Part shown: positions 1 through 45,439 of the stretch, piece after piece
How the letters are laid out: every line of letters begins with the position of its first letter
How positions within the stretch are numbered: position 1 is the first letter of the stretch
Origin: Gammaproteobacteria bacterium
GTDB taxonomy: Bacteria > Pseudomonadota > Gammaproteobacteria > Eutrophobiales > Eutrophobiaceae
Length of the DNA stretch: 45,439 bases
Direction: 5' to 3'
NCBI GenBank assembly: GCA_021773245.1
Contig: JAJFKK010000165.1
Span: 1-45,439, forward strand
Notes under the pieces: model-generated
Database searches by the model: none
Seen by the model: the letters and a program-made list of their open reading frames with translations, nothing else
What the model was told of the DNA's origin: nothing
Position numbers and translations under genes: made by a program

Positions 1-1
1 A

Positions 2-157
2 AAATTATCTAATAAAGAAAAAGAGATTAATAATAAATCACAGGCAATTGAATTAATGGTAAAAAAACCAACGATTATTAAACGCCCTGTTTTAGATGCG
101 AATAAAAAATTCTTTGTTGGCTTTAGTGATGAGAGTTACAAATCAATTAAATTTTAA
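2..157 (+). CDS. ArsC/Spx-family reductase-like protein, C-terminal fragment
   Basis: Only the last 51 codons are inside the window; the start lies upstream. The frame reads ...IELMVKKPTIIKRPVLDA then FFVGFSDESY before the TAA stop. This 'L-M-x-x-P-x-I-I-K-R-P-V-L' block followed by 'VGF-x-x-x-x-Y' is the usual C-terminus of the arsenate reductase/Spx/YffB thioredoxin-fold family. The N-terminal CxxC or CxxS active site cannot be seen, so arsenate reductase activity cannot be claimed; YffB-type proteins of this family are mostly uncharacterised. The next gene is on the opposite strand and converges with it. Confidence 0.75.
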   Translation, partial: KLSNKEKEINNKSQAIELMVKKPTIIKRPVLDANKKFFVGFSDESYKSIKF

Positions 158-211
158 TCATAGCTTCATACTGAACACAGGTGTTAACGTTTGTGCTAAA
201 GAGGCATCGTT

Positions 212-616
212 TTATACCAACCCATCCTTACAGAGGTTCATATAAATTCTTTTTGATTCAAACCATAGAATAGCCTCTTCAATGTTATGTACAATCTTAT
301 TCTCAAAATCATCTTCCCTCGATATGATTTCCCACAGTGTAGACTTTGCAACAATATCAGCAGTTGGAGCCACAACGCAGGCAAATTGTATTTTTTCTTT
401 TTTAGCATTTCGATCCATATCTGCAAGACGACGCATAGCTTCATGTGAGACATCAAACTCCACTACTTCGGACAAGTCTAACAATTGAAACTGAAGCCCT
501 TCATCATATTTATGAGAATAGAGATCCTTGTTAGCTTTAATTAGATCCTTTTCAGTTATAACGCCACTATGCCAAACAATCACACCATTGGGTTTATATT
601 CACAGATGATAGACAA
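212..616 (-). CDS. STAS/SpoIIAA-like small cytoplasmic protein
   Basis: A 134-residue protein with no signal peptide or membrane segment. The N-terminal beta-hairpin (CEYKPNGVIVWHSGVIT), the central 'LLDLSEVVEFDVSHEAMRRLADMD' type strand-helix pattern and the alternating helices resemble the SpoIIAA/STAS-like fold found in single-domain gammaproteobacterial proteins. No phosphorylatable Ser of a classical anti-sigma antagonist is evident, so partner and role are unknown. It converges with the ArsC-like gene. The fold assignment is inference from pattern only. Confidence 0.6.
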   Translation of the reverse strand: MSIICEYKPNGVIVWHSGVITEKDLIKANKDLYSHKYDEGLQFQLLDLSEVVEFDVSHEAMRRLADMDRNAKKEKIQFACVVAPTADIVAKSTLWEIISREDDFENKIVHNIEEAILWFESKRIYMNLCKDGLV

Positions 617-762
617 TTTATTACTCTCAATTAAAGAACCAATCTAATAGCTATTATAGTACCTGAGGCTTGATTTAAATATTAATCTCTTTATGAGACT
701 TTTAGCAAAGATTAAGCGAATGAAGCTTTCGCTATGGGTTGGATAGAGTCATCAATCAATAC

Positions 763-1677
763 CTAACTTCCTAATCCTTTCAGCATCTCCACAGAAGGGG
801 CAAAGAAATAAGCGCCACTCTTTGCTGTTGTGTAATTCATTAAGTGATCATGCTTTCCATCACTACTGGTGCCGAACATATTAGACAGCATTTTTTCCAG
901 AATTGTGTTGTCTTTGCTATATGCAAGAAAAAACAAACCTGCTTCTCCTGAAGCCTGTCCATAAGGCAAACTATGACGAACGATTTCAAGTTCTTCACCG
1001 TCTTCTTCTATCACTACCCTGCTGACATGCGAAGTCTCCGGCATTACATCATCATCGAGTTCTACACTGTCTGGTTTAGTACGACCAATAATTTTTTCCT
1101 GTTCATCATCTGCCACCGTCTGCCATTTTGGTAAGTTATGCACATAACGTTGTGCTAACACATAACTACCGCTATTAAACTCTGGCTCATCATTTATTAA
1201 TGCTACTTCGGCGCGTTCTTCACCTTCAGGATTTTCAGTGCCATCAATAAAACCAGTCAGATCACGATCATCCAGATAATGAAAACCATCGACTTCATCA
1301 AGCACTTTGATATTTCCCTGAATAGGCTTGATAAACTCACTCGCCAAGACATAAGTCATGTCCTTTCTATCAGAATGGACATGTAGGAATATATCGCCAC
1401 CCGTAGCCGGTGCTGAGATATCGCCATCACCCAGTGTCGTGAATGATTTAAGTCTTTCTGGTTTACTACTTGGATGGATGCTATCCCAATACTCAGCACC
1501 AAATGCCAGACTTGCAAACAGGCTGTCTACCTTAGTCTGCTTTTTTATTGTTTCGATTAATGTCGGTAATGCGGCACATTGCTTGATAAGTTCTTCCGAA
1601 TTATTAGTCACTTTTATAACCATATATAAGGCATGTTGTGAGGCTTCAGGTAATATTGCTGACTGTGGCGTACTCAT
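763..1677 (-). CDS. Dyp-type heme peroxidase (YfeX/EfeB-like, cytoplasmic type)
   Basis: A 304-residue dye-decolourising peroxidase: a heme protein that reduces H2O2 while oxidising organic substrates. The family GxxDG motif is present as GFIDGTENP (about residue 143), with the distal catalytic Asp. The likely proximal heme ligand is the His in ETSHVSRVV (about 218). Length fits the short class without a Tat signal, and no signal peptide is present, so the protein should be cytoplasmic, like YfeX. It is transcribed divergently from recQ. The physiological substrate is not predictable. Confidence 0.92.
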   Translation of the reverse strand: MSTPQSAILPEASQHALYMVIKVTNNSEELIKQCAALPTLIETIKKQTKVDSLFASLAFGAEYWDSIHPSSKPERLKSFTTLGDGDISAPATGGDIFLHVHSDRKDMTYVLASEFIKPIQGNIKVLDEVDGFHYLDDRDLTGFIDGTENPEGEERAEVALINDEPEFNSGSYVLAQRYVHNLPKWQTVADDEQEKIIGRTKPDSVELDDDVMPETSHVSRVVIEEDGEELEIVRHSLPYGQASGEAGLFFLAYSKDNTILEKMLSNMFGTSSDGKHDHLMNYTTAKSGAYFFAPSVEMLKGLGS

Positions 1678-1825
1678 TGGTGTTTATTCCCTATTAATTT
1701 CTTAATAATTTTTTAAAACTAGCTGACACTATAACAATATTTTTCTTTTTGCTTAAGACTACTTTAAGCTATTCGAATTATTTGCTCAGTATATAGTACA
1801 ATTCAGCCTTGATTAACGCAGAATC

Positions 1826-1846
1826 ATTACTGACGTCTCCAGTAAT
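1826..1846. repeat. Inverted repeat in the recQ leader
   Basis: ATTACTG and CAGTAAT form a perfect 7-bp inverted repeat around a 7-nt spacer, ending about 28 bp before the recQ start in the dyp/recQ divergent spacer. It could be an operator or a leader hairpin. No T-run follows, so it is not a typical terminator. Confidence 0.4.
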
Positions 1847-1873
1847 AATTAACGTCAAAGGACGACCTCTCAA

Positions 1874-3988
1874 TTGAAACACGCACAAACAATTCTAAAA
1901 TCTACTTTTGGGTATGATCAGTTCCGCCATTCCCAGCAGGAAATAATTCAGGAATTACTGGATGGCAATGATGCGCTTGTTTTAATGCCGACGGGTGGCG
2001 GCAAGTCATTGTGTTACCAAATTCCGGCGTTGGTACGCGAAGGCACGGCTATTGTTGTTTCACCGTTGATTGCGTTGATGCAGGATCAAGTTGATGCCTT
2101 AATTCAATTAGGAGTTAAAGCGGCGTTTTTGAATTCCAGTATGAATCATGATGAAGCGAATAACATTGAACAACAGTTACTCAATGATGAACTTGATATT
2201 GTATATGTCGCACCGGAAAGATTATTAACGAATTACATGCTGGCATTACTGGATCGATGTCAGATCTCTTTATTCGCCATTGATGAAGCACATTGCGTTT
2301 CTCAATGGGGGCATGATTTTCGTCCTGAATATCAACGACTGACGGTACTGCATGAACGTTATCCTAACGTTCCTCGAATTGCATTAACTGCAACTGCAGA
2401 TCAACGAACTCGCGATGAAATTATTTCCCAATTACAACTTGAAAAAGCGAATGTTTTTATTAATAGTTTTGATAGACCTAATATTCACTACTCGATATCA
2501 GAGGGAAACAACCCAAAACAGCGGCTATGGAAATTCCTTGAAAAATATCACCCCAATGATGCCGGTATTGTTTATTGTCTCTCACGTAAAAAAGTAGAAG
2601 CGATTGCCGAATGGTTATCTGATCAAGGTCGAATAGCATTACCTTATCATGCTGGTTTGCCTGCAGAAGTACGACAACAAAACCAGCAACGTTTTTTGCG
2701 CGAAGACGGCGTTATTATTGTTGCAACGATTGCCTTTGGTATGGGTATTGATAAACCGGATGTACGTTTTGTTGCGCATTTAAACTTACCGAAAAGTATC
2801 GAAGCTTATTATCAGGAAACTGGACGCGCCGGACGCGATGGAGAACCGGCTAATGCCTGGATGGCGTATGGTCTACAGGATGTCATCACGCTTCGACAGT
2901 TTATGCAGAACTCAAATGCGAATGAAGTATATAAACGTGTAGAACATCATAAATTAGAATCCATGCTTGGTTTATGTGAACTCATTACCTGTCGTCGTCA
3001 CACCTTACTCGCTTATTTTGATGAAACAATAACTGAACGCTGTGATGCTTGCGACAATTGTCAAAGCCCTCCTGAAAAATGGGATGGGTCTGAAGCAGCA
3101 CAAAAAGCCTTGTCTTCCATTTATCGTACCGAACAGCGTTTTGGTGTGAATTACATTATCGATATTCTTATTGGAAAAAAAGATGAACGAATCCAACGCA
3201 ATGGCCATGACAAAATTAGTACATTCTCTATTGGCCAAGACTTATCCACAACAGAATGGCGCAGCGTTTTTAGACAATTAATTGCATTGGGATTTATAGA
3301 TATTGATATCGAACGTCACGGCGCGTTACGACTCACTGAAAAATGCCGTCCGGTATTACGTGGCGAGCAACAACTTGAACTAAGAAAACTTTCTATTGAA
3401 GAAAAAGCGACTAAGGAAAAGAAACAAAAATCGACTGTACGTCCACAAGATGAAGAACTATGGGAAGCGTTACGTTCTCTGCGCATGGAAATAGCAAGCG
3501 AATCTGGCGTACCGCCTTATGTTATTTTTCATGATACTACTCTACAAGAGATGATTAAGAAACGACCGCAATCATTGAGTGAGTTAAATCGTATTTCTGG
3601 TGTCGGCGAACAAAAATTAAAACGTTACGGCAAACAATTCCTTAACGAAATTAACAAATATCCTCTTCCTGCTTTGCTCGATAATAATTTGAGTTCAACG
3701 ATTAATGAAACATTGATGCTTTATCAACAAGGCGTACCTATAGAAAAAATTGCAGAACAACGTGATATAAAAGTAAGTACCGTTTATTCGCATCTTGCAG
3801 ATGCAATTGAAGTCGGTTTACTTGATGTCCATGATGTTGTCGATCTCGACGAAAGTGAATACAACGAGATTGTCTATACTATTGAATCGTTGGAAGATGA
3901 TGAAAAAGGTCGAATTAAACCTATTTATGAAGCTTTAGATGAAGAATATGATTATGGTGTAATTAAATGTGTACAAGCATCAATTTAA
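1874..3988 (+). CDS. recQ: ATP-dependent 3'-5' DNA helicase RecQ
   Basis: A 704-residue SF2 helicase acting in recombination and fork repair. Walker A is MPTGGGKS (ending at residue 45). The DEAH box is in [18 protein letters not shown]. Motif VI is [13 protein letters not shown]. The zinc-binding cysteines are in the [10 protein letters not shown]...CDACDNC segment (about 370-395), followed by a winged-helix RQC region and an HRDC domain (about 520-595, with [16 protein letters not shown]). About 100 further residues form a helix-turn-helix-like C-terminus ([20 protein letters not shown]), longer than E. coli RecQ (609 aa). Translation probably starts at TTG 1874, supported by AAAGGA about 9 nt upstream; no ATG lies near the conserved N-terminus. 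Confidence 0.97.
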
Positions 3989-3998
3989 AAACATCGCT

Positions 3999-5345
3999 TT
4001 AAAGTTGAGAAACGACTTCACCAACTTTTTCAACGAGTTGGTCAACTAACATCTCAACCTGAATTTCGTTTTCACCTTCAACCATTACTCTGACTAAGGG
4101 TTCTGTACCGGAAGGTCTCAATACTACTCGACCTGAATTGCCAAGTGTATTTTCCACGTCCTTGATTGCGTTATTAATATCATCGTTAGAAGTAATATCA
4201 ATTTGCTTTTGAAGTTTTACATTTTTCATTATTTGCGGAAACTTTGTGATACCGCCAACAAGCTCTGACAATTTTTTACCTGTTATAGCAACTTCTTCTA
4301 ATACTTGAAGTGCTGCAATAATGCCGTCACCTGTTGTCGTTAAGCCAAGATTAATAATATGACCGGATGTCTCACCACCCAAGATTAGTTTTTCTTTACG
4401 CAATAAATCCATAACATAACGATCTCCGACAGATGATCGCAAGAAATTCAAATCTAACGCTTTAATCGCATGTTCCAATCCAAGATTACTCATCACTGTG
4501 CCGACAACGGCTCCATTTAATTTTTTCATTTCTAATTGTGCGATCACATAAAGTATGTCATCACCATCAAGTAAACGACCTTGATGATCAACCATGATTA
4601 ATCGATCACCATCACCATCTAGAGCGATACCTAAATCAGCACGTGATTCTTTAACTAATTTTTGTAGACCTTCAGGAGAAGTTGCGCCACATTCATCATT
4701 AATATTTAAACCATCTGGCGTAGCGGCATACGTAATCACTTCTGCGCCTAACTCTTCAAAAACTTTTGGTGCGATGTGATAGGTCGCACCGTTTGCACAA
4801 TCAACAACTATTCTTAGTCCGTTAAAATCAACATTGTTTTCTACTTTAGATTTACAAAACTCGATATAGCGACGTGGCGCATCTGTGATACGTCGCGCCT
4901 TACCAAGATGCCGTGAATGAACAGTTTGCATTGGTAAATTTAATTCATATTCGATTTCATGTTCAATTTGATCGGGTAATTTAGTGCCATCTCCTGAAAA
5001 GAATTTAATGCCGTTATCATAAAAAGGATTATGTGATGCGCTAATAACGATACCGGCTTGTGCTCGTGTGCTTTTCGTTAAGTATGCTATGCCTGGTGTT
5101 GGCATTGGTCCTAATAAACGAATATCAACACCTGCTGCCGACAATCCTGCTTCCAAAGCTGATTCAAACATATAACCGGAGATACGTGTGTCTTTTCCAA
5201 CCAAAACAGGTCCGTTTCCTTTTTTCGCGAGAACACGTCCTGCTGCCCAACCCAATTTCATAATAAACTCAGGCGTGATGACTCCTTCGCCGACAATGCC
5301 ACGAATGCCATCAGTACCGAAGTATTGTCTGGTTTTGCTATTAAT
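3999..5345 (-). CDS. glmM: Phosphoglucosamine mutase GlmM, non-canonical ATT start proposed
   Basis: Converts glucosamine-6-phosphate to glucosamine-1-phosphate for UDP-GlcNAc, peptidoglycan and LPS synthesis. The phosphoserine loop is [12 protein letters not shown], the metal loop is DGDGDR and the phosphate-binding loop is RPSGTEP. The first in-frame ATG (5261) falls 28 codons too late: upstream codons in the same frame encode [17 protein letters not shown], the family N-terminus. No ATG, GTG or TTG exists between that block and the upstream TGA (5352-5354). The ATT at 5343-5345 gives 448 residues (E. coli 445). A GTG in another frame (5353-5355 region) would need a 1-nt frameshift. Function is certain; the start is inferred. 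folP, usually between ftsH and glmM, is absent here. Confidence 0.93.
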
Positions 5346-5398
5346 CGTTATTCACTTAATGGTTTGGTTATAGATAGGACTATTGTGCGGATTATAAT

Positions 5399-5433
5399 TA
5401 AACCTGTGAAGTATTTTTTACTTCACAGGTTTA
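5399..5433. terminator. Strong hairpin between ftsH and glmM
   Basis: A 13-bp perfect inverted repeat (core AACCTGTGAAG / CTTCACAGGTT, 9-nt AT-only loop) lies just downstream of the ftsH stop and upstream of glmM. No clean T-run follows on the minus strand, so it is more likely a partial terminator, RNA processing or stability element than a strong intrinsic terminator. A TATAAT-like box lies just after it, towards glmM. Confidence 0.5.
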
Positions 5434-5441
5434 TTAACTAT

Positions 5442-7391
5442 TTAAGCTGGTTTAGCTGGAGGCTCGTTTGAAGGCGCATCATCATCTTTTTTTGATTCAG
5501 TTTTTGCCTTTTTTGTACGAGTCTTTCTTTTCTTCTTAACTGGCGTTCCATCATTATCATTATCATCCCAGCCAGATGGCGGACGAGGTTCCTTACCGTC
5601 CATGATATCGTCTATTTGTTTTATATCGATAGTTTCGTATTTTATTAGAGCTTCAGCCATTGTGTGTAACTTTTCTAGATTCTCTTTTAAAATTTTCTCT
5701 GATCGTTCGTAATTTCTGTCAATAATGCTACGAATTTCACCATCGATAGTATGAGCTGTCTCATCTGATACGCCTTTATGTTGTGTAACAGAGTGTCCAA
5801 GAAAAACTTCGCCATCATCTTCGCTGTAAGTTAATGGACCTAATTTTTCAGATAAACCCCATTTTGTCACCATGCTTCTCGCCAGTTGAGTTGCACGTTC
5901 GATATCATTACTGGCACCAGTTGTAACTTTGTCTTTTCCGAAAATTAATTCTTCAGCAATACGTCCGCCGTATAAACTGGAAAGCTGGCTTTCTAGAAGT
6001 TCTTTGCTATAACTTAAACGATCTTCTTCTGGCAAAAACATAGTAACGCCTAATGCCCTGCCGCGAGGAATGATAGAGACCTTATAAACAGGATCATGTG
6101 AAGGCACTAAACGACCAACAATAGCATGACCTGCTTCATGATAAGCCGTAAGTTTCTTTTCTTCTTCACCCATTACCATTGAGCGTCTTTCTGCACCCAT
6201 CATAATTTTGTCTTTGGCACGTTCGAACTCTTCCATATCGACCAATTTTTTATTGGCACGAGCAGCAAACAACGCAGCTTCGTTAACTAAATTAGCTAGA
6301 TCAGCACCTGAAAATCCTGGGGTACCACGTCCGATTATGCTTGCCTTAACATCATCACCTAAAGGCACCTTACGCATGTGTACTTTAAGGATTTGTTCGC
6401 GACCACGGATATCCGGTAATGGCACAACAACTTGACGATCAAAACGACCGGGCCTCAATAAAGCAGGATCTAATACATCAGGTCGGTTTGTTGCAGCGAT
6501 AACAATCACGCCTTCATTGCCTTCGAAACCATCCATTTCAACGAGTAACTGATTTAATGTTTGTTCACGCTCATCATGACCGCCACCCAATCCTGCACCA
6601 CGATGTCGACCGACCGCGTCAATTTCATCGATAAATATAATACAAGGTGCATGCTTTTTAGCTTCTTCAAACATATCTCGAACACGAGATGCACCAACAC
6701 CAACAAACATTTCAACAAAATCTGAACCTGAAATAGTAAAGAAAGGCACTTTCGCTTCGCCAGCTATTGCCTTCGCTAATAAGGTTTTACCTGTACCTGG
6801 AGAACCGACCATTAAAACACCAGAAGGAATCTTTCCTCCCAGTTTCTGAAATTTACCAGGGTCTCTTAGAAATTCGACTAACTCACCCACTTCTTCTTTG
6901 GCTTCTTCGACACCAGCAACATCACTAAACGTGATCTTGATCTGATCTTCTCCCAACAAACGAGCACGGCTTTTACCAAATGACATTGCTCCGCGTCCAC
7001 CGCCACCTCCTTGCATCTGGCGCATAAAATAGATCCAAACACCAAGCAACAACAGTATTGGGAACCATGAAATTAAAGCATGTGCCCAAAATGAATTCCC
7101 GTTTGGTTCCAAGCCCTCAATCTCAACATTATTTTCCAATAGCGTACCAATCAGAGCATCATTGCTGGTTTCAGGGCTATATGTTTTGAATGGTTTATCA
7201 TTTGAGTACCGGCCTGTGATTGAACTGCCTTCAATACCGACTTTGGTAATTTGTCCTGATTTTACTTCAGAAATAAACTTGGAATAGCTTACTTTTCCTG
7301 ACATTGCTGAATTATCAAAATTATTGAATACCATCATTAGAACCAGAGCGATAATCACCCATAGAACCAAATTTTTTGCCATATCGTTCAA
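5442..7391 (-). CDS. ftsH: ATP-dependent zinc metalloprotease FtsH
   Basis: A 649-residue membrane-anchored AAA+ protease that degrades misfolded membrane proteins and regulators such as LpxC and sigma-32 in E. coli. Two membrane segments flank a periplasmic domain (about 8-25 and 107-125). Walker A is GSPGTGKT, Walker [11 protein letters not shown], the second region of homology [19 protein letters not shown] and the zinc site AYHEAGHAI. The C-terminal tail is unusually lysine-rich and acidic. GAGG about 9 nt upstream favours the TTG at 7391 (MNDMAKN); ATG at 7382 (MAKN, like E. coli) is the alternative. rlmE lies 35 bp upstream on the same strand, as in E. coli. Confidence 0.98.
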
Positions 7392-7426
7392 ATCAATAAA
7401 CCTCGTTTAATATGTTCTGTTTAATA

Positions 7427-8047
7427 CTATAACTTATATGACCGGGCTAAAATATAAAATTCCCGCGACTTATCACGTGATGCACCTGGTTTTCGAGTCA
7501 TTACCTTGCCAAAACGTTCCCTTAATAATTGCCTATATTCGCTTGTTCCAGCACCTTCAAAGAGCTTAATAAGCAAATCACCTCCGGGTTTTAGCGCCTG
7601 GTGGCAAAAATCATAAATTAATTCTGCCATACCCATACTGCGTGCCTGATCAGACACTCTGATACCACTTAAATTGGGGGCCATATCCGAAATTACAAGG
7701 TCTGCCCCTTGTGTACCAATTTGTTCCAAAAATGCGTTTTCTACTGTTTCGTCAGTAAAATCTCCCTGCATAAATAAAACACCATTAATGGGTTCCATAG
7801 GAAGTATATCGACCGCTACGACCCTACCATTAGCTCCAATCCGTTCACTAGCGTATTGCGACCAGCTACCCGGTGCTGAACCTAAATCTACAACACAAGT
7901 GTTCGGTTTAATTAATTTATCTTTTTGATCAATTTCCTGGAGCTTATAAACAGCTCGAGATCGATAATGTGATTCACGAGCCTGTTTAACGTACGGATCT
8001 TTATTTTGTATTTGAAGCCATTCTTTGCTGGGCTTTTTTTTAGACAT
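7427..8047 (-). CDS. rlmE: 23S rRNA 2'-O-methyltransferase RlmE (FtsJ/RrmJ)
   Basis: A 206-residue SAM-dependent methyltransferase that modifies U2552 in the ribosomal A loop at a late stage of 50S assembly. The SAM motif is VVDLGSAPGSWSQY, and the K-D-K-E catalytic tetrad is represented by the Lys in SRAVYKLQEI, Asp in LVISDMAPN, Lys in LLIKLFEG and Glu in SREFYILA. It is followed by ftsH on the same strand, matching the enterobacterial rlmE-ftsH pair. Confidence 0.97.
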   Translation of the reverse strand: MSKKKPSKEWLQIQNKDPYVKQARESHYRSRAVYKLQEIDQKDKLIKPNTCVVDLGSAPGSWSQYASERIGANGRVVAVDILPMEPINGVLFMQGDFTDETVENAFLEQIGTQGADLVISDMAPNLSGIRVSDQARSMGMAELIYDFCHQALKPGGDLLIKLFEGAGTSEYRQLLRERFGKVMTRKPGASRDKSREFYILARSYKL

Positions 8048-8093
8048 TGTTAAATGTGGAGCATTAAGATTGGTAAGTTTCTAACGCTACACT

Positions 8094-8567
8094 TTATATA
8101 TATTGAATTTTTAGAATTTCATACTCAATAATGCCACTTGGTGCATTAACATCAGCAGAATCACCTTCTTCTTTACCTATTAATGCGCGCGCAATAGGTG
8201 AAGTAACGGAAATTAATCCTTCATTAATATTCGCCTCTTCTTCTCCAACAATTTGATAAGTCACTTCGGCATCCGTTTCAACATTTAATAAATCAACTGT
8301 GGCACCAAAGACAATTCGTCCACCTGCATCAAGTGCTGTTACATCAATAATTTGTGCTTCGGCTAATGCTGAATCAATGTGATTAATACGACCTTCAGCA
8401 AAACTCTGTTGTTCTCGTGCTGCATGGTATTCAGCATTTTCGCTTAAATCACCATGTGCTCTCGCCTCAGCAATTGCTTTAGTAATTCTTGGTCGATCCA
8501 CTGACTTGAGCTGTTTCAATTCCGCTTTCAACTTTTCTGCGCCTTTAGTTGTCATTGGGTGGCTCAT
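8094..8567 (-). CDS. greA: Transcription elongation factor GreA
   Basis: A 157-residue factor that enters the RNA polymerase secondary channel and stimulates cleavage of backtracked RNA. The N-terminal coiled coil carries the acidic tip in [14 protein letters not shown], and the C-terminal globular domain has [14 protein letters not shown]. The ATG overlaps the carB stop (ATGA), implying translational coupling. The car-greA operon order is also known from Pseudomonas. Confidence 0.97.
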
Positions 8568-11500
8568 GCGATCACTCCTTTATGTAATTCTTGCAAACTA
8601 TTCACACCTGTACTATCTCGTTGCTTTAATGCTTCTACAGTAGCAGTCGCTCCAGCCATAGTTGTTGTATAAAAAACTTTATGCTGTAACGCCGTTCTTC
8701 TAATTGAAAATGAATCAGCTATCGCTTTTTTACCTTCTGTTGTATTAACAATTAAATCAATAGCATCATTTTTCAACATATCAACAATATGTGGCTGTCC
8801 ATCTCTTACTTTATTAACTCTTTCACATTCAATACCAGCTTCTTTAAGCGTTTTACAAGTACCAGACGTCGCATATATTTCATAACCTAAAGCAACTAAT
8901 TCTTTGCTAACTATCACCGCTTCTTTTTTATCGATTTCTTTAACACTGATAAAAGCTTTACCTGAAACAGGGAAAGTTTCACCAGCAGCAAACTGCCCTT
9001 TAGCAAACGCTTCACCAAAGGTTTTACCAACGCCCATCACTTCCCCAGTCGACTTCATTTCCGGACCAAGTAATGGGTCGACACCTAAAAATTTAATAAA
9101 TGGGAAAACGGATTCCTTAACACAATAATAATCTGGTACCGGTACACTTGTTATACCTTGCGAAGCTAAACTGTTACCGACCATGCAATTCACCGCTATT
9201 TTTGCAATAGGAATTCCCGTTGCTTTCGAAACAAACGGTATTGTTCGTGATGCTCGTGGGTTAACTTCCAAAACATAAATTTCCCCACCTTGAATAGCAA
9301 ACTGTGTATTCATTAAACCTATTACATTCAATCCACGAGCCATCGCCCCTACTTGCTCTGCTAACTTATCCTGAATAGAAGTATCTAAACTATGTGGTGG
9401 TAGAGAACATGCTGAATCACCAGAATGCACACCGGCTTGTTCTATGTGTTCCATAATTCCGGCAATACAAACATCTTTGCCATCCGAAATTGCATCAACA
9501 TCAACTTCAATAGCATCGTTTAAAAATCGATCCAATAATACTGGAGATGAGTTTGACACTTTAACGGCATTATCCATATAGTTTCTAAGGTCGTCTTCGC
9601 CATAAACTATTTCCATAGCCCTACCGCCTAATACATAAGATGGCCTGACAACTAATGGATAACCAATTTCTTCTGCGCCTTTAACTGCTTGCTCTATATT
9701 TCTTGCTGTTCTATTCGGCGGTTGTTTTAAACCAAGCTCTTCTAATAATTTTTGGAAACGCTCTCTGTCTTCAGCCAGATCGATTGAGTCAGGGCTGGTG
9801 CCGACAATAGGGACGCCGGCACTTTCCAAAGCACGCGCGAGTTTTAAAGGTGTTTGTCCACCATATTGCACGATAACACCAAACGGTTTTTCGATATGAA
9901 TGATCTCTAAAACGTTTTCTAATGTTAACGGCTCGAAGTAAAGGCGATCGGAAGTATCATAATCAGTAGAAACGGTTTCAGGATTACAATTAACCATGAT
10001 TGTTTCATAACCCGCATCACGCATTGCAAAAGCAGCCTGCACACAACAGTAATCGAACTCGATACCTTGACCAATTCTGTTTGGTCCGCCACCAAGCACC
10101 ATAATTTTTTGTCTTTCACTTGGCGCAGCTTCGCATTCAACATCGTAACTTGAATACATATATGCTGTTGCTGATTCAAATTCAGCTGCACATGAATCAA
10201 CGCGCTTAAATACTGGTCGAATATTTTTATCGATGCGTAATTGTCTAATTTCGGATTCAGATAGGTTTACTAATTCAGCTAATCTTTCATCAGAGAACCC
10301 TTTGCGCTTTAATTGGATAAGTCGCTCTTCAGTTAATGAGGAAGCACCGTCTTTTTTAAGTTTATTTTCTTCTTCGACAAGATCATGTATCTGAACCAAA
10401 AACCAGGGATCGATAAAACTAAGATCGAAGACTTCTTCAACACTTAAGCCATGACGAAACGCATCGGCTACATACCAAAGTCGATCCGCGCGTGGAACCC
10501 TAAGTTCTCTTTCTATTTGTTCTAGAACATTTTCTGACGACACATCAACAATTTCATTAAAACCTGTGACACCCGTTTCCATGCCTCGAATTGCTTTTTG
10601 TAATGACTCCTGAAAAGTACGACCCATTGCCATGACTTCACCAACGGATTTCATTTGCGTCGTCAGACGATCATCAGCTTGTGGAAATTTTTCAAAAGTG
10701 AAGCGTGGAATTTTTGTAACAATGTAATCAATGCTTGGTTCAAATGAAGCTGGTGTTGCTCCACCTGTAATTTCATTTTCGAGTTCATCAAGTGTATAAC
10801 CGACTGCTAATTTCGCGGCGACTCTCGCTATAGGAAAACCGGTTGCCTTAGATGCTAGTGCGGATGAACGAGAAACGCGTGGATTCATTTCAATAATAAT
10901 TAACCCACCATTTTCAGGGTTAACTGCAAACTGCACATTCGAACCACCGGTATCAACCCCTATCTCACGTAACACTTTTATAGAAGCATCACGCATGATT
11001 TGATATTCCTTATCAGTCAGCGTTTGTGCCGGCGCAATTGTAATTGAATCGCCAGTATGCACACCCATGGGATCAAGATTTTCGATAGAACAAATAATGA
11101 TGCAATTATCTTTACTATCTCGCACCACTTCCATTTCATATTCTTTCCAACCCAAAACAGATTGTTCGACCAATACTTCCGACGTAGGTGAGGCTTCAAG
11201 ACCGCGTTCACAAATATCCATATACTCATCGCGGTTATAAGCTATACCACCACCGGTTCCACCTAAGGTAAATGAAGGTCGCATGATAGCGGGGAAACCA
11301 ATGATCTCCATTGCTTTCCTACCTTCTTCAATATTATGAACCATTTCTGATTTCGGCATATTTAAACCGATCTTGTTCATCGCTTCCCTGAACAATTCAC
11401 GATCTTCAGCTTTATTAATGGCTTCTTTTGATGCACCGACCATTTCTACGCCATATTTTTCAAGTACGCCGTGCTTATCTAAATCAAGCGCACAGTTTAG

Positions 11501-11785
11501 TGCGGTTTGTCCGCCCATTGTTGGCAACAATGCATCTGGTCTTTCTTTTTCAATAATTCTTTCTACTGTCTGCCAATAAACCGGTTCGATATAGGTCGCA
11601 TCGGCCATTTCCGGATCAGTCATAATCGTTGCAGGATTAGAATTAACCAGTATGACTCGATAACCTTCTTCTTTGAGTGCCTTACACGCTTGCGCACCGG
11701 AGTAATCAAATTCACAAGCTTGTCCTATAACAATCGGACCGGCACCAATGATGAGAATACTTTTTATGTCAGTTCTTTTAGGCAT
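8564..11785 (-). CDS. carB: Carbamoyl-phosphate synthase large subunit
   Basis: A 1073-residue subunit (the E. coli length) that makes carbamoyl phosphate from bicarbonate, glutamine-derived ammonia and two ATP for arginine and pyrimidine synthesis. It has two tandem ATP-grasp synthetase halves ([20 protein letters not shown] at the N-terminus and [19 protein letters not shown] near residue 555), an oligomerisation region and a C-terminal MGS-like allosteric domain (about 940-1073). The ATG at 11785 (MPKRTDIKS, identical to the E. coli start) is preferred over the TTG two codons upstream. It lies 24 bp downstream of carA. Confidence 0.98.
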
Positions 11786-11809
11786 GGCCAATTCTATAAA
11801 TTAATTTTC

Positions 11810-12943
11810 TTATGACTTATGTTCTTTCATTAGATCAATGAAATGATTAAAGAGTGGTTGTAAATCATGAGGTCCCGGACTCGCTTCAGGATGTCCCTGA
11901 AAACCAAATACTGGAAGTTCATTATGGTGTACGCCTTGTAGCGATCCATCAAACAAGGAACGATGTGTTGCTGATAAGCAAGTTGGCAAACTTTCTTCAT
12001 CAACAGCAAAGCCATGGTTTTGGCTGGTAATTAATACTTGCCCACCTTCGAGTGCCTGCACTGGATGATTAGCACCATGATGACCAAATTTCATTTTTAT
12101 GGTCTTTGCACCCAGTGCCAAAGACAATAATTGATGTCCCAAACAAATACCAAACACGGGAAGGCCTGCATCTATAATTTCATTAATTGCAGTAATTGCA
12201 TAATCACACGGTTCTGGATCACCTGGACCATTTGATAAAAACACACCATCAGGTTTTTTAGCCAAAACGTCCTTTGCAGGCGTTTGTGCAGGAACTACAG
12301 TGACATCACAACCTTGGTCAACAAGTAGTCGAAGAATATTACGTTTGACACCAAAGTCATACGCAATGACGCGGAATTGTTTTTTATCTGGAACAGGCTT
12401 TGTGCCCTCTTCTAAATCCCATGTACTCTCATTCCATACATAGGACTCCTTGGTGCTCACATCTTTGGCCAAATCCATACCAACTAATCCAGCAAAAGAT
12501 TTCGCAGTTTCCACCGCTTTATTTGAATCAATATTAGAACCGGCTACAACACTAGCTTTCATTGCACCATTCTTACGTAGATGTCTTGTCAGTTGGCGTG
12601 TATCTATTCCTGCGATGGCAACAATTTTATGTCGCTTTAAATAGTCACTCAGTGTTTCAGTTGCACGCCAGTTACTCATCACAATAGGTAAATCTTTAAT
12701 TATCAAGCCACTGATATAAACACCATTAGATTCTTCGTCTTCCGGATTTGTACCTACATTACCGATATGAGGATGTGTCAGCGTTACAATCTGTTTGTAA
12801 TAGGAAGGATCGGTAATTATTTCCTGATATCCAGTTATCGCGGTATTAAAAACGACTTCGCCTATGGCTTCTCCATCAATACCAATTGATGTGCCGTAAA
12901 ATAATGAACCGTCTTCCAGAGCTAACAGGGCGTTACCAGACAA
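11810..12943 (-). CDS. carA: Carbamoyl-phosphate synthase small (glutaminase) subunit
   Basis: A 377-residue glutamine amidotransferase subunit that feeds ammonia to CarB. The class I glutaminase nucleophile is in [12 protein letters not shown]; the His-Glu pair is in [13 protein letters not shown]. The start is TTG at 12943 ([12 protein letters not shown]), with AGAGG about 9 nt upstream; no ATG lies near. First gene of the carA-carB-greA run. Its roughly 170-nt leader carries a promoter, a terminator-like hairpin and palindromes, described separately. Confidence 0.97.
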
Positions 12944-13007
12944 AAAGTCTTACCTCTTAATGTTGTTGTAAATCGTCGCTCCAAACTAATGAATTCTCGC
13001 GACATTG

Positions 13008-13070
13008 CCTACATGGATGTAGGTATTCAGGAATTGCTTGGAGCAAAAATCCTGAGAGCCCATCCATGGA
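13008..13070. repeat. Palindrome cluster in the carA leader
   Basis: CCTACAT-GG-ATGTAGG (13008-13023), TCAGGA...TCCTGA (13027-13032 with 13050-13055) and the perfect palindrome TCCATGGA (13063-13070) lie in a row between the attenuator-like hairpin and carA. Two palindromes with an ATGGAT core around a central stem-loop give a REP/BIME-like arrangement. It could be a dispersed repeat or a folded leader RNA; only one copy is in the window. Confidence 0.5.
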
Positions 13071-13073
13071 CAT

Positions 13074-13103
13074 AAAAAAGGGAGTAACCGTGTGGCTACT
13101 CCC
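13074..13103 (-). terminator. Attenuator-like intrinsic terminator in the carA leader
   Basis: Read on the minus strand, GGGAGTA and TACTCCC pair (7 bp, extended by an inner GC pair) and are followed by TTTTTT. It lies between the carA promoter and carA, with no gene on that strand to terminate, because the gene upstream is divergent. It starts only about 10 nt after the predicted transcription start. An attenuator for carAB-greA is the simplest reading. Confidence 0.6.
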
Positions 13104-13119
13104 GTAGAATTGGAAGACG

Positions 13120-13149
13120 ATTATACTGTAATGGCGTAGGAACTGTCTA
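13120..13149 (-). promoter_or_regulatory. Predicted sigma-70 promoter of carAB-greA
   Basis: On the minus strand, TAGACA (13144-13149) and a perfect TATAAT (13120-13125) are separated by 18 bp. Transcription would start near 13113. The region is the spacer between divergent carA and the Rieske gene. No convincing ArgR box was seen. Confidence 0.6.
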
Positions 13150-13170
13150 TTCAGATAAGACAATTAACAT

Positions 13171-13518
13171 ATGAATTCTAAAAACAAAAAACACCTTGTT
13201 TGCAGCCTCGATGATTTAAAAAAAGCTGAGGCTTTTGGTACAGAAATCGTTATTGATGGGACAACAACGGCTTGTTTTCTCATTTATCATGAAAACCTGG
13301 TATACAGCTATCTTAATAGCTGCCCTCACACTGGTATCAACCTTGATTGGACACCAAATCAATTCCTCAACAGTGATAATGAATTCATCCAATGTTCTAC
13401 TCATGGTGCCTTGTTCAATATAAAAGATGGCCTATGCCTAAGAGGTCCATGTGTCGGCGATAGACTACAATTGATAGAAAATGAGGTATTCGAAAACAAC
13501 ATCTACCTGATTTCGTAA
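13171..13518 (+). CDS. Rieske-type [2Fe-2S] ferredoxin-like protein
   Basis: A 115-residue soluble protein with the two Rieske ligand motifs: CPHTG and CSTHG, giving two Cys and two His for a [2Fe-2S] cluster. It lacks an N-terminal membrane anchor, so it resembles the small ferredoxin-like Rieske proteins rather than cytochrome bc1 subunits. No oxygenase or reductase partner lies next to it. It is divergent from carA and 120 bp upstream of the kinase gene. The electron partner is unknown. Confidence 0.88.
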   Translation: MNSKNKKHLVCSLDDLKKAEAFGTEIVIDGTTTACFLIYHENLVYSYLNSCPHTGINLDWTPNQFLNSDNEFIQCSTHGALFNIKDGLCLRGPCVGDRLQLIENEVFENNIYLIS

Positions 13519-13638
13519 GGATTTTGTAAACTAACACACTATTTTTAATGTAATTTATTACTATGTGGTGCTAACCTTGCCTAATCAAGAATATGCATAA
13601 ACACAAAAATACCTTTTGGGTGGACCTATTCCTAAAAT

Positions 13639-15300
13639 ATGAGTGAAAAAAAACGTCATCTCAATGCACTCAAAACCGGTCAAAAGCTACACTGGTACGA
13701 GATTAGAGACATACTAGGCCAAGGTGGCTTCGGTATAACTTATCTCGCTCAGGATCTTAATCTTGGTCATGAGGTTGCCATCAAAGAATATCTACCTGTT
13801 GATCTTTCTATCCGAACCAAAAGCGGAACGGTCTCCCCTGTCTCTGAAGAACATCATGAAAGATATTATTGGGGTTTGGACCGATTCCTCGATGAAGCCC
13901 GTACACTCGGGCAATTCAAGCACCCTAATATTGTTCAAGTACGAAATGTATTTGAAGCCAATAATACGGCTTATATGGTCATGGAATATGAACTCGGCGA
14001 AACATTTCAGGATATTCTTAATCGTCGTAAAACCATTAGTGAGGCCGACCTCAAAACTATAATATTTCCCATTGTTGATGGCATGAAAGTGGTTCATGCC
14101 GCTGGCTTTATTCATCGAGATATTAAACCAGCCAATATCTTTCTTAGAGTTGATGGTGATCCGGTATTGCTCGACTTTGGTTCAGCAAGAACATCTCTTG
14201 AACAAGGCAATCAATCTTTGACCAGTATTTTTTCACGCGGCTATGCACCAATAGAGCAATACAACACTTCTGATGAATCTCAAGGAGCTTGGACTGACAT
14301 CTATGCACTTGGTGCGACAATGTATCGTTCAGTTAGTGGTATCCCGCCTACTGATGCTGTTGACCGTAGTGCTGCTATAGCACAAATAGAAAGCGATACT
14401 TATGTTTCTATTTCTGAAATTGCAGGTGATGAATATTCTGAAGATTTTTTAAAAGCAATTGATTATGCCATGCAATTTAGACAGCAAGATAGACCTCAAT
14501 CTATGTCTGAATGGATATCAACTTTCGATCGCCGAAGTATTACTGGTCGCAATGTGATCAACAACGATACTTCAACCATTGAAAAGCAAATTTCTGAAGC
14601 ACAATCTGGTGATGCTGCTGCTCAATCAAAGTTAGCATTTATGTATGCTAAAGGTATCCATGCTGAGAAAGATGAAAAGATGGCCGTTAATTGGTTTATG
14701 GAAGCGGCAGAAAATAATCATATTAATGCTCAGTATAATTTAGCACTGATGTATGCCAAGGGCAGAGGTGTAGAACAAAATTATAGTGAAGCACTAAGGT
14801 GGTACGAGTTAGCTGCAAACCAAGGTGATGTAATTTCTCAATATGCTTTAGGTGAAATGTATAGCAAAGGTATAGGAATTGATAAAGATGCTACGCGCGC
14901 ATTTGAATGGTTTATGAAAGCAGCTGGACAAGAAAACACGAATGCAGAATACAAAGTTGCTGAAATGTTACATAAAGGAATAGGCATTACAGAAGATTTA
15001 TCTGCCGCACATAAATGGTATGTAAAAGCATCAGACAAAGGACATACCTTGGCACAAATGAAATTGGCTTATATGTATGGCAAAGGTCAAGGTGTCGAAA
15101 GAAACGATACTGAATCATATCACTGGTTTCGAAAAGCTGCAGAACAAGGTCACCCGAAAGCACAATACAACCTTGGCGTCATTTACGCTAAAGGACGTGG
15201 CATAGAAAAAAATCCAGATGAAGCTAAGAAGTGGTATGAGCTCGCTGCACTCCAGGGTGATGAACATGCTGAAAAAGCGCTATCCCGTATTAGCTCTTAA
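13639..15300 (+). CDS. Ser/Thr protein kinase with C-terminal Sel1 repeats
   Basis: A 553-residue Hanks-type kinase. The glycine loop is LGQGGFGITYLAQD, the ATP-binding Lys is in EVAIKEYLP, the catalytic loop is FIHRDIKPANIF and the DFG motif is LLDFGSAR, followed by YAPIEQY in the activation segment. From about residue 320, six Sel1-type repeats follow (pattern AQxxLxxMYxKGxGVxxxxxxAxxWxxxAA), a likely protein-binding solenoid. There is no membrane segment, so it should be cytosolic. A paralogous kinase with a different C-terminus lies at 28576-29643. No cognate phosphatase is in the window. Confidence 0.93.
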   Translation: MSEKKRHLNALKTGQKLHWYEIRDILGQGGFGITYLAQDLNLGHEVAIKEYLPVDLSIRTKSGTVSPVSEEHHERYYWGLDRFLDEARTLGQFKHPNIVQVRNVFEANNTAYMVMEYELGETFQDILNRRKTISEADLKTIIFPIVDGMKVVHAAGFIHRDIKPANIFLRVDGDPVLLDFGSARTSLEQGNQSLTSIFSRGYAPIEQYNTSDESQGAWTDIYALGATMYRSVSGIPPTDAVDRSAAIAQIESDTYVSISEIAGDEYSEDFLKAIDYAMQFRQQDRPQSMSEWISTFDRRSITGRNVINNDTSTIEKQISEAQSGDAAAQSKLAFMYAKGIHAEKDEKMAVNWFMEAAENNHINAQYNLALMYAKGRGVEQNYSEALRWYELAANQGDVISQYALGEMYSKGIGIDKDATRAFEWFMKAAGQENTNAEYKVAEMLHKGIGITEDLSAAHKWYVKASDKGHTLAQMKLAYMYGKGQGVERNDTESYHWFRKAAEQGHPKAQYNLGVIYAKGRGIEKNPDEAKKWYELAALQGDEHAEKALSRISS

Positions 15301-15322
15301 GATTATTTTTAATAAGTCATAC

Positions 15323-15460
15323 CTAATCAGTTATGATAGCTAGTGCAGTTTCTAGCGTTAGAAACATACCAGCACCGGTAAACAATAGACCGAAGATAAA
15401 CCCGAACAAAATACCTGAGATTTTTATCTGATTTTGCTTTCCATCGAAGATAGAAAGTAA
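15323..15460 (-). pseudogene. Remnant of a small membrane-protein gene
   Basis: In the 325-bp gap between the kinase gene and phaC, the minus strand is open for 45 codons and ends in a TAG. It encodes ISGILFGFIFGLLFTGAGMF then LTLETALAIITD, a clear hydrophobic helix. It has no ATG/GTG/TTG near its beginning and no ribosome binding site. The sequence is reminiscent of the N-terminal helix of DUF3592-type proteins. A decayed gene is more likely than an active one; a chance hydrophobic frame is possible. Confidence 0.3.
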
Positions 15461-15556
15461 TCATTGTACTAAACGATATGTATTACTAGATACAGCTTTT
15501 TCGAATTTATTCCTTACGAAAAACTATTTAATTTGATTTAGAAATGAAGTTTATTA

Positions 15557-15587
15557 AAAAGACGGCACCAGATTGATGCCATCTTTT
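15557..15587 (-). terminator. Intrinsic terminator downstream of phaC
   Basis: On the minus strand GATGGCATC pairs with GGTGCCGTC (9 bp including two G-U pairs, 5-nt loop), flanked by AAA/TTT and ending in TTTTT. On the plus strand the same arms have C-A mismatches, so the structure is specific to the phaEC-side transcript. It lies about 40 bp after the phaC stop. Confidence 0.65.
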
Positions 15588-15625
15588 ATTTTATCATGAA
15601 CTGATGAGAACTATGAATCTTGATT

Positions 15626-16690
15626 CTAAGTACGTTTTTCTATCCATTTAGCAACAGCAGGTGGAATCATCTTTTGCGCTTTACCACTGACATAAATTCC
15701 AATGTGCCCACCAGGAAATTCCAATGACTCATAGTCTTTAGAACCGACACAACCCTCTAATGCCTTGGATGAATCTGGCGGAACCAAATGATCATGCATA
15801 GCGTAAATGTTAAGCACAGGAATTTTTATTTTAGCAAGGTCAACAATGTCGTTACCTATCTTTACTGTTCCTTTTACCAAACCATTCTCTTGGTAAAACT
15901 GTTTTATAAACTCGCGATAAGCTTCACCAGCTTGATCAGGACTATCAAAAATCCACTTTTCCATACGCATGAAGTTCATTGTTTTTTCTTCATCATCAAG
16001 TATGTTGACGAGGTCGACATACTTCTGCCCCATCAAGCTATATGGCTTCAAACTTAAGAATGCCATATTAAGCGTATCGCCTGAAATATTACCCATCGTA
16101 TCGACTACCTGATCAACATCTATATTGCGTGTCATACGACTTAAAAGGTCATCACTAGTATGAAAATCTACTGGTGTAACTGTGGTTATTAGGTTCTTTA
16201 CTTTTTCCTGATGTAACGCTGTATAACAGAGACTGAAAGCACCACCCTGACATATACCCAACATATTAATATTTTTTCTGTTATGTCTTTCACAAATAAC
16301 ATCTACGCACTGATTAATATAACCATTGATATAATCATCAAGCGTTAAAAATTTATCTGCGCTATCAGGATATCCCCAATCGATTAAGTAAACATCAAGG
16401 CCTTCATCAAGCAAACCTTGAATCATAGAGCGCCCATCTTGTAGATCAGCCATATAAGGACGATTCACTAAAGCATAAACAATTAACAGTGGTACAGAGT
16501 TTTGTTTTTTTGTACGTGCTTTAAAATGATATAAAACAAGTTTATCTTCTGAATAAACTGCTTCCTTCTCTGAAACACCAACGTTAATTTCATCCAGATT
16601 ACTTAAGGTATTAAAACCTTTAGCCAACTTACCATTAAATTCATGGATTTCGTTTATTATCGCATTTGGCGTCATTTGGAATGGATTCAT
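15626..16690 (-). CDS. phaC: Class III polyhydroxyalkanoate synthase subunit PhaC
   Basis: A 354-residue catalytic subunit that polymerises 3-hydroxyacyl-CoA (chiefly 3-hydroxybutyryl-CoA) into storage polyester on granules. The alpha/beta-hydrolase lipase-like box GICQGG carries the nucleophilic Cys (about 149); the Asp is in YAMHDHLVPP (about 300) and the His in GGHIGIYV (about 330). The length matches class III synthases, which need PhaE. phaE is 15 bp upstream on the same strand. Confidence 0.96.
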   Translation of the reverse strand: MNPFQMTPNAIINEIHEFNGKLAKGFNTLSNLDEINVGVSEKEAVYSEDKLVLYHFKARTKKQNSVPLLIVYALVNRPYMADLQDGRSMIQGLLDEGLDVYLIDWGYPDSADKFLTLDDYINGYINQCVDVICERHNRKNINMLGICQGGAFSLCYTALHQEKVKNLITTVTPVDFHTSDDLLSRMTRNIDVDQVVDTMGNISGDTLNMAFLSLKPYSLMGQKYVDLVNILDDEEKTMNFMRMEKWIFDSPDQAGEAYREFIKQFYQENGLVKGTVKIGNDIVDLAKIKIPVLNIYAMHDHLVPPDSSKALEGCVGSKDYESLEFPGGHIGIYVSGKAQKMIPPAVAKWIEKRT

Positions 16691-16705
16691 TTTCTACTCC
16701 AATAT

Positions 16706-17860
16706 TTAAAATTTAATTTCAATTACATCTTTCTTAGCGGGACTTCTTTTCTTTTGCACTTTCTTTTTAGTAGCCTTGGCCGCTTTATTAACTATTTTCT
16801 TTTTAGAAACTTTTTTCTTTGCGGTCTTTTTCTTTGTAGTGCTTACAGATTTAGTCTTTACCACTGAATCTGATTTTGTCGGTTTTTGCTTACTAATTCC
16901 TTCTTTTATAGCTTTTAATTCACTCTCTAACTCTTTAACTTTTTTACGCAATTCATAATGTCGACGTTCAAGTTCATTAACCGTGCTATTTGTCGGGATA
17001 TTCATAGCCGTCAGGATATCTTCATTCACTTCCTGGCTTAACTTCATAAACGCCATTTGTGAATTAACCAAACGCCCATTCAGTTCAGAATATTCATTAG
17101 TAAAAGCATGATCAGCATAGACTTTTTCATTTGACTCAACCCATAAATCATAAATCTGACGCATCGATTCAAAGTTTTCACCTTTCTTGTTCATATGCAA
17201 AATTTTCTTTCGCATTAACTCAAGTGCATCTTGACTCAATTGAGTCATAACTTCCTGATTTTCAATCGCGTTATCTTGATAGATTGCGCCTAGCTTTATC
17301 AGTTTTTGAATCTTTTCTTGAGATTCTCTTGAATGACCTATTCCTGGCATGGATAACAATTTATTACGCATTGCTTTCATATCAGCATTATTAAAATCAA
17401 ACATATTTGAAAAATCAAACATGCCATCTGACGTATTATTTTTCATTCCCGCAAAGGGCATATCAAAAGCACCGGATAATGAACCCCAACTTAAACCACT
17501 AGATTTTTGTGAAAACATTGATTGGAGATCTTCAAATGTTTTATTAATAAAACTATTTACATCTTTTTTATTATTTAAACTTGAGATTCCATTAATTAAA
17601 TTCGAAAACTGTTCTCCCAAAAAATAGTAGTTCTGACTTTGCCCTACTATCTTTTCAAATAAATTTTCGTTGTGCGTATTTTCACCTGTTTTTACAGATG
17701 TCCACCATTGATCAATTGCACTACTCCAAAAAGAATTTGCAGACGAATTGTTATTAAAAAGTGTATCTGCTGAATTAAAGGACTTTAACGCGTCAAAATA
17801 CTTTTCCTGAAAGTCAGACCAGTTTAAATCATCAGTTTTGTTTTTTTCATTATTACTCAT
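16706..17860 (-). CDS. phaE: Class III polyhydroxyalkanoate synthase subunit PhaE
   Basis: A 384-residue non-catalytic partner of PhaC. Its N-terminal Trp-rich amphipathic region (WSDFQEKYFDAL, SFWSSAIDQWW), the conserved PGIGHSRE segment and the coiled-coil region (ELERRHYELRKKVKELESEL, about 300) fit PhaE. The last 60 residues are a lysine/alanine-rich tail like histone H1 or AlgP tails, which may bind nucleic acid or granules. Position directly upstream of phaC supports the call. Confidence 0.9.
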   Translation of the reverse strand: MSNNEKNKTDDLNWSDFQEKYFDALKSFNSADTLFNNNSSANSFWSSAIDQWWTSVKTGENTHNENLFEKIVGQSQNYYFLGEQFSNLINGISSLNNKKDVNSFINKTFEDLQSMFSQKSSGLSWGSLSGAFDMPFAGMKNNTSDGMFDFSNMFDFNNADMKAMRNKLLSMPGIGHSRESQEKIQKLIKLGAIYQDNAIENQEVMTQLSQDALELMRKKILHMNKKGENFESMRQIYDLWVESNEKVYADHAFTNEYSELNGRLVNSQMAFMKLSQEVNEDILTAMNIPTNSTVNELERRHYELRKKVKELESELKAIKEGISKQKPTKSDSVVKTKSVSTTKKKTAKKKVSKKKIVNKAAKATKKKVQKKRSPAKKDVIEIKF

Positions 17861-17936
17861 AGTTGCATCTCAAAATTCAATTACACATAAAAAAATAAAA
17901 CTAGCATTCTTATAATTTAAAGTCTTTATCATTATT

Positions 17937-17974
17937 AAAAAAAAACCCGTATAAGCGTGTGCTATACGGGTTTT
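17937..17974 (-). terminator. Intrinsic terminator downstream of the phasin gene
   Basis: CCCGTATA and TATACGGG form a perfect 8-bp stem, extended by AAAA/TTTT, with a 9-nt loop. On the minus strand it ends in a T-run of nine. It lies about 30 bp after the phasin stop, so the abundant phasin message is probably separated from phaEC. Confidence 0.8.
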
Positions 17975-18003
17975 AATATAAAAGAGGAGTTTACTTTAAA
18001 CTA

Positions 18004-18384
18004 TTAAGCCGCTGCTTTTTTAGTCGCTTTCTTAGCAGTTTTAGTGCTTTCAGCTGCAACTTCATTTACTGAATTTTCAACCCAGCTAGCAACTTCATCA
18101 CGTGAATCAGTCAATACATCAGTAGATTTACGGGTAAATTCCATCACTTTACTACTGTAATCATTTGCAAAGTCAGCTTCAGCAGATATCGCATCTTTGT
18201 AGTTGGTGCTAGCACCAAGTGTTTTAGTTAATTCAACACCAGATTCGATACTGTATGTAGCTAAGCCCATTTGTAATTCAGTTAACTCTTTAAGAGCTTT
18301 ACTGTTGATTGAAGCCAATTCTTGCATAGCGTTATATGATGCTTTGCTCATTTCGGTCATTTTTTCAAAAATTTCGTTTTGCAT
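18004..18384 (-). CDS. Phasin (PHA granule-associated protein)
   Basis: A 126-residue, largely helical protein that coats PHA granules. It begins MQNEIFEKMTEMSKASYNAM, has the phasin-family amphipathic pattern with few hydrophobic clusters, and ends in an Ala/Lys tail (AKKATKKAAA). The ATG at 18384 is chosen because TAGGAG lies about 7 nt upstream; an in-frame start 24 codons further upstream lacks a ribosome binding site and overlaps the promoter palindromes. Located just upstream of phaE-phaC. Confidence 0.88.
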   Translation of the reverse strand: MQNEIFEKMTEMSKASYNAMQELASINSKALKELTELQMGLATYSIESGVELTKTLGASTNYKDAISAEADFANDYSSKVMEFTRKSTDVLTDSRDEVASWVENSVNEVAAESTKTAKKATKKAAA

Positions 18385-18433
18385 TTTATTTCTCCTAATA
18401 ACAATGTTTTTCAAATATGGCGTTATTGTGCAC

Positions 18434-18453
18434 TGCAATATATTGCATTGCAA
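18434..18453. promoter_or_regulatory. TGCA-rich palindrome upstream of phasin, possible PhaR-type operator
   Basis: The 14-bp palindrome TGCAATATATTGCA is followed directly by TTGCAA and preceded by GTGCAC (18428-18433), 50-70 bp upstream of the phasin ATG. TGC-rich palindromes are known operators for PhaR repressors of phasin genes. No phaR is in the window, so the binding protein is inferred. Confidence 0.45.
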
Positions 18454-18516
18454 CATTTTTTTTAGGAAAAACAGTTATAATTTTAAAAAAGATAGAGAAT
18501 AAAAACTAAACCATTG

Positions 18517-19065
18517 TTAATAATGCAATTCTTCGGGACAATTCTTGTATGCCTCTATTGAGTCAACAATCTCTTTCTTTGCTTCATCATCACCGTACCA
18601 ACCATCAATTTTGACCCATTTATTAGGTTCAAGATCCTTGTAATGCTCAAAAAAGTGCGTTATTTGGTTGAGTAAAGCAACTTGTACATCGTTATATGAG
18701 TTCACTTTACTATGAAATTTCGATACAGAATCAAGAGGAACACACATCACTTTCCCATCATCTCCGGCCTCATCTGTCATTTTTAACAAGCCTATAGGCC
18801 GACATCGTATAACAGAGCCATGAATCAATGGCATGGGCGTCATGACAATAACATCAACAGGGTCACCATCTTTTGCCAGCGTTTTGGGAATATAACCGTA
18901 GTTACAAGGATAACGCATTGCTGTATTCAAAAATCGATCGACAAACATTGCGCCAGTTTCCTTGTCTAGCTCATACTTTACTGGTTCACCGTTTAAAGGG
19001 ATTTCAACGATAACATTTACTTCTTCCGGTGGATTTTTACCGGCACTTACTCTATCAAGATTCAT
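18517..19065 (-). CDS. ppa: Family I inorganic pyrophosphatase
   Basis: A 182-residue cytoplasmic enzyme that hydrolyses pyrophosphate to phosphate (E. coli Ppa is 176). The active-site signature DGDPVDVIV is present, along with the Lys/Glu/Tyr residues in EIPLNGEPVKYELDK and YPCNYGYIP. It follows acs by 19 bp on the same strand with a CAGGAAG ribosome binding site, so removal of the pyrophosphate made by Acs is likely its local role. Confidence 0.97.
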   Translation of the reverse strand: MNLDRVSAGKNPPEEVNVIVEIPLNGEPVKYELDKETGAMFVDRFLNTAMRYPCNYGYIPKTLAKDGDPVDVIVMTPMPLIHGSVIRCRPIGLLKMTDEAGDDGKVMCVPLDSVSKFHSKVNSYNDVQVALLNQITHFFEHYKDLEPNKWVKIDGWYGDDEAKKEIVDSIEAYKNCPEELHY

Positions 19066-19084
19066 TTAAACTTCCTGAGTTGAT

Positions 19085-21022
19085 TTATTTAGTCAGACGG
19101 TTTTCGATTAGATCATCGACTACCGCAGGGTCGGCAAGAGTACTCGTATCACCTAGAGTATCAAGCTCATTTGCAGCAACCTTACGTAAAATACGGCGCA
19201 TAATTTTACCGGATCGGGTTTTTGGCAGACCAGGTGCCCATTGAATGGCATCGGGAGATGCTATTGGTCCAATTTCTTTCCTAACATGCTTAACCAATTC
19301 TTTACGTAAATCATCCGTTGCTTCTACGCCGTTCATTAAAGTGACATAGGCATAAATACCCTGTCCTTTAATGTCATGCGGAAAACCAACAACTGCCGCT
19401 TCAGCTACTGCATCATGAAGAACTAAAGCGCTTTCTACTTCAGCTGTACCCATTCGATGACCTGAAACATTGATGACATCATCAACACGACCAGTAATCC
19501 AGTAATAGCCATCTTCATCCCGGCGAGCACCATCGCCGCTAAAATATTTACCTGGAAACATCGTGAAGTATGCTTCTTTAAAACGCGCATGATCACCGTA
19601 TAAAGTGCGCATTTGACCTGGCCATGGTCTTTTTATACAAAGTGCTCCCTCAGTTGCTCCTTCTAATTCATTACCTTGATCATCTACAATACATGGCTCA
19701 ACACCAAAGAATGGTAGTGTTGCAGAACCTGGTTTAAGTGCAGTAGCGCCAGGGAATGGTGTAATTAAATGACCGCCTGTTTCAGTTTGCCACCAGGTGT
19801 CGACAATAGGACATTTGCCATTGCCAATCACATTATAATACCACTCCCAAGCTTCAGGATTAATAGGTTCACCAACCGATCCTAAAATGCGTAAACTGGA
19901 ACGATCCGTCTTAGTTACAAATTCATCGCCCTGCCCCATCAGCATACGAATTGCTGTTGGTGCCGTATAAAACGAGTTAACTTTCCACTTATCTACTACT
20001 TGCCAAAAACGACTTGCGTCAGGAAATGTTGGGACACCTTCAAACATCAGCGAAGTAGCGCCATTAGCAAGAGGGCCATAAACAATATAAGAATGACCTG
20101 TCACCCACCCAACATCAGCAGTACACCAATAGACTTCACCTTCTTGATAATCGAAAATATACTTATGAGTCATTGCGGCATAGAGTAAATATCCGCCTGT
20201 GGTATGTACGACACCTTTTGGTTTACCAGTTGAACCGGAGGTATACAGAATAAATAAAGGATCTTCTGCATCCATTTCTTCTGGTGGGCAATCTATTGAA
20301 GCTTCTGCTATAGCATCGTGATACCAAATATCACGGTCATCATTCCATTCGATATCGCCACCGGTACGTTTAACAACGATACAAGTCGTTACACTGGAAC
20401 ATCCATCCATTCCTTTATCAGCATTTGCTTTTAGGGGAATCTGTTTCTTACCGCGCAGGCTAAAATCACTGGTAATAACTGCTTTACATTCCGCATCTTT
20501 AATTCGACTATTTAATGCGTCAGGAGAAAAACCACCAAAGACTATAGAATGAACTGCACCAATTCGTGTGCAAGCCAGCATCGCAACTGACGCCTCAGGT
20601 ATCATTGGCATGTATAAACAAACCCGATCACCCTTTTCGACTCCACGTGATTTTAATACATTGGCAAAACGGCAAACTTCCTCGTGTAATTCCTTATAAG
20701 TAATTTGTCTGTCTTCTTCCGGATCATCACCTTCCCAGATGATTGCAACTTGATCACCACGAGTATCTAAATGTCGATCCAGGCAATTGTATGAAACATT
20801 GAGCTTGCCACCTAAAAACCATTTTATATTTGCCTCGTTATAATCCCACTCCTGAACCTTGTCCCATTTTTTAGACCAGGTCAGAAATTCTTCAGCTTGT
20901 TCTCCCCAAAACGCATCAGAATCATTAATTGAATGAGCATACATTTTCTGATATTTATCAGAATCGATGTGTGCCTGCTTAGCGATATCACTAGGTACTT
21001 CGTATGTTTTAACTTCTGACAC
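19085..21022 (-). CDS. acs: Acetyl-CoA synthetase (AMP-forming)
   Basis: Activates acetate to acetyl-CoA through acetyl-AMP, releasing pyrophosphate. The AMP-binding motif is [15 protein letters not shown], followed by [10 protein letters not shown] and the acylation-regulated lysine in [10 protein letters not shown]. The GTG at 21022 ([10 protein letters not shown], 645 aa) is preferred because GGAG lies 6 nt upstream and it matches the E. coli start MSQIHK; a GTG four codons upstream is possible. The next gene on the strand is ppa, then the PHA genes. An FNR/Anr-type box lies about 60 bp upstream. Confidence 0.97.
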
Positions 21023-21076
21023 AGGATTCTCCACTATATTTAATCTGAGCTTGTTAATAAGATCACAAATGAGCTA

Positions 21077-21090
21077 TTGATTTATATCAA
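21077..21090. promoter_or_regulatory. FNR/Anr-type box upstream of acs
   Basis: TTGAT-TTAT-ATCAA matches the FNR/Anr consensus (TTGAT-N4-ATCAA) at all ten defined positions. It lies upstream of acs only, since the neighbouring DUF4197 gene ends towards it. Oxygen-dependent control of acs is inferred. Confidence 0.6.
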
Positions 21091-21198
21091 TTTATATAGA
21101 ACGCCCACCAAATAGCCGTACATGATATACCTATCATGAGTTAAATTTAAATTTTCTTTATAGAAAAAATGAATAATGTTGGAATTTGCAACACAATC

Positions 21199-21954
21199 TT
21201 AACCTTGAGAAAATACCTTCTTCAATAAATCAGTCGTTCGAGCTGCCGGATTTTCACGAATTAACTTCTCTTCATTTGCAACAAGACTAAACAAACCATC
21301 AATTGCCTTATCAGTAACATATTTATCTAAATCAAGAGATTCAACATCGATAAATTTTGACATCATGCCTAAATTATCGATTAACGCCTTATATTTTTCC
21401 GTAACACCAACATTATTAGTGGCATTTTTTACTATCGGCAAAAATTGCTGTTGCAACTGACTTCCGCCTTTACTCTTTAGGTATTCAGTCGCCGCATTAT
21501 CAGACCCATTTAAAATTCCGTATGCATCTTCAATCGACATAGATTTGATTGTATTTCTAAAAATAGACATTGCTTTCGGAGTTGCTTCTTCAGCAGCTCG
21601 ATTCATCGATAATACAAATTGATCAGCAATTTTATCCTGTCCTATTTTTCTTAACCCTGATTCGACAGCTTGTAATTTTTCCGGCATAGGAATTTTGAGT
21701 TGCGGATGATTCAAAAAACCATTCTCTTTTCCTAATAAATTTACTGCAGATTGACTACCATTTATCAATGCCTCTTTTAAACCGGAAACAATTTCGTCAT
21801 TACTTAGACTATTACTAATATCCGATGCCCCTAACACTTCTGCTGATTTTTCTTTAAACACTTCAAAAAAATCATCCCAGGCTGCATGCGTAGATGTTGC
21901 TAATCCTATTAACAACAAGAAGAAAAAGAATTTTCTAATCGTTACAATTTTCAA
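21199..21954 (-). CDS. DUF4197 family exported protein
   Basis: A 251-residue protein with an N-terminal signal peptide (FFFFLLLIGLATSTHA, cleavage probably before AWDDF) and a helical mature part with VSGLKEALINGSQSAVNLLG and the C-terminal DKYVTDKAIDGLFSLVANEE block typical of DUF4197 (the final segment contains the family LxxVF ending). It is probably periplasmic; function is unknown in the family. The mature part lacks Cys. It stands alone between the OmpA-like gene and acs. Confidence 0.85.
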   Translation of the reverse strand: MKIVTIRKFFFFLLLIGLATSTHAAWDDFFEVFKEKSAEVLGASDISNSLSNDEIVSGLKEALINGSQSAVNLLGKENGFLNHPQLKIPMPEKLQAVESGLRKIGQDKIADQFVLSMNRAAEEATPKAMSIFRNTIKSMSIEDAYGILNGSDNAATEYLKSKGGSQLQQQFLPIVKNATNNVGVTEKYKALIDNLGMMSKFIDVESLDLDKYVTDKAIDGLFSLVANEEKLIRENPAARTTDLLKKVFSQG

Positions 21955-22020
21955 CTGAACGCCTCACTTTTAATTAATAAGTTTATTACTATTAATAAAC
22001 TCTAGCCAAAATTGAAATAA

Positions 22021-22052
22021 AAAAAAGGGCAATCTAATGATTGCCCTTTTTT
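22021..22052. terminator. Bidirectional intrinsic terminator
   Basis: AAAAAAGGGCAATC and GATTGCCCTTTTTT form a near-perfect stem with a 4-nt TAAT loop. The flanking A- and T-runs let it act on either strand; in context it ends the minus-strand OmpA-family transcript. Confidence 0.85.
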
Positions 22053-22077
22053 ATTTTAATATTTAAAAAATCAAATA

Positions 22078-22806
22078 TTAGCGTGCCAATATATCAACAC
22101 GTCGATTTGCTGCTCTTCCTTCGCTAGTATCATTAGAAGCTACAGGGTCACTCTCACCATTGCCTCTAATACTTAAGCTCGAAGCTGAAACACCTTGTGA
22201 AACCAGATAGTCTCTGACTGAATTAGCACGACGCTCTGACAATCTGTAATTAAAATCATCAGAAGATCTGCTATCAGTGTGGCCTTCAAGCGTAAAATGC
22301 GAGCTTGGATGCGCTTTTATTTTTCTAGCTGCATTATTCAAGATTGAAGTTGCTGAGCTGTTAAGAGCGTGACTACCAGTGGCAAAATGCACACCTTCCA
22401 ATGATAAAATCTTAATTGCACAACCGTTTGTATCAACAACAGTGCCTAATGGAGTTTCTACACATTGATCCAGATAGTCAGGTACACCGTCACCATCGTT
22501 ATCATTTGCACAGCCGCTACTATTAACAGGCACTCCGAGTGGCGTTCTTGGACACGCATCATCTACATCTAGTACACCATCACCATCTTCATCTTTCCAC
22601 TGGATTGTCTCTGAAGGAGCTGCCATTGGAGCTGGAGCTGCACCACAATTAGAACCAACGTCACCACTGCTCGCAATCCAACAATCTCCAAAACCTGTTT
22701 CCCATGACTGACCATCCGAAGTACTCCAATGTCCAGGATGAGCACTAACTCCCCCAACAAATACAACCATCGTTATTACTAATAAATATAATCTTGCTAT
22801 TTTCAT
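22078..22806 (-). CDS. OmpA-family protein with thrombospondin type 3 repeats
   Basis: An outer-membrane or periplasmic protein of 242 residues with a signal peptide (MKIARLYLLVITMVVFVGGV...). The middle has two calcium-binding type-3 repeats (DEDGDGVLDVDDACPRTP, DNDGDGVPDYLDQCVETP), and the C-terminal 110 residues form an OmpA-like peptidoglycan-binding domain (FTLEGHTDSR, RLSERRANSVRDYL, NRRVDILA). There is no eight-stranded barrel, so it is an anchor-type protein. The ATG at 22806 has GAGGGAG 4-5 nt upstream, making it a better start than the GTG five codons earlier. Confidence 0.93.
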   Translation of the reverse strand: MKIARLYLLVITMVVFVGGVSAHPGHWSTSDGQSWETGFGDCWIASSGDVGSNCGAAPAPMAAPSETIQWKDEDGDGVLDVDDACPRTPLGVPVNSSGCANDNDGDGVPDYLDQCVETPLGTVVDTNGCAIKILSLEGVHFATGSHALNSSATSILNNAARKIKAHPSSHFTLEGHTDSRSSDDFNYRLSERRANSVRDYLVSQGVSASSLSIRGNGESDPVASNDTSEGRAANRRVDILAR

Positions 22807-22902
22807 TTGACTCCCTCTCACTAATTTAACGTTATTCTTGATTATTGATTTTATGTCTAAAATTAAACATACCGTCTCTAATTTACAACTATAGCCTTAA
22901 AT

Positions 22903-24135
22903 TCACTTTGCTGCGTACTTATTTGATACATAATTATCAACAATTTCCCGAAATTCTGCAGCAATGTTCTCACCCCGTAATGTCACGGTTTTCTTACCAT
23001 CAACAAACACAGGGGCAGAAGGCAGCTCGCCTGTACCAGGTAGACTAATACCAATATCAGCATGTTTGCTTTCTCCCGGACCGTTTACAACACAGCCCAT
23101 GACAGCAAGCGTCATTTCTTCTACGCCATTGTATTGATCTCGCCAAATTGGCATCTGACTTCGTACATAAGCTTGAATATTATCAGCCAATTCCTGAAAA
23201 ACAGTACTCGTTGTTCGTCCACAGCCTGGGCAGGCTGTGACAAGTGGCGTAAATGAACGTAACCCCATTGTTTGCAACATTTCCTGAGCGACTATGACTT
23301 CTTTGCTTCGATCTCCACCGGGTTCAGGTGTTAAAGAAACTCGAATCGTATCACCTATACCTTCCTGTAATAAAATGCCCATGGCTGCAGTAGAAGCAAC
23401 AATTCCTTTAGAACCCATACCTGCTTCTGTTAAACCTAAATGCAGAGCATAGTCACAACGTGAAGCGATATCTCTATAAACTGCGATTAATTTTTGAACA
23501 CCGCTAACTTTACACGACAGAATAATATGATCTCGAGATAAACCTATCTCTTCAGCACGTGCTGCATTATCTAATGCTGAGATAATGAGAGCTTCTCGCA
23601 TCACATCATCAGCAGCCTGCGGCTCGGGAAGTTTTGAATTTTCATCCATCATTTTCGCTAATAGCACTTGATCAAGACTTCCCCAATTCACGCCAATTCG
23701 AACCGGTTTATCATATTCGATCGCTTTCTCAATCATGGTATTAAACTGGTCGTCTCTCTTTTTGCCAAATCCAACATTACCTGGATTAATTCGATATTTG
23801 GCAAGTGCTTGAGCGCATTCCGGATAATCTGTAAGTAACTTATGTCCGTTATAGTGAAAATCGCCAACTATAGGTACGTTACAACCTACAGCATCAAGTT
23901 TTTCCCAGATAGTAGCTACTTGCGCAGCTGATTCTTCATTATTAACTGTGATTCTGACTAACTCTGAACCAGATGCAGCAAGTTGTTGAATTTGTTTCGC
24001 AGTTGCTTCAGCATCCGCAGTATCCGTATTGGTCATTGATTGGACAACAACGGGATGACAACCACCCATAACAACGGAACCAACCTTAACTGCAACACTA
24101 TTACGTCTTCCGAGCGGACCAAAATCTGGGGACAT
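22903..24135 (-). CDS. ispG: 4-hydroxy-3-methylbut-2-enyl diphosphate synthase IspG (GcpE)
   Basis: A 410-residue [4Fe-4S] enzyme of the MEP isoprenoid pathway that converts MEcPP to HMBPP. The TIM-barrel N-terminus includes [12 protein letters not shown]. The cluster ligands are the two Cys in TACPGCGRT, the Cys in [11 protein letters not shown] and the Glu of that last motif. The length is slightly longer than in E. coli (372). It is divergent from fabA. It indicates use of the MEP pathway. Confidence 0.97.
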
Positions 24136-24274
24136 ATGAAAACCTTACTAATGAATAGATATAATAAAACATGCAGTCTAATCAGCGAAAAGTCACTGTC
24201 AAGCTGGTAATTACAATGTTTTTAGTTATGAATTTGTTAGGAAAAAATAATTTCAGCATGAGATACTATTAAGA

Positions 24275-24790
24275 ATGAATAAGAAAAATAGTTTTACACG
24301 GGAAGAATTACTTGCCTGTGGGCGTGGGGAAATGTTCGGAGAAGGAAATGCTCAATTACCCCTTCCGAATATGCTAATGTTTGATCGTATTGTCGAAATT
24401 ACTGATGATGGCGGTTCTGTGGGTAAAGGCCAAATAATAGCTGAACTCGATATCACCCCCGAGCTCTGGTTTTTTGGTTGCCACTTTGTTGGTGATCCTG
24501 TTATGCCAGGTTGTTTGGGCTTAGATGCAATGTGGCAATTAGTCGGTTTTTTTCTAGGTTGGTCTGGCGCACCAGGGCGTGGTCGAGCTCTTGCTGCAGG
24601 AGATGTTAAATTTACCGGACAAGTTACCCCAAAAAACAAATTAGTCACCTATCATATAGATATGAAAAGAGTTGTATTAAGAAGATTGGTCATGGGTGTC
24701 GCCGATGCAACCATGTCCGTAGACGGAAAAGAAGTTTATGCCGCAAAGGATCTCCGAGTCGGTTTATTTAAATCAACTGAAGAATTTTAG
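24275..24790 (+). CDS. fabA: 3-hydroxydecanoyl-ACP dehydratase/isomerase FabA
   Basis: A 171-residue hot-dog enzyme (exact E. coli length class) that dehydrates 3-hydroxydecanoyl-ACP and isomerises trans-2 to cis-3 decenoyl-ACP, the branch point to unsaturated fatty acids. The catalytic His and Asp are in [20 protein letters not shown]. No strong Shine-Dalgarno is seen close to the ATG. fabB follows after 9 bp with its own ribosome binding site. Confidence 0.97.
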
Positions 24791-24799
24791 GAGCAGGAA

Positions 24800-26017
24800 T
24801 TGAAAAGAGTTGTTGTCACTGGAATGGGTATCGTATCCAGCATTGGAAATAATAAAACTGAAGTATTGAAATCTCTGAAGAACGCTACATCTGGTATTGA
24901 ATACTTCCCTGAATATGAAGAACTAGGTTTTCGCTCACATGTACATGGGTCGATAGATATTGATCTTGATTCATTAATTGATCGTAAACTTAAACGTTTT
25001 ATGGGTGACAGTGCGGCATATAGCTACATCGCAATGAATGAAGCGATTGAAGATGCCGGATTGGACGAAAACGATATTTCAAATATTCGTACTGGCTTAG
25101 TTGTTGGCTCTGGCGGAGGATCAAATAAAAATTTACAAGAATCCATTGATACATTGCGTGAACGTGGTGCAAGAAAAATTGGTCCAACAATGGTCCCTCG
25201 AATTATGGCCAGTACCAATAGTGCCTGTCTTTCTGTTGCTCATAAAATTAAAGGTGTTAACTATTCAATTAGTTCAGCTTGCGCGACCAGCGCACACTGT
25301 ATCGGTAATGCATATGAATTAATTCAGTTAGGTAAGCAAGACATTATTTTTGCTGGCGGCGGCGATGAAATTCACTGGACATCAACATTGTTATTTGACT
25401 GTATGGGCGCGCTTTCATCAAAGTATAATGACCAACCAGAAACAGCATCTCGCCCTTATGATGCAAACCGTGATGGTTTTGTTATTTCCGGTGGTGGTGG
25501 CATTCTTGTTCTCGAAGAACTGGAACACGCACTAGCGCGTGACGCAAAGATTTATGCTGAAGTAGTAGGTTATGGTGCAACATCAGATGGTGTAGATATG
25601 GTTAAACCTTCTGGCGAAGGTGCAGCAAGATGTATGCAACAAGCTATGCAAAATGTTGAAAACAAAATTGATTATATTAATGCACATGCGACCAGTACAC
25701 CTGCTGGAGATATTGCTGAATTAAATGCGATCAAAGAAGTCTTCCAAAATAAAGATATCCCTGTAGTGAGTGCAACGAAATCTCAAACAGGACATGGCCT
25801 CGGTGCAGCAGGAGCAAATGAATCCATCTATAGTTTATTGATGTTAGAAAATGACTTTATTGCTGAATCAATCAACATATCGGACATTGATCCAGGTGCA
25901 GAGGGTATGCCTATCGCCACTAAACGAAATGACAACGCCGGACTTAATACTATTATGTCTAATAGTTTTGGTTTTGGTGGTACTAATGCAACATTGGTTT
26001 TTCAAAAACCCGATTAA
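24800..26017 (+). CDS. fabB: 3-oxoacyl-ACP synthase I FabB
   Basis: A 405-residue ketosynthase that elongates the cis-3-decenoyl-ACP made by FabA. The Cys-His-His triad is in [28 protein letters not shown] and [13 protein letters not shown]. The start is TTG at 24800 with GGAG 6 nt upstream; it yields [14 protein letters not shown], the family N-terminus. It forms the classical fabAB pair with the preceding gene. Confidence 0.97.
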
Positions 26018-26032
26018 CATTATGTTCATTTA

Positions 26033-26458
26033 ATGGAAGCCAAGCTCCTCGCCGTGCTTCTTAGCTGGACTGTAAATCTGTCTAGCTACTCGCATCCTGG
26101 AGAAGTGCCTGAAATTATTTTTAAACCTCACACCTTTTTTATCGATGCAGCATGTCAGGGTAATGTTAAATGTGATGCTGTAGCCTGGTATAACAATAAA
26201 GGAAGTGTATTTTTGGATAATCGACTTGAAGGCAATACAGATGCATTCACACGTAGCGTCGTCGTACATGAACTTGTACATTATCTCCAAGACTTGAGTG
26301 GAAAGTATCCTAAAATGGATTGTGAACTTCATGCCAAACGTGAACGCGAAGCATACTCAGTACAAAAACAATACCTGAATAAAATTGCCGGACGGTTTGT
26401 GGCTATGTATACAAAATATACGCCATGCTATGACTATTCGACAACATCTTCAAAATAA
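26033..26458 (+). CDS. Small HExxH putative metallopeptidase (DUF6647-like)
   Basis: A 141-residue protein starting 15 bp after fabB. It carries VVHELVHYLQ, a zinc-binding HExxH helix, with a further acidic stretch HAKREREAY downstream that could supply a third ligand. Four cysteines (CQGNVKC, DCEL, PCYD) suggest disulfides and an exported location, but the N-terminus is only a weak signal peptide candidate. It resembles small uncharacterised proteins of the DUF6647 type. Substrate and link to fatty acid synthesis are unknown. Confidence 0.65.
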   Translation: MEAKLLAVLLSWTVNLSSYSHPGEVPEIIFKPHTFFIDAACQGNVKCDAVAWYNNKGSVFLDNRLEGNTDAFTRSVVVHELVHYLQDLSGKYPKMDCELHAKREREAYSVQKQYLNKIAGRFVAMYTKYTPCYDYSTTSSK

Positions 26459-26499
26459 GAAACTACAATGATCTGAATTAGAATAGGGATAAATTAAAC

Positions 26500-28314
26500 G
26501 TGGATCATAATATATTAATATCTATTGCAAGCATTGGCATACTTGGCATTGGCTGCCAGTGGCTCGCATGGTGGGCACGACTACCAGCAATTCTTTTTTT
26601 ATTAATAGCCGGAATTGTTGTTGGCCCTGTCTTTGAGTATTTTAATCTAAGCTATCTTGATCCTGACGCTTTATTTGGTCAGCTACTTTTTCCTATTGTT
26701 TCCTTATCTGTTGCAGTCATTCTTTTTGAAGGAAGTTTAACCCTTAAGTTTGAAGATATTAAAGGTCATGGGAAGACCGTAAGAAATTTAATTTCAATTG
26801 GCGCGATTCTTACTTGGCTTATCATAGCCTACAGTACACATTACTTAATAAATTTTCCTTTCGAGCTTGCATTTCTTTTTGGAGCAGTAGTAATTGTTAC
26901 TGGTCCGACTGTCATCATTCCTATGTTAAGAACTGTTCGTCCTAATGCCAAAATTACGAATGTACTGCGTTGGGAAGGCATCACTATTGATCCTCTTGGT
27001 GCTTTACTCGCCGTTTTGGTTTTTGATTTTATTATTTCAGGTCAACAAAATAATGCTTTAGGTACAATTGTAATTACCTTTGGAAAAATAATATTAACCG
27101 GTTTCTCTATCGGCTTTATTAATGGTTGGTTTTTAGGTGAATTATTACGTAAACAACTCGTACCTCAATACTTGCGTAATGTTATTACGTTAATTACGGT
27201 ATCTGCCGTTTATGTTTTATCTGACACGATTGAACTTGAATCCGGTTTACTCGCTGTTACGGTCATGGGTATGACTATGGCAAACATGAAAGAAATGGAT
27301 ATCAATGACATACTCGATTTTAAAGAGAGTTTAAGCCTGTTATTAATATCAGGCCTTTTTATTATTCTTGCAGCACGAATTGAATTTTACCAATTTATTC
27401 AAATTGGCTGGCCAGCTTTAGGTATCCTTGCTATCACAATGTTAGTCGCAAGACCTATTTCTGTATTCGTTTCTTCATTCGGCTCAGACTTATCATTTAA
27501 TGAAAAGCTGATGATTTCCTGGATAGGCCCACGAGGAATCGTTGCCGCAGCAGTATCCGCCTTATTCGCATTACGCCTTGAAAATGCAGGTTATGTAGAA
27601 GCGGCTTTACTTGTTCCTCTTACTTTTCTTATCATCATTGGTACTGTCGTCATACAAAGTGCAACGGCAAGTTATATTGCTATTTTATTAAAAGTACGTG
27701 AACCCTCACCAACAGGAATATTAATTATCGGTGCAGGTAATGTTGCACGCGCAATTGGCAAAGAACTTCAAGCTCAAGGTTTCAAAATTGTGCTAACTGA
27801 TAGCACATGGGAAAATACCAGCCTGGCTCGTATGGAAGGTTTAGAAACTTATTACGGCAATCCTATCTCAGAACATGCTGACAGAAATCTCAACTTACTT
27901 GGATTAGGAAAAGTACTGGCTATGTCTGGAAGAGGCAGCCTCGATACCTTGGCCTGTTTAAGATTTAAATCTGAATTTGGTGTAAACAACGTTTACGAAT
28001 TAAAAACCACTCGTGAAAAACATATTTCGGATAAACACATTATTTCTACCCGACATCGGGGTTATGAACTTTTCGGTGAAGATTATGATTATGGTAATTT
28101 GGCCTATCGTTTGAGAAACGGAGCTGAATTAAAAAGCACTCAACTAAGTGATGAATTTACCTTTGAACAATATCTAAAAGAATACGGCGAACGCGTTATC
28201 CCTATGTTTGCTATAGATAATAAGCAGCGATTACAAATTTTTGTATCAAATGGAACGATGAAACCTGAATCAGGATGGATAATCACCGGAATGATTCAAG
28301 CCAAACCAGCATAA
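26500..28314 (+). CDS. CPA-type cation:proton antiporter with TrkA-N (RCK) domain
   Basis: A 604-residue membrane protein. About 12-13 membrane segments cover residues 1-400 with the Na+/H+ exchanger-like fold (ARLPAILFLLIAGIVVGPVF, DPLGALLAVLVFDF, WIGPRGIVAAAVSALFAL). A cytoplasmic NAD-binding TrkA-N domain follows from about 407 (GILIIGAGNVARAIGKELQA). It should exchange Na+ or K+ for protons, gated by nucleotide. The start is GTG at 26500 with AGGGATAAAT upstream. Ion specificity cannot be read from sequence. Confidence 0.9.
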   Translation: MDHNILISIASIGILGIGCQWLAWWARLPAILFLLIAGIVVGPVFEYFNLSYLDPDALFGQLLFPIVSLSVAVILFEGSLTLKFEDIKGHGKTVRNLISIGAILTWLIIAYSTHYLINFPFELAFLFGAVVIVTGPTVIIPMLRTVRPNAKITNVLRWEGITIDPLGALLAVLVFDFIISGQQNNALGTIVITFGKIILTGFSIGFINGWFLGELLRKQLVPQYLRNVITLITVSAVYVLSDTIELESGLLAVTVMGMTMANMKEMDINDILDFKESLSLLLISGLFIILAARIEFYQFIQIGWPALGILAITMLVARPISVFVSSFGSDLSFNEKLMISWIGPRGIVAAAVSALFALRLENAGYVEAALLVPLTFLIIIGTVVIQSATASYIAILLKVREPSPTGILIIGAGNVARAIGKELQAQGFKIVLTDSTWENTSLARMEGLETYYGNPISEHADRNLNLLGLGKVLAMSGRGSLDTLACLRFKSEFGVNNVYELKTTREKHISDKHIISTRHRGYELFGEDYDYGNLAYRLRNGAELKSTQLSDEFTFEQYLKEYGERVIPMFAIDNKQRLQIFVSNGTMKPESGWIITGMIQAKPA

Positions 28315-28351
28315 ATAATACGTATTCAAAACCTTGAATAGCCTAGATTAC

Positions 28352-28367
28352 TGTGACAACTGTCACA
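28352..28367. promoter_or_regulatory. CRP/Vfr-type binding site 1
   Basis: TGTGA-CAACTG-TCACA is a perfect match to the CRP half-sites with a 6-bp spacer, and is itself a 7-bp inverted repeat with AC at the centre. It lies in the gap between two genes that end towards each other, so it cannot serve either flanking gene; it would serve the candidate small RNA. Confidence 0.6.
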
Positions 28368-28401
28368 AAATAACGACAGTTACAGTATATCTACATAAAA
28401 C

Positions 28402-28417
28402 TGTGAACCTCGTCACA
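28402..28417. promoter_or_regulatory. CRP/Vfr-type binding site 2
   Basis: TGTGA-ACCTCG-TCACA, again a perfect CRP half-site pair, centred 50 bp downstream of site 1 and about 47 bp upstream of the predicted transcription start of the candidate RNA. The spacing is close to, but not exactly, a class II activator position. Confidence 0.65.
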
Positions 28418-28444
28418 GCCAACTTTCAATCTCTACACTAGACT

Positions 28445-28450
28445 TATAAT
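28445..28450 (+). promoter_or_regulatory. Predicted -10 box (TATAAT) of the candidate small RNA
   Basis: A perfect TATAAT with only a weak -35 (TTTCAA-like) upstream, as expected for an activator-dependent promoter. It directs transcription towards the hairpin at 28498-28557. Confidence 0.5.
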
Positions 28451-28456
28451 CACTAG

Positions 28457-28557
28457 CTTAAATAAATTTATCCTCCTTATAGATGATTGTGAGCAAAGTC
28501 TGGGGATACACATAACCTTCCTCCCCCATGTGAGTTATGTGTCTCCAGGCTTTTTTT
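28457..28557 (+). ncRNA. Candidate CRP-controlled small RNA with anti-Shine-Dalgarno motifs
   Basis: A predicted transcript of about 100 nt in the 261-bp gap between convergent genes. It has an unstructured 5' part with CCTCCTTA (28472-28479), identical to the last eight bases of 16S rRNA and complementary to TAAGGAGG. Then follows an imperfect stem (ACACATAAC with GTTATGTGT, plus lower pairs) whose 17-nt loop holds TTCCTCCCCC, and a run of seven T. No open reading frame with a ribosome binding site fits. Function by pairing to ribosome binding sites, as known for the CRP-activated CyaR RNA of enterobacteria, is inference; sequence homology to CyaR is not claimed. Confidence 0.5.
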
Positions 28558-28575
28558 ATGCCTGTAATATTTAGT

Positions 28576-29643
28576 TCAAAAGTAAGTAACGAATATATAG
28601 ACAAAAACACTGAATGCGATAGCAAACCCTACCGCTAATGGCAGATAAAAATTATTTTTTTTCTCTTTCGTCTCACGACTATTAGACTTTTTATTATAAC
28701 TGCTGGCAGCTAAACGCCATTGCGTTTGAGTAGACACACTTGGATCTTCCAACATAGCACGCCATTCCTGCACGGATTGAGGTCTTTCCTTATGGTTACT
28801 TCTTAAAGAATGTTCAATTGCTCTTAATAAGAAAGTTGAAAACCGCTTACTGTGTTTATCTAACTCATTCCAAATTTCATCAATCGCTTGCTCACCAGTA
28901 TGTCTATTCCGAAATGTGGAATCCATCGGTGGTTCACCAGTTATCGCTTTATAACACGTTGCTCCTAAGGAATAGATATCCGTCCAGGGTCCCTGCATAT
29001 CACTTCTGGCATAATACTGCTCAAAAGGTGCATAACCGGGCGTAACAACCTTGGTTAACGTCATTGTCTCTTCACCTATTGCCTGTCGTGCCGATCCAAA
29101 ATCCAATAAAATAGCTGTGCCATCCTCACGAATAAATATATTTCCTGGCTTGATGTCTCTGTGAATAAATCTAGCTTCATGCAGTACTTCCAAGCCATCA
29201 ATCAGGCCGAGCAACAAACCCATTAGTTCTTCTTCACTAGGTTGCCCATCTCGAAGCAGCTTTTCATGGAAACTTATTCCATGTTCATAACTCATCACCA
29301 TGTAAGCTGTATTATTTTCTTCAAATACTGAATAAACACGGACAATATTATTGTGGTTGAATTTTGAAAGTGTTCGAGCTTCTCGTATGAAACGCTCCAT
29401 GCCCCATACCAGTTTTTCACTCATCTCCTTTGTAAGCGTCTGGAGAGTATAATCATTACCACGCCCAGCAATATCACGAGGCATAAATTCCTTTATAGCT
29501 ACTTCTCGCTCAAGGTTATTATCTTGCGCTAAATAGGTAATACCAAAACCACCTTGTCCAAGCACACCTTTTATGGTGTAACACTGCAATTCATAACCGG
29601 CGGGTAAAGCTTTAGGTTCAATCTTTGAAGGTCTTTCAGACAT
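28576..29643 (-). CDS. Membrane-anchored Ser/Thr protein kinase
   Basis: A 355-residue Hanks-type kinase: glycine loop LGQGGFGITYLAQD, Lys in EVAIKEFMP, catalytic loop FIHRDIKPGNIF, DFG in LLDFGSARQ and YAPFEQY in the activation segment. The C-terminus has one hydrophobic segment (PLAVGFAIAFSVFVYIFVTY, about 332-352), leaving no extracytoplasmic domain of any size. It is paralogous to the 13639-15300 kinase through the kinase domain only. No substrate or phosphatase gene is adjacent. Confidence 0.92.
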   Translation of the reverse strand: MSERPSKIEPKALPAGYELQCYTIKGVLGQGGFGITYLAQDNNLEREVAIKEFMPRDIAGRGNDYTLQTLTKEMSEKLVWGMERFIREARTLSKFNHNNIVRVYSVFEENNTAYMVMSYEHGISFHEKLLRDGQPSEEELMGLLLGLIDGLEVLHEARFIHRDIKPGNIFIREDGTAILLDFGSARQAIGEETMTLTKVVTPGYAPFEQYYARSDMQGPWTDIYSLGATCYKAITGEPPMDSTFRNRHTGEQAIDEIWNELDKHSKRFSTFLLRAIEHSLRSNHKERPQSVQEWRAMLEDPSVSTQTQWRLAASSYNKKSNSRETKEKKNNFYLPLAVGFAIAFSVFVYIFVTYF

Positions 29644-29727
29644 TATGGATTTAACAATTATTGATTATGTATAGCAAGGCTAGAAGTTGTGTAACAAAGA
29701 GTATTTTTAGGTGGGAAATACGATAGA

Positions 29728-29750
29728 TGCCCGAGATAAATTCTCGGGCA
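29728..29750. terminator. Stable hairpin downstream of the 79-residue gene
   Basis: TGCCCGAGA and TCTCGGGCA form a perfect 9-bp stem with a 5-nt loop, about 23 bp after the stop of the minus-strand small gene and in front of nothing on the plus strand. No T-run follows on either strand, so it may be a stability or Rho-related element rather than an intrinsic terminator. Confidence 0.4.
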
Positions 29751-29772
29751 CAAAATTGATTAGCACGCTTAA

Positions 29773-30012
29773 TTATGTAGAATCACATGCTTTGAGAGCA
29801 CGATATGCCTTGCTTCCTTTATCTACTGTCGCACCTGACTCAGAACCATCCGTAAATATCGTAGCATTATCTTCATCACGATACTTATGACCTTCTTCCC
29901 AATGCTTCACATCAGCATAAAATTCAAGCGCAGATCGCATAATCCTGTTTTGTTTTTCCAGTTTTTCAATTTGTTCCGCTTGCCCACTATCAGATTTACT
30001 ACCAAATATCAT
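29773..30012 (-). CDS. Small hypothetical protein with phage-like ALEFYAD motif
   Basis: A 79-residue protein with a short coiled-coil N-terminus (QAEQIEKLEKQNRIMRSALE) followed by ALEFYADVKHW and a polar, GSK-rich end (VDKGSKAYRALKACDS). The ALEFYAD block followed by W and a C-terminal 'GxxAxxAL' end is common in small phage and plasmid proteins of unknown function. A GGAG ribosome binding site precedes the ATG. No other phage gene is seen nearby. Confidence 0.6.
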   Translation of the reverse strand: MIFGSKSDSGQAEQIEKLEKQNRIMRSALEFYADVKHWEEGHKYRDEDNATIFTDGSESGATVDKGSKAYRALKACDST

Positions 30013-30095
30013 GGAAACTCCTCCATAAAGCTCTATTCAAAGATACTAGCATTATTATATCGTTTTTCAATAATGATACTTTTTATTATATTCCG

Positions 30096-30509
30096 CTAAT
30101 CATTATTCTGATTTTCTTCCTCACAATGTATCTCATAAATACATAAATTTATATCTTCTTCTTTACAAACATATTCACCATTTTCTGACATTTTCCAGTT
30201 AGATGACTCTTTCTGAACACGACAATTTGTTCCTATGGGTTTTCCATCAAGACGAAGTAAATTATTCTCACCTGAATAATGGCAAGCTATAAACTCACCT
30301 TTCTTTTTAATTCTGACTGAATACAACTTTTTTACTGAAAGTACATCTTCTAATGAGCGCCTCTCATCAATAGTCCATTCATAATCACGAGAAATGTTGC
30401 GTTCTTTTATTATCTGAACTGAAGGGCATTGATCAGCGAACACTAAATTTGAATATATAAAAAAACTAAATAAGCAGATAAAATTGTATTTTTTTTTGAA
30501 CGGGTTCAT
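30096..30509 (-). CDS. Secreted small Cys-containing protein (DUF3757-like)
   Basis: A 137-residue protein with a signal peptide (FICLFSFFIYSNLVFA, cleavage before DQCPS). The mature part starts with a CPS motif and holds FIACHYSGE, NWKMSENGEYVC and LCIYEIHC, a Cys spacing that resembles DUF3757-type exported proteins. Five or six cysteines suggest disulfide bonds in the periplasm. It is divergent from the DUF4404 gene. Function unknown; the family call is tentative. Confidence 0.55.
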   Translation of the reverse strand: MNPFKKKYNFICLFSFFIYSNLVFADQCPSVQIIKERNISRDYEWTIDERRSLEDVLSVKKLYSVRIKKKGEFIACHYSGENNLLRLDGKPIGTNCRVQKESSNWKMSENGEYVCKEEDINLCIYEIHCEEENQNND

Positions 30510-30552
30510 TCTTAAAAAAAGTATTCCTTGCGACCATATAAGGCCAAATATT

Positions 30553-30807
30553 ATGCATGATAAACTTCAAGAAAAAATCATCTCACTAAAAAAAGAATTA
30601 GATCAGCTCTCAATAAATGATAGCTCTGCTAAAGAACATATCAATGAGCTAATCGAAGAAATAAATAACCTTAATGATAGCGCTGAGGAAAAAAACTTTG
30701 TCATTGGGAAAATAAAATCATCGATTGATAACTTTGAAGCGGAACATCCTAGAGCTACTGCCATTTTGAACGATATTATGGTGACATTAAGCAATATGGG
30801 GATTTAA
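30553..30807 (+). CDS. DUF4404 family small helical protein
   Basis: An 84-residue, mostly coiled-coil protein (KLQEKIISLKKELDQL...). Its C-terminus, FEAEHPRATAILNDIMVTL then SNMGI, is the DUF4404 hallmark. The ATG at 30553 with AAGG about 10 nt upstream is chosen; an in-frame start 23 codons earlier overlaps the divergent neighbour and has a non-family N-terminus. Function unknown. It converges with lexA. Confidence 0.8.
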   Translation: MHDKLQEKIISLKKELDQLSINDSSAKEHINELIEEINNLNDSAEEKNFVIGKIKSSIDNFEAEHPRATAILNDIMVTLSNMGI

Positions 30808-30818
30808 CGATAATTCTT

Positions 30819-31412
30819 TCAATATGACCTAACTTGCCCGACTACAACGCCTTGAATATGTACACGATCGGCTGGATAAATTAAGGGAGCCATTGTTTGA
30901 TTAGCAGGAATTAATTCTACTCGATCCCCATGCTTTCTGAGTTTCTTCAAGGTTGTTTCACCATTATCAATCAAAGCAACAACTATATCCCCATTATTGG
31001 CCGTCTGTGTTTCTCTCACGATCACCAAATCTCGGTCAAGTATTCCAGCATCGATCATAGAATCGCCTTTCACTTCCAGTACATATCGGTCTTCACCTAA
31101 TAACATATCAGAAAAATTTATTTCTAATTGTTCTGGAATTGCCTCAATCGGCTTACCAGCAGCAATTCGACCTGCAAAAGGTAAAATTAAAAGACGTCGA
31201 CTCTGCTCCCCTGTTAATCGTAACCCTCGCCAACTACGACCGCTTCGCTGAAGATGCCCTTTATCGATTAATGAGTCTACATATCGATGGACTGTGCCTT
31301 TAGATTTAATATCAAGTAGCTGTCCAATTTCGACTAACGTGGGTGCATGGCCATTCTGTGTAATGTACCGTGTAATGCACTGTAAAATTTTCTCTTCCAA
31401 ACCTGTTAACAT
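30819..31412 (-). CDS. lexA: LexA-type SOS repressor
   Basis: A 197-residue repressor. The N-terminal winged helix has PTLVEIGQLLDIKSKGTVHR and the C-terminal S24 peptidase domain has the AGRIAAGKP cleavage loop (Ala-Gly bond), the Ser in KGDSMIDAG and the Lys in ETTLKKLRK. DNA damage should trigger RecA-dependent self-cleavage. The recognition helix (SKGTVHRYVDSL) differs from the E. coli one, so the operator may differ. AAGGAG lies 8 nt upstream of the ATG. It could be a second LexA if another exists elsewhere in the genome. Confidence 0.9.
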   Translation of the reverse strand: MLTGLEEKILQCITRYITQNGHAPTLVEIGQLLDIKSKGTVHRYVDSLIDKGHLQRSGRSWRGLRLTGEQSRRLLILPFAGRIAAGKPIEAIPEQLEINFSDMLLGEDRYVLEVKGDSMIDAGILDRDLVIVRETQTANNGDIVVALIDNGETTLKKLRKHGDRVELIPANQTMAPLIYPADRVHIQGVVVGQVRSY

Positions 31413-31446
31413 ACAAAGTTCTCCTTATGTTCTCTTTTTTAGAATA

Positions 31447-31466
31447 GAGTACTTTAAGAGTACTTT
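31447..31466. promoter_or_regulatory. Direct repeat upstream of lexA, candidate autoregulatory operator
   Basis: GAGTACTTT occurs twice, 11 bp (one helical turn) apart, 35-55 bp upstream of the lexA start. Each contains the palindrome AGTACT. No CTGT-N8-ACAG box is present here, so this repeat is the best candidate for the site LexA reads in its own promoter. Confidence 0.4.
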
Positions 31467-31561
31467 CAAGTTTTTATCAAAAATGTGACATCGTCATGGA
31501 TATCGATAAGATATATTGAGACTAAGACTTACCTATTTTTAAAATGGAGAATCATTAAAGT

Positions 31562-32020
31562 ATGAAAAAATTCATCATTATTTTCGTCTTAAGCATGACA
31601 ACGTTATTTTCTTTTTCGAGTTATGCCGATACTGATGTAGCTAAAGCCGTTATCGATAAAGCCATTGAAGGAGGTTTTAGCGAATTGGAAAAACAAGTCA
31701 TTGAAAAATATTTTAAGGATCTGAAAACCAATACTGAAACAGAGGCGACTGTTTCTAAAGACAAGAAAAAAAAGAAGCGTTTACCTCCAGGCTTAGCTAA
31801 AAAGGATAAACTCCCACCAGGTTTAGCTATGCAACTTGAACGAAACGGCACACTACCGCCTGGCTTAGCTAAGCGTGATTTACCTTCAGATCTGAAAACT
31901 GAATTGACCGATCCCATCGAAGGACTGGAAAGGACTATCGTAAATCAATCTGTTGTATTGGTTGAAAAAGCAACAGGCCGTATTGTTGATATACTGAAAG
32001 ATATCGTAACGGGAAATTGA
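31562..32020 (+). CDS. Exported PPGLA-repeat protein
   Basis: A 152-residue protein with a signal peptide ([17 protein letters not shown], cleavage before DTDVA). The centre has a K-rich block (KDKKKKKR) and three copies of LPPGLA ([27 protein letters not shown]). The repeat resembles that of CigR/RcnB-type periplasmic proteins, without their full domain. It is probably periplasmic. The stop is 1 bp before msrB, so the pair is likely co-transcribed. Confidence 0.75.
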
Positions 32021-32021
32021 T

Positions 32022-32414
32022 ATGTCTTCTGTCGCAGATAAAACTGAAGAAGAATGGCAAACAGAACTATCACCTGAACAGTTCGCTATTTGCCGAAAAA
32101 AAGGCACTGAGCGAGCATTCACAGGTAAGTATTATGATTGCAAAGAATCAGGAACTTATCTTTGTAGTTGTTGTGCTAACGAGTTATTTAGCTCTGAAAC
32201 AAAATACGATTCTGGTTCAGGTTGGCCCAGTTTCTGGGAGCCTAAAGATGAATCAATCAAAACAGAAACCGATAATAGTATCGGGATGAAACGTGTAGAG
32301 GTACTTTGTAAAGAATGTGACTCACATCTGGGCCATGTATTTGAAGATGGACCGCAACCAACCGGCTTACGCTACTGTATAAATTCAGTTTCTTTGAAAT
32401 TAAAGAAAGATTAA
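32022..32414 (+). CDS. msrB: Peptide-methionine (R)-S-oxide reductase MsrB
   Basis: A 130-residue cytoplasmic repair enzyme that reduces the R-epimer of methionine sulfoxide using thioredoxin. The structural zinc is held by CSCC and CKEC; the catalytic Cys is in RYCINSVSL; the conserved [11 protein letters not shown] block is present. It has no signal peptide. It lies 1 bp downstream of the PPGLA-repeat gene, which may link an exported substrate with repair, though this is speculation. Confidence 0.96.
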
Positions 32415-32465
32415 ATCTAACTAAACTGAAATAATATAAACATTAATATTTAACGGAGAAGAATA

Positions 32466-32720
32466 ATGGCACATCGTGACATGTCTGAAATGACTCGCAT
32501 CGCTTTCCACAGAAATGACCTTGTTGTTGAACCAACCATTTTCAATGCAGCGACACAAATACTGACAGGATTAATTGCGTCAGATAAATTAAATGCCAGT
32601 AATGAAAAAGCAGTCATCAAAAAGGCAATAGAACTTGCATTAGAGTTAGCTGTTCAAACCGATAAAATGATGACTATCGAAGAAAATAAAACAGGTATTG
32701 AACGATCAATCGAACTTTAA
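32466..32720 (+). CDS. Small hypothetical protein
   Basis: An 84-residue protein not recognised as a known family. It is cytoplasmic, helical (AVIKKAIELALELAVQTDKM) and moderately acidic at its end. It has a good AACGGAGAA ribosome binding site 7 nt upstream of the ATG. Its stop codon overlaps the end of the decayed siroheme synthase gene on the other strand. Real coding is supported by the ribosome binding site and codon use similar to its neighbours. Confidence 0.7.
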   Translation: MAHRDMSEMTRIAFHRNDLVVEPTIFNAATQILTGLIASDKLNASNEKAVIKKAIELALELAVQTDKMMTIEENKTGIERSIEL

Positions 32721-33041
32721 AGGTATGCTGTTTTAAACCAAGACAACTTTTCGTGTAAAGATACGACTTCACCAATAATAATCATGCTTGGTGACTTAAC
32801 TTCTCGCTTTTCACGTAAAGTCATGTCATATAAAAATGTTTCATCGTAATTTTTTCCAAATGACGCAATTAGCCCAATTGTTTCAGCTCATCTTAACGAC
32901 GATTCTATTTCTGTAGCGTCCACGGTAATTTTTGCCCTAGCAACTTACAATTTTTGTGTTTTTCGAGACACTACAGCACCGCCACCAACGACCAAGAGTT
33001 CTGTTCTTTTTAATTTTTAAAAAGACTGGAAAGCTTCCCAT
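32717..33041 (-). pseudogene. cysG: Decayed siroheme synthase (CysG/CobA-type) remnant
   Basis: The 539-bp space between the small gene and pomA holds a broken reading frame on the minus strand. The 5' part reads MGSFPVFLKIKKNRTL, then after a frameshift LVVGGGAVVSRKTQKL, a stop, and ARAKITVDATEIESS: the NAD-binding start of CysG/Met8. After another stop the same frame ends with SPSMIIIGEVVSLHEKLSWF, the C-terminus of uroporphyrinogen-III methyltransferase. At least one frameshift, two stops and a deletion of most of the gene (about 108 codons remain of about 460) show it is dead. Confidence 0.8.
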
Positions 33042-33171
33042 CTAGCTGATTTTACTTGTTTTTTAATATTCAGGTTAATAACTTTTTAACCACTACCACT
33101 ATGTAAATGAAAGATTAGAAAGAAACATCAGGTAACAATGATCAGAAAATACAAAAAACATCGTTCCATCA

Positions 33172-33198
33172 TAAAGTTTTCACATTTTTATCCGATAT
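33172..33198 (+). promoter_or_regulatory. Predicted sigma-28 (FliA) promoter of the stator operon
   Basis: TAAA, a 15-bp spacer and TCCGATAT resemble the FliA consensus TAAA-N15-GCCGATAA (all four -35 bases, six of eight -10 bases). It lies about 60 bp upstream of pomA. Motility stator genes are classical FliA targets, which supports the call. Confidence 0.55.
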
Positions 33199-33259
33199 AA
33201 ACGGTAACGAATGTCTCAACATCGAACACAAATACAGTAATGATTTTAAGGAGAATATT

Positions 33260-34045
33260 GTGGATCTTGCAACTCTAATCGGCTTTCTGGCGGCAGCCGG
33301 CATTATTTTATCCGCAATAGTACTTGGCGGAGATCCAATGATGTTCTTCAATATCCCGTCTCTTCTCGTTGTTGGCGGTGGAACGATTGGCGCCGTTTTA
33401 ATGCAATTTAGTGTCAGTCAATTTCTTGGTGCTATGAAAGTTGGTATGAAAGCGCTGTTTAATAAACTGTCATCACCTAAAGAATTGATTGAAATCACTA
33501 TCGACTTAGCAAATACCGCTCGAAAAGGCGGACTACTTGCACTAGAAGAAAAAGATACAGGCAATGACTTCTTTCAAATGGGAATTCAAATGATGGTCGA
33601 TGGTCATGAACCTGATGTAGTCAGACAAACTATGGTCAGTGATATGAATTTAACTGTTGAACGGCATGAGACCGGACAAAAGATATTTAAAGCAATTGGC
33701 GATGTTGCGCCTGCTATGGGCATGATTGGTACTTTAATCGGTTTGGTACAAATGCTCGCCAATATGGAAGATCCAAAAACAATTGGTCCTGCTATGGCTG
33801 TAGCTCTTCTCACAACACTTTATGGTGCAGCGATAGCAAATGTATTCGCTTTGCCACTAGCAGAAAAATTAGGACTAAGAAGTAACGAAGAGAAAATGAT
33901 TAAATCAATGATCATCGATAGTATCTCAGGCATTCAGGAAGGCCGTAACCCACGCGTTATTGAAGGCATGTTAATGACATATCTACCTGTTTCTGATCGA
34001 AACTTAGGTGATGGTGATAGTGATGCGGAAGCAGAAGCTGCCTAG
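33260..34045 (+). CDS. pomA: Flagellar motor stator protein PomA/MotA, Na+-type
   Basis: A 261-residue four-helix membrane subunit that, with PomB, conducts ions and drives flagellar rotation. The N-terminus MDLATLIGFLAAAGIILSAI and the IPSLLVVGGGTIGAVLM helix match PomA more than E. coli MotA (295 aa). The pore and rotor-contact blocks PAMGMIGTLIGLV and TTLYGAAIANVFALPLA are intact. The start is GTG 33260, with AAGGAG about 8 nt upstream. Sodium specificity is inferred from family resemblance. Confidence 0.93.
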   Translation: MDLATLIGFLAAAGIILSAIVLGGDPMMFFNIPSLLVVGGGTIGAVLMQFSVSQFLGAMKVGMKALFNKLSSPKELIEITIDLANTARKGGLLALEEKDTGNDFFQMGIQMMVDGHEPDVVRQTMVSDMNLTVERHETGQKIFKAIGDVAPAMGMIGTLIGLVQMLANMEDPKTIGPAMAVALLTTLYGAAIANVFALPLAEKLGLRSNEEKMIKSMIIDSISGIQEGRNPRVIEGMLMTYLPVSDRNLGDGDSDAEAEAA

Positions 34046-34075
34046 TATTTTAATAATGTTAGATGGAAATTCCCT

Positions 34076-35296
34076 ATGAGTGAAGAAGCACCAGCAAAGA
34101 AAGAAGAAGGAGGTGGTTCCCCAGCCTGGGTAATGACCTTTGCTGATCTAATGTCATTATTAATGTGCTTTTTTGTATTACTACTTTCATTTTCTAATAT
34201 GGACTTACAGAAATTTAAACAGATCGCGGGATCAATGAAAAATGCATTTGGTGTACAAAGAGAAATTAAAGTCACGGATTCACCTAAAGGTACAAGCTTT
34301 ATTGCTCGTGATTTTAGCCCAGGCAAACCTACACCAACACTCATTAATGAAATTAGACAAAATACCATTGATGAAACCAAGCAAACCGTTGAATTTACAG
34401 ATGCAATGACCGAAGAAGAAAAAAGGGAAAGCATAGACGCAGCCGAAGAGAATGATGGCTCGGGTAGTGAAGCAGTGCAACGCCATCAAAAACAAGAAAT
34501 TGTTGAAGATTCAGTTATCGAAGAAACAACGGAAACCAAGGTTGATACCGCAAGATTGGCTGAACTAGAAGAAACTGTAGCTGAAATCGATAAAGCAAAA
34601 GAAGAAGAAAATAAGAAACAAGAAGAACTCAACGAAAAAACTGTTACTGATGCTTATAAATTACTTAAAACGCTTGAGCCTGAAATTGAACAGGGTTTAG
34701 TTGCAATAAAAACACAAGGTAATCGTATATTACTACGCATCAATGAAAATGGTTCCTTTCCATCAGGCTCCTCTATTGTCAAAGGCAGTTTCTTACCCGT
34801 GTTAAACAAACTAAGAAAATCACTGAATGATATTGATGGCAAAATTATAGTAGCAGGACACACTGATAATATTCCTATAAAAACGGCTCGTTTTCGTTCT
34901 AACTGGGAATTATCATCCTCACGCGCAGTAACAGTTGTTCATGAATTATTAGCACTAGATACCTTGCCTCCTGAGCGTTTCGTTATTGAGGGTCACGGTG
35001 ATGCTCACCCAATGGTTGATAATGACACGTCAAAAAACCGTGCACTGAATCGTCGTGTTGAACTGATTATTGTGCAAGGCGAAGAAGATGATGAAATCAA
35101 CTCGATTAATGCCGATACAAACAATCCATTTAAAAGTGGTCTGAACAGTAATGAAAATGCTGAACTAACATCATCAGTAAAAGATATTCTTAATAAAGAA
35201 ATTAAACCACCGGAACAATCTGAAATAGATGCAGTAAATTTAAAAACGCTTAAGGATCGCTTCGAAAATATAAGAAACAGCTTAAAAGACGAATAA
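34076..35296 (+). CDS. pomB: Flagellar motor stator protein PomB/MotB with long acidic linker
   Basis: A 406-residue stator partner of PomA. The single membrane helix carries the ion-binding Asp (D24 in VMTFADLMSLLM). The C-terminal OmpA-like peptidoglycan anchor begins near residue 235 (IIVAGHTDNIPI, RVELIIVQ). Between them is an unusually long, Glu/Lys-rich linker (about 60-210), making the protein about 90 residues longer than Vibrio PomB (315). A further 70-residue tail follows the OmpA domain. It is 30 bp downstream of pomA. Confidence 0.93.
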   Translation: MSEEAPAKKEEGGGSPAWVMTFADLMSLLMCFFVLLLSFSNMDLQKFKQIAGSMKNAFGVQREIKVTDSPKGTSFIARDFSPGKPTPTLINEIRQNTIDETKQTVEFTDAMTEEEKRESIDAAEENDGSGSEAVQRHQKQEIVEDSVIEETTETKVDTARLAELEETVAEIDKAKEEENKKQEELNEKTVTDAYKLLKTLEPEIEQGLVAIKTQGNRILLRINENGSFPSGSSIVKGSFLPVLNKLRKSLNDIDGKIIVAGHTDNIPIKTARFRSNWELSSSRAVTVVHELLALDTLPPERFVIEGHGDAHPMVDNDTSKNRALNRRVELIIVQGEEDDEINSINADTNNPFKSGLNSNENAELTSSVKDILNKEIKPPEQSEIDAVNLKTLKDRFENIRNSLKDE

Positions 35297-35320
35297 AATA
35301 AATGTAACAGGATGAAAACT

Positions 35321-35941
35321 ATGGATGACCGCAGACGATATTTCAGAATTAATGATAAAGTTTCACTCAAATATAGAGTTGTACAAGGTATTGATATTGA
35401 AACTGAAGTTAAACGAACTGAACACGAACAAAACAACCTTGTCGAATTAAAAAATGCATTCAATTGTATAGAAGCAAAAATAATGTCGAAGATGGGTCGT
35501 ATTGAGGAAGTCAGTCCATTAGTTGCAGAGATACTCGGACTTTATGATAAAAAGTTATCATTAATAGAAAGCATGATTATGCATAATGATGACAAGGAAA
35601 ACTCCATTACAGAAACGCAAAATGTAAACTTAAGTGCTAGTGGTATGTCATTTGAATCGAATACACCGATAAATGACGACGTGAATTTAAAAATGGAATT
35701 AGTACTATTCCCGGAATATCAATTCATTCCAGTCTATGCGCGCGTTGTTGATTGCAAGAAAAAGATGGATGACAACCTATATCGCTTTAATGTTGCTGTC
35801 GATTTCGTCGGCATATGTGAATCTGATCAGGAAATAATTATGCAACATGTTTTAAGTAAGCAAGCTAAACAAATAAAAACCGAACGCATCCAAACTTCAG
35901 AAAACAATAATGAACAAAAAACTGTTGCTAATGGCAACTAG
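35321..35941 (+). CDS. PilZ domain protein
   Basis: A 206-residue cytoplasmic protein. It starts [19 protein letters not shown], an RxxxR-type c-di-GMP motif, and has a second-half block [14 protein letters not shown] matching the PilZ D/NxSxxG motif. A helical segment lies between (about 30-95). Placed 24 bp after pomB, it probably links c-di-GMP to motor function, as YcgR-type proteins do; that is inference. The ATG at 35321 has AGGA 8 nt upstream and is favoured over the ATG three codons earlier. Its stop overlaps the dcd stop in opposite orientation. Confidence 0.85.
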
Positions 35942-36504
35942 GTTTTAGGAAGTGTAACGCCCGTTTGCCCTTGATACTTTCCTGCACGATCTTTATATGA
36001 CGTTTCACAAACTTCATCCGACTCAAGAAAGATAACCTGAGCTATACCTTCATTTGCATAAATTTTTGCAGGCAAATTAGTCGTATTTGAAAATTCCAAT
36101 GTAACGTGCCCTTCCCACTCTGGTTCAAGTGGTGTGACATTAACTATGATGCCACAACGTGCATAAGTTGATTTACCTAAACATATCGTCAATACGTTTC
36201 TAGGAATTCTAAAAAACTCAACTGTTCTTGCTAATGCAAATGAATTTGGAGGGATAATACAATGATCGTTTTTAATATCGACAAAACTATCTGTATCAAA
36301 ATTCTTAGGATCAACCGTAGCTGAATGTACGTTGGTAAATATTTTAAATTCATCTGAACAACGCACATCATAGCCGTAACTGGATGTGCCATATGAGATT
36401 AATCGCTCATCACCTTTTGTTTTTATTTGACCTGACTCAAAAGGTTCGATCATGCCTTGTTCTTCCGCCATACGACGAATCCATTTATCACTCTTAACGC
36501 TCAT
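35938..36504 (-). CDS. dcd: dCTP deaminase
   Basis: A 188-residue trimeric enzyme that deaminates dCTP to dUTP for thymidylate synthesis. The signature motifs are [38 protein letters not shown] and [20 protein letters not shown] with the catalytic Glu. It is slightly shorter than E. coli Dcd (193). It shares a reciprocal stop (CTAG) with the PilZ gene and lies 15 bp downstream of mrp on the same strand. Confidence 0.96.
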
Positions 36505-36519
36505 TAAAATTATTCTCTC

Positions 36520-37608
36520 TTAATTATTTTCAATAACTATTTTTGGAAATTTACTACTATAATCTTTCGATTGCTGCGCAAGCTTAGCTGCCGTACGACG
36601 AGCAATATCACGATAATTCATTGTTATCTCAGAATCAGGTTCCATTGCCACCGTTGGTTTACCATTATCAACACCTTCGCGAATTTTAATATCCAGTGGT
36701 AACGAGCCAATTAGATCTACACCATATTGCTTTGCCATTTGTTCTCCGCCACCACTTCCGAATATATGCTCTTCATGGCCACACTCACTACAAATATGTG
36801 TGCTCATATTTTCAATAATACCCAAAACTGGCACATTTACTTTTTCAAACATCTTTAATGCTTTCTTTGCATCTAACAAAGCAATGTCCTGTGGTGTAGT
36901 CACAATCACGGCGCCACTCACTGGAATTTTTTGACATAAGGTCAATTGAATATCACCGGTTCCTGGTGGCAGATCGATAATTAAATAATCAAGATCTTTC
37001 CAGTTTGTTTCATTTAATAATTGTTCCAACGCACCAGTCACCATAGGGCCACGCCAAATCATCGGGGTGTCTTCTTCAATCAAATAACCAATCGACATCG
37101 ATTGCACACCGTAACTTACTTTGGGTTCTACCGTTTTTCCATCTACGGAGTCAGGCTTACCTTGTAGTCCCAACATTCTCGGTTGGCTTGGCCCATAAAT
37201 ATCAGCGTCCAATATTCCCACTGTTGCGCCTTCAGCTTGTAATGCTAAAGCTAAATTTATTGAAGTTGTCGATTTGCCAACACCTCCCTTACCTGAAGCA
37301 ACCGCAATCGTATTTTTCACATTGGCTAATAAAGACACGCCTTTTTGCACAGAATGAGAAACTATTTTGCTAGATATATCTATATTACAGTCAGATAATC
37401 CTTGCTCATTCATTGCAGCGTTAATTGAATTGGTTAATTCTTGTTTTGAACCTTCGATCGGATAAGAAAATTCAAGACTAATAGACACGGCATCGCCATC
37501 AATACTGATATCTTTAACGGCTTTAGCACTAATTAAATCTTGCTCAATATTAGGATCTTTGATTCCGGAGAGTGTCTTTTCTACTTGTTCACGACTGACT
37601 GCCGACAT
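36520..37608 (-). CDS. mrp: Iron-sulfur cluster carrier Mrp/ApbC
   Basis: A 362-residue P-loop ATPase that transfers [4Fe-4S] clusters to apoproteins. The N-terminus has a MIP18/DUF59-like domain (residues 1-85), followed by the deviant Walker A ASGKGGVGKSTTSINLA and the CxxC in THICSECGHEE that holds the bridged cluster. The Walker-B-like LIIDLPPGTGD block is present. The mrp-dcd order with metG divergent matches Pseudomonas-type gammaproteobacteria. Confidence 0.96.
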   Translation of the reverse strand: MSAVSREQVEKTLSGIKDPNIEQDLISAKAVKDISIDGDAVSISLEFSYPIEGSKQELTNSINAAMNEQGLSDCNIDISSKIVSHSVQKGVSLLANVKNTIAVASGKGGVGKSTTSINLALALQAEGATVGILDADIYGPSQPRMLGLQGKPDSVDGKTVEPKVSYGVQSMSIGYLIEEDTPMIWRGPMVTGALEQLLNETNWKDLDYLIIDLPPGTGDIQLTLCQKIPVSGAVIVTTPQDIALLDAKKALKMFEKVNVPVLGIIENMSTHICSECGHEEHIFGSGGGEQMAKQYGVDLIGSLPLDIKIREGVDNGKPTVAMEPDSEITMNYRDIARRTAAKLAQQSKDYSSKFPKIVIENN

Positions 37609-37727
37609 TTATTTACAACCTGAAATATGAATTGGACGCGTATTCTACATTATTTATCGACTTCTCTTCACGCTGCTATTGAATAATGCTACTTTAGCGC
37701 CCCACAATCTGTAGCCTTACAATAACG

Positions 37728-39761
37728 ATGCAAGATAAACAACGCCAAATTCTAGTAACTAATGCCCTGCCTTATGCTAATGGCCCACTGCATATTGGCC
37801 ATTTGGTGGGTTATATTCAGGCCGATATCTGGGTACGATTCCAAAAGATGCTGGGTAATGAATGCCATTATGTCTGCGCGGATGATACGCATGGCACGCC
37901 TATCATGCTACGAGCCCAGAAAGAAGGTATTACGCCTGAAGCATTAATCGAAAACATGGCCAAAGAACATCAGGCTGATTTCGCCGAGTTTGCAGTCACT
38001 TTTGATAATTATCACAGCACACATTCTCCTGAAAATCAGGAATTGGCGAATACTATTTATGAAGCGCTGGATAATAGCGGTCACATTAATAAGCGAATAA
38101 TAAAACAAGCTTACGACCCTGAAAAAGAAATGTTTCTTCCGGATCGCTTTATTCGAGGCGAATGCCCTAAATGTGGAACAGCTGACCAATATGGCGACAG
38201 TTGTGAATCTTGTGGCGCAACCTATAGCCCGACTGATTTAAAGAATCCGGTTTCTGCAGTATCCGGTGCCACACCAATAGAAAAAGAATCTGAACATTAC
38301 TTTTTTAAACTTGGCGACTTTGAAGAATTATTACATCAGTGGACTCGCGCCGGACATCTACAAGCGGAAGTCACGAATAAACTAGATGAATGGTTTGAAG
38401 CAGGTTTACAAGAATGGGATATCTCTCGTGACGCGCCCTACTTCGGTTTTGAAATTCCCAATGCACCCGGTAAATATTTTTATGTTTGGCTGGATGCACC
38501 GATGGGTTATCTCGCCAGTTTTAAAAACCTCTGTGATAAAACCGATTTAAATTTTGATGAGTGGTGTAAAGCCGGTAGTGATAAAGAAATGATTCATTTT
38601 ATCGGTAAAGACATCATATATTTTCACGCCTTATTTTGGCCTGCTGTTTTAGAAGGCAGTGGTTTTCGCACACCTTCCGCAGTTTACGCGAATGGTTTTC
38701 TCACAGTCGATGGACAAAAAATGTCTAAGTCGCGTGGTACGTTTATTAAAGCACGCACTTATTTAAATCATTTAAAACCCGAATATTTACGTTATTACTT
38801 CTCTGCTAAATTAGGATCGGGTGTCGATGACATTGATCTTAATCTTGAAGATTTTAGTGCCAGAGTCAATTCTGATCTCGTTGGTAAAGTCGTCAATATT
38901 GCTAGCCGTTGTTCTGGTTTTATTAAAAAACGATTTGATGGTGAATTATCAGAAAGCATACACGATCCGAAATTATATAAAGAACTTGTCGATGCAAAAG
39001 ACAGTATTGCCGATGCCTATGATAATCGTGAATTTTCCAAAGCCATGCGCGACATTATGGCCTTGGCAGACAAAGTAAATCAGTACATTGATGATCACAA
39101 ACCGTGGGTTATTGCCAAAGAAGAAAATAAAGATGACGAATTACAAGCTATATGTTCAATGGGCATTAATTGCTTTCGTTTATTAATACTTTATTTAAAA
39201 CCGGTATTACCCGTTATAGCTGAAAAAACCGAAGCATTTCTTAATATAGAAGCAATGCAATGGAATGATGCAGATAAAGCATTAACTAATCATAAAATTA
39301 ATAAATTCAAACCGTTAATGACACGTATTGAAAAAGAGAGTATCGAAGCCATGATTGAAGACAGTAAAGAAGATCTTGAAGCAACATCTAATGAACCTGT
39401 TATAACAGGGCGGCTTGCAGATAACCCGATTGCAGATGAAATCAGCTTTGATGATTTTATGAAAGTTGATTTACGCATCGCAAAAATAGTCAAAGCAGAA
39501 CATATTGAAGGTGCCGATAAATTACTGCAATTAACGCTCGATATTGGTGGTGAAACGCGCAATGTTTTTGCCGGTATTAAATCCGCTTATGCACCCGAAG
39601 ATCTGGAAGGCAAGCTAACTGTCATGGTGGCAAATCTTGCTCCGAGAAAAATGCGCTTTGGTTTATCAGAAGGAATGGTTCTGGCAGCAGGCCCTGGTGG
39701 AAAAGATTTATTTATATTGCATCCGGAAGATGGCGCAGAGCCGGGAATGAAAGTGAAATAG
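37728..39761 (+). CDS. metG: Methionyl-tRNA synthetase
   Basis: A 677-residue class I synthetase of the long type with a C-terminal tRNA-binding domain. The HIGH motif is [10 protein letters not shown], the KMSKS motif is [11 protein letters not shown] and the zinc knuckle is CPKCG...CESCG. The EMAP-like OB domain covers about 575-677 ([20 protein letters not shown]). It is divergent from mrp, with the rnf cluster 28 bp downstream. Confidence 0.98.
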
Positions 39762-39789
39762 TTATCTAATGGTATTAGACTAGTCGTTA

Positions 39790-40368
39790 ATGATCGACCT
39801 ATTCTTACTACTATTTAATATCGCGATAATTAATAATCTGGCGCTGACTTATCTCGTCGGCGTTGATCTACAAGTTGCTGCTAGTCAACGTATGAACAAT
39901 GCATGGTTAACTGGCCTAGCAACAATCTACTGTTTATGTCTCTGTGTACCTGGTAGCTATTTAATCAATCAGCTCATTATTACTCCGTTTCAACTTCAGT
40001 ATATTGATTTATTGCTCTACGTGATGATGATTCTGCTTGTTATATTAGGATCTAAAAACATTGTGCACCGCCTTTTTCCATTACTAATTGAAAGAGTTGA
40101 TTCAGTCACACCTGTACTGTTAGTAAACTCTATTTTATTAGCGGTGATTCTATTACAAGAATCACAAATCAATTCTTTCTTTAGCTCCTTTCTATTTGGA
40201 TTGGCAACCGGACTAGGTTTTTTATTTTTGTTACTAGTAGTGACTTGCTTACGAGAGCGAGTAGACAATAATAATGTTCCAGAACCCTTCCGTGGTATTC
40301 CAATATTATTAATTTCAATGGGAATGCTCTCAATGGGGCTAATGGGATTGGCAGGGTTATACCCGTGA
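39790..40368 (+). CDS. rnfA: Divergent RnfA-like membrane subunit lacking cluster cysteines
   Basis: A 192-residue protein with six membrane helices, aligning over its length with RnfA/RsxA (193 aa), including the C-terminal LRERV...VPEPFRG motif. In canonical RnfA, two cysteines (in GLCPFMG and TTNCAVLG) help hold a membrane [2Fe-2S] cluster. Here the positions are Asp26 (VGVDLQVAA) and Ser114 (LLVNSILLA), so the cluster cannot form in the usual way. Three cysteines at 48, 50 and 52 are at non-family positions. The last codons and TGA stop lie inside the left end of the palindromic element. Confidence 0.8.
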   Translation: MIDLFLLLFNIAIINNLALTYLVGVDLQVAASQRMNNAWLTGLATIYCLCLCVPGSYLINQLIITPFQLQYIDLLLYVMMILLVILGSKNIVHRLFPLLIERVDSVTPVLLVNSILLAVILLQESQINSFFSSFLFGLATGLGFLFLLLVVTCLRERVDNNNVPEPFRGIPILLISMGMLSMGLMGLAGLYP

Positions 40369-40518
40369 TACCTAAAAATGCCTATTCATAGCACATCCGT
40401 TTTCATCCAGCGCCGCGTTGCTCCTCTTTGCAGGGAGCGACCATGCGCATCGTCGCGCCTTGCTCTGAATGAAAACGAACGCACTCTAAAACACGCATTT
40501 TCAAGCATCACGGGTATA
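40358..40518. mobile_element. MITE-like palindromic element between rnfA and rnfB
   Basis: 161 bp bounded by 24-bp inverted ends (21 of 24 positions match; the outer 12, TATACCCGTGAT / ATCACGGGTATA, are perfect). Inside is a second 9-bp pair (CGTTTTCAT / ATGAAAACG) and two further stems (GTTGCTCC with GGAGCGAC; ATGCGCAT). There is no coding capacity. The inner part is much more GC-rich than its surroundings. TA at the edges is compatible with a TA duplication, but repeats there make the exact target ambiguous. Confidence 0.75.
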
Positions 40519-40520
40519 TA

Positions 40521-41024
40521 ATGTCATTATCATTTTTTGTTGCTCTATTAATAATCTGTTTTCTTGCAATGACAATTGCATCTCTTTCTTCACACGATGA
40601 CAGTGTGATAGATCAACAAACACATCTTAATAAAATAGAAAAAATAGATAGTTTGTTACCTCAGACACAATGTGGTGATTGTGGTTTCAACGGTTGTTTA
40701 CCTTATGCTGAAGCATTAGCGAAAAATGAAACCGAGATTAATAGATGTTTGCCCGGTGGTAATGAAACGATAAAAGAATTAGCGAAGTTATTAAATAAAG
40801 AAGTTCTTTCTTTATATAAGGATGCTAAAGATTCAAACTTAATCGCATTCATTGATGAAGCAACCTGTATTGGTTGCGTAAAATGTATAACCGCCTGTCC
40901 TGTAGATGCCATTATCGGCGCACCGAAACAGATGCACAGTATTATTAATCAATACTGTACCGGTTGTGAGTTATGTATTGCGCCTTGTCCCGTCGATTGC
41001 ATTAGTATGGTTGCCGCGAGATAA
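40521..41024 (+). CDS. rnfB: Rnf complex subunit B (iron-sulfur)
   Basis: A 167-residue subunit with an N-terminal membrane anchor (FFVALLIICFLAMTIASL), the 4-Cys 4Fe-4S motif (TQCGDCGFNGC, then Cys about 16 residues later), and two ferredoxin 4Fe-4S motifs (CIGCVKCITACP, CTGCELCIAPCP). All ligands are intact. It is shorter than E. coli RsxB (192). The ATG starts 2 bp after the palindromic element, which replaces the expected ribosome binding site region; only CGGG lies nearby. Confidence 0.95.
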   Translation: MSLSFFVALLIICFLAMTIASLSSHDDSVIDQQTHLNKIEKIDSLLPQTQCGDCGFNGCLPYAEALAKNETEINRCLPGGNETIKELAKLLNKEVLSLYKDAKDSNLIAFIDEATCIGCVKCITACPVDAIIGAPKQMHSIINQYCTGCELCIAPCPVDCISMVAAR

Positions 41025-41027
41025 GCA

Positions 41028-42059
41028 ATGGGATCTAAAAATAAATCGATTAGTTCGCCGCATACACATTCTGTAACCTCGGTTAACACCATCATGCATC
41101 AGGTATTAATTGCACTCATACCAGGTATAGCCTTAAGCACAATCTATTTTGGAATTGGAATACTGATCAATTGTATTCTTGCCAGCCTCTTTGCTTTGAT
41201 ATGCGAAGCATTAACTTTAAAATTAAAACAACATGAAATATCACCTGCATTAAAAGATGGGACAGCTGTTATTACCGCACTCCTTTTTGCTTTAACTATT
41301 TCACCTTATACATCATGGTGGGTCACGTTTATTGGGATTGCATTTGCAATTATCGTAGCCAAACATCTTTTTGGTGGATTAGGAAAGAATCCGTTCAATC
41401 CAGCAATGGCAGGCTATATTTTTGTTTTACTATGCTTCCCAGTCAAAATGGCTTACTGGCCTGATCTTAGTGGTTCAAGTGAAACAGAACTCACACTATG
41501 GCAAAACATAAACATCGTTTTTTCTGGCTTGCCTCTAGGCCAAGAATTAGATGCTATAACCGGTGCAACACCTCTAACCAACATGAAACTTGAACTAGGT
41601 CTAATGACCATGGTTTCAGAAATAGAAACGAATCCACTTTATGGTTCAATAGGAGGCAAAGGATGGGAGTGGATAGCAGCCGCTTATCTTGCTGGCGGAT
41701 TATGGCTAATAAAAAATAAAATTATTCGTTGGCAAATACCTATAACAGTTCTTGGAACGATATTCATGGTTAGTTTAATGTTTAATTTTATTGATACTGA
41801 TATATATCCTTCTGCTTTATATAATTTGTTCACAGGCGGCACGATGCTATGTGCTTTTTTCATCGCGACTGATCCAGCAAGTTCATCGACAACACCAAAA
41901 GGTAAAATAATTTACGCTGCTGGAATTGGATTATTGATCTACATAATTCGAACCTGGGGTGGTTATCCAGATGGAATTGCATTCGCGATCTTAATTATGA
42001 ATGCACTTGTGCCTTTAATTGATTACTACACTCGACCCAAAGTATTGGGAGAGAAGTGA
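41028..42059 (+). CDS. rnfD: Rnf complex subunit D
   Basis: A 343-residue polytopic membrane protein (about 10 segments) that carries a covalent FMN. The flavinylation site is Thr in DAITGATPLTNM, and the conserved GKNPFNPAMAGY and ATDPASSSTTPKG blocks are present. It starts 3 bp after rnfB, where rnfC lies in the usual rnfABCDGE order. Confidence 0.95.
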   Translation: MGSKNKSISSPHTHSVTSVNTIMHQVLIALIPGIALSTIYFGIGILINCILASLFALICEALTLKLKQHEISPALKDGTAVITALLFALTISPYTSWWVTFIGIAFAIIVAKHLFGGLGKNPFNPAMAGYIFVLLCFPVKMAYWPDLSGSSETELTLWQNINIVFSGLPLGQELDAITGATPLTNMKLELGLMTMVSEIETNPLYGSIGGKGWEWIAAAYLAGGLWLIKNKIIRWQIPITVLGTIFMVSLMFNFIDTDIYPSALYNLFTGGTMLCAFFIATDPASSSTTPKGKIIYAAGIGLLIYIIRTWGGYPDGIAFAILIMNALVPLIDYYTRPKVLGEK

Positions 42060-42673
42060 GTTTAATGAACAAACAAAAACTCAAGTCAATACTCCCTTTA
42101 ACGATAACCAGTATTTTTTGTTTTATCGTAATTACCATCGTGCATCATTTTACTAAAGAAAAAATTGAATTTAATAGAGAACAAGCTGCACTTGCAGTCA
42201 TAAGTGAAGTACTTCCTATTAAATATGACAATAATCTATTTCAAGATAAACTTGATATTGATGTACCTACTTATCTAAACAATACAAATAAGTTATCTAT
42301 CTATAGAGCAAGATTAAATAAGCAACCAGTGGCGGTTAGCTTAATGCCTGTAATGACCAAAGGCTATAATGGCAACATAAGCCTAATTATTGGTATAAGC
42401 TATGAGGGAAAGCTGACAGGCGTAAAAATACTTAAACATAACGAGACCGAAGGCTTTGGCAACCAAGCACATCAAGATAAATCAGACTGGCTAATAGGTT
42501 TTAATGATCAATCACTTGAATCATCAAAAAAGAATTGGGCAATAAAAAAAGATGAGGGTGAATTTGATCAATTAAGCGGCGCTACCATTACCTCTAGAAG
42601 CATTATTAATATACTATACAAAACACTCGAATATTACTCAGAGCATCGTGATAAATTTTATGTCAATAACTAA
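42056..42673 (+). CDS. rnfG: Rnf complex subunit G
   Basis: A 205-residue FMN-binding subunit with one N-terminal membrane helix (LPLTITSIFCFIVITIVHHF) and a periplasmic domain. The flavinylation motif is LSGATITSR; the upstream block HNETEGFGNQA is typical. The GTG at 42056 overlaps the rnfD stop; ATG 42065 is an alternative, about 12 nt after GGGAG. rnfE, normally next, is absent; yhbY overlaps the end. Confidence 0.94.
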   Translation: MSLMNKQKLKSILPLTITSIFCFIVITIVHHFTKEKIEFNREQAALAVISEVLPIKYDNNLFQDKLDIDVPTYLNNTNKLSIYRARLNKQPVAVSLMPVMTKGYNGNISLIIGISYEGKLTGVKILKHNETEGFGNQAHQDKSDWLIGFNDQSLESSKKNWAIKKDEGEFDQLSGATITSRSIINILYKTLEYYSEHRDKFYVNN

Positions 42674-42956
42674 CACCCAAAAGAAATTCCTCCGCCAAGC
42701 AGCTCATCATTTAAAACCTGTTGTCTGGGCTGGCAAAAATGGAATAAGTAAAAGCTTAATTACCGAAATTGAACAAGCGCTTGAAATTCATGAATTAATA
42801 AAAATAAAATGTCAGCTAGGCGAACGCGAAGAACGTGATGCAGGAATTGAAGATATCTGTAAAAAAACAGGTGCTGATAATGTGCAACGAGTTGGCAATA
42901 TCGTCACAATTTATAAAAAGAATCCTAAAAAACCGGTAATCAAACTACCTGCTTAA
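42660..42956 (+). CDS. yhbY: YhbY-family ribosome-assembly RNA-binding protein
   Basis: A 98-residue CRM-domain protein that binds pre-50S particles. The KPVVWAGKNGIS motif and the EIEQALEIHELIKIK block match E. coli YhbY. The ATG at 42660 is preferred over the GTG four codons upstream. It overlaps the end of rnfG by 14 bp, so it is probably co-transcribed with the rnf genes. In E. coli the gene sits near greA-rlmE; here it is over 30 kb away. Confidence 0.93.
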   Translation: MSITNTQKKFLRQAAHHLKPVVWAGKNGISKSLITEIEQALEIHELIKIKCQLGEREERDAGIEDICKKTGADNVQRVGNIVTIYKKNPKKPVIKLPA

Positions 42957-42972
42957 GTACATACCCGTGATA

Positions 42973-45117
42973 CTAACGTCTTGTTGGCTTTTTACGTCGT
43001 CCTGACTTAGCCCGATTTTTATTGTAATTCACCGTACGAGTATTTTCTGAGGCAGGAACGAGTTGATTTTCACCATCGCCAATTAATTCAGGTTTATTCA
43101 TCTCTTTTAAAGCAGCGCGTATCACGTCCCAGTTTTTTGGGTCATGATATCGAAGGAATGCTTTTTGTAGTCGTCGCTGATCCAGTTCTTTTGGTATAAA
43201 GACTTTTTCACTTTTATACCTCACTTTTTTCAATGGGTTTTTTTCAGAATGATACATGGCAGTTGCCATTGCCATTGGTGAGGGATAAAACGTTTGTACT
43301 TGATCCAGCTTGAAGTCATTCTTTTTTAACCACATTGCAAGATTCAACATGTCTTCATTTTCTGATCCGGGATGCGCTGCTATAAAATAAGGAATCAAAT
43401 ATTGTTTTTTATCGGCTTCTTTTGAAAAGCGTTCAAACATGCGCTTAAATTCATCGTAAGCTCCCATGCCCGGCTTCATCATTTTACTTAACGGACCAGC
43501 TTCACTATGTTCCGGTGCGATTTTTAGATAGCCACCAACATGATGCGTCACCAATTCTTTTACATACTCTGGATCTTTAACGGCTAAATCGTAACGTAGT
43601 CCAGATGCAACCATGACACGTTTAATCCCTTTTATTTTTCTGGCCTTACGATATAGGGAAGTTGTTTCACTATGATCGGTTTTTAGATTTTTACAAACTG
43701 TGGGATAGACACAAGAAAGTCGACGACAACTTGCTTGAATATCATCATCCTTGCAATTCAAATGAAACATATTCGCCGTTGGGCCACCAAGATCAGAAAT
43801 AGTACCGGTAAAGCCGGGTACTTTATCGCGAATATCTTCGATTTCTTTTAGTACAGATTCTTGAGAACGACTCTGAATAATGCGGCCTTCATGTTCGGTA
43901 ATAGAACAAAATGTGCATCCACCAAAACAGCCACGCATGATGTTCACAGAAAACCGAATCATGTCATACGATGGGATTTTAGCGTCACCGTACTTTGGAT
44001 GTGGTTTACGTTGATACGGGAAAGCAAACACCGCATCCATTTCTTCTGTCGTTAACGGTATTGGTGGTAAATTAATTAATACATCTTTCGTGCCATGCCG
44101 CTGCATAAGCGGCCTAGCATTGTAAGGATTAGATTCCAGGTGCAAAATACGCGAAGTATGTGCATACAAGGCTGAATCATTTCGCACTTTTTCAAATGAA
44201 GGCAAACGTATATAAGTTTTTTCAAAATCCAGTTTTTGTTTACTCGCCAACGGCATCGGAACAATTTTTATTTCCTTAACTTCTTCTGCTTTTTTCTTAC
44301 CGGCTTCATTTTTTGAAGCACAGTCTTCATTCGTTGTTGGATTATGATCGTAGTCGTAAGGATTTTTATTCGACGCTGCTTCTTTCGGCCACATACTTGG
44401 CCAATCGATTCGACTAGAATCTATTTCAGTCCAATCGTCAGGCATGTGTTCGCGTATTATTGCCGTGCCGCGAATATTACCAAGCTCATTAATCTTAATG
44501 CCTCGAGAAATTTTGTGGGTCAGTTCAACAATGGCACGTTCGGCATTACCAAATAATAGAATATCTGCGGCAGAATCTATCAATACAGACTTTCTGACTT
44601 TATCGCTCCAGTAATCATAATGTGCAATCCGTCGTAAACTAGCTTCAATGCCACCAATAATAATCGGCGTATCTTTATAAGCTTCCTTGCATCGTTGGCT
44701 ATAAACAATCACTGAACGATCCGGACGCTTACCCGCTTCGCCATCGGGTGTATAAGCATCATTACTACGTAAACGTAAATCAGCGGTATATCGATTAATC
44801 AATGAGTCCATATTCCCTGCTGTTACACCAAAATAAAGATTCGGTTCACCTAGCTGCATGAAGTCATCAGTATTTTGCCAATCGGGTTGAGAAATAATAC
44901 CAACACGAAAACCCTGTGATTCGAGTAATCGCCCCATCACCGCCATACCAAAACTAGGATGATCAATATAAGCATCACCAGTAACCAAAATGATGTCACA
45001 ACTATCCCAACCCAACGCATCCATTTCCGCACGCGACATTGGCAAATACTCAGACGTGCCAAAACATTCAGCCCAGTAGGTTGGATAAGAATAAAGATTA
45101 GGCGCTTGGGCTCTCAT
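42973..45117 (-). CDS. YgiQ-family radical SAM protein
   Basis: A 714-residue radical SAM protein of the UPF0313 family. The radical SAM cluster is the Cys triad in [13 protein letters not shown] (about 392-399). The N-terminal [20 protein letters not shown] is a cobalamin-binding-like block, and the [15 protein letters not shown] and [13 protein letters not shown] blocks are family markers. Reaction unknown. It has a basic, low-complexity C-terminus ([15 protein letters not shown]). No good ribosome binding site precedes the ATG. Short fragments like the rnfAB element flank it on both sides. Confidence 0.93.
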
Positions 45118-45439
45118 GATTGGATCAGTAAATACCTAAAAATGGATAGAAATAAAACTGTAGCTTAATTGTACTTGGTGCGCACTATGGACGAGATATA
45201 AACAGAAGTAAAAACCTATTCAGTTAGGATATGTCGAACATCCCCAAAACTTAGTGTCTACGTTTCGTTCATTCTCTTTGTTTTATTTACCAAATATTCA
45301 TCCTTCCATTTTCTTTTCTTTAATCTTTTAGGATATATAATTTCAGAAATTTAATTCTGCTTTCTTATATCAAATGAGCTATATAATGAAATGGTTTTGA
45401 CCATAAACGGTAATTAATTTAATTACTATTTGGTAGATA
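45118..45439. other. Non-coding end region, nothing recognised
   Basis: No reading frame with a plausible start and ribosome binding site, no RNA gene and no terminator were recognised. The stretch is AT-rich. A 13-bp match to the rnfAB element end (ATACCTAAAAATG, 45132-45144) is the only notable feature. The upstream promoter of ygiQ should lie here. Confidence 0.6.

Follow-up and report, generated by a model that had tools for sequence, protein, structure and literature searches.

A predicted CRP-activated small RNA with two anti-Shine–Dalgarno motifs in mostly uncultured Gammaproteobacteria

Does the 261-bp gap between two converging genes of a gammaproteobacterium hold a gene of its own and, if so, what could that gene control? 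The window analysed here is the whole stretch of DNA, 45,439 nucleotides long. In the gap within it, a first-pass annotation had marked two perfect TGTGA-N6-TCACA sites, a TATAAT, a stem followed by seven Ts and two anti-Shine–Dalgarno (anti-SD) motifs, and had proposed an orphan, free-standing small RNA (sRNA) driven by CRP. All of these motifs lie where it placed them. Here, we report a comparative analysis of the locus. Conservation, covariation and promoter geometry support a CRP-driven sRNA with two anti-SD motifs more strongly than first proposed, and we conclude that the gap probably contains a free-standing gene for a trans-acting sRNA of about 107 nt, predicted to be activated by CRP, to pair with the Shine–Dalgarno (SD) regions of several mRNAs and to block their translation. 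The predicted sRNA is conserved mainly among a set of related gammaproteobacteria, most of them uncultured, and occurs rarely in five further families of this class; it is no orphan, as related copies were found in other genomes by DNA search and covariance models. Synteny and covariation allow the family, found neither in Rfam nor in the open-licence PubMed Central literature searched, to be traced in Thiotrichaceae-like Gammaproteobacteria and in some others of the class; its regulator, promoter geometry and seed are open to immediate testing. In this family the anti-SD loop design, for which Alphaproteobacteria supply the best descriptions, appears to be controlled by CRP, and the family provides a case for asking whether anti-SD loop sRNAs share an ancestry or arose repeatedly.

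Locus and feature map

The window corresponds to contig C74 of a 2.73-Mb assembly in 183 contigs that is 97% complete. The limits of the two converging ORFs define the gap as 28315–28575, in agreement with the length first given (Table 1). The nearest relatives of the antiporter on its 5′ side come from MAGs, two of them labelled Thiotrichaceae and others Gammaproteobacteria or Legionellales; the NCBI lineage of one of these relatives is Thiotrichales.

Table 1 Features of the predicted sRNA locus (positions in the window)
Feature	Position	Strand	Basis or remark
Na/H-exchanger-type antiporter gene, TrkA_N domain	26500–28314	+	5′ neighbour of the sRNA
Distal CRP site TGTGACAACTGTCACA, predicted centre −91.5	28352–28367	+	exact palindrome
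Proximal CRP site TGTGAACCTCGTCACA, predicted centre −41.5 (class II)	28402–28417	+	exact; start 37 bp 5′ of the −10 in 23/31 matches
−10 hexamer TAGACT	28439–28444	+	alignment and scan
Predicted sRNA, about 107 nt	28451–28557	+	start predicted from −10 box and CRP spacing; T-run taken as the end
Weak 5′ hairpin (AUUUAU / AUAGAU), CCUCCUU loop	28466–28484	+	predicted fold
Anti-SD seed 1, CCTCCTTA	28472–28479	+	CCTCC invariant in the 11-row alignment; 33/40 members
Terminator hairpin, loop presenting the second anti-SD	28495–28553	+	fold; 16/18 pairs changed on both sides
Anti-SD seed 2, CTTCCTCCCCC	28517–28527	+	CCYCC run in the loop side of 40/40 members
T7 run of the intrinsic terminator	28551–28557	+	sequence
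Protein kinase gene	28576–29643	−	converging neighbour

Conservation and distribution

By DNA search, the block is present in 10 of 96 genomes, counting that of the window. Eleven aligned sequences (alignment A3), one of them located beside a 64%-identical antiporter (L023), gave a covariance model, R1, with matches in 27 of the 53 genomes and 14 of the 18 genera of the family to which the window belongs; across the class it matched in 7 of 369 genomes, 3 of them outside this family. A wider model, R2, was built from 31 matches. At E ≤ 1e-3 it matched in 32 of the 53 family genomes (the order comprises the same 53), 30 of which we interpret as carrying this sRNA and two, G045 and G050, as carrying a sigmaE-type RNA; matches with E above about 1e-7 were interpreted where loci or sequences had been retrieved. 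Class-wide, R2 matched in 27 of 369 genomes at E ≤ 1e-3 and in 11 at E ≤ 1e-7, the latter comprising four from the same family and seven from five other families. Six of these seven have a CRP site, the exception being G118, in which the RNA is present and the CRP site absent. In the order of G264, matches at E ≤ 1e-5 occur in 5 of 36 genomes, all with a CRP site. The phylum search returned 5 of 398 genomes at E ≤ 1e-5: the genome of the window, one with ErsA (G213) and three of one other family. These last three matches have no CRP site and represent RNAs that presumably resemble the Neisseria NmsR siblings. Within the genus, R2 found no match in 3 of 12 genomes, and neither R1 nor R2 matched in G003, which is 85% complete.

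Some genomes carry more than one match. A second hairpin RNA match lies about 220 bp from the first in G019 (L118 and L124) and G021 (L163), and G002 has two copies on different contigs (L105 and L123) that share about 400 identical bases (L014, L015) within 3-kb stretches that differ as wholes.

The surrounding genes vary. In 22 of 38 loci, family f140 included, an antiporter gene precedes the sRNA in the same orientation (one is identified by a 25-residue match only, and two are tandem copies in G019), and a kinase gene lies downstream in nine of the 38, one recognized by 17 residues. By reading, the sRNA follows relatives of the window's 141-aa ORF in L106, L110 and L114, and relatives of its ketoacyl synthase in L108, L112, L120 and L161; these two are the next genes of the same cluster in the window. 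In L136 (f92) and L126 (f67), also by reading, it is found between ROK kinase-like and response regulator-like genes. The sRNA stands beside varied genes and not one neighbour, and therefore appears to be an independent gene. A point against the proposal is that an sRNA copy is near the antiporter in only 5 of 80 named antiporter loci, and that none was found near four close antiporter relatives of 73–78% identity (L019, L020, L021 and L088).

CRP sites and promoter geometry

The perfect TGTGA-N6-TCACA pattern occurs at nine sites in the 2.73-Mb assembly, and a reversed control pattern at none; both sites annotated in the gap are exact. The TATAAT at 28445–28450 exists too, but we rejected it as the −10 box because it is not conserved and would place CRP at −47.5. 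The conserved hexamer is TAGACT, which in relatives is mostly TAGACT, TAGAAT, TAAACT or TACACT. With this hexamer as the −10, the predicted centres of the CRP sites, −41.5 and −91.5, correspond to the classical class II layout. In a scan of 31 matches, in which the best-matching −10 hexamer was picked automatically, a CRP-like site begins exactly 37 bp before that hexamer in 23 (equivalent to −41.5), and 22 have a further site, matching at 8/10 or better, at 39–52 bp, or about four or five turns, above the proximal one. Two further copies, from G019, have the second site 31–32 bp above the proximal one, and in G028 (L120) and G038 (L108) the distance from the start of the CRP site to the −10 is 55 bp instead of 37 bp.

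Neither R1 nor R2 contains promoter sequence. Counted at a fixed threshold (at least 9/10 at −75 to −45 of the model start), a CRP site precedes 34 of 39 matches at E ≤ 1e-7. At E ≤ 1e-5 it precedes 36 of 49, and 24 of the 37 that lie outside the R1 seed; the controls gave 0.1% of shuffled upstream sequence and 1 of 1,516 other stretches of the loci. Thirteen of the 49 matches at E ≤ 1e-5 have no such site within this interval. Of these, L108 and L120 carry a 9/10 site, but at −78, L267, whose match begins at model position 25, carries a 10/10 site at −88, and L124 reaches 8/10 only; L126, three Neisseria-like matches and L137–L141, one of which is ErsA, are also counted here. Because ErsA and Neisseria-like RNAs are among them, R2 is not specific among matches without a CRP site at this threshold. 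At 17 places weaker than 1e-7 in the class search, in 17 genomes, there is no CRP site of 9/10 upstream; ErsA and anti-hemB relatives are among these places, and one of the genomes, G296, also has a strong R2 match. The only weak R2 places in the family that have CRP sites are L163 (G021, E 9e-5) and L161 (G047, E 7e-4).

Another perfect CRP-site pair, 41 bp apart, lies between a diverging GGDEF-like gene and 141-aa ORF (L003/L004, G000:C61:8220–8276).

Predicted RNA structure and anti-SD motifs

The stem and T7 run first noted fold well: the segment 28453–28560 reaches −31.9 kcal/mol (z −4.4), with 0 of 200 shuffles as good, and the mean z is −4.9 over 41 sequences (60 shuffles each; L161 and L163 included). 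In the model-fitted alignment, 88.3% of the terminator stem cells are paired, and the count of pairs changed on both sides (Table 1) compares with 12.5 in shuffles, 6 of 500 of which reached 16; the stem covariation is 0.607, a value reached by none of 500 shuffles, with at most 0.105 after sliding. Plain MAFFT alignments point the same way, with 6 of 18 pairs double-changed in the 11 sequences of A3 (2 of 500 shuffles; covariation 0.246 versus at most 0.114 when slid) and 9 of 18 predicted pairs changed on both sides in an alignment of 10 sequences. Two larger MAFFT alignments, with 31 and 14 sequences, placed the 5′ hairpin wrongly and were excluded from the counts. The first-pass annotation had advised looking in relatives for a conserved block with covariation in the stem, and this was found: the terminator stem covaries around a C-rich loop. 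Over 17 of the 18 terminator pairs, G-U cells outnumber A-C cells by 33 to 6, which favours the + strand; these counts and the side of the T-run also speak against a minus-strand reading with a GGA loop resembling a CsrA sponge.

The two motifs differ in how they are kept. The octamer CCTCCTTA, initially taken as the seed, is present here and not conserved as an octamer; its core, CCTCC, recurs in the 5′ part of most members. Seed 2 includes TCCTCCCCC at 28519–28527 and reads CCCTCCTCCCCC or similar in relatives. Its predicted unpaired probability is 0.73 here and averages 0.97 in the 37 of 41 sequences in which the motif was found. Across the 5′ regions, folding falls below the shuffle mean in 35 of 41 loci (mean z −1.0), and the 5′ hairpin has four pairs, one with a double change (MAFFT alignment of 10). 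The predicted 5′ hairpin is clear in some genera and weakly supported overall.

Proposed mechanism and candidate targets

In our model, cAMP–CRP, a Vfr-type protein, would bind at −41.5 and −91.5 and activate transcription from about 28451, a start deduced from the conserved geometry. The RNA would offer CCUCC motifs in the 5′ loop and terminator loop of its predicted fold, probably together with Hfq, for pairing with the G-rich SD regions of several mRNAs; by analogy with CyaR and NfeR1, ribosome entry would be blocked, and high cAMP would lead to repression of a set of genes. The best solved relative of the genome's CRP is Vfr (E 3.5e-78). Hfq is encoded in the genome, and the sRNA is probably Hfq-dependent.

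The target pattern GGGGAGG-N3-10-ATG occurs at eight places in the window's own genome, one of which lies antisense to the sRNA. Long ORFs follow three of the places and by reading are PQQ-dependent alcohol dehydrogenase-, autotransporter- and aldehyde dehydrogenase-like; the region upstream of the last is G+C-rich, and this ORF could derive from contamination. Compared across 11 of the 12 genomes of the genus, with G003 and the sRNA antisense places left out, the places include three groups that each recur between two genomes, two of them inside longer open frames and one at a likely gene start (L234/L242). No group is shared by three or more of these 11 genomes. Target prediction yields candidate places in single genomes and no conserved set; the catabolic genes among them are suggestive as predicted targets.

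G003 contains 45 copies of GGGGAGGACGATATATG, one copy occurs in G009, and a variant in G004 precedes an ORF that reads as transposase-like; the copies are perhaps a transposon family.

Alternative readings and relation to known sRNAs

Several other readings of the locus have to be weighed. A hairpin with T7 downstream of the antiporter gene could end the antiporter transcript, and the gap might then hold a mere intrinsic terminator between converging genes, with the other motifs there by chance; this is highly improbable given that CRP sites, −10 box, seed and loop co-occur across genera and that the RNA is also found beside other genes. That the locus encodes a short leader peptide or a small protein is scarcely credible: the close species L005, L006 and L007 do share a 10-codon frame (ATGATTGTGAGC...TAA), but the other rows of A3 lack it or show it altered and include gaps that would break a reading frame, and stem substitutions follow base pairing. 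Repeated motifs are typical of sponges, and this feature, with the lack of a target group common to three or more genus genomes, would suit a C-rich RNA whose main role is to sponge up a protein or a second RNA and not to repress mRNAs. CCUCC, however, is the anti-SD core of 16S rRNA. In NfeR1, moreover, three anti-SD loop motifs act on mRNAs, according to the excerpts of its description consulted (PMC10746234), and we regard the sponge as rather improbable.

A stronger rival, still doubtful, is that the RNA is a divergent member of the known C-rich-loop sRNAs (ErsA/Pseudomon-1, anti-hemB, ar14/cuckoo or the Neisseria NmsR siblings) with its promoter changed. R2 weakly matches L137, an Rfam-positive ErsA (121 bits), and L146, an Rfam-positive anti-hemB (58 bits), as well as L139–L141, L153 and L159, which have sub-threshold anti-hemB or ar14 scores, L139 and L140 just under the anti-hemB cut-off; it also matches RNAs in three genomes that we take to be Neisseria-like. 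Against this, none of the Rfam models of CyaR, ar14, ErsA and anti-hemB reaches E ≤ 3 in any of 15 member loci, and among 19 loci there is one sub-threshold ErsA match (27.5 bits, E 0.25), to the second copy in L118. The sRNA falls below the Rfam cut-offs of ar14 (58.8 bits), ErsA/Pseudomon-1 (50 bits) and anti-hemB (49.5 bits), and neither L137 nor L146 carries a CRP site of at least 9/10.

The free-standing CRP-type sRNA that we favour thus has relatives in design. The Rfam search advised at the outset gave no family at gathering score over the whole window, and below threshold ctRNA_pND324 (E 1.1) and mir-1641 (E 0.53) matched the locus, STnc310 (E 0.26) the strand opposite the RNA of L109 and CopA (E 1.9) L120, all of which we regard as chance. 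Searches of the open-licence PubMed Central literature brought up no description of this RNA. The first-pass annotation had drawn a link to CyaR; descent from it is not borne out, as the CyaR model does not appear for the locus at E values up to 5, nor in the 15 member loci above. On our best reading, the sRNA may work like CyaR, the cuckoo RNAs and ErsA without being assigned to any of them by Rfam. The promoter of CyaR is CRP-activated, and the CRP sites and conserved geometry of the present locus suggest that its promoter may be so too; unlike in CyaR/RyeE of Enterobacteria, a second anti-SD motif lies in the terminator loop.

In the cuckoo/ar14/NfeR1 RNAs of Alphaproteobacteria, as far as the excerpts of PMC10746234 and PMC3927594 describe them, hairpins whose stems vary freely present anti-SD CCUCCUCCC motifs in their loops. 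These RNAs have three or four such motifs and are under LsrB/NtrC control. The present RNA shares the loop motifs and variable stem, but has two motifs and CRP sites; one strong hairpin fits the several-hairpin layout with CCUCCUCCC loops, and the weakly supported 5′ hairpin has a shorter CCUCC loop. ErsA/Pseudomon-1 (RF01719), sigma22-driven according to PMC5819304, and anti-hemB (RF02837) have a similar C-rich terminator hairpin, weakly matched by R2, whereas their members found here have no CRP site of 9/10. For Neisseria NmsRA/NmsRB, the excerpted account (PMC5362039) gives two anti-SD regions, one in a loop, and down-regulation of TCA-cycle mRNAs; our predicted RNA also has two anti-SD motifs. 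The Neisseria siblings differ from it in having three stem-loops, and the Neisseria-like matches in this survey lack a CRP site. These matches belong to no Rfam family at cut-off.

We tentatively suggest, as a possibility that is less probable than not, that anti-SD loop sRNAs form a class across Proteobacteria in which the promoter is exchanged around a constant RNA module made of a variable stem and a fixed C-rich loop, with CRP here, sigmaE-like control in ErsA/anti-hemB relatives and other regulators in the cuckoo RNAs; the present sRNA would be its carbon-status branch. One simple sigmaE-like pattern, GAACTT-N15-19-TCnnA, is absent from 28315–28470 of the window and from all 36 CRP-bearing matches. 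With GAACTT or AAACTT, the pattern, devised after inspecting the same loci, occurs in 9 of 23 weak R2 loci without a 9/10 CRP site (L132, L137–L139, L141, L142, L153, L159 and L162). Two genomes, G296 (L135, L153) and G013 (L106, L159), may hold both the CRP-driven and the sigmaE-like type.
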